From a virus, in IMG/VR virus record IMGVR_UViG_3300046455_000203, positions 1 to 41,505 of that record: a DNA stretch of 41,505 nucleotides, one strand, 5' to 3'. This document shows, in pieces, positions 1 through 41,505 of the stretch. The position numbers and the translations under genes are program-made. Under the pieces are notes generated by a model, which was given only the letters and a program-made list of their open reading frames with translations, was not told where the DNA came from and did not search any database. Each line of letters opens with the position of its first letter. Position 1 is the stretch's first letter.

Positions 1-145
1 TGGTCGTAGTTTTTTGCCCTATAGAGGTAAAGTTGCTAGTAGTTGGATTTGTGGTGTAACTAGTGCTACCGATCAATCTATTTATTTCTATGATGGAGGC
101 TATTGGAAAGGAGATTGCGCTAATAGTACAGATCATATTGGGGGT
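1..145. repeat. Terminal overlap, left copy (same as 41361-41505)
   Basis: Bases 1-145 equal bases 41361-41505 at a constant offset of 41360 with one difference: C at 19 against A at 41379. The difference is silent (CCC or CCA, Pro) in the gene that spans the junction. This is the signature of a circular or circularly permuted assembly and not of a functional long terminal repeat, because the reading frame continues without a break across it. The unique genome length is therefore 41360 bases. Confidence 0.95.
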
Positions 146-505
146 GCTAGATCAAAAAAGCCTGTGTATCTTCAAACACCTGCTCCCTTTCTTAAAAGTA
201 GATCATTTAAGAAGTTTAAATATGTAGATATTTATGGTTATTTGAATGATCTAAACTCTGGTTCTAATCTTTACTTTAATAATGAACTAGTTACGGCAGC
301 GGATAAAGGTAAGTCTATCTTTAAAGCGCCTATTAGTTCAGTTGAAGGTTCTCAATTTAGAGGAATGCCCTCAATTCCTTTAGTAATATCAGGGGTAGTA
401 GATTCTAATTTAAATGGATTGCCTAATGATCCACCCTTTCTAATCACTGGAGTTGATTTGATCTACAACCAGGATAATCGTGGTAGAGATGGTATGGGAC
501 AATGA
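1..505 (+). CDS. Tail nozzle/hub protein, C-terminal part (continues from 40243)
   Basis: This is the 3' part of the gene that starts at 40243. Base 1 is the third base of a codon. Joined as 40243-41360 plus 1-505 it gives 1623 bases, an uninterrupted 540-residue protein. The stop at 503-505 overlaps the ATG of the tail-fibre gene at 502 as ATGA, which implies coupled translation. The C-terminal 170 residues are rich in Tyr, Gly and beta-prone segments. Its role is discussed at the 40243 entry. Confidence 0.85.
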   Translation, partial: GRSFLPYRGKVASSWICGVTSATDQSIYFYDGGYWKGDCANSTDHIGGARSKKPVYLQTPAPFLKSRSFKKFKYVDIYGYLNDLNSGSNLYFNNELVTAADKGKSIFKAPISSVEGSQFRGMPSIPLVISGVVDSNLNGLPNDPPFLITGVDLIYNQDNRGRDGMGQ

Positions 506-1944
506 CTGATTTTAGTAAGCCAGAGGAAAATGCTCTTAATCCTATTCAACCTGTCTCCGATGATTTCTCTACAGATGGTTACCTACCAGAATTTGCAAAG
601 GTAGATCACCAACATCCATTAAGCGAAAGCTTGAGACAAGCAATTTTTAATGCCGGTGTTGGAACGTATGTCCGAAAAACTGGCGATACGATGACAGGTA
701 ACTTGATTGTTAGTGGCGCATCTATTTTGCTAACAACGGGTAATGGTCTTTATCTCAACTATCCAACCAATACTTCTTTAATATATACTGTTAATGCTCC
801 GGGAGGTAGTCCGTGGCATACAGGTATTAGAATTCAAGCTACGGATGGTTGGTCTTTCTATAACAACGTACAAGGTCTTGATGTAATGGGTTACAGAGGA
901 ACTTCTGGAACCTATTATGCATGGATTACTAATAAATTGTTAGTAGGTTCCGGTCCAAGCGATGCACTTGCAATTCAAGCTTTAAATGTAATTGGGCATG
1001 TAGCTATGACTAATGGCAACTCACTTTTGTGGTATAGTGGTACTACTCAATGGGGTGGTCTATGGATGTCAGATTCTGGTTGGGTAAGAGCTACACCTAA
1101 TTTCTACTCAGCTGGAGTTGTTGGCGGGAATAGTGGAGTATCTGGTGGTGGCGCAGGTGGGGGTATGGGAGGTTATACAGGTTTTTATACTGTAGGTTCC
1201 TCAAGTTTCTCTACGTCCTATTTTGTAGGTCATGTTTACGGACAAGGCATTATGTTCCAAAGCAATAGAGTTGGAACATTATCTTGGGGTGACTCTGATT
1301 TCTTTGCTAATCCTGGTACAACAAGAGCACAATACTGCTTCCATCCTGGTGGAGTAGCTGGTAACTTGCGAATGGATCAATCCTTCGCATCATTCATGTG
1401 CGTTGATTTGAATGGTACTGCATATTACTCAGTATCAGCATCAGCATTTACTGTAGGTTCAAAACGAAGTTACAAACAAGATATTTATGATTGGCCTCCA
1501 AAACCTGGCCCTGGTTTGAGTGCAGATGAACAGCCAATCAAAGCTATGGATTTGGTTCGTGAGTTAAATATTGTGTCTTACAGACGCAAAGAGGAACAAC
1601 TCATGGCACAAACTCATAGTACTGAACGTCGAAATAGAGCACATGGTAGACTTAATCAGTATAGGGAAAATAGAGGTTTAGAGCCTTATCCTTGGGAAAT
1701 TCATACTTGTGATGATCCAATTTGTGATGGGACTCTTGAAAATCCTTGTGCTTGGCGAAAGAATTGGGCATTAGAATCATTAGGCCTAATTGTAGAAGAT
1801 ACTGTAGCAATTGCTCCAGAAATTATACAATTTGATCAAAAAGGAGAACCAGGGTTCATTGATGTTCATTCCCATGTATCTCTACTTCATGCCGCAATTA
1901 AAGAACTAGAAGAACGAATCTACTTCCTGGAGAGGATCAACTAA
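502..1944 (+). CDS. Tail fibre/spike with C-terminal S74 intramolecular chaperone
   Basis: A 480-residue receptor-binding protein candidate. The N-terminal 60 residues probably attach to the nozzle. The middle is beta-rich with a Gly-rich stretch near residues 213-228. Residues from about 318 to the end resemble the peptidase S74 chaperone of endosialidase: GSKRSYKQDI places the Ser-Lys dyad at S320 and K325, and the ending has the usual ESLGLIVEDTVAIAPEII pattern followed by a final coiled coil (LLHAAIKELEERI). The family trimerises the fibre and then cuts itself off just before the Ser. An insertion with three Cys (HTCDDPICDGTLENPCAW) sits inside the domain. Its stop overlaps the next ATG as TAATG. 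Host specificity would lie in residues 60-310. Confidence 0.85.
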   Translation: MTDFSKPEENALNPIQPVSDDFSTDGYLPEFAKVDHQHPLSESLRQAIFNAGVGTYVRKTGDTMTGNLIVSGASILLTTGNGLYLNYPTNTSLIYTVNAPGGSPWHTGIRIQATDGWSFYNNVQGLDVMGYRGTSGTYYAWITNKLLVGSGPSDALAIQALNVIGHVAMTNGNSLLWYSGTTQWGGLWMSDSGWVRATPNFYSAGVVGGNSGVSGGGAGGGMGGYTGFYTVGSSSFSTSYFVGHVYGQGIMFQSNRVGTLSWGDSDFFANPGTTRAQYCFHPGGVAGNLRMDQSFASFMCVDLNGTAYYSVSASAFTVGSKRSYKQDIYDWPPKPGPGLSADEQPIKAMDLVRELNIVSYRRKEEQLMAQTHSTERRNRAHGRLNQYRENRGLEPYPWEIHTCDDPICDGTLENPCAWRKNWALESLGLIVEDTVAIAPEIIQFDQKGEPGFIDVHSHVSLLHAAIKELEERIYFLERIN

Positions 1945-2171
1945 TGGCACAACTTGTTATTCAAATTCCAGATAATCAACTGGACAGGGTTTTAGAGGCA
2001 CTTTGTGCTGAATTACCCAATGTCGATAGCTTTACTTCTGGTGTTACACCTACACCTGCTTTGGCAAAGCAAGTTGTCATTAACATGATTAAGACACGAG
2101 TAAAGATGTACGAAGAAGCAAAGCAAGCTAAGACAATTCCACCCATAGATGTATCAAACATCGTAAGTTAG
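1944..2171 (+). CDS. Small conserved-looking protein after the tail fibre
   Basis: Encodes 75 residues and starts inside the fibre stop codon (TAATG). The sequence is soluble, with a short beta/helix start (AQLVIQIPDNQLDRVLEAL) and a basic amphipathic helix near residues 45-65 (VVINMIKTRVKMYEEAKQAK). No family is recognised. Small helical proteins at this position are common in tail operons, so a virion or assembly role is likely, but this is inferred from context only. Confidence 0.7.
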   Translation: MAQLVIQIPDNQLDRVLEALCAELPNVDSFTSGVTPTPALAKQVVINMIKTRVKMYEEAKQAKTIPPIDVSNIVS

Positions 2172-2177
2172 GAATAT

Positions 2178-2345
2178 ATGGACCAGCCATTGGAAATTGA
2201 CCCGAATCAGCTTCTTGAAGCCATTAATGCTGAATTCCCAAAGGAATTCATGATCTGTGCTCAAAGACTTCATATCAAGAAGTTGTCAGAAAGACTTGCC
2301 GAAGCAGAGAAATTCAACGAAGTAGTAAAGGAGCCTGATGCCTGA
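2178..2345 (+). CDS. Hypothetical 55-residue helical protein
   Basis: The ATG at 2178 follows an AGGA element about 4 bases upstream. It encodes 55 residues, mostly helical and charged (IDPNQLLEAINAEFPKEF, then LSERLAEAEKFNEVVKEP). It fills the gap between the flanking genes in the same orientation, and its last 8 bases overlap the next start at 2338. No family is recognised. The packing and the Shine-Dalgarno support a real gene. Confidence 0.65.
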   Translation: MDQPLEIDPNQLLEAINAEFPKEFMICAQRLHIKKLSERLAEAEKFNEVVKEPDA

Positions 2346-2580
2346 TATGCTGGGTAAGAAATCAGCCACAGATCGTTATGCACGAGGGAATAATGTGTAT
2401 AACGGTACTGGAGCTTCCCCTAATCCTATGGGAAGAAACCAAAATCAATTGACACCACTACAGGCTGCTGCTAAATTGCAGCGTAAGCGCAGGGCTGCAA
2501 TTATGAACCCTGGGCCTGTAAAACCACAAAGTAAATACTCAAACACACTGATGACCGATCACGGAGGGTTGTATCAATAA
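2338..2580 (+). CDS. Hypothetical 80-residue basic virion-operon protein
   Basis: Starts at an ATG with a strong AAAGGAG 4 bases upstream. The 80 residues are rich in Asn, Gln, Lys and Arg (LQAAAKLQRKRRAAIMNPGP) and look disordered. The stop overlaps the next gene as TAATG. Together with 2580-4938 it belongs to a block of low-complexity proteins placed where podoviruses keep their internal or ejection proteins. No family is recognised. Confidence 0.65.
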   Translation: MPDMLGKKSATDRYARGNNVYNGTGASPNPMGRNQNQLTPLQAAAKLQRKRRAAIMNPGPVKPQSKYSNTLMTDHGGLYQ

Positions 2581-3296
2581 TGCCTGAATATCTTTCACCT
2601 GGACTTACAATTCAACCAGACCCTGGACCTGCACCAACAATTGCATCCGGTAGAAATGCTCCAACTGGACCATTGGCTAGTGATGCAAGTGTTGCTGCTG
2701 CTTATCAAGCATTGATGCAAGCAATTAACAATGCCGATATGGACAGAGGAAATTACCAGCGTCAACTTGCAGATAAGTTGACCCAATCAAAGCAAGATCG
2801 TCAAAAGGCACTTCTAATGGGTAATCAAGGTCTTGCAGATCGTGGTTTGCTTAATAGCGGTGCAGCTTTGCAGCAACAGCAAGACATTGGAACACAATGG
2901 GATGCTTATGACACAGGACTTCAAGATTTTACTCAGAGTCAACTTACTGGAGTTGATCGCGGTATTACAGCTTTGGAGTCTGGTTATAATACTGCACAAT
3001 TAGATGCATCTGGAAGATGGACAGCTCAACAAGCGGCTGCTGCTGATGCAGCAATTAAGCATCAACAAAGTTTGGATGCAATTAATGCCCAAACTGCTCA
3101 GTTGATGTCTATTATTCAGCCTCAAATTGATCCCCAAATGGCTGCCGCTGCTGCTGCTCCTGCTCAGCAATTCCAATCGCCAATATATAATCCAATTGCC
3201 CAAGCTGCTAATAAGCCAAAGGTAACAGTTAAGGCAACTACTCCTTCTGGATCAACTGGTTATTTGAGTCAGAAGCCACTTCAAGGACCACAGTAA
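2580..3296 (+). CDS. Putative internal virion (ejection) protein, Ala/Gln-rich
   Basis: 238 residues, with a Pro-rich start and then long Ala/Gln-rich helices from about residue 35 to 190 (heptad-like QQQQDIGTQWDAYDTGL, AQQAAAADAAIKHQQ) and a disordered C terminus. This composition and the place after the tail fibre match DNA-ejection or internal core proteins of podoviruses. No sequence family is recognised, so the role is inferred from position and composition. The stop overlaps the next start as TAATG. Confidence 0.6.
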   Translation: MPEYLSPGLTIQPDPGPAPTIASGRNAPTGPLASDASVAAAYQALMQAINNADMDRGNYQRQLADKLTQSKQDRQKALLMGNQGLADRGLLNSGAALQQQQDIGTQWDAYDTGLQDFTQSQLTGVDRGITALESGYNTAQLDASGRWTAQQAAAADAAIKHQQSLDAINAQTAQLMSIIQPQIDPQMAAAAAAPAQQFQSPIYNPIAQAANKPKVTVKATTPSGSTGYLSQKPLQGPQ

Positions 3297-3709
3297 TGCC
3301 GGGGAAACCAGGTGGGCCAAATGTTGGTGTAAGAGCCGAAGATGGAAGTATTGTTAATCCTAGGTTCTATAAAACAGCACCTAAAAATTTGAGTAGAACA
3401 GGTGGTAAAAAGCCTCCTCGAAAGACAAAGGATTTTTGGACAGGACCAAAGAATGGTGGGTATGAAGATGAATATCCAGCATTCCCAGGTGCTCGTTTTC
3501 CTGCGTCTAAAGTTCCACGAACTGATAGTGTAAGATCAAGAGCTTATACTACTAGAGGTCAGCAACAGAAAGCTAAGCCCCCTACAGGAATCATGGGTGG
3601 ACTTAAGAAACTTTCTGATTATGTTGGTCTCACGGACAACAAGAATTGGAAAGATAGTGATTGGTCTCAAATCGCTAAGACAAAGAGATTGAAGGGTAAA
3701 GGTGGCTGA
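3296..3709 (+). CDS. Hypothetical Gly/Lys/Pro-rich basic protein
   Basis: 137 residues, strongly basic and Gly/Pro-rich in the first 100 (TGGKKPPRKTKDFWTGPKNG), with a short conserved-looking end (GIMGGLKKLSDYVGLTDNKNWKDSDW). The phrase YVGLTD recurs in the 1447-residue protein at 4935 (GYVGLTDDEP), so the two may share a short motif. It probably is a DNA-contacting or packaged virion protein, by inference from charge and place. Confidence 0.55.
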   Translation: MPGKPGGPNVGVRAEDGSIVNPRFYKTAPKNLSRTGGKKPPRKTKDFWTGPKNGGYEDEYPAFPGARFPASKVPRTDSVRSRAYTTRGQQQKAKPPTGIMGGLKKLSDYVGLTDNKNWKDSDWSQIAKTKRLKGKGG

Positions 3710-3711
3710 CT

Positions 3712-4938
3712 ATGCCAAAGAAGCCATATGGCCCAGTTCTAGGTAGCGGCGAGAGAATTTATGAAGCGGATATTATTAGGAATGCTACAAAGCCTAAAGC
3801 ACCGCCAGTAATTCTTTCTGCTCCGCCTTTAGGAACTACCTCTCGTGCATATGCAAATGCACGTGGCTCACAAGTTGGATTAAATGTTCCTAATTCTTCT
3901 AATGCAACTACTCCTGGAAGTGGTTTAGCTGCTGCTGCTTCTGCTAGATTAAGTGGTGGTGGAAGTGGCGGGGGTGGTGGAGGTGCTGTAGCTCCTGTTG
4001 ATCCTTTAGCTGGATATACTCCTGATAAAGCTGATCTAAGTAAGAATCCAATTCCTGCTTTGTACGATACTCTTTTGGCATATACTAAAGAGAACGCAGA
4101 TGCACGTCCTGCAATGTATCAGGCTTATGCAGATAAGTTTAAGGTACAGCAAGATGCTGCAAATAAGCAATTGTATGATGCTTATATGGGTTCTCGTACA
4201 GAACAAGATGCACAAGCTACAGCTTTTGGTGTTGATCCCAATGTAATTGCTCAGGCTAGAGATTTAGCTATGCGGAGAAGTAAGGAGAATTCAGATCAAA
4301 GTCTTGCTGATAACCTTGCATGGCTTGATAAGTCTGGTATTCTTTCTAAGCAACAGGCAGAAGCTATGGGTATGCAGTTTGCAAAGGAAAGAGTAACTCA
4401 ATCTGGTAACTGGGATCAACTAGAAGAAGAAAGAGTTGCCCAACTTAATCTTTTGAAGTTGCAAATGCTTGCAGATCAAATAAGTGCAAAGAAAAGTGGA
4501 GGCGGAGGCGGAGGTAGACGTGGTGGTGGAGGAAGTTCTAGTAAGGGAGATACTGGAGTTACTGAAACTATGACTTCTGATAATCCTGAGATGGATTTGG
4601 CTCTTATGGAATTAAAGAGAACTAATCCTGCTTTGGCCGCAGTTGCTGAAAGAACTCTTAATCTAACTGGTCGTGGAGATTCTACTAAGGCAGCCCAAGA
4701 GGAATATGATCGACAAGTTCAAATTGCCCATACTAGAGCTACTCCTGTAGGTACTCATAATCCTTTGGGTTCTATTGGTAGAATGTTTGCTGGAGTTAAT
4801 ACAAATCTAGCAGCTGCTAAGGCAAAGGTACAACTTCCTACAGTGTATGCCCCACTTATCAATTTCACTAAAACCTTTAGTGGAACTGGTAGCAACCCAA
4901 AGAAGAAGGTTACACAAACTACTAAGGGTAGAGCATGA
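3712..4938 (+). CDS. Putative internal virion protein with poly-Gly linkers
   Basis: 408 residues. The N terminus is Pro/Ala-rich and disordered, Gly-rich linkers lie near residues 83-93 and 263-276, and between them is a long helical segment (residues 100-260; YDAYMGSRTEQDAQATAFGVD, LADNLAWLDKSGILSKQQAEAMG). The Gly linkers split it into two helical modules, an architecture suited to a protein that unfolds to pass through the tail. No family is recognised. It overlaps the next gene as ATGA. Confidence 0.6.
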   Translation: MPKKPYGPVLGSGERIYEADIIRNATKPKAPPVILSAPPLGTTSRAYANARGSQVGLNVPNSSNATTPGSGLAAAASARLSGGGSGGGGGGAVAPVDPLAGYTPDKADLSKNPIPALYDTLLAYTKENADARPAMYQAYADKFKVQQDAANKQLYDAYMGSRTEQDAQATAFGVDPNVIAQARDLAMRRSKENSDQSLADNLAWLDKSGILSKQQAEAMGMQFAKERVTQSGNWDQLEEERVAQLNLLKLQMLADQISAKKSGGGGGGRRGGGGSSSKGDTGVTETMTSDNPEMDLALMELKRTNPALAAVAERTLNLTGRGDSTKAAQEEYDRQVQIAHTRATPVGTHNPLGSIGRMFAGVNTNLAAAKAKVQLPTVYAPLINFTKTFSGTGSNPKKKVTQTTKGRA

Positions 4939-7900
4939 CCATTGCAGAGGAAAATAGACTAAGGTTTGTTGCCAACTTTAACAAAGCAATTGGTGATAAA
5001 GCTGGCCGTCCTATGACCTATGTAAGTGATAAGCAACTTGCTAATATCATCAGTGAGAAAGATCGTCAGAAATATTCCCTACAGCTAGGTAAGAAGTTAA
5101 AGGAAGTTAAGCCTAAGGCGGAGCCAAAAGCTAAAGTAACTCCAACCTTTAATGCAACTGATGCGGCTATTCTTTTGGGATTATCTCCATCTACTGGTAA
5201 GATGAATCCCAGAACTGGTAAAATTGAAGGTTCTAAGGCATCGAATAAAGTCACACCGACTACAGGTAAAGTTGATGTTAAGAACCTACCAAAAGCTGAT
5301 CGTCCAGATATTCCAAAAGAAAGTGGTGGATTCTCTCTCAAAGGACTTGTGAAGGGAATTCAACATACTGCTGGGAATGTGGCAGGATATGTTGGTTTGA
5401 CAGATGATGAACCAACATCTGAATCAAGTCAAGGAGATAGTGGTTCTTTCTTTGATGCTTTGCATTCAGTTAATACTGGTGGTCCAACTCAAGCTACAAT
5501 GCGTTTCATCAATCGTCCACTTGATCTTTCTAATCGTTTGGCTTATGCCGCTAATGAAGCCGGTTTAAGAATAGCACATGGAGAAAGTGCAGGAAGTGTT
5601 GCACACGGTGCTTTGTCTGGATTAGCTGGTACAAGAAAAACTGGACTTAGGGAAGTTATTGATGCAACTATCCCTGATGATTACCTGCATCCTATCTTCA
5701 AATGGCCTTTGGCTTTTGCGGGTGAAGCAGCAGAAAATCCACTAAGCTATATTAAAGGTGGAACTGTTAAAGCAGCACGTGGAGCAACTTCTTCTGCAAT
5801 TAGATCAGGTCTGGAAAAGACAGGTCTTAGTGCATATAAGCAGGAATATGGTAAGGCTGTAGAAGAAGCTTTAGATAGTATGACTCATCCAGTTGCACAA
5901 GATGCACTAGGAAAGAGCAAAGTTACAAAGATCAATAAGGGGAGAATTTCAGGTACCAAAACTGTAGAACAGATTATTGAACCTACTTTGACTAGATCAG
6001 AACCTGGTAAATATTATCATGGTTCGTCTAATGCTATCCCTGAATTCCAGCAATATACAGGTAAGAGCGCAGATAACTTGTATGGTCCTGGAGTTTATAC
6101 AACGGATACAGGTGCAATAGCTGGTAAGTACACACGAAAAGGTGCAGGAGGTAACCCTAATGTTTATCGTGTTGAATGGGCTGGAGAAGCTCCTCCAAAG
6201 ATACTTAACCTAGAAAAGCCTTCACCAGAACTTCATCAAGTCTTAAGTGATATGACTGAATCAATGGGTCAAGCTGAATGGTTTGATACCAGCGAAGAAG
6301 CCTGGAATGCAATGCAGGAAGTGTTAGCTAATCCCAATGCTAAAGGTAAAGACTTGTATACTACCTTTAGAAAGATGTTGGCTGATGGACGTATGCATTC
6401 AGCAGAAGCTGATGACATTATGCATGACGTCAATGATCTTCTAAGAGACCCTGGTATGGGTGGTTTTGATGCAATGTCTCATACAGGAGGAGAAGTCACT
6501 AAAGGTCAAAAGCATGGCGTAACTATTTGGCTTGATCCTAACAATGTTAGAATCGCCGAAAATGTTACAGAACATGCTACACGAAGAACTCTTACCAGTG
6601 AAGTTCCAAATAGAGTTGGTGGTTCTGTAGTTCGTCAAACTGTTAAAGAGCGTGTTGTTCAACAAGCACAAGACGCTCTTGATACCATGATTTATGAAGA
6701 AAAATCTGGTAGAACTCTTGGCGGTGGACCTAGAGATGTGCATGGAACTTTAACTGAAACTGGGGCAGAAGGTCTTAGAACTTCTTTAATTGATGAAGTT
6801 CAACCAGCTCGTGTTAAGTTCGTCAATGCCATTGAAGGTGGAAAGAGATACAGTTCTGTAGAATTTAAGAACATGCGTGCAAAAAATCCTCTATTTGGTA
6901 AATGGCTAGATGCAGCAGAAGAAGTACAAAAAGAAGCTGCTGCTGCGGGTACCAAATTGGATGCCGCTGCAATTGGTAGATTGGCTGATGGAAAATTCTC
7001 TGAAAGTCTTTCACCAATCATTGACGAACTTCGTGCCAATATTAAGGGTAATCTTTCTGATCGTGTAACTAGAGTTGGTCGTATAAGCTTTGGTCATCAT
7101 GATGTCTATTTGCCACGTCTTAGTAGAATGGTACAAGACCTTCACTTAGAAAAGGCTATCCCTGAGAACTTTAGACGAGCTTATTTGATGAGTTCTTGGT
7201 TGCCAGGTTATACAGGTCACGTATCTAACAAACTTCGTTCTACATCTAAACTGGAGTTAAATGCATTCAAGGATGAACTTGCAGAAGTAGCCTCAGGCAC
7301 AACAATAGCTGAGCGCAAGTTGATTAAGAGTGCTACAGAAGCTGATGTTGTCTTGCCTGGAAAGCTTGGAGAGATTCAAGCAAAGCAGGTAGAGATGTAT
7401 AAGAAGATGTTCTATGATGAAGTTGAGATGGGTGTTAGATCAGAAGGAGCAACTCCTTATGCAAAGAACTACACCTTCAATAGAGTCAAGGGTGGAGTAT
7501 CCAAACTGCAAGATGCCAATCTAAATCAACACTGGATTGAACCTCGAAAGAGATCAATTAAGGCTTTAGATGGAGATGTTAAAGGTTGGACTGGCGAAGA
7601 TGCTAAGGGTATGGGTCTTAAGGTAGAGGAAGATTTTGCTGATGCATTAGTGCAGCGCAAAGTCCGCAGCCTTAACAAAATGACTAAGACTAATCTTAGC
7701 CGTGATCTAGTTTCTCACTATGGAATCAAATCTAGGATTCCTGTAGGTGAACTTTTCAAGTCAGATTTGGTCAAAATTAACCCAGTTGATATGCCCGAGT
7801 GGTTGGCAAAAGAACTGAAGCCTGGAGAAAGTGTCTATCTTCATAAGGACATTCAGAAGGTTCTTAAGGACTATGATGACCTTATGGCTTTCAATCAAAC

Positions 7901-9278
7901 TAAGGAAGCCAGGAACTTTGTAAAGGGTATTGAGAATCTAACTCAAATCTACAAGGTAGCCAATACAATGTACTGGCCTGGATTCCATGCACGTAATGCC
8001 ATGAGTGACTTTTTCATGGGTATGTTGGATGGAGTTAAGGCTAAGGAATATCCAGAGGTTTTTAGAAACCTATTGAATCGCAAAGACCCCAATATCAACA
8101 TTGGCGGGGATACATTCCCATTCAGTAAACTACAGGACAGCTATCATAAGAATGCAAGCTCTGGGTATTTTGATACAGAAGTTAGTATCAAAACCCATCC
8201 AGATGACTTGATGACTACGAAACTACAGGATAGTATTCGTCCTTATGAAATGCCGGAGCAACTTAAAGCAGTAGGTGAAACTGCTAAGAAGGTTCACTCT
8301 AAAGTAGCTGAACTATCACAAACGCGTGAAGATTTTGGACGTATGGTTCACTACAAGCACGCAATGGATGAGGAATATGCCTTCAATCGTGCGAAGGGTT
8401 ATTCCAAAGAAAAGTCGTGGGCTAATGCTGAAGTTGCGGCACAGGCTAGAGTCAATAGATTCAAGTTTGACTACGATGCTTTGACGCCGTGGGAAAAGAA
8501 ACTCCGTAAGTATGGAATTCCATTCTACACTTACATGCGTAAAGCCACACCTGTTCTTCTTGAGAACATGATGATGAATCCTCGGTACTTCAATGTCCTC
8601 CAAAAACTCCAGCAGCAATTAGCTCCGAGTGAGGAATGGCAGAATACAAGAGAACCATCTTGGCAAAGGGAGGCCAATCTAAGTCTATTGACTGATGACA
8701 CTCAACCTTGGGGATTTACAGATGCTATTAGTCCTATCCGTACAGTTGCAGATGCTGTCTCTCCACTAGCAAGTCTTATTAGTCCTGCGACATATGGTGG
8801 CGCTGGAGGAAGAAGTATTGCTGCACAAGCTGCTCCTTGGATTCAAACTCCCTTTGAATTGGCCTTTAAGAAGGACGTATTCTCAGGTAAGCCCGTGAAT
8901 AACATTGGAGATATTCTCAAGAACAAGTGGAAAGGTATTGGACAGTACAGTAGCGTTAGTGGAAATAAAGACATAAAGGAAAAGGTCGCCTATGCTGCTG
9001 GTCTGCCTGTTTACCATGTAACTGATAAGATGCAAGAAACCAAAACCAATGAGCTTAAGCAAACTATGCGAGACAAACTAGTTTCCTATAACAATCAATT
9101 GGAACCAGCAGGCTACAGGTTGGAAATCTCACAAGGACAGATTCAATTAATTAGGCCTAAGTCCCCAACAGCGCAAGAAAAGAGAGATGGAGTTACGCCG
9201 CGATACCCAGTGAATGACCAGCGTGTAGTAGTTAAGACTTTCAAGTCATTTGACGAAATTCCCATCGAATTCAAGTGA
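4935..9278 (+). CDS. Giant polyvalent virion protein with ADP-ribosyltransferase-like domain
   Basis: 1447 residues, the largest gene. Residues 1-190 are basic and disordered. Residues about 358-540 resemble the ADP-ribosyltransferase domains of phage polyvalent proteins: YYHGSS with H362, NLYGPGVYTTD at 382-392, and a late GFDAMSH ... GVTIWLDPNNVRI block near 509-538. The glutamate often found just before the last strand is not obvious (KHGVTIW), so activity is uncertain. The rest (540-1447) is mainly helical, with LTPWEKKLRKYGIPFYTYMRK near 1179 as seen in large actinophage virion proteins. It closes the ejection-protein block, so it is probably injected with the DNA and may modify a host protein early; that role is inference. 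Confidence 0.7.
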   Translation: MTIAEENRLRFVANFNKAIGDKAGRPMTYVSDKQLANIISEKDRQKYSLQLGKKLKEVKPKAEPKAKVTPTFNATDAAILLGLSPSTGKMNPRTGKIEGSKASNKVTPTTGKVDVKNLPKADRPDIPKESGGFSLKGLVKGIQHTAGNVAGYVGLTDDEPTSESSQGDSGSFFDALHSVNTGGPTQATMRFINRPLDLSNRLAYAANEAGLRIAHGESAGSVAHGALSGLAGTRKTGLREVIDATIPDDYLHPIFKWPLAFAGEAAENPLSYIKGGTVKAARGATSSAIRSGLEKTGLSAYKQEYGKAVEEALDSMTHPVAQDALGKSKVTKINKGRISGTKTVEQIIEPTLTRSEPGKYYHGSSNAIPEFQQYTGKSADNLYGPGVYTTDTGAIAGKYTRKGAGGNPNVYRVEWAGEAPPKILNLEKPSPELHQVLSDMTESMGQAEWFDTSEEAWNAMQEVLANPNAKGKDLYTTFRKMLADGRMHSAEADDIMHDVNDLLRDPGMGGFDAMSHTGGEVTKGQKHGVTIWLDPNNVRIAENVTEHATRRTLTSEVPNRVGGSVVRQTVKERVVQQAQDALDTMIYEEKSGRTLGGGPRDVHGTLTETGAEGLRTSLIDEVQPARVKFVNAIEGGKRYSSVEFKNMRAKNPLFGKWLDAAEEVQKEAAAAGTKLDAAAIGRLADGKFSESLSPIIDELRANIKGNLSDRVTRVGRISFGHHDVYLPRLSRMVQDLHLEKAIPENFRRAYLMSSWLPGYTGHVSNKLRSTSKLELNAFKDELAEVASGTTIAERKLIKSATEADVVLPGKLGEIQAKQVEMYKKMFYDEVEMGVRSEGATPYAKNYTFNRVKGGVSKLQDANLNQHWIEPRKRSIKALDGDVKGWTGEDAKGMGLKVEEDFADALVQRKVRSLNKMTKTNLSRDLVSHYGIKSRIPVGELFKSDLVKINPVDMPEWLAKELKPGESVYLHKDIQKVLKDYDDLMAFNQTKEARNFVKGIENLTQIYKVANTMYWPGFHARNAMSDFFMGMLDGVKAKEYPEVFRNLLNRKDPNINIGGDTFPFSKLQDSYHKNASSGYFDTEVSIKTHPDDLMTTKLQDSIRPYEMPEQLKAVGETAKKVHSKVAELSQTREDFGRMVHYKHAMDEEYAFNRAKGYSKEKSWANAEVAAQARVNRFKFDYDALTPWEKKLRKYGIPFYTYMRKATPVLLENMMMNPRYFNVLQKLQQQLAPSEEWQNTREPSWQREANLSLLTDDTQPWGFTDAISPIRTVADAVSPLASLISPATYGGAGGRSIAAQAAPWIQTPFELAFKKDVFSGKPVNNIGDILKNKWKGIGQYSSVSGNKDIKEKVAYAAGLPVYHVTDKMQETKTNELKQTMRDKLVSYNNQLEPAGYRLEISQGQIQLIRPKSPTAQEKRDGVTPRYPVNDQRVVVKTFKSFDEIPIEFK

Positions 9279-9281
9279 CGA

Positions 9282-9323
9282 TTATCACTATCCCCCGTTA
9301 TCAGGTTAGGGTATAATGGCGCT
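9282..9323 (+). promoter_or_regulatory. Promoter of the WhiB-like gene, leaderless geometry
   Basis: A perfect TATAAT lies at 9312-9317, six bases before the ATG at 9324, so transcription would begin on or next to the start codon. There is no good -35 at 16-18 bp spacing and no Shine-Dalgarno. Two TTATCA copies (9282-9287 and 9298-9303, 16 bp apart) sit where a -35 would be and could be activator sites. Leaderless mRNAs are common in Actinobacteria. Confidence 0.65.
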
Positions 9324-9740
9324 ATGCGTATGGACTCGGGCTTTTTTTGTCAGGACAACAGTATTCCAACGGCTATCTTCTTTCCAAAGAGTTACACGGT
9401 AGAAGAATCGGCCCAAGCGATTAACTATTGTAATTTATGCGACCGGAACCAGGATTGCCTCAAAATAGCCCTAGCATTTAAACTAAACGAGGGGATATTT
9501 GGTGGGTTAAGGCCCCAAGATAGAGACCGTTTATTGGTTACAGAAGCTTCCCGGGCAGCGCGAGCTTTTGTTTCACAGCGTAATACATTGCGTGAGCAGC
9601 AGCGTCTTGAAAATGAGTCCCAGGCTTCCCTTTTACATAATTCATATTCGCAAAGCCATACCCCATTGGTTTTATCGTGGGCTGTTGAAGAATCACCTTC
9701 TTCCCGATCAGGGCCGCTAGAGTTTGAATTGATCCTATGA
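9324..9740 (+). CDS. WhiB-like iron-sulfur transcription regulator
   Basis: 138 residues. Residues 9-61 carry the WhiB signature: C9, C36, C39 and C45 (C-x26-C-x2-C-x5-C) to hold a 4Fe-4S cluster, followed by GIFGG (57-61), close to the family's G-[IV]-W-G-G turn. WhiB proteins bind region 4 of the main sigma factor and alter promoter choice, often at promoters with poor -35 boxes. The core ends near residue 72. Residues 73-138 are an unusual tail whose DNA (9538-9740) is antisense to the RuvC-like gene. It is the last rightward gene and has its own leaderless promoter, so it may be made separately from the virion genes. Confidence 0.85.
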   Translation: MRMDSGFFCQDNSIPTAIFFPKSYTVEESAQAINYCNLCDRNQDCLKIALAFKLNEGIFGGLRPQDRDRLLVTEASRAARAFVSQRNTLREQQRLENESQASLLHNSYSQSHTPLVLSWAVEESPSSRSGPLEFELIL

Positions 9741-9978
9741 TCTTGGGAGTTTCCATTGGACTCCAATCAAAACTTCCACTCTTGGCTTTTCCAGGTCGAA
9801 CCTTAAAATCTTCTACCACAACGTAATCAGCTGCTTCAATCAAATCTTTGTACTCGATAGCAGTCAAATCCATTGAAACGCCCGCATGGTCAATGCGGGC
9901 TTTTTTAGTTTCTGGATCAATGAGAATTACGGCCAGCCCTGTAGTCTTTCCTGGGTCTATCCCTAAGATATTTATCAC
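9538..9978 (-). CDS. RuvC-like Holliday junction resolvase
   Basis: 146 residues with the RNase H-fold layout of RuvC-type resolvases: GIDPGKTTGLAV (D8), a central acidic residue in VVVEDF (E56) and a C-terminal HFQDAAAHA (D125, H129). It resolves branched recombination or replication intermediates before packaging. The start is GTG at 9978, overlapping the upstream stop as GTGA. It is the last gene of the leftward operon. Its 3' half overlaps the WhiB gene head-on by 203 bases, and it contains the rightward terminator at 9880-9906. Confidence 0.8.
   Translation of the reverse strand: MINILGIDPGKTTGLAVILIDPETKKARIDHAGVSMDLTAIEYKDLIEAADYVVVEDFKVRPGKAKSGSFDWSPMETPKIIGSIQTLAALIGKKVILQQPTIKPMGYGFANMNYVKGKPGTHFQDAAAHAMYYAVKQKLALPGKLL
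9880..9906 (+). terminator. Intrinsic terminator for rightward transcription, inside the RuvC-like gene
   Basis: GCCCGCAT (9880-9887), loop GGTCA, ATGCGGGC (9893-9900), then six T (9901-9906): a perfect 8-bp GC-rich stem with a U-tract for transcripts moving right. It lies 140 bases past the WhiB stop. On the other strand the same bases encode KKARIDHAG of the RuvC-like protein, and there the tract is A-rich upstream of the stem, so leftward transcripts should not stop. Confidence 0.85.
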
Positions 9979-10187
9979 CTAGGATTCCTCAAAGCTTCAA
10001 AATCACGAAGATGGTCACCGATCTCCATATACAAGGCTTTTAATCCTGGTACTGTCAGAGTGAATTTAGGAAATTCCATACCATCTTCATAAACACAAAT
10101 GATGGTATGGTCCTCATCCTCAGAATGGGTAAATTTCCCATCTATCATGATTTTACCCTTGTTGATGATGTTGAGTTTCTTCTTCAT
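9975..10187 (-). CDS. Hypothetical 70-residue protein after DNA polymerase
   Basis: The ATG at 10187 overlaps the polymerase stop as ATGA, which fixes this start (MKKKLNIIN). It encodes 70 residues of mixed beta/alpha character (KGKIMIDGKF, HTIICVYEDGMEF) with many acidic residues. It ends four bases inside the RuvC-like gene. No family is recognised. Position between polymerase and resolvase suggests a replication accessory role, as inference. Confidence 0.7.
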   Translation of the reverse strand: MKKKLNIINKGKIMIDGKFTHSEDEDHTIICVYEDGMEFPKFTLTVPGLKALYMEIGDHLRDFEALRNPR

Positions 10188-11845
10188 GATAGCCTTTTCG
10201 CTTCTGTTGAGAATCGCAATCCGAACATTTCTACAGTCCAATCACTAAGTAGGCTTTGGGCTTCATCTAATTGATTTTCTATACTACGCTTGCTAGGATC
10301 GAGATTGAGCCAGACCGCATCATGAACTTGGTTTCGCATATCAAAGTTATGCTCTCGAAGTTTGAGCATTCCAACTTTGACGATTTGGAAAGAGCCTCCT
10401 TGGATACAGGCAGACCATGCAATGTGATATTGCGAACTATGTTGGAAATGTCGGTATCGTCCATGCCACATCTTTACCTTTCCACCTTGATTCATACAGA
10501 CTAAAGCCGCTTCTTTGGACTTACGATACATATCAGAATAAGTACGACGAAAATCCGCAACAATAGATTGAGCTTGCTCCACAGGAATACCCATAGTGTC
10601 AGCGAGAGTATCAGCCCCACTACCATAAGCAAGAGCGAAGTTAATAGTTTTACCTTCTTGCCGTGGGACGCCCAAAGACGAAGCGGTAAGTTGGTGAATA
10701 TCTCCCTCTTGCTGAAAAATTTCAAGGGCATTTTGTTGTTTGCCATAAACAGCCCCTAGTCTAAACTCCAGGGTTTTATAGTCAAGCTCCCATAATTCAC
10801 AACCATCTTCGGGTTGGAAGAATCCTTTGATATCACTATCTCTAGGAATCTGTTGCATGTTTGGATCAGCACATGATAATCTGCCCGTGACAGTTCCATG
10901 TTGCTTAAATTCAGGATGGAATCTTCCGTGGGGAGCCAATCTAAGGTATGGCCGATAGTAGGAAGTGAGACGCTTTTGTTGCTGCTTGAACTCACGAAAT
11001 CCTTTACACCACGGATGGTCGGTTCTTTCAAGAAACTTTGTATTGATCTGCGGTTTATGAGTCTTTGGCGTATAACTAAGAGGGGTGAGACCGAGTGTTC
11101 CGAATACGTATTCTTCCAAGAGAGATTTTCTTCCAGGGTCAAACCCCAGTTTCTTAACGTAGTCATTACACCATTCCTGTGTTTCTAGTAGCGAAACCTT
11201 CACCTTCTCTTTGTCGACTCTAATCCCCTTAACTTCCATTTCCTTAAGGAGATACATGAAATCACGATCTGTAGCCTTCCACAGATTCTCGTATTCGTCA
11301 AATTTGTTCAACAAGTAGTAGAACAGATTCCAGGTAACTATAGCATCCTGTTCGGAGTATTTACCCATAATCTTGACTGGTACATGCTCCCATTTGTAAG
11401 CATCCATAGCCTTAGCTAGCTTGGTATCTTTGTGAATTCCAAGGTACTTAGATACTAGGTAGTCAAGGCTGTAGTTAAACTCATTTTCGTCAATCAGATG
11501 CGCCATAACTAAGGTACAGAATACCTGATCCGCAGGAAGCACTATCTTCATCTGTTCAAGTACGTCAACGTCCCATTTAGCGTTGTGAAATACTAATGGC
11601 ACATTGGGTATATTGTCGAAGAACCCAGTAATATCCACACCTGTAGGTTCTTCTGCTCCCCATTCATAATGTTCTACAGGAATGTAGAATGTATCTCTAT
11701 CAATGCATAATGAGAAGCCCATGCAGTACCGTTCTTCACGAACAATCCAGTCCTTGTTCGTTTCAGTATCAATTACGATTGGGTTTTTAGTTGAATTTAA
11801 GATCAATCGTACCTGATTTAACTGGTTCTGGTCCATTACTATCAC
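10184..11845 (-). CDS. DNA polymerase I-like (family A) with 3'-5' exonuclease
   Basis: 553 residues, without a 5' nuclease domain. Exonuclease motifs: IDTETN (D26, E28), FHNAKWDVD (D92), YSEQDAIVTW (Y163, D167). Polymerase motifs: TVTGRLSCADPNMQQIPR (318-335), motif A DYKTLEFR (D355), motif B RQEGKTINFALAYG (R395, K399, F403, Y407) and motif C QVHDAVW (H508, D509). Motif C has Ala where VHDE has Glu. The residue matching E. coli F762 is Phe, the usual state of virulent-phage polymerases. It probably is the replicative polymerase, working with the primase-helicase just upstream, whose 3' end overlaps it by 59 bases. Confidence 0.92.
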   Translation of the reverse strand: MIVMDQNQLNQVRLILNSTKNPIVIDTETNKDWIVREERYCMGFSLCIDRDTFYIPVEHYEWGAEEPTGVDITGFFDNIPNVPLVFHNAKWDVDVLEQMKIVLPADQVFCTLVMAHLIDENEFNYSLDYLVSKYLGIHKDTKLAKAMDAYKWEHVPVKIMGKYSEQDAIVTWNLFYYLLNKFDEYENLWKATDRDFMYLLKEMEVKGIRVDKEKVKVSLLETQEWCNDYVKKLGFDPGRKSLLEEYVFGTLGLTPLSYTPKTHKPQINTKFLERTDHPWCKGFREFKQQQKRLTSYYRPYLRLAPHGRFHPEFKQHGTVTGRLSCADPNMQQIPRDSDIKGFFQPEDGCELWELDYKTLEFRLGAVYGKQQNALEIFQQEGDIHQLTASSLGVPRQEGKTINFALAYGSGADTLADTMGIPVEQAQSIVADFRRTYSDMYRKSKEAALVCMNQGGKVKMWHGRYRHFQHSSQYHIAWSACIQGGSFQIVKVGMLKLREHNFDMRNQVHDAVWLNLDPSKRSIENQLDEAQSLLSDWTVEMFGLRFSTEAKRLS

Positions 11846-13427
11846 TTGTTACCTCCTTCGCAGGTGTTGCTAGCTCAAATGTTAGGCTAGTGGTTCTGAT
11901 AAGATTAATGGTTCGTTTTTCAGCGAATCTGGCCTTAAGAAGGTCAAGCTCCAAACCCATTCTTCCATCCTCATGCCAGAGGCTTGCCACTGTTTCGGAA
12001 TTCTTTGCAAAGATAAAAGATCCATACAAATCTCCCAGTTTTCTGGGCTTCTTATTTGTATCAGATGCTTTTCGATTGTGGTGCACGGCAATAATAGCAA
12101 TGTTGTAGACCTTTCTGATCTTTTTCATCCACTTCATGATCGTTCTAGATTCTGTCTCATTCAGATCATCTGTCGCCAACTCACTGATAGAGTCGATGAT
12201 TAGAACGTCTGGATTGATCTTCGCTAACGTCTTTTCAAACCCCTGCATGTTGGAATCTATGTCAGGAGAGATGATATACATATTCTGATTCCACAAACCC
12301 TGTTGCTTGAATACCTGGGACTGATGTTGGAATATGTACTTCAATTCAACTACATCCATCTCTGCGGAAAGATATGCTACAACATATGGTCGTAACAACT
12401 CTAACCCTAAGATTGGTAGCCCTACAGAAAGTCTGTATGCCCAATCAAATGTAAGTTGAGTTTTTCCTACTCCTGGTTGCCCTGATACTATGAACATTCC
12501 TGACGTATGAAGCAAGTTGGGAATAACCCAAGTTAAATCAGTTGTATGGGTAAGAATGTCATTTGGAGAGTAGACTGAGATATAGCTTGCTCGTTCAACC
12601 TTAAATAGGGCAATAGAAGCTATCTCAGATAACCGTCTTAGTTGATCCTCTCGACCTACGAATTTCTTGATTCTGGCATCTATGACATAGAGACAGGAAA
12701 CTATCTCTAGACCACTTAATCCCGCTTCTGCAAGATAGTAGCCTGTAGCCATTAGAAACTCTGAACGATGGGGATGTTTAACTATCTCCACGTTCACTTT
12801 GTGTAGTAGGGATGGATCTAATTTGATTGCACTAACCGGCATCAAACCTTCATAAGTATAAGTATCTACAGGCTTAGCTATATTAGGCGCTGGATCAAAC
12901 TCACTAGGCTGATGCAAACTCTCTATGTGTTTTAAGGACTTTACAGGCACGTTGTGCTTGTAGTTGATTGTGTTTGGCGGTCTTAAAACTTGGGTAGAAT
13001 CCCACCCACTGGAGTCCGCTTCTAAGTAGTATGTGATGCGTCGATTTATGTCCTCTAATGAGTCCACAGACAGCGCGTCCATCTGCCAGAAACAATGTAA
13101 ATGCGTGGAAGTGCTGGTTTGAATAATGGCGTCTGGTTCTGGTAACTTTTGCCAATTGATGTCCTCTTTTCCATCAAATTCAATCCACACGACATTTGAA
13201 TGTGATATCGAGTCCTTACTTACCTTCTTCTCTTTGTAGAGAACAGGGCCTATGTAAACATCACTTTCCAGACTCTCTGTTATAATCCAATCAACTAGCT
13301 CAGCTTTTTCAATCGGCCAACCGAACCACTGTTGCCTCCATTCTTGGGACGATTTCTTAATGGGCGCATAGACATAGCCTAAATCCTCTTTGAACAGAAA
13401 ATCTAGATGCCTAATTAGATCTGTCAT
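11787..13427 (-). CDS. Fused AEP-type primase and RecA/DnaB-like helicase
   Basis: 546 residues. The N-terminal 160 match RepB-like archaeo-eukaryotic primases: WIEFDG (E83, D85), STHLHCFW (H109, H111) and DSTQVLRPPNTINYK (from D143). The C-terminal half is an AAA_25/RecA-fold helicase: GQPGVGKT (316-323), Walker B VLIIDS (408-413) and AVHHNRK (447-453). It would unwind and prime the fork for the family A polymerase directly downstream. A GGGAG element precedes the ATG. A strong hairpin lies 22 bases upstream of the start, so its dose may be set by readthrough. Confidence 0.87.
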   Translation of the reverse strand: MTDLIRHLDFLFKEDLGYVYAPIKKSSQEWRQQWFGWPIEKAELVDWIITESLESDVYIGPVLYKEKKVSKDSISHSNVVWIEFDGKEDINWQKLPEPDAIIQTSTSTHLHCFWQMDALSVDSLEDINRRITYYLEADSSGWDSTQVLRPPNTINYKHNVPVKSLKHIESLHQPSEFDPAPNIAKPVDTYTYEGLMPVSAIKLDPSLLHKVNVEIVKHPHRSEFLMATGYYLAEAGLSGLEIVSCLYVIDARIKKFVGREDQLRRLSEIASIALFKVERASYISVYSPNDILTHTTDLTWVIPNLLHTSGMFIVSGQPGVGKTQLTFDWAYRLSVGLPILGLELLRPYVVAYLSAEMDVVELKYIFQHQSQVFKQQGLWNQNMYIISPDIDSNMQGFEKTLAKINPDVLIIDSISELATDDLNETESRTIMKWMKKIRKVYNIAIIAVHHNRKASDTNKKPRKLGDLYGSFIFAKNSETVASLWHEDGRMGLELDLLKARFAEKRTINLIRTTSLTFELATPAKEVTSDSNGPEPVKSGTIDLKFN

Positions 13428-13448
13428 GGCATCTCCCGAATTGCAAAG

Positions 13449-13486
13449 AAAAGGGGGAGAGAGCCGTTAGACTCTCTCCCCCTTTT
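13449..13486 (-). terminator. Hairpin terminator/attenuator between DUF669 and primase-helicase genes
   Basis: AAAAGGGGGAGAGAG (13449-13463) and CTCTCTCCCCCTTTT (13472-13486) form a perfect 15-bp stem around an 8-base loop. It starts 2 bases after the stop of the 13489-13902 gene and ends 21 bases before the next ATG, so no full promoter fits between. It works in both directions by sequence. It probably lowers expression of the replication enzymes relative to the upstream DNA-binding protein. Confidence 0.8.
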
Positions 13487-13488
13487 AG

Positions 13489-13902
13489 TTAGCTGGTTGC
13501 TTCGAAAACGTTTACCACGTTTTGCATCTTATCAGGATCATCGCTACGAGGTTGTGTCGTAATATGTCCGATGACCTTTCGTCCAACCAAATCCTTCGGA
13601 TCAAGTTGAACACTACCTGATAGAGGCGAGTCGTAAACGGCCTCAAGGAATTCACGGAGGAAAGCCATTGAAAGATCATTCTCCTTGTCAAGGTAGAAAT
13701 ACTTCCAGATGTTCTTCTTCTCATCCTCGACGAGCTTCATTGTGATCTTCAAAGATGGCTTCTTGCCTTCCTTCTTTGAAGGATTCACTTCTGCGTCAGC
13801 GATAATCAGAAGATACTCCCCGTCATCTACCGGGGAATACATTTCCTCCAGAATATCTGCACTCGATCGCTCGGAATCACCCGAGAAGTCAAGGTCAATC
13901 AT
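13489..13902 (-). CDS. DUF669-like protein, putative single-stranded DNA-binding factor
   Basis: 137 residues with the DUF669 layout: YSPVDDGEYLLIIADAEVNPSKKEGKKPSLKITMKLVE, then a long helix (LSMAFLREFLEAVYDSP) and a final GRKVIGHITTQ strand pair. DUF669 genes sit beside Sak4-like ATPases in many phages and are thought to bind single-stranded DNA. The start has AAGGAG 7 bases upstream. A strong terminator directly follows, as expected for a protein needed in large amounts. Confidence 0.7.
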   Translation of the reverse strand: MIDLDFSGDSERSSADILEEMYSPVDDGEYLLIIADAEVNPSKKEGKKPSLKITMKLVEDEKKNIWKYFYLDKENDLSMAFLREFLEAVYDSPLSGSVQLDPKDLVGRKVIGHITTQPRSDDPDKMQNVVNVFEATS

Positions 13903-13928
13903 TTACTTGCTCCTTTGTTTGTTGTTGG

Positions 13929-14642
13929 TTAGATAAGGAAAATTTCGTTGAAGTTTGGGTTTTTGATTGAGGTTTCCTGTATGTCCAGTCTGTTCTTTGC
14001 CTCGATATTCTGGTATGGGTTGACGGTGAGTTTCCTCACCCTTTCTCCCTTGATGTTAGTTTCAACTTCAAGGAAGGCTGCTATGTTTATCAAACCCATG
14101 ATTGATTTTTTCAAGGTTGGTGTGATATCAGGAGTAATCCTGATTACGTTACCTTCCTTGTCAGTATCAATTCGCTCATGGGCAATGATAATCACATGAA
14201 TGTTTGCTTTCTGTAGGAACATGAACAACTCATCAATCTTATTGGTAGAGACTCTATAGTCTCCCCAAAGAGGTAGATAAGGGTCACGCTTAAACACTCC
14301 AGGTTTTCCTGGTGTTTGAGCATCTTTCCTAAGATCGCTTTGAATTTGATCGTCTTGTGCTCTACCAATCGTATCTAGTACGATTGTTTCATAAGCCTTC
14401 TTGCGAACGACTTCTCGACAAAATTCAAAGATTTCATCGAAACTAGTTGGCACAAAAAGATCAGTGTTTTGTAGTTCTGGGATTCGTCGGAATGTCTCAG
14501 CACTTCTTTCAGTATCTATCCATACGGGATTAGGTGCTGCGGCTGCAAATCTTGTTTTACCCGCACCATAACGTCCATATAGAAGAAGCTTGATGTAATA
14601 CTCAGTGTCCTTGATCTGTTGAACTCGGTCCAAAAGGCCCAT
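13929..14642 (-). CDS. Sak4-like RecA-fold ATPase (AAA_24), recombination
   Basis: 237 residues from the ATG at 14642, chosen over the in-frame ATG at 14654 because GGAG lies 6 bases before it. Walker A is GRYGAGKT near the N terminus, followed by WIDTERS and a Walker B strand ETIVLDTIG. The core FRRDPYLPLWGDYR-like segment, IHVIIIAHE and the order of motifs match the phage nucleotide-binding family that includes Sak4 single-strand annealing proteins. With the DUF669 protein downstream and the Cas4/RecB-like nuclease upstream it forms a recombination module. Confidence 0.8.
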   Translation of the reverse strand: MGLLDRVQQIKDTEYYIKLLLYGRYGAGKTRFAAAAPNPVWIDTERSAETFRRIPELQNTDLFVPTSFDEIFEFCREVVRKKAYETIVLDTIGRAQDDQIQSDLRKDAQTPGKPGVFKRDPYLPLWGDYRVSTNKIDELFMFLQKANIHVIIIAHERIDTDKEGNVIRITPDITPTLKKSIMGLINIAAFLEVETNIKGERVRKLTVNPYQNIEAKNRLDIQETSIKNPNFNEIFLI

Positions 14643-14859
14643 CTTTTTCTCCATAGGTTAGGTATACTTCATGGACATAACATCTACCACGCGCACCAAC
14701 ATACTCACTTGTTCGATGATAGCCTTGTTCATCTATGATTTCTAACTCCAATGTGGAGTCATCATCATAGGTCAGTAAAACTGATTTCAAATTTCGGGTT
14801 GTCATCGGTGTGTTGACCGCTCTTTTGTGCGGACGATTGAAGTCTAACGTCACGTTCAT
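14602..14859 (-). CDS. Hypothetical 85-residue protein overlapping both neighbours
   Basis: The ATG at 14859 has AAAGG 6 bases upstream. The frame overlaps the nuclease gene by 95 bases and the Sak4-like gene by 41. An in-frame ATG at 14805 would give a shorter protein. Residues 19-75 look like a small beta-rich fold (LKSVLLTYDDDSTLELEIIDEQGY ... CYVHEVYLTYG). No family is recognised. It is needed to explain the gap between the two genes. Confidence 0.55.
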   Translation of the reverse strand: MNVTLDFNRPHKRAVNTPMTTRNLKSVLLTYDDDSTLELEIIDEQGYHRTSEYVGARGRCYVHEVYLTYGEKDGPFGPSSTDQGH

Positions 14860-15694
14860 TTGCTACCTTTGTCCTAAAGTGTAGGGATTTAACCTTTTCC
14901 ACATTTATGCCACGCGTTTCCGCATGACATAGCTCGAAGAATTGGCAGTTGGGACAAGTAGGACTATAGTTCTTTAGAGCCGGTGTGTCAAGTATCCTGT
15001 CAATTTTATTTAGGATATTTTCCTTTATTACCGAAAGACCTACAGGTGTGTGACGATACCTATGCAAAGCAAACAAGCTACTAGGTGGTGGCTGTGTCTT
15101 TCCTTTGTGTAGATATGAGTTAAGGAAACTGACCTCTACATCAAAGATGTTCATTGATACTGCGTAGTGGCCTAGTTGATCGTCCAACATTACCGATTGG
15201 CTAGAGTGAGTTCTTACATTTGCTCCAGTCTTATGATCTCTGATCCTGATGTTACCTGCACTATCTCGATAAAGAAGATCAATGATTCCATGAAGAATAA
15301 CTGTGTGTCCATGTGGAGTAACTACCTCTACATGAAACTCATGCTCTACTTCCAGAACAGTGATCCCTTTATCAATCTGTGGAGATTGGAATGTGAAGAA
15401 AACCAAGAGTCTAGGCCAGACCAATGAAACTAATTCGATGTTATTGAAGTCAGCACTAAGTAGGTCGAACTTAACTCTTGATTCCATCATTTTGATTAGG
15501 AAATCAGAGCCAGGCTTAGCCCCAGCTTTAACCGCCTGATAGTACACATGCATAAGCTCATGTGCATAATTTCCAAAATCAAAACGACGTCCAATCCTTA
15601 AGGTTCTTTGGATACCTTCCAAGTAAGAATACGCGTGCTCTTTTGGGCAATGATCGTATACTCTTAATTGACTAGGGCTGTAGGTATCACCCAT
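14765..15694 (-). CDS. Cas4/RecB-family PD-(D/E)XK nuclease with Fe-S cysteines
   Basis: 309 residues. YSPSQLRVYDHCPKEH at the start supplies C16; GNYAHELMH (41-49), HGIIDLLY (D139), IRDHKTG (D153, K155) and a later NSYLHKGK form the PD-(D/E)XK active site; C247, C250 and C256 (CPNCQFFELC) complete a Cas4/AddB-type 4Fe-4S site. Such enzymes resect DNA ends for annealing recombinases. The gene lies just upstream of a Sak4-like ATPase, and the pair would drive recombination or replication of concatemers. The start overlaps the upstream gene by 8 bases. Confidence 0.85.
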   Translation of the reverse strand: MGDTYSPSQLRVYDHCPKEHAYSYLEGIQRTLRIGRRFDFGNYAHELMHVYYQAVKAGAKPGSDFLIKMMESRVKFDLLSADFNNIELVSLVWPRLLVFFTFQSPQIDKGITVLEVEHEFHVEVVTPHGHTVILHGIIDLLYRDSAGNIRIRDHKTGANVRTHSSQSVMLDDQLGHYAVSMNIFDVEVSFLNSYLHKGKTQPPPSSLFALHRYRHTPVGLSVIKENILNKIDRILDTPALKNYSPTCPNCQFFELCHAETRGINVEKVKSLHFRTKVANERDVRLQSSAQKSGQHTDDNPKFEISFTDL

Positions 15695-16028
15695 TGTACC
15701 CTACTAGTTCAAGAAAACTGAAGAATAGCTTACTTGCTTCTTCTTCTATCTCTCTGCTATATCCGCCTGTTTCTCCAAGCAGGAAGCTGAATTCTGAGCC
15801 AAATTGATCTTGAACTTTGAGCAGGTACATTGTTTCAGTTCCATCATCCGTTGCCCTGGTAATAGATCCGAAATCAAATTCCTCAACCTTGCTTATTACT
15901 TGTAAGGGTGTGGAGTTCGTTGAGGACAACTTTAAACCATCTGGCGAGTTGCCATTCCGACCCTTCATCCAGTAGCCATTCCAATTGATGTATTGACCCG
16001 CTTTTCTTAAAATATTCTGAAATATCAT
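15687..16028 (-). CDS. Hypothetical protein, start uncertain
   Basis: The frame runs into the nuclease start and fills 15687-15882, which no other gene explains, so its C-terminal 65 residues are probably real (DFGSITRATDDG ... FGSEFSFLLGETGGYSREIEEEASKLFFSFLELVGYNG). The 113-residue form starting at 16028 would overlap the upstream gene by 146 bases; in-frame ATGs at 15968 and 15830 are alternatives, and none has a convincing Shine-Dalgarno. No family is recognised. Confidence 0.5.
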   Translation of the reverse strand: MIFQNILRKAGQYINWNGYWMKGRNGNSPDGLKLSSTNSTPLQVISKVEEFDFGSITRATDDGTETMYLLKVQDQFGSEFSFLLGETGGYSREIEEEASKLFFSFLELVGYNG

Positions 16029-16149
16029 CGGTTCTCATTTCGTCTAGGTTTAGTATTTTCGCTGTTGGGTTTCTTTTAATCGTGCGCACAATGGCGTCAT
16101 TCATTTCGATTCGTAGGACTTCACTGATATCAAAGTCACTAGCCATCAT
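15883..16149 (-). CDS. Hypothetical 88-residue protein
   Basis: Starts at ATG 16149, overlapping the upstream stop as ATGA, with GGAGAGG close upstream. It encodes 88 residues, helical and acidic (SDFDISEVLRIEMNDAIVR, DDISEYFKKSGSIHQLEWLL). No family is recognised. It belongs to the run of translationally coupled early genes. Confidence 0.65.
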   Translation of the reverse strand: MMASDFDISEVLRIEMNDAIVRTIKRNPTAKILNLDEMRTDDISEYFKKSGSIHQLEWLLDEGSEWQLARWFKVVLNELHTLTSNKQG

Positions 16150-16388
16150 TTTGCCTCTCCTTTCTTTGAGATATGGTATTCATAGTTGAAGGGTGTTCTG
16201 ATCTTCAACACAGGGAGAACAATTGGAGTGAAGTTATCTTCATCTCCAAACCATTGTCCTCCACATTCTTCTACTCCGTAACAAGTGTGGGGTTCATCTT
16301 CTGGATGACCAATTGGAAGTCCACAAATGCAGGCTTCAATTTTCGCTCCACACATTACCTCCACAATGGGAGGTTCATACTTCTCCAT
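16146..16388 (-). CDS. Small cysteine-rich (zinc-binding) protein
   Basis: 80 residues from the ATG at 16388, preferred because AAGGAG stands 4 bases upstream. Five Cys and two His cluster in the first half (VMCGAKIEACICGLPIGH ... HTCYGVEECGGQW), typical of a small zinc-stabilised domain; the rest is a beta-rich tail. It overlaps both the DnaQ-like gene before it and the 88-residue gene after it. No specific family is recognised. Confidence 0.65.
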   Translation of the reverse strand: MEKYEPPIVEVMCGAKIEACICGLPIGHPEDEPHTCYGVEECGGQWFGDEDNFTPIVLPVLKIRTPFNYEYHISKKGEAK

Positions 16389-16977
16389 CTGGCTCCTTTT
16401 CATAATCAAGTAGACGTGCGAATGTTTCTGCTTGAGCCATTGCATCACTCAAAGCATCGTGTGGCATTTCCGGCTTCGGTTCAAACCAATCAGGAAATGC
16501 TGATCTATCACAATCGAAAGGAAGTCCTAGCTTTCCACAAGCATAAGACTTCACATCAATTGTTCTATAACTAAATGGATTGGTTAACCCTGCGTTCTTG
16601 AAAAACAATTGAACGTAAGGATAGTCAAACGATGCCGGCCAACCTACAAACATAAGGGTGTTTTCTTCACCTTTGATATCCATGCACCAGTCATAAAAAT
16701 CTTCTGCTGCATTGAGCAATTGAGTCTTGTATGGAATTACGTGAGAGGCAAGAGCATTGATTCTATGTCTTGCATCCGTTTGATCTGGATGAATCCACCA
16801 ATCATATGTCTCAGGTTCCCACTCAATATCTTGGGTTTGAATGCCTCCCATAACTGAATGGAAGTAATCGTCATGTCCATCTTCATCTACCAACACTGCT
16901 CCCACACTAAGTAGGCTGTAGGTATTTGGTATCAGACTTGCGGTCTCTACGTCAACTGAAATGTAATGCGTTGTCAT
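16375..16977 (-). CDS. DnaQ/RNase T-like DEDDh 3'-5' exonuclease
   Basis: 200 residues from the ATG at 16977, fixed by an ATGA overlap with the upstream gene. Motif ExoI is ISVDVETASL (D and E), the middle has FVGWPASFDYPYV, and the end has MPHDALSDAMAQAE, with the H-x4-D of DEDDh enzymes. It degrades single-stranded ends of DNA or RNA. Since the polymerase has its own proofreading domain, a role in repair, RNA trimming or host-DNA breakdown is more likely. Confidence 0.82.
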   Translation of the reverse strand: MTTHYISVDVETASLIPNTYSLLSVGAVLVDEDGHDDYFHSVMGGIQTQDIEWEPETYDWWIHPDQTDARHRINALASHVIPYKTQLLNAAEDFYDWCMDIKGEENTLMFVGWPASFDYPYVQLFFKNAGLTNPFSYRTIDVKSYACGKLGLPFDCDRSAFPDWFEPKPEMPHDALSDAMAQAETFARLLDYEKEPDGEV

Positions 16978-17183
16978 TGCTTGACTCCGTTTCTGTAGCA
17001 AATTGCTTCGGGGTATGCTTTCTTGACTTCTTCGAATGCTTTGTCAAACACTTTATCGAAGTAGTTCCCCAACTTGTAGTTAATGTCTGCTATTTCATCA
17101 GGAATAAAATCTTCGGTAGAGCCTTTGATTGAAACTGTTTCTGATCGAAGAACGTAGGAAAGCTCGAGATTATTCTTTCCCAT
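16974..17183 (-). CDS. Hypothetical 69-residue protein
   Basis: The ATG at 17183 overlaps the upstream stop as TAATG and has GGAGG 8 bases upstream, so the shorter start is chosen. Mixed beta start (LELSYVLRSETVSIKG) and a charged amphipathic helix (KLGNYFDKVFDKAFEEVKKAYPEA). No family is recognised. Confidence 0.65.
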   Translation of the reverse strand: MGKNNLELSYVLRSETVSIKGSTEDFIPDEIADINYKLGNYFDKVFDKAFEEVKKAYPEAICYRNGVKQ

Positions 17184-17641
17184 TAGCCTTGCCTCCAAGG
17201 TACTAGTCCCGATATTTCGTACACTACTTTAGCCGCACATGCTTGGCTAAATTTCTGTCGATCAGATAAGCCATAAATGCTTGCAACTCCTGTAATTCCG
17301 CAACGCTCAATGAGAGTGTCTCGGTAGGAGGACTTAGGCGAAAGCCAAAGTGAAATGTATTCTTGCCAGTATCCATAACAACAGAATGTTCTGACGTCAT
17401 TTCGACAGTTAGATTCCCTCCAGCCAAGGCTATTGAAAACTTCTGGCAATCCGACATATCTTCTGTACCAATCCATTTCATCGCAACCAGTTAGACGTTC
17501 AGGATTAAACTCCACTGGTGGCGGTGGTAAAGGAGTTTCCTGATATGCGTTCCCTATCCTTACTGCTGTGGTCAAATGAGTATTCTCTACAGGAGTGGAG
17601 AAATTCACTAATAATGCGACCGCAGCGAGCTTAAATATCAA
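17183..17641 (-). CDS. Secreted lysozyme/lytic transglycosylase-like protein
   Basis: 152 residues. It starts at TTG 17641 inside the upstream stop (TTGA). Residues 1-16 are hydrophobic (MIFKLAAVALLVNFST), a signal peptide or anchor, followed by a Pro-rich linker. The domain from about residue 50 has SLT/goose-lysozyme features: LGWRESNC with a candidate catalytic Glu, CCYGYWQEY, and AAKVVYEISGLVPW at the end. It would cut peptidoglycan outside the membrane. It lies in the early operon, far from the amidase-holin cassette, so it may act in late lysis, envelope remodelling or superinfection control; the last is inference. Confidence 0.7.
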   Translation of the reverse strand: MIFKLAAVALLVNFSTPVENTHLTTAVRIGNAYQETPLPPPPVEFNPERLTGCDEMDWYRRYVGLPEVFNSLGWRESNCRNDVRTFCCYGYWQEYISLWLSPKSSYRDTLIERCGITGVASIYGLSDRQKFSQACAAKVVYEISGLVPWRQG

Positions 17642-17904
17642 GGGCGATTCGCTTTCAATCGTTCTAGCTCATCGTCTTTTTTCTCGATACCTTCTTCGAT
17701 TTGATCTTTCCTTCTTAGACAGAATTGAAGTACTTCTCGTTGAGTAACTCCAGCCAAAGGAGAAATTGGCTCCACTTCATGGATACGATTATGCAGCTTA
17801 CGGAATTCCTCCATAAGCTCCTTATCTCGTTGGATATCTCGCATTACTTCACCTATTTTATCATCCCAATAGGTGCGTTCTTGTGAAAGTGATCGTTCCA
17901 TCAT
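17638..17904 (-). CDS. Hypothetical coiled-coil protein
   Basis: 88 residues from the ATG at 17904, fixed by ATGA overlap. Almost entirely helical and charged, with heptad-like runs (TYWDDKIGEVMRDIQRDKEL, then EEGIEKKDDELERLKANRP). No family is recognised. It links a zinc-finger gene to the secreted lysozyme-like gene by stop/start overlaps on both sides. Confidence 0.65.
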   Translation of the reverse strand: MMERSLSQERTYWDDKIGEVMRDIQRDKELMEEFRKLHNRIHEVEPISPLAGVTQREVLQFCLRRKDQIEEGIEKKDDELERLKANRP

Positions 17905-18212
17905 TTGGTATCCCCATTCTGTAGCAAATATTGAACTCTCCATTGTGAACGAGTCCAACCGTCAGTATCTTTGTAAAATTCAGGGTATTTGTACGAACCC
18001 TTTTCGATGTTTCCGTATCTATCCACGATTTGTGTACGGATAGTACCACATTGCGAACAACGCATTGTAAGATACCATCCACCACCTTTAGGGTTTTTAT
18101 CTGCTTCAATTTCAACCCAATCGTGGTTAAATGGAGGTCTACAATCCCTGTAGGAAGCAGGAGTAAGTCGACCTTTCTTTACTTTGTTGACAGATTTTCT
18201 ATCGCCTCTCAT
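17901..18212 (-). CDS. Small zinc-ribbon-like protein
   Basis: 103 residues, starting with ATGA overlap at 18212. A basic N terminus (KSVNKVKKGRL) precedes PPFNHDWVEIEADKN and YLTMRCSQCGTIRTQ, a His plus CxxC layout typical of small metal-binding domains that read nucleic acid. The remainder is aromatic-rich (YKYPEFYKDTDGWTRSQWRVQY). No specific family is recognised. Confidence 0.65.
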   Translation of the reverse strand: MRGDRKSVNKVKKGRLTPASYRDCRPPFNHDWVEIEADKNPKGGGWYLTMRCSQCGTIRTQIVDRYGNIEKGSYKYPEFYKDTDGWTRSQWRVQYLLQNGDTK

Positions 18213-18535
18213 TTGGCAATCCTCAACATTGCTGCCCGAAGTTCGGCTATTTCCTCAAACCTCTCATAGAAGATATCAGGATCGGGAAATAGAATTCGTG
18301 TTGCCTTTTCCACTCGTGTAAAGACATCATCCGCTGAAAACTTAAGCGCCTTAGAAACTTTGATAGGCTTGATAGCCTCCAAATTTTCTGAACGCCTAGC
18401 TTGCATAGTTGCCAATCTCTTGGCAACTCTCGCAGCATTTTGCTCTGGTGTGAGATGTGCTGCGGATTTATGTGCGGTAACACCTTGCATCTTTTCGTGA
18501 GTGTATTTGCAACCTGGGTGGTCGCATTTGTACAT
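18209..18535 (-). CDS. C2H2 zinc-finger protein
   Basis: 108 residues. The first 27 form one C2H2 finger: C4 and C9 (YKCDHPGCKYTH) with two His about 12 and 17 residues later (VTAHKSAAH). A basic helical region follows (ARVAKRLATMQARRSENLEAI) and then a C-terminal helical domain. It probably binds DNA. It ends with an ATGA overlap and its ATG follows the upstream TAA directly. Confidence 0.72.
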   Translation of the reverse strand: MYKCDHPGCKYTHEKMQGVTAHKSAAHLTPEQNAARVAKRLATMQARRSENLEAIKPIKVSKALKFSADDVFTRVEKATRILFPDPDIFYERFEEIAELRAAMLRIAK

Positions 18536-19204
18536 TTATCTCATCCATTTCTCGTAGTAGACTCTAACTTGATCTACTGACAATTGATTGGTTAGAACTG
18601 CTTGCATTGCAGTCAATGACTTCATAACTGCAAAAAACAAATATCCGTGTTGTTGCTTAACCTCCTCTACATTTCTATGACTTGCGTTGATTAAGATTGA
18701 ATACAGCTGCTTATCCGTCACCCAATCAGGTGAGGAATCAATCTGTGGCATATATGCAGTTAATGGAGAAATGACTACGTATTGCTCCATCTTTGCGAAG
18801 TGTTCATTGATACGCCCCAATCGGCCTACATTCCTTAGAAATGGAGATGAGATTGGGGTATAAGGTTCCTTGATATCATCCTCTGGAAAACCATTGACCA
18901 ATTTATCAATGTCCGCATCAAGGATTTTGCCTACAGGGTATCTAGCTTTCAATTGAGCTAGCCTATTATCTGCAATCTTTACAGCAGCATTCCATGTAGG
19001 ACCATCGACTCTTTGAAAGGTAGTTAAGGTATTCTTAACCCAATCATTGTGTTCAGGTGATCCTGGCTTAAAGGGTGAATCACTTGGCTTCAATTCCACA
19101 TCCCATCTTTGCATAAACGGCTGATAGTATTCTTTGAGAATTTCATCTATCCTCTTTAGACTTAGTGTCTTTGGAGGATCAGCCATACTTTTCCAGTAAC
19201 TCAT
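18536..19204 (-). CDS. Hypothetical 222-residue early protein
   Basis: 222 residues, helical, soluble, with no signal peptide or metal site. The middle has a conserved-looking GRLGRINEHFAKMEQYVVISPLTAY and the end an amphipathic helix (FAVMKSLTAMQAVLTNQL). The start overlaps the upstream stop as TAATG. No family is recognised. Confidence 0.7.
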   Translation of the reverse strand: MSYWKSMADPPKTLSLKRIDEILKEYYQPFMQRWDVELKPSDSPFKPGSPEHNDWVKNTLTTFQRVDGPTWNAAVKIADNRLAQLKARYPVGKILDADIDKLVNGFPEDDIKEPYTPISSPFLRNVGRLGRINEHFAKMEQYVVISPLTAYMPQIDSSPDWVTDKQLYSILINASHRNVEEVKQQHGYLFFAVMKSLTAMQAVLTNQLSVDQVRVYYEKWMR

Positions 19205-19353
19205 TAAGTCTCCAGATAAACAAAAGCTGCTTCATCTTCACCTTCTGGATAGTAAGTACATCCTAGTACAATACAATCCTCTGCAAATACTTCAAGATCA
19301 CCGTGATCCTTTTGTTGTTCTAGTAGGTCTTTGACTAGCTCGCTGATTCGCAT
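19204..19353 (-). CDS. Hypothetical 49-residue acidic protein
   Basis: The ATG at 19353 follows a very strong GGAGGT 8 bases upstream. It encodes 49 residues (MRISELVKDLLEQQKDHGDL ... ending GEDEAAFVYLET), a helix then two short strands. Its TAA overlaps the next ATG as TAATG. No family is recognised, but start signal and coupling make it convincing. Confidence 0.75.
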   Translation of the reverse strand: MRISELVKDLLEQQKDHGDLEVFAEDCIVLGCTYYPEGEDEAAFVYLET

Positions 19354-19465
19354 CGTGCATTACCTCCAATATGTAAACGGTGATTGTTAGAACAGCTACT
19401 CCAATTACGAATGCAATAAGGTATGGCAAGCCAAAGAACCTTAGCATTTCCCATATCTGTCTCAC
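19298..19465 (-). CDS. Small single-TM membrane protein
   Basis: A 55-residue frame from GTG 19465, directly preceded in frame by a stop codon. Residues 8-34 are a clear membrane helix (LRFFGLPYLIAFVIGVAVLT) and the C-terminal 20 are basic (NQRASQRPTRTTKGSR). The last 56 bases overlap the 49-residue gene, whose Shine-Dalgarno it contains. It could be a small membrane effector, or partner of the secreted lysozyme-like protein; function unknown. Confidence 0.55.
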   Translation of the reverse strand: MRQIWEMLRFFGLPYLIAFVIGVAVLTITVYILEVMHDANQRASQRPTRTTKGSR

Positions 19466-19590
19466 TCAAATCTCGATTCTGTTAACAGGTTATCCACAAG
19501 CTGTGTTTTCGTGTGCTGATAACCTCAGCGTATGGCGCCCTATGCCCACCGACTACGTTGGGTAAGCTCTCAGGACCATACGCAGGGCAA
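19466..19590. other. Intergenic region with DnaA box and inverted repeats
   Basis: A gap of 125 bases in an otherwise packed operon. It holds a perfect DnaA box TTATCCACA (19490-19498), an inverted repeat AGGTTATC/GATAACCT (19487-19494 and 19518-19525), and a second one GCGTATGG/CCATACGC (19528-19535 and 19576-19583) enclosing further pairable segments. It could be a replication origin or a structured RNA processed from the early transcript. A single DnaA box is weak evidence on its own. Confidence 0.4.
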
Positions 19591-19974
19591 TCATGGCAAT
19601 ACAGAGGCACCTTCCGAAAGGCTTATTGTCCGACCTTCAATTACTTCTAAAGAAAGCAAGTGTTTATTGTATCTTTGCTCTGCATTTTGCAGGTATACAA
19701 TTGCACGAGCTAATACATGAATGTCATCTCTTAACTGTCCAAGACCAGTATTGCATCTAACGCAAAGTAGACCACGGACGAAATCTGTCGCGTGGTCATG
19801 ATCTATGCATGGAGTTTTCTTGAATGGTTGTTCACAAATACCACAAACCCAGAGTTGGTTTGTAAGGATAGTATCTACTGTATCCCTATCAATATCAAAT
19901 CGCTTGAGAGTAGCATCTGGAATCTTAAAGAACTTGCGATTCTCTAAGAGTTGATAAAGCTCAACAGAATCCAT
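19591..19974 (-). CDS. Recombination endonuclease VII-like HNH nuclease
   Basis: 127 residues. VCGICEQPF (C44, C47), CIDHDHATDFVRGLLCVRCN (D58-H61, C71, C74, N75) and the following LGQLRDD match the endonuclease VII family, which binds zinc through the Cys and cuts branched DNA through the His-Asn site. With the RuvC-like protein at 9538 this gives the phage two junction-cutting enzymes, or this one may be a free-standing HNH enzyme. AAAGGA lies 4 bases before the ATG. Confidence 0.82.
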   Translation of the reverse strand: MDSVELYQLLENRKFFKIPDATLKRFDIDRDTVDTILTNQLWVCGICEQPFKKTPCIDHDHATDFVRGLLCVRCNTGLGQLRDDIHVLARAIVYLQNAEQRYNKHLLSLEVIEGRTISLSEGASVLP

Positions 19975-20007
19975 TTGTTCCTTTAACTCCTAAGAGTTTA
20001 TGTTACT

Positions 20008-20024
20008 ATCCTACGTAGTAGGAT
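20008..20024. promoter_or_regulatory. Palindrome at a gene end, operator- or hairpin-like
   Basis: ATCCTAC-GTA-GTAGGAT, 7-bp arms around 3 bases, spanning the stop of the 57-residue gene. Its core resembles the repeated palindrome of the early leader (CTACC-TAGTA-GGTAG at 28334-28348), so the same factor may bind both. Alternatively it is a short hairpin in the mRNA. Confidence 0.4.
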
Positions 20025-20184
20025 GTACTTTGATGACTGTGATCTTTACAGAGTCACCGACTTTGAAAATGTCAGTATCTGACATTTGGAAATGCATCAA
20101 AGTAGAATGTCCCCATTCGTCTTTGTTGACGGTATCTTCAAGGGAAAGAACATTGCCTTCGATAGCTACGACTTTATAATCCAT
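20011..20184 (-). CDS. Hypothetical 57-residue beta-rich protein
   Basis: 57 residues from ATG 20184 (MDYKVVAIEGNVLSLEDTV), a pattern of strands like a small OB or SH3-like barrel (DIFKVGDSVKITVIKVHP at the end). There is no Shine-Dalgarno; the start codon lies 2 bases after the 3' end of the tRNA-like element at 20187-20254, so translation may depend on RNA processing there. No family is recognised. Confidence 0.65.
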   Translation of the reverse strand: MDYKVVAIEGNVLSLEDTVNKDEWGHSTLMHFQMSDTDIFKVGDSVKITVIKVHPTT

Positions 20185-20186
20185 GT

Positions 20187-20254
20187 GAAGCAAAGAGGAC
20201 TTGAACCTCTAATCCAATCGGGAGCTTGGAGTTTACCAGTTAGCTTATTGCTTC
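20187..20254 (-). tRNA. tRNA-like element, non-canonical anticodon arm
   Basis: 68 nt. Acceptor GAAGCAA/TTGCTTC is a perfect 7 bp; the T arm is AGAGG-TTCAAGT-CCTCT; the D arm AGCT-AACTGGTA-AACT has A14, G18 and G19 in place with one mismatch. The remainder is too short by 3-4 nt: TCCAA/TTGGA encloses an 8-nt loop (GCTCCCGA) and leaves only 2 nt of variable loop. If the loop is read as CT-CCC-GA the anticodon is CCC. Discriminator A, no encoded CCA. It may be a degenerate tRNA or a processing signal, since the next start codon is 2 bases downstream. Confidence 0.5.
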
Positions 20255-20293
20255 GACCACTTCGATCCCACCGTCCGTCAGATCAAAGAACTT

Positions 20294-20338
20294 TCTAGAG
20301 TAGGGAAGTAAAGGTCCACGAAACTTCCCTACTCTAGA
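20294..20338 (-). terminator. Strong hairpin after the 251-residue gene
   Basis: TCTAGAGTAGGGAAGT (20294-20309) and its exact complement (20323-20338) form a 16-bp stem with a 13-base loop, 12 bases after the stop at 20351. No T-tract follows on the leftward strand. It may act as a terminator of the U-less type proposed for Actinobacteria or protect the 3' end of an abundant mRNA. Confidence 0.65.
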
Positions 20339-20350
20339 CTTTAGAACTAA

Positions 20351-21106
20351 TCACTCCTCGTCAGGATCAGTTCCATCATCATCGCCGTTTTCATCATCTG
20401 CATCTTCTGTTGCAGGAGCATCGGCGGACTTTGTTCCAATGAGATTCCTTCCATCAGGAAGCTCAAAAGTGATTGTATCGCCAGGCTTTGACGTATCAAT
20501 CTTTGCTGCACGCATTGCAGCAGTCAAATCGGCAACCCGATCATAAACCGGAACTGCTTCGATGACTTCCTTGAGGTTTGCATATTCTGCTCCCTCAATC
20601 TCCCAAGTGAAATAAGAAAGCTGTCGAGGACCACGCTTTCCTTTTGGTGCGCCACCACGACGACGAGGAGGTTCCATATCTTCCAAATCCTCATCACCGA
20701 ACAATTCAGCCATTTCACGCAATGACTTAATCATTGCATAGACCTTCTTGCGCTGCTCCATCAAAGGCTCAACTTCTTCCTCTGAAATGAGTGGCTCAAC
20801 CTTTGGTGCTTGCTCAACTTCAGTCTCAATTGACTTGCGAGCTTCCTTACCGAACTTCTTATCAAGTCCGCGAACCAAACCGTAGTAGAAACCGATTCGC
20901 GCACGATCGGTAACATCTTCAGCGGAAAGGTGCTCAACCAATTGAGCGAGGATCTTTCCCCAATTGGGTTCCGTATCCGCAATCAATTGCTTCAAGATTG
21001 AAGTGCGAATTGTTCCTGCACCACCATCACGCGAATCAAGCTTTTCGTCAATGACGTCAAGTGTTTCCTTGAGTTCGTCGTACTTCTCTTTCAGGTCCAT
21101 TGCCAT
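20351..21106 (-). CDS. Abundant-looking acidic-tailed early protein, unknown
   Basis: 251 residues. A helical N-terminal domain (residues 1-150), a basic linker (PPRRRGGAPKGKRGPRQ), a small beta domain (LSYFTWEIEGAEYANLKEV ... ITFELPDGRNLIG) and an acidic end (DDENGDDDGTDPDEE). It starts with AAAGGA upstream, ends at a strong hairpin, and is preceded by a 135-base gap containing a weak TTGACG, so it may be its own highly expressed unit. An acidic tail after a nucleic-acid-binding part recalls SSB-type proteins, but no OB-fold motif is recognised. Confidence 0.7.
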   Translation of the reverse strand: MAMDLKEKYDELKETLDVIDEKLDSRDGGAGTIRTSILKQLIADTEPNWGKILAQLVEHLSAEDVTDRARIGFYYGLVRGLDKKFGKEARKSIETEVEQAPKVEPLISEEEVEPLMEQRKKVYAMIKSLREMAELFGDEDLEDMEPPRRRGGAPKGKRGPRQLSYFTWEIEGAEYANLKEVIEAVPVYDRVADLTAAMRAAKIDTSKPGDTITFELPDGRNLIGTKSADAPATEDADDENGDDDGTDPDEE

Positions 21107-21241
21107 TATTAATTTATCCTTTGTTTGGGTTATGGGTGACTAGATAGTCTCCCGCTCAGGTGATAAGTGTCTCACGGATCGCTAACGGACGTCAAGCGAT
21201 TGTTGCCTGGTAATCTGTTATGCCCCCGGGCCATAACGACT

Positions 21242-21583
21242 TCAGAAGAAATCGTCAATAGACGAGGTACTATGTTTTGTACTCTCACCAATTCCAGTCT
21301 TATTGTCATGTTTCTTATGACAACCTGCACAGCGCCATGCTAACTCGTTGATATCATTATTGGTGACATCTTTTGTCTCATGGTCTGCCTGCAAACTGTA
21401 ATCTAGGACTCGGTTTTCTTCGGGCCATATTTCTTCAAAATGACGAGGCGCGTCCTTTGGTGGGAATTTGCTAGTCTTTCCACAATCAACACATACGAAC
21501 GGAACGTAATTATTGTAAAGCTCCTTCCTGGCCTTTCTGCGTCCCGTAGAGCGCCAATCAACGATTCGTGATTCATCTCTCAC
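21242..21583 (-). CDS. HNH endonuclease
   Basis: 113 residues. CVDCG (C31, C34) and LQADHETKDVTNNDINELAWRC with CAGCHKKHD (D67-H68, N79, C85, C88, H89, H92) form a zinc-stabilised HNH nuclease. The start is GTG 21583, overlapping the upstream stop as GTGA. It could be a homing-type enzyme or a packaging nuclease, but it is remote from the terminase genes, so the first is more likely. Confidence 0.8.
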   Translation of the reverse strand: MRDESRIVDWRSTGRRKARKELYNNYVPFVCVDCGKTSKFPPKDAPRHFEEIWPEENRVLDYSLQADHETKDVTNNDINELAWRCAGCHKKHDNKTGIGESTKHSTSSIDDFF

Positions 21584-21687
21584 TTCTTATCCTTTTTGAA
21601 AATAAGAGCAAGAGCTTGTTGATGTGTAAGACCCTGATTCATTAGTTTCCTAATTTCTCGAGCCGTATTTGACTTCGCCTTTTTCAT
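21580..21687 (-). CDS. 35-residue basic helical peptide
   Basis: From ATG 21687 (ATGA with the upstream gene) to a TGA that overlaps the HNH GTG. It reads KKAKSNTAREIRKLMNQGLT and then HQQALALIFKKDKK, resembling a short helix-turn-helix piece. Stop/start overlap at both ends is good evidence that it is translated. Function unknown. Confidence 0.6.
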   Translation of the reverse strand: MKKAKSNTAREIRKLMNQGLTHQQALALIFKKDKK

Positions 21688-21905
21688 TTGAGTGGCTCCG
21701 CTAATTTGTGTGGATGCTGCGTAACGAAATACGAGTACTCACGATCATATTGTAGATGAGCTTCTCGACAAATCTTTTTTGCTTTCTCCTCTCCATCAAA
21801 TTTGTACTCGAAATTGAGTATCTCTCCATCTTGTCCTGTAGCGAGATAAACGTGATCGTTGTCTCGATCCCACAGTTCAATTACATACGGCTTTTCTTTC
21901 TTCAT
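21684..21905 (-). CDS. Hypothetical 73-residue protein
   Basis: The ATG at 21905 (MKKEKPYVIELWDRDNDHVY) overlaps the upstream stop as ATGA and is preferred to the longer start at 21947. Beta hairpin start and a charged helix (DGEEKAKKICREAHLQYD). No family is recognised. Confidence 0.65.
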   Translation of the reverse strand: MKKEKPYVIELWDRDNDHVYLATGQDGEILNFEYKFDGEEKAKKICREAHLQYDREYSYFVTQHPHKLAEPLK

Positions 21906-22285
21906 GTTGGTATCTCCATTTTGTTTTTGATGTACGTTGGTTTCCATCTAGCTTCAAATATCTTTTTGAATCTAGGGCTGTAGTCTTTAGTAGGCCAAAA
22001 CCCATAAAGATGACACATTTTCGGTGCAGCACAACTTCCTTCGGAGCTATGCCCATGTATAATGGTCGGTGAATTATTGCCAAGCCACGGCTCAGCATCG
22101 GAAACAAAAAACTGCCTAAAGCTCAACACTTCAGATTTAGTCGGAATCTCCAACCCTACAGGCATTAAATATTCCATCCAGAATACATGCCTGTAGGGTT
22201 GAAGGTAATCTTTACGATCTAATTCCTCACGCGCAGAGTCTAGGTCAATCTTAGTTTGTAGTAAGAATTGATTCAAAGAATCCAT
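21902..22285 (-). CDS. Hypothetical 127-residue protein
   Basis: 127 residues, helical first (LNQFLLQTKIDLDSAREELD), then aromatic-rich (VFWMEYLMPVGLEIP, HLYGFWPTKDYSPRFKKIF). No family is recognised. The coding region contains the 15-bp inverted repeat at 22151-22201. Confidence 0.65.
   Translation of the reverse strand: MDSLNQFLLQTKIDLDSAREELDRKDYLQPYRHVFWMEYLMPVGLEIPTKSEVLSFRQFFVSDAEPWLGNNSPTIIHGHSSEGSCAAPKMCHLYGFWPTKDYSPRFKKIFEARWKPTYIKNKMEIPT
22151..22201. repeat. 15-bp inverted repeat inside a coding region
   Basis: CAACCCTACAGGCAT (22151-22165) and its exact complement (22187-22201) with a 21-base loop. Each arm holds one copy of the CCTGTAGG/CCTACAGG octamer that recurs through the genome, here as a facing pair. 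Encodes MPVGLE and LQPYRH in two different codon phases, so protein constraint alone does not explain it. Confidence 0.7.
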
Positions 22286-22301
22286 GATAATGCGACCGAA
22301 A

Positions 22302-24092
22302 TCAGACCTTTCCCTTTAGGTACTGTTTCCAATCATGCCTTACTGCTTCGCTATTGGTAATAGTGTTGAATGAAGCAGTCTTTTCATCATTGAGGATATT
22401 GATGAAGGTATCTACAGAACTCTCATTTTCGAGGAAGTAGAACGCACCTTTATCATTGGTTCCCGGTCGAACAATACGTCGATAGCATTGCTCATTTCGA
22501 GCGGGAGAGTACCACTTATCAAGCATGATACCATATCTCGCTCCACCAGGCCACTTATCTTTATCCTTATGAAGATTCAAGCCCTCGCCTACAGCACTAT
22601 TCATTAGCAGGACTTTCAATTCACCTTGCTGGAACTTCTTTTCAAGTTGACCAGTTTCCCAGGTGTTATCTCCTGTCAATGTTCTAGCTGTATAACCAGC
22701 TTCATGAAGTCGACGCTGCATTTCAATGAGTGGTTCATTGAATGTACTGAATAGCACGACTTGTTCGTGATCTTCAAGTTCATTGATGATATCAAAGGCT
22801 TCATCAATCTTGGAAGATTCAGTAATGTTCAAGGTGTTCTCACCAATTACATTACCCTCCTCATCCTTGATCTTGAATACAATGTTATCAGGCCACACAT
22901 TGATCTGTCGGAGACGAATCAATTGAGCAAGAATAGCTGTTGCAGTCAATGGCTCATCTTCATGTTCATCCAACCAAATGTAGAAGAACTTCAGCATTTG
23001 ATCGTATGCCTCACGTTGTTTTGGCAACATCTTCAATACTGTAGTAATCTTCTGAATGTCAGGCAATTCCATTCCAACTTCTTCGCATGTACGTCGGAAC
23101 ATTTGTCCACGAAGCAATTGAAGCAAAGTAGTTGATGCTCTTGCAGTTCCATCTGTATATGATTTGAATACATTGAACTGCCGAATGAATTGACGAAGAT
23201 TGGGAAACCTTACGGGATCGAAGATATGTAGATAGCTCCACATTTCTTCTGGCCTATTCACCATCGGAGTACCAGTCAAATAGATTGAGAACTTCATGTT
23301 CTGACTCAATCTATTTACTGCTTTCCAAATGTTAGTAGGTCCACCAGGATTTGCCCCACCTTTCAATTTGTGAGCCTCATCAATGATTAGATAATCGAAT
23401 TCAGTTTCGAAAATCTTAGGTGTTGAGGTAACAAATTCATAGTTGCAAACCATGATGTTGAATCCCATGCCCATGAAGTCGAGCAGCATTTCACGCTCTT
23501 TCTTACCAGTCATTACCGCAGAGGTAACAATCTTAGCCTCAGGCCACCATCTCTTAATTTCAGCCGGAGTTGAAAGAGTCAATGAATCCTTTGTTAGCCA
23601 AAGGAATTTCGCATCAGGATTCAATTCCTGTAGGACAATCATTGTGAGGATTGCCTCGAAGGTTTTACCCATCGACATATCATTGGCATTGATTACTCCC
23701 GATCGCTTATCCTTGATTGCTTTCAGAGTAACTGCCAAATCCTCTTTCTGATATTGCCTGCACTTACTCCAGGCTTCATAGCCCTTTAGCATTGTGTCAA
23801 GCTCAATGGAATATTCTTCCATTTCATTAGCTTCAGCTCGTAATCTCTCGAGCCTTTCCTTTTCAGCATCTTCTTTCCTCTGTTCTCTTTCGAGTTCATA
23901 GATTGAAGTGCGAAGCTTTTGAGTTTCGCCAGCAATGACGACTTTCTTTTCTTTCAATGCATTGAGCATCTTGAAAAGCTTTGTTTCTTCGTCTTGAATG
24001 TGGTTTAGTTCATCCAGCTTCTTCTTAATTGCTTCCTGAGCAATTGCCAAAGGAGTTGGCTGACTGAACAGTTCATTAATGTTGAGTTCCAT
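22302..24092 (-). CDS. SNF2-family DNA helicase/translocase with N-terminal coiled coil
   Basis: 596 residues. Residues 15-100 are a charged coiled coil (IYELEREQRKEDAEKERLER). Helicase motifs follow: NDMSMGKT (137-144), IIDEAHK (DEAH 238-241), YLTGTPMVN (TGTP 273-276), then VVLFSTFNEPL, VLLMNSAVGEGLNLH and QCYRRIVRPG in the second RecA domain. SNF2 enzymes move along duplex DNA and displace proteins. In a lytic phage it may clear host proteins, remodel forks or drive recombination. The ATG has GAGGAAG close upstream. Confidence 0.88.
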   Translation of the reverse strand: MELNINELFSQPTPLAIAQEAIKKKLDELNHIQDEETKLFKMLNALKEKKVVIAGETQKLRTSIYELEREQRKEDAEKERLERLRAEANEMEEYSIELDTMLKGYEAWSKCRQYQKEDLAVTLKAIKDKRSGVINANDMSMGKTFEAILTMIVLQELNPDAKFLWLTKDSLTLSTPAEIKRWWPEAKIVTSAVMTGKKEREMLLDFMGMGFNIMVCNYEFVTSTPKIFETEFDYLIIDEAHKLKGGANPGGPTNIWKAVNRLSQNMKFSIYLTGTPMVNRPEEMWSYLHIFDPVRFPNLRQFIRQFNVFKSYTDGTARASTTLLQLLRGQMFRRTCEEVGMELPDIQKITTVLKMLPKQREAYDQMLKFFYIWLDEHEDEPLTATAILAQLIRLRQINVWPDNIVFKIKDEEGNVIGENTLNITESSKIDEAFDIINELEDHEQVVLFSTFNEPLIEMQRRLHEAGYTARTLTGDNTWETGQLEKKFQQGELKVLLMNSAVGEGLNLHKDKDKWPGGARYGIMLDKWYSPARNEQCYRRIVRPGTNDKGAFYFLENESSVDTFINILNDEKTASFNTITNSEAVRHDWKQYLKGKV

Positions 24093-24151
24093 TACTTCCT
24101 CATCTTCCTAATGCAAAATGGAAGGGCAATTGCCCAGAACAGTAGGACCAA
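24092..24151 (-). CDS. Possible 19-residue membrane micropeptide
   Basis: A TTG-started frame with MVLLFWAIALPFCIRKMRK, a hydrophobic helix with a basic end, whose TAA overlaps the SNF2 start as TAATG. It fills the only gap between two genes. No Shine-Dalgarno is visible and the length is within chance, so it is listed with low confidence. Confidence 0.25.
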   Translation of the reverse strand: MVLLFWAIALPFCIRKMRK

Positions 24152-24158
24152 TCCAATG

Positions 24159-24881
24159 TCATTCGTCATCTTCTTTGTCCTTTGAAATATCAACGAGCTT
24201 TACTTCATGCCCATTGATTTTCTCATCTCCATTTGGCTGGAGCTTACGGATAGCATCTGGAAGATCCATGTAATGCTTCATTGTTATTCCCAGTAATTTA
24301 GCGACCGGAAATGGGTTAATCCATTCGTTCCCATCTACCATGAAAATGAATGTCTTAATTCCCGATGACACCGAATGATCGGAGTAATTTCCTTTCTTCG
24401 GAGGAATGACCGGAGGAGATTTGTAGATATCATCCGGTGCGAAGAATTCCATGAACTGAATGTATGTCTCATAGGTTTTCTTCAGCTTGATATAGAGGAG
24501 ATTAATCTGCCTCTTACTCAATGTTGTCACATTGCCAGAACGCATTGACATACTGCGAATTGAAGAACTCATCATCGCAGTAACATCAGTCATCAAGGGG
24601 AGGAGATTAACTAAAACCTCAGCATCTTGTTCGGCAATGAGTGCGGAAATGATTTCATAGATTTCCTCGGCCTTAGCTTTAGCATCTACATTCTTAACCG
24701 CATTCTCTTTGAACATTCTTTCATGTTCAGCAAGTGTTCCACGAGCGTCCAATTGCTTAGCCAATTCTCTTGACTTAGCAATCACACGATCAATGAATTT
24801 CTTTGGATTGTCCATCATATCTGATGAATCAACTTCCAAGTCCGCTAGGACTTGATTGAACTGTTCTTTCTGGTTTGCCAT
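24159..24881 (-). CDS. Hypothetical 240-residue early protein
   Basis: 240 residues. Helical from 1 to about 145 (VIAKSRELAKQLDARGTLAE, INLLYIKLKKTYETYIQFME), then a compact C-terminal part (IKTFIFMVDGNEWINPFPVA ... LGITMKHYMDLPDAIRKLQP) and an acidic end. No family is recognised. AAGGA stands 10 bases before the ATG. It lies directly upstream of the SNF2 gene and may be its partner. Confidence 0.7.
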   Translation of the reverse strand: MANQKEQFNQVLADLEVDSSDMMDNPKKFIDRVIAKSRELAKQLDARGTLAEHERMFKENAVKNVDAKAKAEEIYEIISALIAEQDAEVLVNLLPLMTDVTAMMSSSIRSMSMRSGNVTTLSKRQINLLYIKLKKTYETYIQFMEFFAPDDIYKSPPVIPPKKGNYSDHSVSSGIKTFIFMVDGNEWINPFPVAKLLGITMKHYMDLPDAIRKLQPNGDEKINGHEVKLVDISKDKEDDE

Positions 24882-24885
24882 TTCG

Positions 24886-25074
24886 TTAGCATCCTTCTTT
24901 GTTGAGGTATTGCATTACTTGGACTGAACTGATGAGGTTTTCATTTTCCTTAACCGCATCATATATTTGACCCATGACCTGTAGGAATTCTTTCTTATTC
25001 TCTACAGTTTGTTGGCCCTGGAAATGTTGGGGATTCCAACGTGTCCGGTTATTCATGATTAAAAAGAGTTTCAT
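24886..25074 (-). CDS. Hypothetical 62-residue protein
   Basis: ATG 25074 has AAAGGA 5 bases upstream and is preferred to ATG 25056. N-terminal part polar (NNRTRWNPQHFQGQQ), then a long helix (KKEFLQVMGQIYDAVKENEN). It overlaps the end of the zinc-finger gene at 25049. No family is recognised. Confidence 0.6.
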   Translation of the reverse strand: MKLFLIMNNRTRWNPQHFQGQQTVENKKEFLQVMGQIYDAVKENENLISSVQVMQYLNKEGC

Positions 25075-25186
25075 CTATGTCCTTTCCGACTAGATCGTAG
25101 TGTTCATCACAAAGATGGAGTCTTTCACCCCAATAAATTTCGTGATGTGTTGCTTGATTTGGACATGCCACCCATTCACAATCCAA
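25049..25186 (-). CDS. 45-residue zinc-finger protein
   Basis: TTG start at 25186 with AAGGA 8 bases upstream. C3 and C8 (DCEWVACPNQATHHEIYWG) and a later LHLCDEHYD (C26, H29) form a CxxxxC ... CxxH metal site. It overlaps the upstream gene by a few bases and the downstream gene by 26. No family name can be given. The metal-ligand pattern makes chance unlikely. Confidence 0.65.
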   Translation of the reverse strand: MDCEWVACPNQATHHEIYWGERLHLCDEHYDLVGKDIDETLFNHE

Positions 25187-25415
25187 TTTCCCATTCCTTT
25201 TTCAATGAGAAGATTGGAGTCTCGGCAATTCGACCAAGAGTATAAACTCTTGCTTGAAATGGAGAAAGCAGAAGAATCCTACGGGCACGCTTGTAGTAAT
25301 TCCACACTTGCTTTCTTGCAAATTCCTCAGTGCCTTGAGTAAACCAGAAGTTTGTTACATTGAACTCTGGCTCCAATTTCCTTTGATGAATTGGTCGGCT
25401 ATTAATCTTGTTCAT
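25176..25415 (-). CDS. Hypothetical 79-residue basic protein
   Basis: The ATG at 25415 has AAAGGAA a few bases upstream and is chosen over longer in-frame starts that would lie inside the upstream gene. Strongly basic and aromatic (EFARKQVWNYYKRARRILLL, ARVYTLGRIAETPIFSLKKE), fits nucleic-acid binding. No family is recognised. Confidence 0.6.
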   Translation of the reverse strand: MNKINSRPIHQRKLEPEFNVTNFWFTQGTEEFARKQVWNYYKRARRILLLSPFQARVYTLGRIAETPIFSLKKEWEIGL

Positions 25416-25590
25416 TGATTTCCTTTCGGGGAAAGTTGACTGTTCTTGGATTCTTTCGAGTATAGATACCCGAGAATGTTTCAGCACCGCAATCACAACA
25501 GATTTCCATATCCGCTCCGAGTACGATGATTGCTTTCCGATCGTTCTCTTTATCCCAACACTCATTACATTGAGCTTGTGTCCAACTCAT
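25402..25590 (-). CDS. 62-residue zinc-ribbon protein
   Basis: From ATG 25590 (ATGA with the upstream gene). AQCNECWDKEN and, about 18 residues later, EICCDCGAETFSG give two CxxC knuckles of a zinc ribbon, followed by a basic tail. It probably binds nucleic acid or another protein. No specific family is recognised. Confidence 0.65.
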   Translation of the reverse strand: MSWTQAQCNECWDKENDRKAIIVLGADMEICCDCGAETFSGIYTRKNPRTVNFPRKEINEQD

Positions 25591-26165
25591 TTGATACCTG
25601 CTTTCTTGAATAGTTCTTCGAATGTTGTTAGGAACTGAATCGTTCCTTTCATTTCTGCCCACTGAGAAACATCACTTGCCATAATACTACAGAAAGCTAA
25701 GCCGTTCTGCATTTCATAGAGCAAAGGCAACATATCTACAGGGTCAACTACTTTCTTGATAGCTTCACATACCTCAATTGGATTAGGAAGTGTAGCTATA
25801 TATGCAGCGATATGAGTCCATTCATATCTATAAGCATCTTCTGGCATGACACGTTCACGCACAAAGGATACTAATGGATAGCTAATTCGCTCACCATTAA
25901 TCCGAGGAATCATATCAGAACTCTTGAATTGAATGTGACCCTTACTGTTTATCACATCGTAATCTTTGAGTTTCTTATATGCTTTGAATGTGCCACTCAT
26001 TGAGAATCCATGTGATTTCTCGAGCAATTTACCTACATGAGAAGCTCGCATTCCGGGATTCTTAATTAAGGTAGACACTATCACAACCTGGGTGGACGTT
26101 ACAAGTTTAATGCCATAGCGGTTTTCTAAGGCATAACGAATACCCTTTATATCATCGGCGTCCAC
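25587..26165 (-). CDS. Putative winged-helix DNA-binding protein
   Basis: 192 residues from GTG 26165. Residues 15-80 read as a winged helix: STQVVIVSTLIKNPGMRASH, VGKLLEKSHGFSMSGTFKAY as turn and recognition helix, then KLKDYDVINSKGHIQF as wing. The C-terminal 110 residues are helical and may sense or dimerise. It could be the early-operon regulator that reads the palindromes near 28200-28350. The fold assignment is by eye. Confidence 0.55.
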   Translation of the reverse strand: MDADDIKGIRYALENRYGIKLVTSTQVVIVSTLIKNPGMRASHVGKLLEKSHGFSMSGTFKAYKKLKDYDVINSKGHIQFKSSDMIPRINGERISYPLVSFVRERVMPEDAYRYEWTHIAAYIATLPNPIEVCEAIKKVVDPVDMLPLLYEMQNGLAFCSIMASDVSQWAEMKGTIQFLTTFEELFKKAGIK

Positions 26166-26358
26166 GGTTCCTCTTTCTATTAAGCTTCAATTGCTTATAG
26201 CGGATTTCTTTACGCCGCTTTCTGGCTTCATATCGAGACTCAAAGAACTCTTTGTTAATTGGCTCGATATCGTAATGATAGGCGTGATATGTCTGATAGA
26301 GATTATCTAGCAGTTGGTCACACCTATCATTCCAATCTTCGTCATGGATGTTAATCAT
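26152..26358 (-). CDS. Hypothetical 68-residue protein with basic tail
   Basis: ATG 26358 is coupled as ATGA to a 25-codon frame upstream; AAGGAG lies 11 bases before it. N-terminal 40 residues are acidic and aromatic (DEDWNDRCDQLLDNLYQTYH), the rest strongly basic (ARKRRKEIRYKQLKLNRKRN). No family is recognised. Confidence 0.65.
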   Translation of the reverse strand: MINIHDEDWNDRCDQLLDNLYQTYHAYHYDIEPINKEFFESRYEARKRRKEIRYKQLKLNRKRNRGRR

Positions 26359-26432
26359 TTCTTTAGAATCTCCTTACATTGATTCCAAGTAGTCCAAGGT
26401 TGTTTGAAATAGAAGTACAGCTTAATCCACAT
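26355..26432 (-). CDS. 25-residue aromatic-basic peptide
   Basis: MWIKLYFYFKQPWTTWNQCK followed by EILKK, stop overlapping the next ATG as ATGA and start lying inside the end of the upstream zinc-finger gene. It fills an otherwise empty 63-base gap. It may be a real micropeptide or a ribosome-feeding leader for the next gene. Confidence 0.4.
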   Translation of the reverse strand: MWIKLYFYFKQPWTTWNQCKEILKK

Positions 26433-26601
26433 GATGGATCAGGTACTTTCCATTATGTCTTTTGTCATTGTGTTCTTTTGCGACCTTAAATGGATCGGCA
26501 GAACCCGCCCCGAATTTATCCATATAACCACATGGACAAATTACTTTGACGTCGCCAAATCTCCCATCTTTGCGCACGACAATCTCTTTGGTTATATCCA
26601 T
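26422..26601 (-). CDS. 59-residue zinc-finger protein
   Basis: ATG 26601 has AAGGAG 6 bases upstream. Beta start (ITKEIVVRKDGRFGDVKVIC), then CPCGYMDKFG and a helix with HNDKRH and a final HH: a C-x-C ... H-x4-H metal site. It probably binds nucleic acid. It overlaps the upstream gene by 10 bases and the 25-residue frame by 11. Confidence 0.65.
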   Translation of the reverse strand: MDITKEIVVRKDGRFGDVKVICPCGYMDKFGAGSADPFKVAKEHNDKRHNGKYLIHHVD

Positions 26602-26873
26602 CCCTTTCTCCTTGCAAATTCAATTGAGCAAATTCGTGATCCATCCAAAGATGTATGCCGTCCAGCAGCATTGATGAATTCAAACCAATAGTTATTCCAT
26701 TCTTCCATTGGTGTAGATGAATCTTGTCCAGCCATTGTATCTGGCTGAGCATGATTATCAATTACTCCGATACAACCCACTTCCATATCGTAGTAATTGA
26801 ATGCTTTCATTCCCTCTGTCATCTCTTTCTTATCCGCAGAGATGATTACTCGATTTCCGTATTCATCTTTCAT
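26592..26873 (-). CDS. Hypothetical 93-residue protein
   Basis: ATG 26873 (MKDEYGNRVIISADKKEMTE) overlaps the upstream stop as ATGA. Mixed alpha/beta with a conserved-looking AFNYYDMEVGCIGVIDNHAQ and a C-terminal MEEWNNYWFEFINAAGRHTS. No family is recognised. Confidence 0.65.
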   Translation of the reverse strand: MKDEYGNRVIISADKKEMTEGMKAFNYYDMEVGCIGVIDNHAQPDTMAGQDSSTPMEEWNNYWFEFINAAGRHTSLDGSRICSIEFARRKGWI

Positions 26874-27097
26874 CAGAAGTCTACTTTCTCGCAAGTCCAG
26901 ATGATTGTGTAGGAATTGTAGATCAATTCCGCATCGCCGCCCATATCAAAGCAACGATTCACAATATCACCTGTAGGCTCCATGATTACATTGATCTGAT
27001 CGCCAGGTCGCGCATCAAATTGGTGGTTGTAATTCTCAGGCACAGTAATTACCTGTGCAGGTCGGTCATTTTCAATGAGCATATGTGTGTACATCAT
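26873..27097 (-). CDS. Hypothetical 74-residue beta-rich protein
   Basis: ATG 27097, coupled as ATGA, with AAAGGAG near. Strand-rich (MLIENDRPAQVITVPENYNH, GDQINVIMEPTGD), perhaps a small barrel. No family is recognised. Confidence 0.65.
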   Translation of the reverse strand: MMYTHMLIENDRPAQVITVPENYNHQFDARPGDQINVIMEPTGDIVNRCFDMGGDAELIYNSYTIIWTCEKVDF

Positions 27098-27228
27098 TGT
27101 GTTTCTCCTTTGTTAAGAACTAATTGCATGAGAATTGATGTTTGCACATGGCATCTATCTTCTTCTCGTGTTTCTTCATGATGAATCTCAAAAGATTCAC
27201 CAATCCAACTACAAATACACATTTCCAT
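27094..27228 (-). CDS. Hypothetical 44-residue Cys/His-containing protein
   Basis: ATG 27228; an alternative in-frame ATG lies at 27222. MEMCICSWIGESFEIHHEET and a later DRCHVQTS give three Cys and three His in 44 residues, possibly a small metal site. Its TGA overlaps the next ATG as ATGA, and it carries that gene's Shine-Dalgarno (AAAGGAG). No family is recognised. Confidence 0.55.
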   Translation of the reverse strand: MEMCICSWIGESFEIHHEETREEDRCHVQTSILMQLVLNKGETQ

Positions 27229-27234
27229 GTTGTT

Positions 27235-27411
27235 TCAGTCTTTCCATTCGTTGGGATTGATTGCTTGTAATTGCGACCAGATGTAGTCGCGAGCTACGAC
27301 GAGCTTATTGATATTCATTCTTTCTACACCCTTAAGGTGTTCACGCATTGCTTCCTCAGGCAAAAGCCTATTCAATGCATACAACGCATCTGCTAATTGC
27401 TTCTCATCCAT
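27235..27411 (-). CDS. Hypothetical 58-residue helical protein
   Basis: ATG 27411 with AAAGGAG 7 bases upstream. All helical (DEKQLADALYALNRLLPEEA, VVARDYIWSQLQAINPNEW). It begins 28 bases after the tRNA-like minihelix at 27440-27484. No family is recognised. Confidence 0.7.
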   Translation of the reverse strand: MDEKQLADALYALNRLLPEEAMREHLKGVERMNINKLVVARDYIWSQLQAINPNEWKD

Positions 27412-27439
27412 TTCGTTTCTCCTTTGTTGTAAATGGAGT

Positions 27440-27484
27440 ACCCTGGAAAGGAGTCGAACCTTTCAATTACTACCACTACAGGGT
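27440..27484 (-). ncRNA. tRNA-like minihelix without anticodon arm
   Basis: In the leftward RNA: ACCCTG, a 15-nt D-loop-like stretch TAGTGGTAGTAATTG region, T arm GAAAGG-TTCGACT-CCTTTC, then CAGGGT and A. Acceptor (6 bp) and T stem (6 bp) stack to 12 bp with a canonical TTCGA T loop, but there is no room for an anticodon arm. An outer inverted repeat TGTAAAT/ATTTACA (27496-27502 and 27428-27434) closes a 75-nt structure. The 12-bp acceptor-T minihelix is the minimal RNase P substrate, so it may mark a cleavage site between two early genes. Confidence 0.5.
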
Positions 27485-27493
27485 GACCAGTAT

Positions 27494-27637
27494 CTATTTA
27501 CAGATACTCAGGATTACTGCTTCATGCTTCTCGTATACTTCGAGAATTGGATAGCCCAATTCATTGTCATATACGTAGTTGTTGTACTCTGCGAGAGCGA
27601 TCTCAAGTGCAATCTTGAGTTTCTCAAATTCACTCAT
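27494..27637 (-). CDS. Hypothetical 47-residue helical protein
   Basis: ATG 27637, coupled as ATGA. Amphipathic helix (SEFEKLKIALEIALAEYNNY) then a second helix ending in CK. No family is recognised. The tRNA-like element follows its stop after 9 bases. Confidence 0.65.
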   Translation of the reverse strand: MSEFEKLKIALEIALAEYNNYVYDNELGYPILEVYEKHEAVILSICK

Positions 27638-27876
27638 TGGATTTCCTCTTCCATGATTCGTCGGATCTTTCTGAAAGTGCTGAGGAGGAGTTCTTTCTCT
27701 TGTCCATTCTCATACACTTCTTCGTTGTGGAAGTCATCAATCCACGTGGCAATGTAGGCAATTGATTCTTGCAATTGACGAAACTCGTTTAGGAGTCTGT
27801 CATTCAAGTTTGGCTCTTGATTGGCAATGATGTGAATGAATGCCATGTTGTTGATGAAGTCATCTTGCTCACACAT
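27634..27876 (-). CDS. Hypothetical 80-residue helical protein
   Basis: ATG 27876 has AAGGAG 7 bases upstream and is chosen over 27924, which would lie inside the preceding gene. Helical and acidic (LNDRLLNEFRQLQESIAYIA, KELLLSTFRKIRRIMEEE). No family is recognised. Confidence 0.7.
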   Translation of the reverse strand: MCEQDDFINNMAFIHIIANQEPNLNDRLLNEFRQLQESIAYIATWIDDFHNEEVYENGQEKELLLSTFRKIRRIMEEEIQ

Positions 27877-27887
27877 GTTATTTCTCC

Positions 27888-28184
27888 TTATTTGCGACCC
27901 GGGATTGGGTTTAATTTGAGCCAATCACGCTTAGCGTAGAATTGGTCCCATTTAATTTGAGCTTGTTCTGTAGTCTCTCGATTGATGCAAACTACTCGGA
28001 AAGCATTTGCCTTATCAGTTGAATAGATAAGGACTTCTCGATCATCTCCGAGGAAATCAAAGATCTTCATGTTTCGATCGTACCAATTAGGCAATTCGAT
28101 CTTGAAGTATTCCTTGATTTGCTTAGCATGGAATGTTCCTACCTCAGTAGCAATTCCGCCGTATGTATGTGGGTATCGTTGCAT
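27888..28184 (-). CDS. First gene of the main early operon, hypothetical
   Basis: 98 residues, AAGGA 9 bases before ATG 28184. Alpha/beta (GTFHAKQIKEYFKIELPNWY, IFDFLGDDREVLIYSTDKAN, AFRVVCINRETTEQAQIKW). No family is recognised. It is the first gene downstream of the consensus promoter at 28530-28558, after a leader of about 340 bases. Confidence 0.7.
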   Translation of the reverse strand: MQRYPHTYGGIATEVGTFHAKQIKEYFKIELPNWYDRNMKIFDFLGDDREVLIYSTDKANAFRVVCINRETTEQAQIKWDQFYAKRDWLKLNPIPGRK

Positions 28185-28203
28185 TCTATTTTTTCCTTTT
28201 CTC

Positions 28204-28220
28204 TATTCACTGTGTGAATA
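28204..28220. promoter_or_regulatory. 17-bp palindrome in the early leader
   Basis: TATTCAC-TGT-GTGAATA, perfect 7-bp arms, 20 bases before the first early gene. Shape and size suit a dimeric repressor operator or a short mRNA hairpin next to the Shine-Dalgarno. Confidence 0.5.
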
Positions 28221-28278
28221 TGTTTGGTGAAATCGTGACTTCCTTTTGAAATAGCAATATTCGTTTTCTCTACCCTGG

Positions 28279-28347
28279 ACTACCTAGTAGGTAATTTCGG
28301 TGCATAAGGCCAGGTCAGAGGGGGTGGACAGCACTACCTAGTAGGTA
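28279..28347. repeat. Two copies of a 15-bp palindromic repeat
   Basis: ACTACCTAGTAGGTA occurs at 28279-28293 and 28333-28347, 54 bp apart, each a CTACC/GGTA(G) palindrome. A related palindrome lies at 20008-20024. Identical paired palindromes in a leader are typical operator sites. Confidence 0.65.
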
Positions 28348-28352
28348 GTAGG

Positions 28353-28398
28353 GGTATTTATATCTGTGGGGTTTCACCCCACGTTAGATATAAATACC
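28353..28398 (-). other. 20-bp compound hairpin in the early leader
   Basis: GGTATTTATATCT (28353-28365) pairs with 28386-28398 (13 bp), and directly inside GTGGGGT pairs with ACCCCAC (28366-28372, 28376-28382) around a TTC loop; a 3-base bulge (28383-28385) separates the two helices. It lies about 130 bases downstream of the early promoter, beside the repeated palindromes. Possible roles are attenuator, replication origin hairpin or start of a small RNA. No U-tract follows on the leftward strand. Confidence 0.6.
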
Positions 28399-28529
28399 TA
28401 TACCCCGGAGAAATTAGACCTCGAAAAGCCCGGCAAATTAGCCAAGCTAAGAATTTTTCCTTTGAGCAGGTCATTTAAATAACTCCCCTTTATCTTAATT
28501 GGTTTAAGACATAACTCTCCCACAAACCA
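28399..28529. other. Early leader, no gene seen
   Basis: Part of the 580-base non-coding stretch 28185-28764. A 65-codon leftward frame crosses it (28398-28595) but contains the promoter itself and has no Shine-Dalgarno, so no gene is called. It is AT-rich with no further repeat that I can see. Confidence 0.5.
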
Positions 28530-28558
28530 ATAGTACCACAGATCGAAGCCGGTGTCAA
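28530..28558 (-). promoter_or_regulatory. Main leftward early promoter
   Basis: On the leftward strand TTGACA (28558-28553), exactly 17 bp, TACTAT (28535-28530). This is the best sigma-A promoter in the window. Transcription would start near 28523 and run through the hairpin and palindromes into 28184 and the rest of the early operon. Confidence 0.8.
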
Positions 28559-28678
28559 GTTGTTTATTTAATCCCACCTGTAGGTTATATGCCATTAATT
28601 AAAGGCCTAAAAAAATTCTTTGGTGAATTATTATCCAAACGCGACCTGCTGGCAGATATTAACTGGAGAACGCCAAAT

Positions 28679-28696
28679 AGCACCCTTTCGGGTGCT
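28679..28696 (-). terminator. Hairpin after the first AT-hook-like gene
   Basis: AGCACCC/GGGTGCT, 7 bp; on the leftward strand the loop is GAAA, a stable tetraloop, followed by ATTTGG. It lies 69 bases after the stop at 28765 and upstream of the early promoter, so it would insulate that promoter. The adjoining 14-bp perfect palindrome AATTGACGTCAATT (28697-28710) is of unknown use. Confidence 0.55.
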
Positions 28697-28764
28697 AATT
28701 GACGTCAATTCCTTGAAGATCAATTAGGTCAAGACTAGCCACGTATTCCCAGGGGTTTACTTAC

Positions 28765-29082
28765 TCAGCAATTTTTCGCTGGGTTTGGCTTTTCGACTGG
28801 CTTACGTCCCCGAGGCTTATCGGGATCTTTCTTTACCAGTCGAGGTGTACCCTCAAGCCAATCAGAATTCATATATCCCGATGTGGCATTGTCCCATTGT
28901 TTGCAAGCTGCTGCTCTATAGCTAGCAACAGTCTTAGCCAGGTTTTCAAAGAAAACCATTTGGGCTTTGATTGTGGCGAGGTCCTGCTTAGCGAAAGCTT
29001 CCACTAATAGGACTTGATTTGAATCAATTACGGCACCTGCGCCGAAAATGACCATTTCTTTTGCGGGCTTTTCTGTAGCCAT
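28765..29082 (-). CDS. AT-hook-like small protein, paralogue 1
   Basis: 105 residues from ATG 29082, which has GAGGA 5 bases upstream. Residues 10-60 hold VIFGAGAVIDSNQVLLVEAF and a helix, then RAAACKQWD ... SGY, and the end is PRLVKKDPDKPRGRKPVEKP with a final Cys. KPRGRKP fits the AT-hook core for minor-groove binding of AT-rich DNA. The whole protein aligns without large gaps to the product of 29700-30023. A nucleoid-like or regulatory role is inferred. Confidence 0.7.
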   Translation of the reverse strand: MATEKPAKEMVIFGAGAVIDSNQVLLVEAFAKQDLATIKAQMVFFENLAKTVASYRAAACKQWDNATSGYMNSDWLEGTPRLVKKDPDKPRGRKPVEKPNPAKNC

Positions 29083-29424
29083 TTTTTCCTCTTTCATTGG
29101 TTGGTGAAAAAGGGAATAGCGTAGCTAGTCCTGACCTAATCAATCTTCAATTTTCAAAGAACCTGCGCCGAGATCAGCGGGCGAAGCTGGCGCCGTATTG
29201 CGTGGCGCAGCTAGAGCCTAGTATTTCTTTACCGATACAAACCAACCGAATTGGACTTGTAATCAGACTGTAACGTAAACGTTTGCATTATTGGGACAGT
29301 CGTACCGGAAATGCAAACGTTTACGTGAACATTGATTAGTTGTGCCCACAATAGTTGCGTACGCAAGCTTTGGTGAATTATAATCTGGAATGCGACGCCG
29401 GAGGCACGTAGGGCGAAACACCAA
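29083..29424. promoter_or_regulatory. Leader of paralogue 1, operator-rich
   Basis: Non-coding. Reading leftward it has a TATAAT (29382-29377), the palindrome TTGCGTACGCAA (29355-29366), TTGTG-CC-CACAA (29340-29351), then a perfect 16-bp inverted repeat CGTAAACGTTTGCATT (29274-29289 with 29310-29325), each arm containing the palindrome AAACGTTT. The first three elements recur in the same order upstream of paralogue 2. A 103-codon frame crossing it is not credible. Nothing further is seen in 29083-29273. Confidence 0.6.
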
Positions 29425-29452
29425 TAACCCCTAACCTTTCGGCTAGGGGTTA
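29425..29452 (-). terminator. Hairpin terminator next to parS
   Basis: TAACCCCTA-x-CC, tetraloop, GG-x-TAGGGGTTA. On the leftward strand the stem is 12 bp with one G-U pair and a GAAA loop, followed by TTGGTGTTT. It would end the transcript of the zinc-ribbon gene 29480-29620, and separates it from paralogue 1. Confidence 0.65.
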
Positions 29453-29462
29453 CTGATTCAAT

Positions 29463-29478
29463 TGTTTCACGTGAAACA
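29463..29478. promoter_or_regulatory. parS site (bacterial chromosomal ParB-binding consensus)
   Basis: TGTTTCACGTGAAACA, a perfect 16-bp match to the consensus ParB-binding site of bacterial chromosomes, extended to an 18-bp palindrome at 29462-29479. It abuts the stop of the zinc-ribbon gene (29480). No ParA or ParB gene is recognised in the window, so it would recruit the host ParB, a CTP-dependent clamp that loads at parS and spreads. Confidence 0.85.
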
Positions 29479-29479
29479 A

Positions 29480-29620
29480 CTAGACCTTGATTCTTTCCAC
29501 CGTCATTTCTGACGTCATTGCTTTGGCGCAAGGCCGACACAATGTTACCTCTGCATTCTCATCCAGCAGATACCAAGTAACACTTGCCATAGAGCGACCA
29601 CAACATTCGCAAGCTTCCAT
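29480..29620 (-). CDS. 46-residue zinc-ribbon protein
   Basis: ATG 29620, GAGGTG upstream. MEACECCGRSM and, 20 residues later, VTLCRPCAKAM give two CxxC knuckles. The form recalls small Zn-ribbon proteins common in actinophages. Its stop touches the parS palindrome. Whether it acts with parS is unknown. Confidence 0.7.
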   Translation of the reverse strand: MEACECCGRSMASVTWYLLDENAEVTLCRPCAKAMTSEMTVERIKV

Positions 29621-29654
29621 TTCGTCTCACCTCACTTTCATTAGAGAGTGTATC

Positions 29655-29681
29655 GACTAGGGTGGGAAGTCCACCCTAGTC
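29655..29681 (-). terminator. Hairpin after paralogue 2
   Basis: GACTAGGGTGG (29655-29665) and CCACCCTAGTC (29671-29681), 11-bp perfect stem with a 5-base loop, 18 bases after the stop at 29700. No U-tract on the leftward strand, like the other leftward hairpins here. Confidence 0.65.
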
Positions 29682-29699
29682 CTTTGAGATATTTCTATC

Positions 29700-30023
29700 T
29701 CAGCATGCTTTGGCAGGGTTAGGCTTCTCAACCTTCTTCCTACCTCGCGGCTTGTCAGGGTCCTTCTTTACCAAGCGGGGAAGTCCTTTGGCCCAAGCCT
29801 TGTCGATATATCCACTATCGACTTGCTGGTCCCATTGCTTATTATCGGCTGCCCGATACTTAGCAAGGACTTCCGCTATTGCGGCATAGAAAGATCGCTG
29901 AGCAAGAATGGTCTCGATATCGAGGTTGGCATATGCCTGGACCAAGAGCACTTCATTGCTCTCGATAACAGCGCCAGCACCGAATACCACCATCTCCCGC
30001 TTAGGATCTAGTTCCTTCTTCAT
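29700..30023 (-). CDS. AT-hook-like small protein, paralogue 2
   Basis: 107 residues from ATG 30023, with GGAGGG 7 bases upstream. It shares with paralogue 1 VVFGAGAVIESNEVLLVQAY, the RAADNKQWD ... SGY stretch and the end PRLVKKDPDKPRGRKKVEKP with a final Cys. The KPRGRK core again suggests AT-hook binding. It is the first leftward gene after the central control region, so it is probably among the earliest made. A longer in-frame start at 30176 lies in the operator cluster and is unlikely. Confidence 0.72.
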   Translation of the reverse strand: MKKELDPKREMVVFGAGAVIESNEVLLVQAYANLDIETILAQRSFYAAIAEVLAKYRAADNKQWDQQVDSGYIDKAWAKGLPRLVKKDPDKPRGRKKVEKPNPAKAC

Positions 30024-30413
30024 TGTGTTTCCCTCCTTCCGTTCTTTGACTTCTACGGCGAGACTTCCTCGCACTTCCTTACGAATACAATTAAACCATT
30101 CCTTTACCGGTAAAGGGAACAGATTCTTTGTGCGGTAACAAAGAATCTTTATGCACTCGACTGCATAGTAATTCACGGTACAAGTGTACCGCTTATGAAT
30201 TCCCGGTACGAGTGTACCGTTGTGGACACAACCGTTGCAGTATGCAATAGTTTATAATATGAACTGTTGCAATGCACAATAGTTGCACCCGCAATAGTTG
30301 TGGTCGCAACTATCCGGTTGGTCCCTCTACTATGCGATTGGCGTATTTTGCCAATTCACCAGACAAATTTTCTCTTAACTTTGAGCAGACACAAACCATT
30401 AAAAAACGGAATT
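30024..30413. promoter_or_regulatory. Central divergent control region, palindrome cluster
   Basis: About 390 non-coding bases between the leftward and rightward arms. From left: CCTTTACCGGTAAAGG (30101-30116, perfect); AGATTCTTTGT inverted repeat (30121-30131 with 30138-30148); GGTAC-AAGT-GTACC (30177-30190) and GGTAC-GAGT-GTACC (30205-30218), start-to-start 28 bp; GTTGTG-GA-CACAAC (30219-30232); TTGCA-GTA-TGCAA (30235-30247); TATAAT on + (30253-30258) without a -35; two direct AATAGTTG copies; ATAGTTG-6-CAACTAT (30294-30313). This is dense enough for a switch between early and late transcription. Confidence 0.65.
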
Positions 30414-30442
30414 TTGACAAACATTTGAGCACGTGATACAAC
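30414..30442 (+). promoter_or_regulatory. Promoter of the rightward (late) operon, leaderless geometry
   Basis: TTGACA (30414-30419), 17 bp, TACAAC (30437-30442), then 6 bases to ATG 30449. The expected start site is the A of the ATG, so the first late mRNA would be leaderless; no Shine-Dalgarno is present. The -10 is imperfect at its last base. Confidence 0.6.
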
Positions 30443-30448
30443 ATCAAC

Positions 30449-31117
30449 ATGGACCTGATCTTCGACCAACCCACAGAACAGGTTGAAGCGGTCGTAATTG
30501 GGTACGATCGTTCTTTACTCCAACAAGTCGTCACACAGATAGAAGCTCGATATTGGCTCACATCTGAATACCCTACAGGCATCCAACTAAACGAAGCTTA
30601 TGGAACAGACTTCGGAATCTTGAAAGAGATGCTTCCCGCCATAAATAAAGCACTCGAAAAACGCGAACTTCCGCCCTATGATCCTTGGAAACGAATTGCT
30701 AAGAAAGACGAGCTTGATCCAGCCTTTGTGATCGCCGTCAATTCCTTGGTAGATATCAGTGATAAAAGGTCTAGAACCATTAAGCTGAAGGCTGTAGGAC
30801 TCACCACGCATCGTTTTAACGTACTTTTAAAGAGTAAGATGAATAAGGCTTACTACGAAGCACGTGCAGAAGAAGCCTTTGGAAATGTCCAGCCTGTAGC
30901 AAAAACCCAACTCGGAAAACTAGTCGATTCTGGAGATTTGCAGGCAATTAAGTACTACCATGAATTCACTGGAGTACATGACCCAAACAGGGAACTGAAC
31001 CAGAACTTGAACAAGATCATTTTTCTGTTCATGGAAGTCTTAATCCATCACGTTGATCCCAAATTAGTTGACGTAATTTCGCAAGAATTTGATGCCAAAC
31101 TGTTGGAGCTAAAATGA
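30449..31117 (+). CDS. Putative terminase small subunit
   Basis: 222 residues, first gene of the late arm. The helical C-terminal half (LGKLVDSGDLQAIKYYHEFTG, then VDPKLVDVISQEFDAKLLEL) resembles small terminase proteins of actinophages, which bind the packaging site and regulate the large subunit. No clear helix-turn-helix is visible. The large subunit lies 1.7 kb downstream after the lysis genes. The call rests on that motif and position. The stop overlaps the amidase ATG as ATGA. Confidence 0.5.
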   Translation: MDLIFDQPTEQVEAVVIGYDRSLLQQVVTQIEARYWLTSEYPTGIQLNEAYGTDFGILKEMLPAINKALEKRELPPYDPWKRIAKKDELDPAFVIAVNSLVDISDKRSRTIKLKAVGLTTHRFNVLLKSKMNKAYYEARAEEAFGNVQPVAKTQLGKLVDSGDLQAIKYYHEFTGVHDPNRELNQNLNKIIFLFMEVLIHHVDPKLVDVISQEFDAKLLELK

Positions 31118-31896
31118 ACATAACATCGAGGACCGCATGGGGCGCAAAGGTAACGAATGTTCCAGTGTTAAATGGGGCTCTTCCTAAAGTTTACATACAC
31201 CATACCGCAGGACATTACCCGGTGAATGTAACTGAGGAGATTTCTCAGATGCATACTCTACAGCACATTGCAATTGATGTTAAACACTACACTGACATTG
31301 ATTACAACTGGCTAGTCGGACCTTCCGGTACGGTTTATGAGTCAAGAGGTTTAAACCATAAATCTGCGGCTACTCTCGGAGAAAACGAGGTAAGTCGTTC
31401 AATTTGTTTGATGGGAAATTACCAGGGAGATATGCCAACGGCAGCAGCTATTCAAGGAATTATTGATTGCATCAAATTCCTGACAAACCATGGAGACTTA
31501 GCTTCTCCACGTTATTTAGAAATTCTTGGTCACCGAGACAACCCAAAGCACCCAAATGCTACGGCTTGTCCAGGTGACCATTTGTATGAATATCTACCAA
31601 AGATTCGTGATGCAGTTATTAGTCACGAACCCAATCCTGATGGAGATGACGAAATGCTCAAAGCAAGATTCGTAAGGCAAAAGGGCTACACCAACGTTTT
31701 TGTCGTTGGAGGAGGTTTCCCAGTTCTCCATTGTAGTGGAGAATTGATGGCTTCTATTGAACAAGAAGAGCCTTCAACACCAAAAATCTTCCAAGACAAC
31801 ATGGCTGCAATGCATGGACTTTGCACTCAAGCTGGTTTGGATATCAATGATCCAGCACAAGTAGTACCGGGAGGACCAAATGATAGATTTGGCTGA
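31114..31896 (+). CDS. Endolysin, N-acetylmuramoyl-L-alanine amidase (amidase_2)
   Basis: 260 residues. Residues 1-170 are a PGRP/T7-lysozyme-type zinc amidase: VYIHHTAGH (H30), a core with YNWLVGPSGTVYESRG, and EILGHRDNP ... ATACPGDHL (H140, C152) as zinc ligands. It cuts the bond between MurNAc and L-Ala. The C-terminal 90 residues (from about 172) are a separate, unrecognised domain that may bind the wall. No signal peptide, so export depends on the holin genes that follow. Confidence 0.85.
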   Translation: MNITSRTAWGAKVTNVPVLNGALPKVYIHHTAGHYPVNVTEEISQMHTLQHIAIDVKHYTDIDYNWLVGPSGTVYESRGLNHKSAATLGENEVSRSICLMGNYQGDMPTAAAIQGIIDCIKFLTNHGDLASPRYLEILGHRDNPKHPNATACPGDHLYEYLPKIRDAVISHEPNPDGDDEMLKARFVRQKGYTNVFVVGGGFPVLHCSGELMASIEQEEPSTPKIFQDNMAAMHGLCTQAGLDINDPAQVVPGGPNDRFG

Positions 31897-31996
31897 AATG
31901 CTAGCAACAACAGATAGTGGCACAACTAATGTTGTAATTATCATTGCAGCTGTAGTCGTAATCCTGTGCGGAATCATTTACATTGTCCGTAGATGA
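31880..31996 (+). CDS. 38-residue single-TM lysis-cassette protein
   Basis: GAGGA 5 bases before ATG 31880. Residues 18-35 form a membrane helix (VVIIIAAVVVILCGIIYIV) with a basic end. It overlaps the amidase gene by 17 bases and the holin gene as ATGA. It may be a second holin or an antiholin. Confidence 0.7.
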   Translation: MIDLAEMLATTDSGTTNVVIIIAAVVVILCGIIYIVRR

Positions 31997-32325
31997 TAAC
32001 AGTCAGCAACCCCGTTTATCTTTTGATAACAGGTCTAATACCTCTATTGACTGGATTCATCACGAAGATAAACCTTAAAGGGCAATGGAAAGGATTAATC
32101 ACACTTTTTCTAAATAGCGTACTTGCATTTTTGACTGCAAACGTGGTAAAAGGTAGTGACTTCGCAGCTTTCAGTTGGCAAACTTTAGTTACTGCCTTCG
32201 TTGGATTTGCAATCAGTGTTTCGACATACCAAGCAGTCTGGTCAAAGACTAGACTCACATCATCCAAACCAGACAGTTTGTTACTTCCCAATTTTGGGAT
32301 AGGAAATGGAGAACCAAGTGAGTGA
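31993..32325 (+). CDS. Holin, three predicted membrane helices
   Basis: 110 residues. TM helices near 7-24 (PVYLLITGLIPLLTGFI), 35-52 (LITLFLNSVLAFLTANVV) and 61-80 (WQTLVTAFVGFAISVSTYQA) with a polar C terminus. Size, topology and location right after the amidase fit a class I holin that opens the membrane for the endolysin. Confidence 0.75.
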   Translation: MITVSNPVYLLITGLIPLLTGFITKINLKGQWKGLITLFLNSVLAFLTANVVKGSDFAAFSWQTLVTAFVGFAISVSTYQAVWSKTRLTSSKPDSLLLPNFGIGNGEPSE

Positions 32326-32782
32326 TTTTGTACACGACCCCAACCCAACTGTAGCTGTAATTAATCAGCCAGAAGGTTCCGTAACCGTTACAACTGAGAA
32401 CAGTGACTTTGCCCATCGAACAGCAGAGCAAACTGCTGAGGAAATGAATTTGAAAGCAGAGCAAGCAGCAGAAGTAGCTAAGCTTCAAGAAAGTCACGCT
32501 GAGGAAAATGCAAAGGTTCCAGAAGGTGAGCCTTTGGAAGAAGTAGAACCGCCAGTTCCTTATCGTGCATCAACTCCTGAAAGTGATAAGGCTGCAACAG
32601 ATCAACTCCTTGAAGAAGGAAAGATCACAGAAGATGAGCACAAGGAGCGAGTTGCAGATATTGCAAAGATCGCAAAAGACGAGACTTTGACGCCACAAGA
32701 ACCAGAGCCTGAGCCCCAAGCTAAGGCTAAGACCGAACCAGAAAAGAAAGAGGCTGACACCCACAAAGATGCTAAGAAGTAA
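32306..32782 (+). CDS. Acidic low-complexity protein
   Basis: 158 residues, Glu/Ala/Lys/Pro-rich (AEQTAEEMNLKAEQAAEVAK, PQEPEPEPQAKAKTEPEKKE), mostly disordered with a helical centre. It overlaps the holin gene by 20 bases. No family is recognised. It may be a lysis regulator or head-decoration protein; neither has direct support. Confidence 0.6.
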   Translation: MENQVSDFVHDPNPTVAVINQPEGSVTVTTENSDFAHRTAEQTAEEMNLKAEQAAEVAKLQESHAEENAKVPEGEPLEEVEPPVPYRASTPESDKAATDQLLEEGKITEDEHKERVADIAKIAKDETLTPQEPEPEPQAKAKTEPEKKEADTHKDAKK

Positions 32783-32793
32783 CAGCTTACCCC

Positions 32794-34314
32794 GTGAGTA
32801 AGAAATTCATAGCTCCGTCCCTGAGTATGACTGCGGACGTTTTTCGTTCGTCGTTAAAACGAATAATTACTCATCCCACAATAGCTGGCTACACTCCACA
32901 AGAACAACAACTTCCCTTTCACACCTCACACGCGAAAGGGAAAGTTGCCTTGGGTGGTAACCGTGCTGGTAAAACAGTTGCGGGAGCCACTGAAACTACG
33001 TGGAAAATGACTGGAACGCATCCTTGGAATCAAAAGAAGAAACCTCCAATAGCCTGTAGGGCAATTGGTTCCTCATTTGAAGAAGGAATTAAGAAAATTA
33101 TCATTCCCGAACTAGCTAAGTGGATTCCACCAAGTCAGTTAAAGAATGGTAGTTGGGAGGCAAGTTATGATGCAGCCGCTCGTAACTTAACTCTGGAAAA
33201 TGGATCGACAATTGAATTTCTAACTTACGAGCAAGAAGTTCAAAAGCACGCTGGTACTTCTAGGGACCACATTTGGTTCGATGAAGAACCGCCACAAGCA
33301 ATTTTCAACGAAAACATGATCCGTCTTGCAGATGTGGATGGTGAGTGGATTCTAACAATGACGCCGTTGTTAGATATGAGTTGGACATATAACCGACTTT
33401 ACTTAGAGGGACTGAAACCTGAGAACGAAGGCTTGGCGATATTTCATCTGGATACTCTTTCTAACCCTTATATTACTGCTTCTGTTCTAGAGGAACTGCT
33501 AGAGGGAATGACAGATGAAGAAAAGAACGCAAGAACCCACGGAACTTACTACAACCTTTCAGGGGGAATTTACACTAAAAGTTTGTCGCAAGACAACTTC
33601 ATTGACCCAATTGTTGGAACTCCCCTATGGGATGCCTACAAATACAATTGGGGACATTTTGGGATGTTGGATCACGGATACACAAATCTTACAGCATTCC
33701 ATCTTGCGTGCTATAACGAGCATGGACAGGTAATTGTCTATGAGGAATACACATCGACGAAAACTTTGGTTAAAGATAATGCTCGGGCTATCCTGGGCCT
33801 TATTCGTCGTCTTGGTTTGCACGAAATAATTGACTACACGGTCGCTGATCCTTCAATCCGTAACATTCAACCGATTGAAGGCAAAAGTATTCACGAAGAA
33901 TATGGGGAAAATGGTCTGTACTTGGTCCTCGGAAATAATGACGTAAAGGCAGGAATTCTTCGAGTAAATGGGATGATCGCACGTAATGAACTAAAGTTCA
34001 CTACGAACTGTGAGAATCTCATTAAAGAGATTCCTCAGTACCGTTGGGCCAAGTACACTTCTAGCAAAACAGCAGATAGGAATAACCCGCAGGAACAACC
34101 TACCAAAAAAGACGATCACTCAATGGATGCCATTCGATATGGAATGATGAGTCGTCCAGAAATGTTTGAGTCGAAAGACCAGCCTGTAGGAAATATTCTT
34201 AATGCTCCTGTAGCTGTCGGTGAAGAATACAGAGATAGAGAACTAATGAAGTTATCGTACAAAGACTACGATGACCCTGCAATTTGGGATGATATCCTAG
34301 GATCGGATTGGTAA
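32794..34314 (+). CDS. Terminase large subunit
   Basis: 506 residues from GTG 32794 (ATG 32827 is an alternative). ATPase: Walker A GGNRAGKT (54-61), Walker B IWFDEEPP (D163, E164/E165), coupling motif TMTPL near 188. Nuclease (RNase H fold): MLDHGYTN (D293), VADPS (D352) and DDHSMDAIRYGM (D445). It drives DNA into the prohead and cuts it. The P22-like order of terminase, portal, scaffold and coat suggests headful packaging, which would agree with the circularly permuted map. Confidence 0.9.
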   Translation: MSKKFIAPSLSMTADVFRSSLKRIITHPTIAGYTPQEQQLPFHTSHAKGKVALGGNRAGKTVAGATETTWKMTGTHPWNQKKKPPIACRAIGSSFEEGIKKIIIPELAKWIPPSQLKNGSWEASYDAAARNLTLENGSTIEFLTYEQEVQKHAGTSRDHIWFDEEPPQAIFNENMIRLADVDGEWILTMTPLLDMSWTYNRLYLEGLKPENEGLAIFHLDTLSNPYITASVLEELLEGMTDEEKNARTHGTYYNLSGGIYTKSLSQDNFIDPIVGTPLWDAYKYNWGHFGMLDHGYTNLTAFHLACYNEHGQVIVYEEYTSTKTLVKDNARAILGLIRRLGLHEIIDYTVADPSIRNIQPIEGKSIHEEYGENGLYLVLGNNDVKAGILRVNGMIARNELKFTTNCENLIKEIPQYRWAKYTSSKTADRNNPQEQPTKKDDHSMDAIRYGMMSRPEMFESKDQPVGNILNAPVAVGEEYRDRELMKLSYKDYDDPAIWDDILGSDW

Positions 34315-34802
34315 TGAGACCTGTACAACTAACATATGACCCGCCTGCAATGCCTCATGTTTGTATTAAATGTGGAGCACATGCACAGATACGAGATTGG
34401 TTTGTGGACATTGGCGCAGAAGTCGAATGGGAGGGATACGTTTATCTTTGCAATAGTTGTCTTGCTGATATCATCAGAGTTACTCCTGATTTTCTTAGCG
34501 TGGAAGCTCACAAACAAATTGTAGCTGAATACCAAGCTCGAATGGATGAACTCTCAGAACTCAAGAAGAAATTCAATACCATGAGCGAATTGTGGTTTGA
34601 AATGACAGGTAACTCTCTCGAAGTATTCATGGACAACCTAGTGAAGGTGAACGAATATGCAAGAATGGAACTTTCAAGAACTGTATTTGAGCCAGCTGAT
34701 GATTTCACAGCAGTTGTCGGAGACAGTTCAGAATCAGAGTCGAGTGATAATCTTTCTGACGAATCAGAATCAGATGCTGTCCCAGATATCATCTTCAGTT
34801 GA
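34308..34802 (+). CDS. Zinc-knuckle protein between terminase and portal
   Basis: 164 residues. VCIKCGAHAQ and, 28 residues later, YLCNSCLAD give two CxxC knuckles, then a coiled coil (residues 70-100) and a Ser/Glu/Asp-rich tail (SSESESSDNLSDESESD). Unknown family. By location a head-assembly or packaging accessory. It overlaps the terminase gene by 7 bases. Confidence 0.65.
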   Translation: MVMRPVQLTYDPPAMPHVCIKCGAHAQIRDWFVDIGAEVEWEGYVYLCNSCLADIIRVTPDFLSVEAHKQIVAEYQARMDELSELKKKFNTMSELWFEMTGNSLEVFMDNLVKVNEYARMELSRTVFEPADDFTAVVGDSSESESSDNLSDESESDAVPDIIFS

Positions 34803-34944
34803 GCCAACTCCATTTGCAGATGGGGATACCTTCTCAATGGAAGCTAATGATGGTGTCTATGAAGAAGGTCAAGTTATCTTTGACTTGGATGAGTTCGATA
34901 AGGACTTGATCGGAGAAGCGGAAAATGCCGAAGAAACCGTTTGA
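34774..34944 (+). CDS. Hypothetical 56-residue acidic protein
   Basis: Bridges the zinc-knuckle gene and the portal, overlapping both. ATG 34774 (MLSQISSSVEPTPFADGDTF), ending in an acidic helix (DLDEFDKDLIGEAENAEETV). No strong Shine-Dalgarno. The need to fill 34803-34924 supports it. The start could also lie upstream in the same frame. Confidence 0.5.
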   Translation: MLSQISSSVEPTPFADGDTFSMEANDGVYEEGQVIFDLDEFDKDLIGEAENAEETV

Positions 34945-37072
34945 TACTGTCAAAGAAGAAGTCGATTACTGGGAAAAGAAGTTCAAAACATGCGAAAACC
35001 TTCGCAAATCATATGAACAGCAATGGTATATGAATCTTGCGTTCTATTTCAGTAAGCAATGGGTTGTTTGGCAGCAAAGTATTGGAGGTTCGGGTGGACG
35101 TCTTTATAATCCTCCGACTCCTCGTAATAGAGTTCGTCTTACAGCTAATCGTGTTAAGCCGATTGTAAGAGATGAACTCACAAAGTTGATTAAGCAGGAA
35201 CCACAGTTCTATGCAAAGCCCAATACAACAGACCCTATGGATGTTTCAGCAGCTAGAGTGGCAGAAAGTTTAGCTGAATACTGTCTAACTTCTGGTTATT
35301 ACAACAGAATTAGACGGCAAGCCACGTTCTGGATGCTTCTTTGTGGTACAGGGTACATCAAAACAACTTGTAAAGGGCCAAATACTCCTCTTATTTATGA
35401 AAGAATTCCTGCATTTAACCTTTACTTCCCAAATCTTGAAGAGGAAGATATCCAAAATCAACGCTTCATCATGCATGTTCGTGGCGTTGATCCAGAGGAT
35501 ATTGAGGAAGCATACGATATCAAGGTTAAAACCGATATGGATATCGTAAATACTAACCTTGAAGCTCGATTCTTGAGTGCAATTGGTGTTCAAAATCAAG
35601 CTGCCGGTGCAAAAGCTGTTCTCGTCAAAGAAATTTGGGTAAAGCCATGTAAACGATATCCCGAAGGAGCTATGCTTGTAATTGGAGATGACAAAATTCT
35701 CTACAGGTATAGTCCAAAAGGTGTCGATGTAGATGAAGATACTGGAGTAGAAGTTCAGGGTGAAGATGAACTTCCATACGATCATGGAAACTACCCCTTT
35801 GCTAAGATGGATCATACTGCTTCTGGGAGATGTTATGGAATCTCAACGATCGAAGACATTATCCCTCTACAAAAGGAGTATAATAAAACTAGATCGCAGA
35901 TTATTGAGGCTAAGAATCGTATGGCTAAACCTCAAATGGCTTACACTAAAGGCTCGATTGACGTTACTAAGGTTACTAGTGAAGTGGGGCTTTATATTGC
36001 TGTTAATCCTGGCTTCAATGCTCCTGCTCCAATTCAAATTGAGCCCTTACCTCAATATGCACTAGAAGAACCACAACGAATCATCGACGATATGGATGAG
36101 ATTGCAGGTAGAAATGAGATTTCTCGGGGTACTGTTCCTACAGGAATTGAGGCTGCGTCGGCTATCGCGTATCTTACTGAACAAAATGATTCCAAGATAT
36201 ATAACACCGTGGCATCCATCGAGGAAGCTACCACCGAGGTTGGCAAACAAACTCTAGCACTTATCAATCAGTTCTGGGATGAAGAATACATCGTAAACAT
36301 TGTCTCTAAGAACAATTCGTTTGAAGCTACTTTGTTCAAGCAAAGCAATCTGACGAACAACATGGATATTATGGTTGAGCCGGGAAGTATGGCTCCCAAA
36401 TCCAAAGCAGCAACGCAAGCATTCATTACTGATCTGATGAAAAATGGATTGATCCCACCTGAAAAGGGTCTCCGTTATCTTCAAATGAATGAAACTTCCA
36501 GATTGTACGAAGAACTACAGGCTGATTCAAAGCAAGCCCAACGAGAAAATTACGCAATGGCTAATGTGCAAGACCCCACAGCCATGCAATATGGTATGCC
36601 AGGTATGGGAATGGATCAAGGAATGGCAGGGGCAATTAATCCTATGCCTGATCCTTATTCTAATCCTAACGGTGCGGGACTAAATGGAGGAGGAATGCCT
36701 CCGCTAGATATGTCTGGAATGCAAACACCGCCAATGAATGGAATGGGAACTCCCCCTCCTGTAGACCCAATGGCAATGGGTCAAAATCCTATGATGGGAA
36801 TGCAACCACAAGGACCGCCGCCCCCACAAATTTTCCAACCAAATTCATACGACAACGATGCTGTACATGTTTATGAGCACGAATTGTTTATGAAGTCTCA
36901 ACAATATGAAGGACTGTCTCCTTATATTAAGTCAGTCTTTGAACAGCATCTCACATTAACTAAGCAGAAAGTGGTGCAAGCACAAAATGTCGGACTTCAA
37001 CAACCCGGAAATGCCGGACCTGATAATTCCTCCGTTCCAACCAACGGACAGCCCCAGCCCGTCCCAGCATGA
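34925..37072 (+). CDS. Portal protein (P22-like)
   Basis: 715 residues. The start (VDYWEKKFKTCENLRKSYEQ, WYMNLAFYFSKQW, RLTANRVKPIVRDELTKLIK) and the GTGYIKTTC and DMDEIAGRNEISRGTVPTGI segments match large podovirus portals. It forms the dodecameric DNA channel at one vertex. Residues about 555-637 are a Met/Pro/Gly-rich insert (PMNGMGTPPPVDPMAMGQNP), probably disordered, before a helical C terminus. The 3' end overlaps the scaffold gene by 86 bases. Confidence 0.85.
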   Translation: MPKKPFDTVKEEVDYWEKKFKTCENLRKSYEQQWYMNLAFYFSKQWVVWQQSIGGSGGRLYNPPTPRNRVRLTANRVKPIVRDELTKLIKQEPQFYAKPNTTDPMDVSAARVAESLAEYCLTSGYYNRIRRQATFWMLLCGTGYIKTTCKGPNTPLIYERIPAFNLYFPNLEEEDIQNQRFIMHVRGVDPEDIEEAYDIKVKTDMDIVNTNLEARFLSAIGVQNQAAGAKAVLVKEIWVKPCKRYPEGAMLVIGDDKILYRYSPKGVDVDEDTGVEVQGEDELPYDHGNYPFAKMDHTASGRCYGISTIEDIIPLQKEYNKTRSQIIEAKNRMAKPQMAYTKGSIDVTKVTSEVGLYIAVNPGFNAPAPIQIEPLPQYALEEPQRIIDDMDEIAGRNEISRGTVPTGIEAASAIAYLTEQNDSKIYNTVASIEEATTEVGKQTLALINQFWDEEYIVNIVSKNNSFEATLFKQSNLTNNMDIMVEPGSMAPKSKAATQAFITDLMKNGLIPPEKGLRYLQMNETSRLYEELQADSKQAQRENYAMANVQDPTAMQYGMPGMGMDQGMAGAINPMPDPYSNPNGAGLNGGGMPPLDMSGMQTPPMNGMGTPPPVDPMAMGQNPMMGMQPQGPPPPQIFQPNSYDNDAVHVYEHELFMKSQQYEGLSPYIKSVFEQHLTLTKQKVVQAQNVGLQQPGNAGPDNSSVPTNGQPQPVPA

Positions 37073-37802
37073 ACCAGTAGATTATGCTGATTATTCGGAC
37101 TTTACCCGTGGAGTTTTAAGTTCAATTCCAGAAGATGATCGTCCTGTAGTTGCAAAGTACATTAAGGATTGGGATGGAAATGTAACTAGGAAATTCCAAG
37201 AAATCCATTCTCAGTATCGTCCATATCTTGAACTTGGTGATATTGAGGATATTCAATACGCTAAGTATTACACGTCCATGATGCAGAATGATCCTGCAAA
37301 ATTTATCCGAGAATTAACTACAGCAATGAGGGATGCCGGTATGTCAACTGACGATCTTTTTGTCAATGATGAGCAATATGAAAACTATCAGCCAGGTCAA
37401 GAACCTCCGCAAAATGACCCAATGGTCCGAGAACTATTGGCTAGACAAGAGCAGTATGAACAAATGCTCGGAAATGTCTACCAACAGCAACAGCAATTTC
37501 AACAGTCACAGGTTGAACAGCAGCAAATTGCTCAACTTGACAGATTGATGCATGATATGCATACTCAGCACGGTGACTTTGACGATGACTGGTTTTTGCT
37601 TCAATTAGAAAAAGGAGCAACACCCAATCAAGCAATCAATGCTTACAAAGAACGGTTTGGCAGTCCTGAACGCAAACCAGCTCCAAGACTTTTGAATGGT
37701 AATGGGGCGGTAAGGCAGGACCAGGTTGATCCCTCTAGGTTAAGCGATTCGGATAGAAAAGCATATGCTCTTGCTATCCTTCAAGCTAATACTCAATCCT
37801 AG
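36987..37802 (+). CDS. Scaffolding protein
   Basis: 271 residues, acidic and helical with a Gln-rich coiled coil near 155-185 (QEQYEQMLGNVYQQQQQFQQ) and a basic C terminus. Scaffold proteins guide coat assembly and leave before DNA entry. Identity follows from composition and its place between portal and coat genes. Confidence 0.75.
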   Translation: MSDFNNPEMPDLIIPPFQPTDSPSPSQHEPVDYADYSDFTRGVLSSIPEDDRPVVAKYIKDWDGNVTRKFQEIHSQYRPYLELGDIEDIQYAKYYTSMMQNDPAKFIRELTTAMRDAGMSTDDLFVNDEQYENYQPGQEPPQNDPMVRELLARQEQYEQMLGNVYQQQQQFQQSQVEQQQIAQLDRLMHDMHTQHGDFDDDWFLLQLEKGATPNQAINAYKERFGSPERKPAPRLLNGNGAVRQDQVDPSRLSDSDRKAYALAILQANTQS

Positions 37803-37818
37803 GTAAAGGAACAATCAA

Positions 37819-39030
37819 ATGCCAGCAACCCTAGCCACTGTTAATGGCATCCTCAAAGAAGTATATGAGGGTGGCGTTACCGATCAGTTGGATGAAAACG
37901 CAATTGCAATCAAGAGAATTGAAAAGTCCTCGGAAGGAATTTTCTCTACTCCTGGTGGTAAGTACGTTGTCTTTCCACTCCACACCCAGCGTAACTCTGG
38001 TATTAGTTACCGTGCAGAAAGTGCACAACTTGGTCCGGCAGGTCAGCAAGGATACGCACAAGCGCAAGAGCGTTTGAAGTATGGATATGGCCGAATCAAG
38101 ATTACCGGACCTACAATTGCTTTGGCAGATTCTAATCCCAAGTCTTTCATCAATGCACTTGATGGTGAAATGAATGGTTTGAAGAAGGATCTGACGAAAG
38201 ATTGCAACAGAATCGCATGGGGCAACTCTGCTTCATTTGCTTCGTCTGGAAAGACTGGAGGCATTTCGGTTCTGACTGCACCAAGTGCAGCTTCAACAAC
38301 TGTTACTGCTCCAACAGCATTGCTTCAAGTTGGCGAATATATTGACATTGCAGCAGGTGCTACAGGTATTCCTGTAGCTGGTAGTACCGGCCGTACAATT
38401 GTCTCTATTACTTCACCAACAGCATTTGTTGTTGATGCTGTGGTAACAAATGCAACAGGTGATTTTGTTGTTCGTAACGGCAACACCGATAATGAGCCTT
38501 ATGGGTTGGCTCAGCTTGTTGATGATGCAGGAACACTTCATGGCATTAACTCTGCTACAGCCGGTAATGAATACTGGAGAAGCATTGATGATGGTGCCAC
38601 TACTGCCCTGACTGAACTCGTTGTCATTAAGATGATGGACGATATTAAGCAGAAGAGCGGTGGAAAGCCAAGTGTTCTTTTCTCTGCACTTGGAGTCCGT
38701 AGGACTTACTTCAACCTCCTCACATCTTTGCGCCGTTACAACGAGCCAAAGCAATGGGATGGTGGTCTTGTAGGTCTTGCATTCATGTACGAAGGCGATT
38801 TGCCATTCATTGCAGACCCAGATCAGCCTCCGAAGTCTTTGTACGCAGTACAAGAGTCCGAAGTAATGATCTACCGCGATAAGCCGTGGTATTGGGAAGA
38901 TATTGACGGATCAGTTCTTAAGTACGTGCATGACTATGACGTGTTTGAAGCACTGATGAAGCAGTATTGGCAGATTGTTACTCACAAGCGTGGTGCTCAC
39001 GGTAGGTTCACAAACCTTACTGAGTCCTAA
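37819..39030 (+). CDS. Major capsid protein
   Basis: 403 residues, AAAGGA 8 bases before the ATG. N-terminal helix (LATVNGILKEVYEGGVTDQL), an E-loop-like stretch (GGKYVVFPLHTQRNSGISYR), a beta-rich inserted part near 150-230 with many Ala/Thr/Gly, and a spine-helix-like segment before PSVLFSALGVRRTYFNLLTS. This fits HK97-fold coat proteins of actinophages. It is followed by a strong terminator, as usual for the most abundant virion protein. Confidence 0.82.
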   Translation: MPATLATVNGILKEVYEGGVTDQLDENAIAIKRIEKSSEGIFSTPGGKYVVFPLHTQRNSGISYRAESAQLGPAGQQGYAQAQERLKYGYGRIKITGPTIALADSNPKSFINALDGEMNGLKKDLTKDCNRIAWGNSASFASSGKTGGISVLTAPSAASTTVTAPTALLQVGEYIDIAAGATGIPVAGSTGRTIVSITSPTAFVVDAVVTNATGDFVVRNGNTDNEPYGLAQLVDDAGTLHGINSATAGNEYWRSIDDGATTALTELVVIKMMDDIKQKSGGKPSVLFSALGVRRTYFNLLTSLRRYNEPKQWDGGLVGLAFMYEGDLPFIADPDQPPKSLYAVQESEVMIYRDKPWYWEDIDGSVLKYVHDYDVFEALMKQYWQIVTHKRGAHGRFTNLTES

Positions 39031-39036
39031 CAATTG

Positions 39037-39081
39037 GTGCCAGGTAGTATCGGTGTTGCCACTTCTGATACTACCTGGCAC
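39037..39081 (+). terminator. Terminator after the capsid gene
   Basis: GTGCCAGGTAGTATC (39037-39051) and its exact complement (39067-39081), 15-bp stem with 15-base loop, then TTTGTCATTT. It lies 7 bases after the stop and 20 bases before the next ATG, so it probably lowers readthrough to the tail genes. Confidence 0.8.
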
Positions 39082-39101
39082 TTTGTCATTTGGAGGTAGA
39101 A

Positions 39102-39593
39102 ATGGTTGTTTTAGATGACGGAAAGAATTATATAGATATGGGCGGAGTTTGGGTAGAGTCCGATGCTTTGCGGATAGCCCAAGCAGTTAAAGATTACGAT
39201 GACAATCTTGAAGTAATTTGCCTTGATCCTGCTGATCCTAGGGTTAAAATTACTTCTGCACCATTTTTGGTCATTCAAAGAATGGCGAATGGTACATACC
39301 AAAAGGTCTTAGAAGCGTGGGAACTTGACAATCGTATCTTAGAGCGAATTTGGGCTGCCGATCAACAGAAAAACGATCAACTCAACACTCTAGAAAAGTG
39401 GGAGAAGGCTATCAAAGATGGTCAAGACAAACGATATCGCGAACAGCTTGATGAAGCCAATGAGTTGTCTCTTGACATTCTCGCATCAAAGGCTTCTGGA
39501 TATTCATTTAGGAACAAGATGGATGATAAAGTCAAGCTACACGAGAATAACCCAATTCCTACGCTGAACGATGGGAAAAAGAGTTTCTCATGA
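39102..39593 (+). CDS. Putative head-completion protein
   Basis: 163 residues from ATG 39102, chosen because GGAGG lies 5 bases upstream (a TTG at 39090 is in frame but overlaps that signal). Beta-rich first 70 residues, then a charged helix (ADQQKNDQLNTLEKWEKAIK). Between coat and adaptor genes, where head-joining proteins usually lie. No family is recognised. Confidence 0.6.
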   Translation: MVVLDDGKNYIDMGGVWVESDALRIAQAVKDYDDNLEVICLDPADPRVKITSAPFLVIQRMANGTYQKVLEAWELDNRILERIWAADQQKNDQLNTLEKWEKAIKDGQDKRYREQLDEANELSLDILASKASGYSFRNKMDDKVKLHENNPIPTLNDGKKSFS

Positions 39594-40234
39594 ATCTAAC
39601 TACTGTAGTGCGAAAAGTTCAAAGATTGTTTGGTGATACCCCCGCAGAAATTGTCATCACACAGACGGATATTTTTGATTGGGTAGATGAAGCTCAGCTT
39701 CAAATTACTCGAAAGACACACTGTCTTACTAAAAGTGCTACAGGACTCGCCGCTTCGACTTTTCCTCTCAATCTCCCTGCTGATTGGATTATGTCGAAGC
39801 GGCTTCTTTATGGAAAGACGGTACTCAAGTTTGTAGAGATTGATGATCTCGATGGTTTAAGTTATGATGCGACCGTGCCTGTAGATACTCCCACGGTGTA
39901 TTATATCTTCAACAAGCAACTCAATCTGTACCCAAATAAAGGTGCAAATGACACAACACAGTTGCAACATGATTATGTGTGTACCCCAACACCCATAGCT
40001 ACAATTGCAACTCCCTTAGATGTTCCCATTTCATATCATGAGGATATTGTACGTTACTGTATCATGCGTTCACATGAACGTAACGAGAATTACAAGGCTC
40101 AACAGATTAGTTCTGACACTCTTGAAGCCTATTCTGGCGAAAGAATGCAAGAAGCTACTAATCCTAATGAGGAAAACTATGTAATTCGGGATGATCCCGG
40201 TGAGAATGAAGTGTTCTCTGCCTATACATACTAA
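39590..40234 (+). CDS. Head-tail adaptor protein
   Basis: 214 residues. NLTTVVRKVQRLFGDTPAE, ITQTDIFDWVDEAQLQITRK and YHEDIVRYCIMRSHERNENY fit podovirus adaptor proteins (P22 gp4/T7 gp11 type in role), which sit under the portal. Coupled to the preceding gene as ATGA and followed by the nozzle gene. Confidence 0.7.
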   Translation: MNLTTVVRKVQRLFGDTPAEIVITQTDIFDWVDEAQLQITRKTHCLTKSATGLAASTFPLNLPADWIMSKRLLYGKTVLKFVEIDDLDGLSYDATVPVDTPTVYYIFNKQLNLYPNKGANDTTQLQHDYVCTPTPIATIATPLDVPISYHEDIVRYCIMRSHERNENYKAQQISSDTLEAYSGERMQEATNPNEENYVIRDDPGENEVFSAYTY

Positions 40235-40242
40235 GGGTTCTA

Positions 40243-41505
40243 ATGGCTGTCTTTGGAGAAGAAACTTTCGAGCTTCCTATCTTTGCTGGACTTGGCATAA
40301 CCGATAGACCTACTGACACTCTTTGTCCTCAACTTCAAAATATGTTTCTGAGTTCTGAGAAAGAATACCGGATCAGAGAAGATTTCATCCTAATCCAGCG
40401 AACTACGAAAACGCCAATCGCTATTGGAATTGCACAGCCTGTTCCTAGAACTCTTTTTGAAAATAACATGGAAGTGTTCACAGCTGTAGGTATTGAAACT
40501 GCGGATACTCCTACGATTTTACAGTTCTTTGATGATGGAACCACAAGAGATTGTAGATGGTTGAACTGTAATGCAATTACTCCTACATCTGTTGTTCAAA
40601 CATTAGCCGCTGGCTATGGTGTCAAAGCTTTTTGTCAGTACAAGGATCGCTATTATGCCAGTAATGGTACTACCGTTGGAAAGATTTTCAGAATTCAAAA
40701 CTTCGTAGCTGCCGGTGGTGCTTTAACAGTTACTGATCTGAACACTATTACTAAAGGCGTGGATATTCTTCTCACCTTTCGTTCTCGTGTGTTTGGGATC
40801 AAGAAGAACCGTATCTACTATACTGATCTTCCAGCTATTGCAGGTTACCCTGAGGTCTGGAATGAAAGTATCAATGTCATTGAAATTCCTTCTGTAGACT
40901 TTGATGTTACAGTTCACAATGCATTTGTCTACAGGGATAAGATTTATATGTTCACTGACAAGGGAATTTATGTTCTTTCCGTGAATGGTGCCCCTGTAAA
41001 CTGGAGTATTCAGCCGGTAAGTACTAACTACCCCATCTATGACAGAGACTCTGTATGTCTTAACAAGAATGTGATTTTCTTGACAGATCAACAGAGTGTA
41101 ACAATGTTTGATGGATCACAGTTTAAGCCTATTTCTAACAATATTCGCTCTGTTTTCCATAATAACAACTCAAGTTATTGTTGGTTTAGTGTGTATGCTT
41201 GGGAAGATGGAATTCTTCTTACTAGAAATAGTTTCAATGCTCCGTCTGGATTTTACACACGAAGTACAAATACTAATAACAACAAGAAAATGCTCTACTT
41301 CAACATGTTTATTTGGACGGAAATAGAGTTGGCTGATAGCTATTGGGCTACGATCAAAGCTGGTCGTAGTTTTTTGCCATATAGAGGTAAAGTTGCTAGT
41401 AGTTGGATTTGTGGTGTAACTAGTGCTACCGATCAATCTATTTATTTCTATGATGGAGGCTATTGGAAAGGAGATTGCGCTAATAGTACAGATCATATTG
41501 GGGGT
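40243..41505 (+). CDS. Tail nozzle/hub protein, N-terminal part (continues at 1-505)
   Basis: The first 421 codons; the complete protein is 540 residues across the circular junction. The sequence repeats short strand units with aromatic turns (RDKIYMFTDKGIYVLS, NKNVIFLTDQQSVTMFDGSQ, WSVYAWEDGILLTRN-like), as in beta-propeller nozzle proteins such as P22 gp10 and T7 gp12. It would close the tail tube below the adaptor and carry the fibre encoded next. Fold assigned by pattern only. Confidence 0.72.
   Translation, partial: MAVFGEETFELPIFAGLGITDRPTDTLCPQLQNMFLSSEKEYRIREDFILIQRTTKTPIAIGIAQPVPRTLFENNMEVFTAVGIETADTPTILQFFDDGTTRDCRWLNCNAITPTSVVQTLAAGYGVKAFCQYKDRYYASNGTTVGKIFRIQNFVAAGGALTVTDLNTITKGVDILLTFRSRVFGIKKNRIYYTDLPAIAGYPEVWNESINVIEIPSVDFDVTVHNAFVYRDKIYMFTDKGIYVLSVNGAPVNWSIQPVSTNYPIYDRDSVCLNKNVIFLTDQQSVTMFDGSQFKPISNNIRSVFHNNNSSYCWFSVYAWEDGILLTRNSFNAPSGFYTRSTNTNNNKKMLYFNMFIWTEIELADSYWATIKAGRSFLPYRGKVASSWICGVTSATDQSIYFYDGGYWKGDCANSTDHIGG
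41361..41505. repeat. Terminal overlap, right copy (same as 1-145)
   Basis: Right-hand copy of the 145-base assembly overlap; differs from the left copy only at 41379 (A against C at 19). Confidence 0.95.

What the first reader, a model, noticed from the sequence alone, without database searches (positions are those of the whole stretch)
29463..29478. Perfect bacterial parS site on a lytic-looking phage with no par genes
Seen: TGTTTCACGTGAAACA, with an 18-bp full palindrome, placed exactly at the stop of a small gene and beside a terminator. Known: this is the ParB-binding consensus of bacterial chromosomes; ParB loads there as a CTP clamp, spreads, and recruits SMC. A 16-bp exact match by chance in 41 kb is very unlikely. 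Inference: the phage recruits host ParB to position, compact or protect its DNA, or titrates ParB from the host origin. The site lies between the leaders of two AT-hook-like proteins, near the likely control centre.
Basis: partly seen in the sequence, partly recalled or inferred. Interest (0 to 1): 0.9.

Follow-up and report, generated by a model that had tools for sequence, protein, structure and literature searches.

The report
Host-type centromere site on actinophage genome
A virus of soil-type actinobacteria carries one perfect copy of the DNA site that bacteria use to mark and pull apart their own chromosomes, but none of the genes that act on it, so it probably borrows the host's machinery, as many unrelated lytic phages also seem to do.

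Summary
TGTTTCACGTGAAACA lies at 29463-29478 inside an 18-bp perfect palindrome, the longest in the window, between the stop of a 46-aa gene and a terminator. Chance expectation is about 1e-6 to 1e-5. The window is a near-complete genome (145-bp terminal repeat), with no hit to ParB, ParA (AAA_31) or tyrosine integrase models.

Of four relatives, one is the same phage. A divergent one (L123) keeps the site in place with 24 identical bases. L121 and L122 keep the small gene but lack the site anywhere, so it is facultative.

The wider context matters more. The 18-mer occurs in at least 119 IMG/VR contigs and 117 named-phage records. Scrambled palindromes gave 0 and 1 in IMG/VR; the first gave 0 in named phages. 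Only 2 of 119 contigs encode ParB. Sites sit between genes far above chance (46/78 against 14%, p about 3e-20). Lytic phages of Listeria, Lactobacillus, Bacillus, Ruegeria and Arthrobacter carry 1-4 exact copies without ParB. Streptomyces and Solirubrobacterales genomes with related terminases carry the same site near parB.

Best explanation: an orphan parS that loads host ParB. Binding and benefit (positioning/segregation, silencing or titration) are untested. The kind is known from phi29 (from memory); this is a new member.

The parts
29462..29479 (.). parS-type palindrome TTGTTTCACGTGAAACAA (16-bp consensus at 29463-29478)
   Evidence: identical 24-bp block in L123
29480..29620 (-). 46-codon ORF, CxxC-rich (zinc-ribbon-like) protein MEACECCGRS...; its TAG stop (29480-29482) abuts the palindrome
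   Evidence: homologues in L121 (57%), L122 (87%), L123 (57%); no Pfam or PHROG hit
29421..29456 (.). strong hairpin, intrinsic-terminator-like, just past parS on the minus strand; may also end a plus-strand transcript
   Evidence: -26.5 kcal/mol; stem identical in L123, replaced by other hairpins in L121 and L122
28765..29097 (-). h1, AT-hook-like protein (..KKDPDKPRGRKP..); accessory paralogue present only in the parS-bearing relatives
29700..30023 (-). h2, AT-hook-like paralogue, present in all four relatives
29355..29384 (+). sigma70-like promoter candidate TTGCGT-N18-TATAAT driving a short plus-strand transcript towards parS
   Evidence: sequence only; TATAAT kept in L123
29386..29456 (+). 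candidate small plus-strand RNA with the conserved core GACGCCGGAGGCACG and terminator, converging on parS
   Evidence: core found in L121, L122 and L123; no Rfam match

Best explanation
The palindrome is a genuine chromosomal-type parS site that loads the ParB protein of the actinobacterial host onto the phage DNA. By established ParB biology, a host ParB dimer recognises the site, closes as a CTP-dependent clamp and slides into flanking DNA, forming a ParB cluster that can be handled by host ParA and SMC. The most likely benefit is that entering or replicating phage DNA is positioned with the host origin or pole and is shared between daughter cells or hyphal compartments, or spores, when lysis is delayed. 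This is the strategy reported for virulent Bacillus phage phi29 (from memory). Shown here: the sequence, its rarity by chance, its intergenic position, the absence of par genes, the same site next to parB in actinobacterial genomes, and recurrence of orphan sites across unrelated phages. Inferred: actinobacterial host, ParB binding, spreading, and the segregation or positioning benefit.
For: Exact 18-bp palindrome with expectation about 1e-6. At least 119 IMG/VR contigs against 0 and 1 for two scrambled palindromes, and 117 against 0 named-phage records. ParB_N in only 2 of 119 such contigs and in none of 8 named phages. Non-coding placement 46/78 against 13.9% expected, p 3e-20, with a preference for abutting stop codons (15 against 8.2 expected, p about 0.002), as in the window. 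Lytic phages carry 1-4 exact copies, often clustered. Nearest terminase relatives in genomes are actinobacterial; the Streptomyces genome has 10 exact sites around parB and the Solirubrobacterales MAG has one about 1.7 kb from parB. 27 of 60 Actinomycetota genomes have the exact 16-mer against 0 for the reversed control. Mycobacterial parS is this sequence (PMC2346475). A single oriC-proximal parS suffices in P. aeruginosa (PMC4368675).
Against: L121 and L122, about 88% identical in the structural region, have no site at 3 or fewer mismatches, so it is not essential. Named relatives Jasmine, Adat, DS1, Shocker and ctEqG8 lack it. Only one copy is present. The adjacent terminator is as conserved as the site between window and L123, so site-specific selection within this lineage is not proven. 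The host is inferred, not identified. No binding data exist.
Confidence: 0.68

Rival explanations
1. Host ParB is recruited, but to regulate transcription: ParB spreading from parS silences or insulates the neighbouring early promoters and the two AT-hook genes, tying phage gene expression to host cell-cycle state.
For: The site lies in the control region between the AT-hook genes and between a minus-strand gene end and a candidate converging plus-strand transcript. ParB-dependent repression next to parS is described for P. aeruginosa (a ParB silencing test in PMC4368675; title of PMC5521831). The site co-occurs with the extra AT-hook gene h1.
Against: The stop-adjacent position beside a terminator is where a regulator would matter least. 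Sites in other phages sit in many different gene contexts.
Confidence: 0.12
2. The site acts against the host: multiplying phage copies titrate ParB (and SMC) away from the host origin and so disrupt host segregation or division.
For: Each replicated genome adds a site, while actinobacterial chromosomes here carry about 1-11 exact sites where any is found. Some phages carry clusters of 3-4.
Against: Only one site here, where titration would favour many. par genes are non-essential in several hosts (PMC7022226), so the gain is unclear.
Confidence: 0.1
3. Neutral or captured sequence: a remnant of host DNA, or a palindrome forming part of a terminator-type gene end, without ParB function in the phage.
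For: Absent from L121 and L122. The palindrome can fold as a weak RNA hairpin, -4.9 kcal/mol, before the terminator. A second, different palindrome sits before another terminator at 28697-28710.
Against: The exact parS letters, not palindromes in general, are enriched in viruses. The adjacent terminator is already strong (-26.5 kcal/mol). The site is unchanged in L123 while flanks diverge to about 74%.
Confidence: 0.12
4. Operator for a phage-encoded regulator that happens to share the parS sequence.
For: The region holds other palindromes and repeats, e.g. 30101-30116 and 29355-29366.
Against: Only one copy in the genome at up to 3 mismatches. No ParB-like protein is encoded. The same letters recur in unrelated viruses of different hosts.
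Confidence: 0.03

Closest known systems
parS sites of virulent Bacillus phage phi29 and relatives (Meijer et al. 2005, from memory; not held in the library)
   Same: Virulent phage, no ParA or ParB of its own, host-type parS letters. A phi29-type phage read here, Chedec 11, has 2 exact sites plus 1 with one mismatch and no ParB.
   Different: Different phage lineage and inferred host phylum; one site rather than several; sporulation of the host is unknown.
Chromosomal parS of Actinomycetota (Streptomyces, Mycobacterium, Corynebacterium)
   Same: Identical 16-bp sequence (PMC7022226).
   Different: On a phage genome, single copy, no parAB nearby.
Orphan parS in lytic Herelleviridae and others: Listeria P100/A511, Lactobacillus Bromius, Bacillus BcoS-136, Ruegeria DSS3P8, Arthrobacter Atuin
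   Same: Exact site, mostly between genes, no ParB in the genomes tested.
   Different: Unrelated phages, 1-4 exact sites, often clustered or in terminal repeats. I found no report of these sites in the literature held.
ParABS of plasmid prophages (P1; extrachromosomal mycobacteriophages such as RedRock)
   Same: Phage-borne centromere site.
   Different: Those encode their own ParA and ParB with cognate sites; none here.

Membership tests
Chromosomal-type parS site | Match to the 16-bp palindrome TGTTTCACGTGAAACA | tested here: met
   Exact, 0 mismatches
Chromosomal-type parS site | Specific binding and CTP-dependent loading of ParB | not testable with these tools
   Needs biochemistry or ChIP
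Chromosomal-type parS site | Cognate ParB of the host uses this sequence | tested here: inconclusive
   Host not identified. At phylum level 27/60 Actinomycetota have the exact site, and genomes with related terminases have it near parB
Complete ParABS partition system | ParA and ParB encoded on the same replicon | tested here: not met
   No PF02195 or PF13614 match in a near-complete genome
phi29-type orphan parS of virulent phages | parS letters on a phage lacking ParB and integrase | tested here: met
   lytic lifestyle itself is inferred
phi29-type orphan parS of virulent phages | Host ParB promotes retention of phage DNA in daughter cells or spores | not testable with these tools
   No isolate
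phi29-type orphan parS of virulent phages | Several sites per genome | tested here: not met
   One site

The most novel reading that the evidence does not exclude
Borrowing host ParB through an orphan parS is a general, convergently acquired strategy of lytic phages across Firmicutes, Actinomycetota and Alphaproteobacteria hosts, used to place or partition phage DNA with the host origin during slow or stalled infections. This actinophage is one instance, in which the site forms part of an accessory cassette with an AT-hook DNA-binding gene.
Probability: 0.4. Interest if true: 0.85.

Novelty: new member of a known kind. Interest (0 to 1): 0.62.

Why it matters
If host ParB loads on this DNA, lytic phages would be direct clients of the bacterial chromosome segregation machinery without encoding any part of it. 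That offers a concrete route to carrier states, and to even sharing of phage DNA in hyphae and spores. The survey shows orphan parS sites are common in viruses, sit between genes and nearly always lack a cognate ParB, so the question can be tested at once in cultured systems such as Listeria P100, Lactobacillus Bromius or Arthrobacter Atuin.

Tried and rejected
Nucleotide search of 9 kb around the site against named phages: no match. Reading the site as part of a resident ParABS system: rejected, no ParA or ParB. Reading it as a multi-copy phage operator: rejected, single site. Greedy ORF calling for the intergenic test mis-called short ORFs, including one over the window's own site (21/78 non-coding, p 7e-5), and was replaced by codon-score calling. 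Host by tRNA: ARAGORN gave one implausible tRNA. Rfam: nothing. More relatives through the AT-hook proteins: only the same four contigs. The 80 wider terminase relatives held no site at 2 or fewer mismatches. The phi29 parS paper is not in the library; literature searches for phage or phi29 parS gave no report of orphan parS in virulent phages.

Full report
OBSERVATION. The sequence is exactly as described. TGTTTCACGTGAAACA is at 29463-29478 within the 18-bp perfect palindrome 29462-29479, the longest perfect palindrome of the window. Expected occurrences under first- to third-order Markov models are 1.1e-5 to 1.7e-5 (16-mer) and about 1.4e-6 (18-mer). There is no second site within 3 mismatches. 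On the minus strand it directly follows the TAG of a 46-codon ORF (29480-29620) and precedes a strong hairpin at about 29421-29456. A candidate plus-strand short transcript (TTGCGT-N18-TATAAT at 29355-29384, then the conserved GACGCCGGAGGCACG core) converges on it.

THE GENOME. The window is a virus record. Its ends share a 145-bp direct repeat at 99.3% identity, so it is essentially complete. It encodes terminase, portal, major capsid, amidase, DNA polymerase A, an AAA/DnaB-like ATPase, a PD-(D/E)XK nuclease, endonuclease VII and an SNF2 helicase. There is no match to ParB_N, AAA_31 (ParA) or tyrosine integrase models. The capsid protein is nearest to Manatee Spring podovirus ctEqG8 (56%), then Arthrobacter, Microbacterium and Cellulosimicrobium phages. 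The best terminase relatives in bacterial genomes are a Solirubrobacterales MAG (42%) and Streptomyces griseosporeus (37%). An actinobacterial host is therefore inferred, not shown.

WITHIN THE LINEAGE. Terminase and AT-hook searches find only four close contigs. L084 is the same phage (99.7%). L123, 80-87% identical over most of its alignable length, keeps the site in place. Around it the alignment is about 74% identical, the small protein is 57% identical, 24 bases spanning the palindrome are unchanged, and the neighbouring terminator stem is also unchanged. L121 and L122 keep the small gene (57% and 87% amino-acid identity) but have no site anywhere at up to 3 mismatches. In L122 the stop is followed directly by a different terminator. 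The site co-occurs with h1, an extra copy of an AT-hook-like gene that L121 and L122 lack. So the site is an accessory feature: kept across considerable divergence in one branch, absent from two others. Eighty more distant terminase relatives have no site at 2 or fewer mismatches in the regions held, and five named relatives have none in their whole genomes.

ACROSS VIRUSES. Two palindromes with the same half-site composition give 0 and 1. In named phages the 18-mer query gives 117 records and the first scrambled control 0. Hits are dominated by hosts known to have chromosomal ParB (Listeria, Lactobacillus, Bacillus, Ruegeria, Arthrobacter), and no Escherichia group appears among those named. 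ParB_N was sought in all the parS contigs: 2 of 119 have it. None of the named phages P100, Bromius, DSS3P8, BcoS-136, Chedec 11, Arian, Atuin and phi 3 has it. Reducing the contigs to 79 clusters and calling genes by codon score, 46 of 78 sites are non-coding against 13.9% expected (p 3e-20). Within gaps the sites favour positions next to a stop codon (15 against 8.2 expected, p about 0.002), the layout seen in the window. The gene caller is home-made. The annotated phages agree: the retrieved sites in Bromius, DSS3P8, BcoS-136, Chedec 11, Arian and Atuin fall between genes, and the P100 site overlaps only the annotated start of gp159. One exception is the second Chedec 11 site, which lies in the endolysin gene. 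These phages carry 1-4 exact copies, sometimes tightly clustered (four within 1 kb in BcoS-136), with zero for the reversed control.

HOST SIDE. S. griseosporeus has 10 exact sites on the contig holding parB. The Solirubrobacterales MAG has one about 1.7 kb from parB. In 60 Actinomycetota genomes, 27 have the exact 16-mer and none the reversed control. The same sequence is the mycobacterial parS (PMC2346475), fits the C. glutamicum consensus (PMC7022226), and a single oriC-proximal parS suffices in P. aeruginosa (PMC4368675).

INTERPRETATION. The enrichment of these exact letters, their non-coding placement and the lack of cognate genes are best explained by recruitment of host ParB. For the benefit I favour positioning or segregation with the host origin during delayed lysis, by analogy with phi29, whose virulent genome is reported to use host Spo0J and parS for entry into spores (from memory; paper not held). 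Transcriptional silencing by spreading and titration are live rivals. Neutrality is not excluded, because two sister phages lack the site.

NOVELTY. Host-type parS on a virulent phage is a known kind. This is a new member in an actinophage lineage. The breadth of orphan parS across lytic phages was not found described in the library searched, but that library is incomplete.

Noticed in passing
window 28660-28710: A second gene-end layout of the same form: 14-bp palindrome AATTGACGTCAATT (28697-28710) next to a terminator hairpin after the h1 gene; not a parS sequence.
   Followed up: partly
window 29386-29456 and 28634-28703: Two candidate plus-strand small RNAs ending in terminators; the core GACGCCGGAGGCACG of the first is identical in L121, L122 and L123, and no Rfam family matches.
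   Followed up: partly
window 29270-29325: Long imperfect inverted repeat GTAAACGTTTGCAT ... ATGCAAACGTTTAC upstream of h1, resembling an operator pair.
   Followed up: no
window 30101-30116 and 30175-30222: 16-bp palindrome CCTTTACCGGTAAAGG and repeated GGTACAAGTGTACC-type palindromes upstream of h2; the latter also seen in L121, L122 and L123.
   Followed up: no
window 1-145 and 41361-41505: 145-bp direct terminal repeat (99.3% identity) although IMG/VR classes the record as linear.
   Followed up: yes
L218 (Bacillus phage vB_BcoS-136) 3167-4172: Four exact parS sites within 1 kb on a phage with no ParB_N match, a natural parS array.
   Followed up: partly
Arthrobacter phage Atuin (OK040794.2) and Vibrio phage phi 3 (KP280063.1): parS sites occur as pairs repeated at both genome ends, i.e. 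in long terminal repeats (annotated as such for phi 3), where DNA may enter the cell first.
   Followed up: partly
L035 and L081: The only two of 119 parS-bearing viral contigs with a ParB_N match; they may be plasmid-like prophages or carry host DNA.
   Followed up: no
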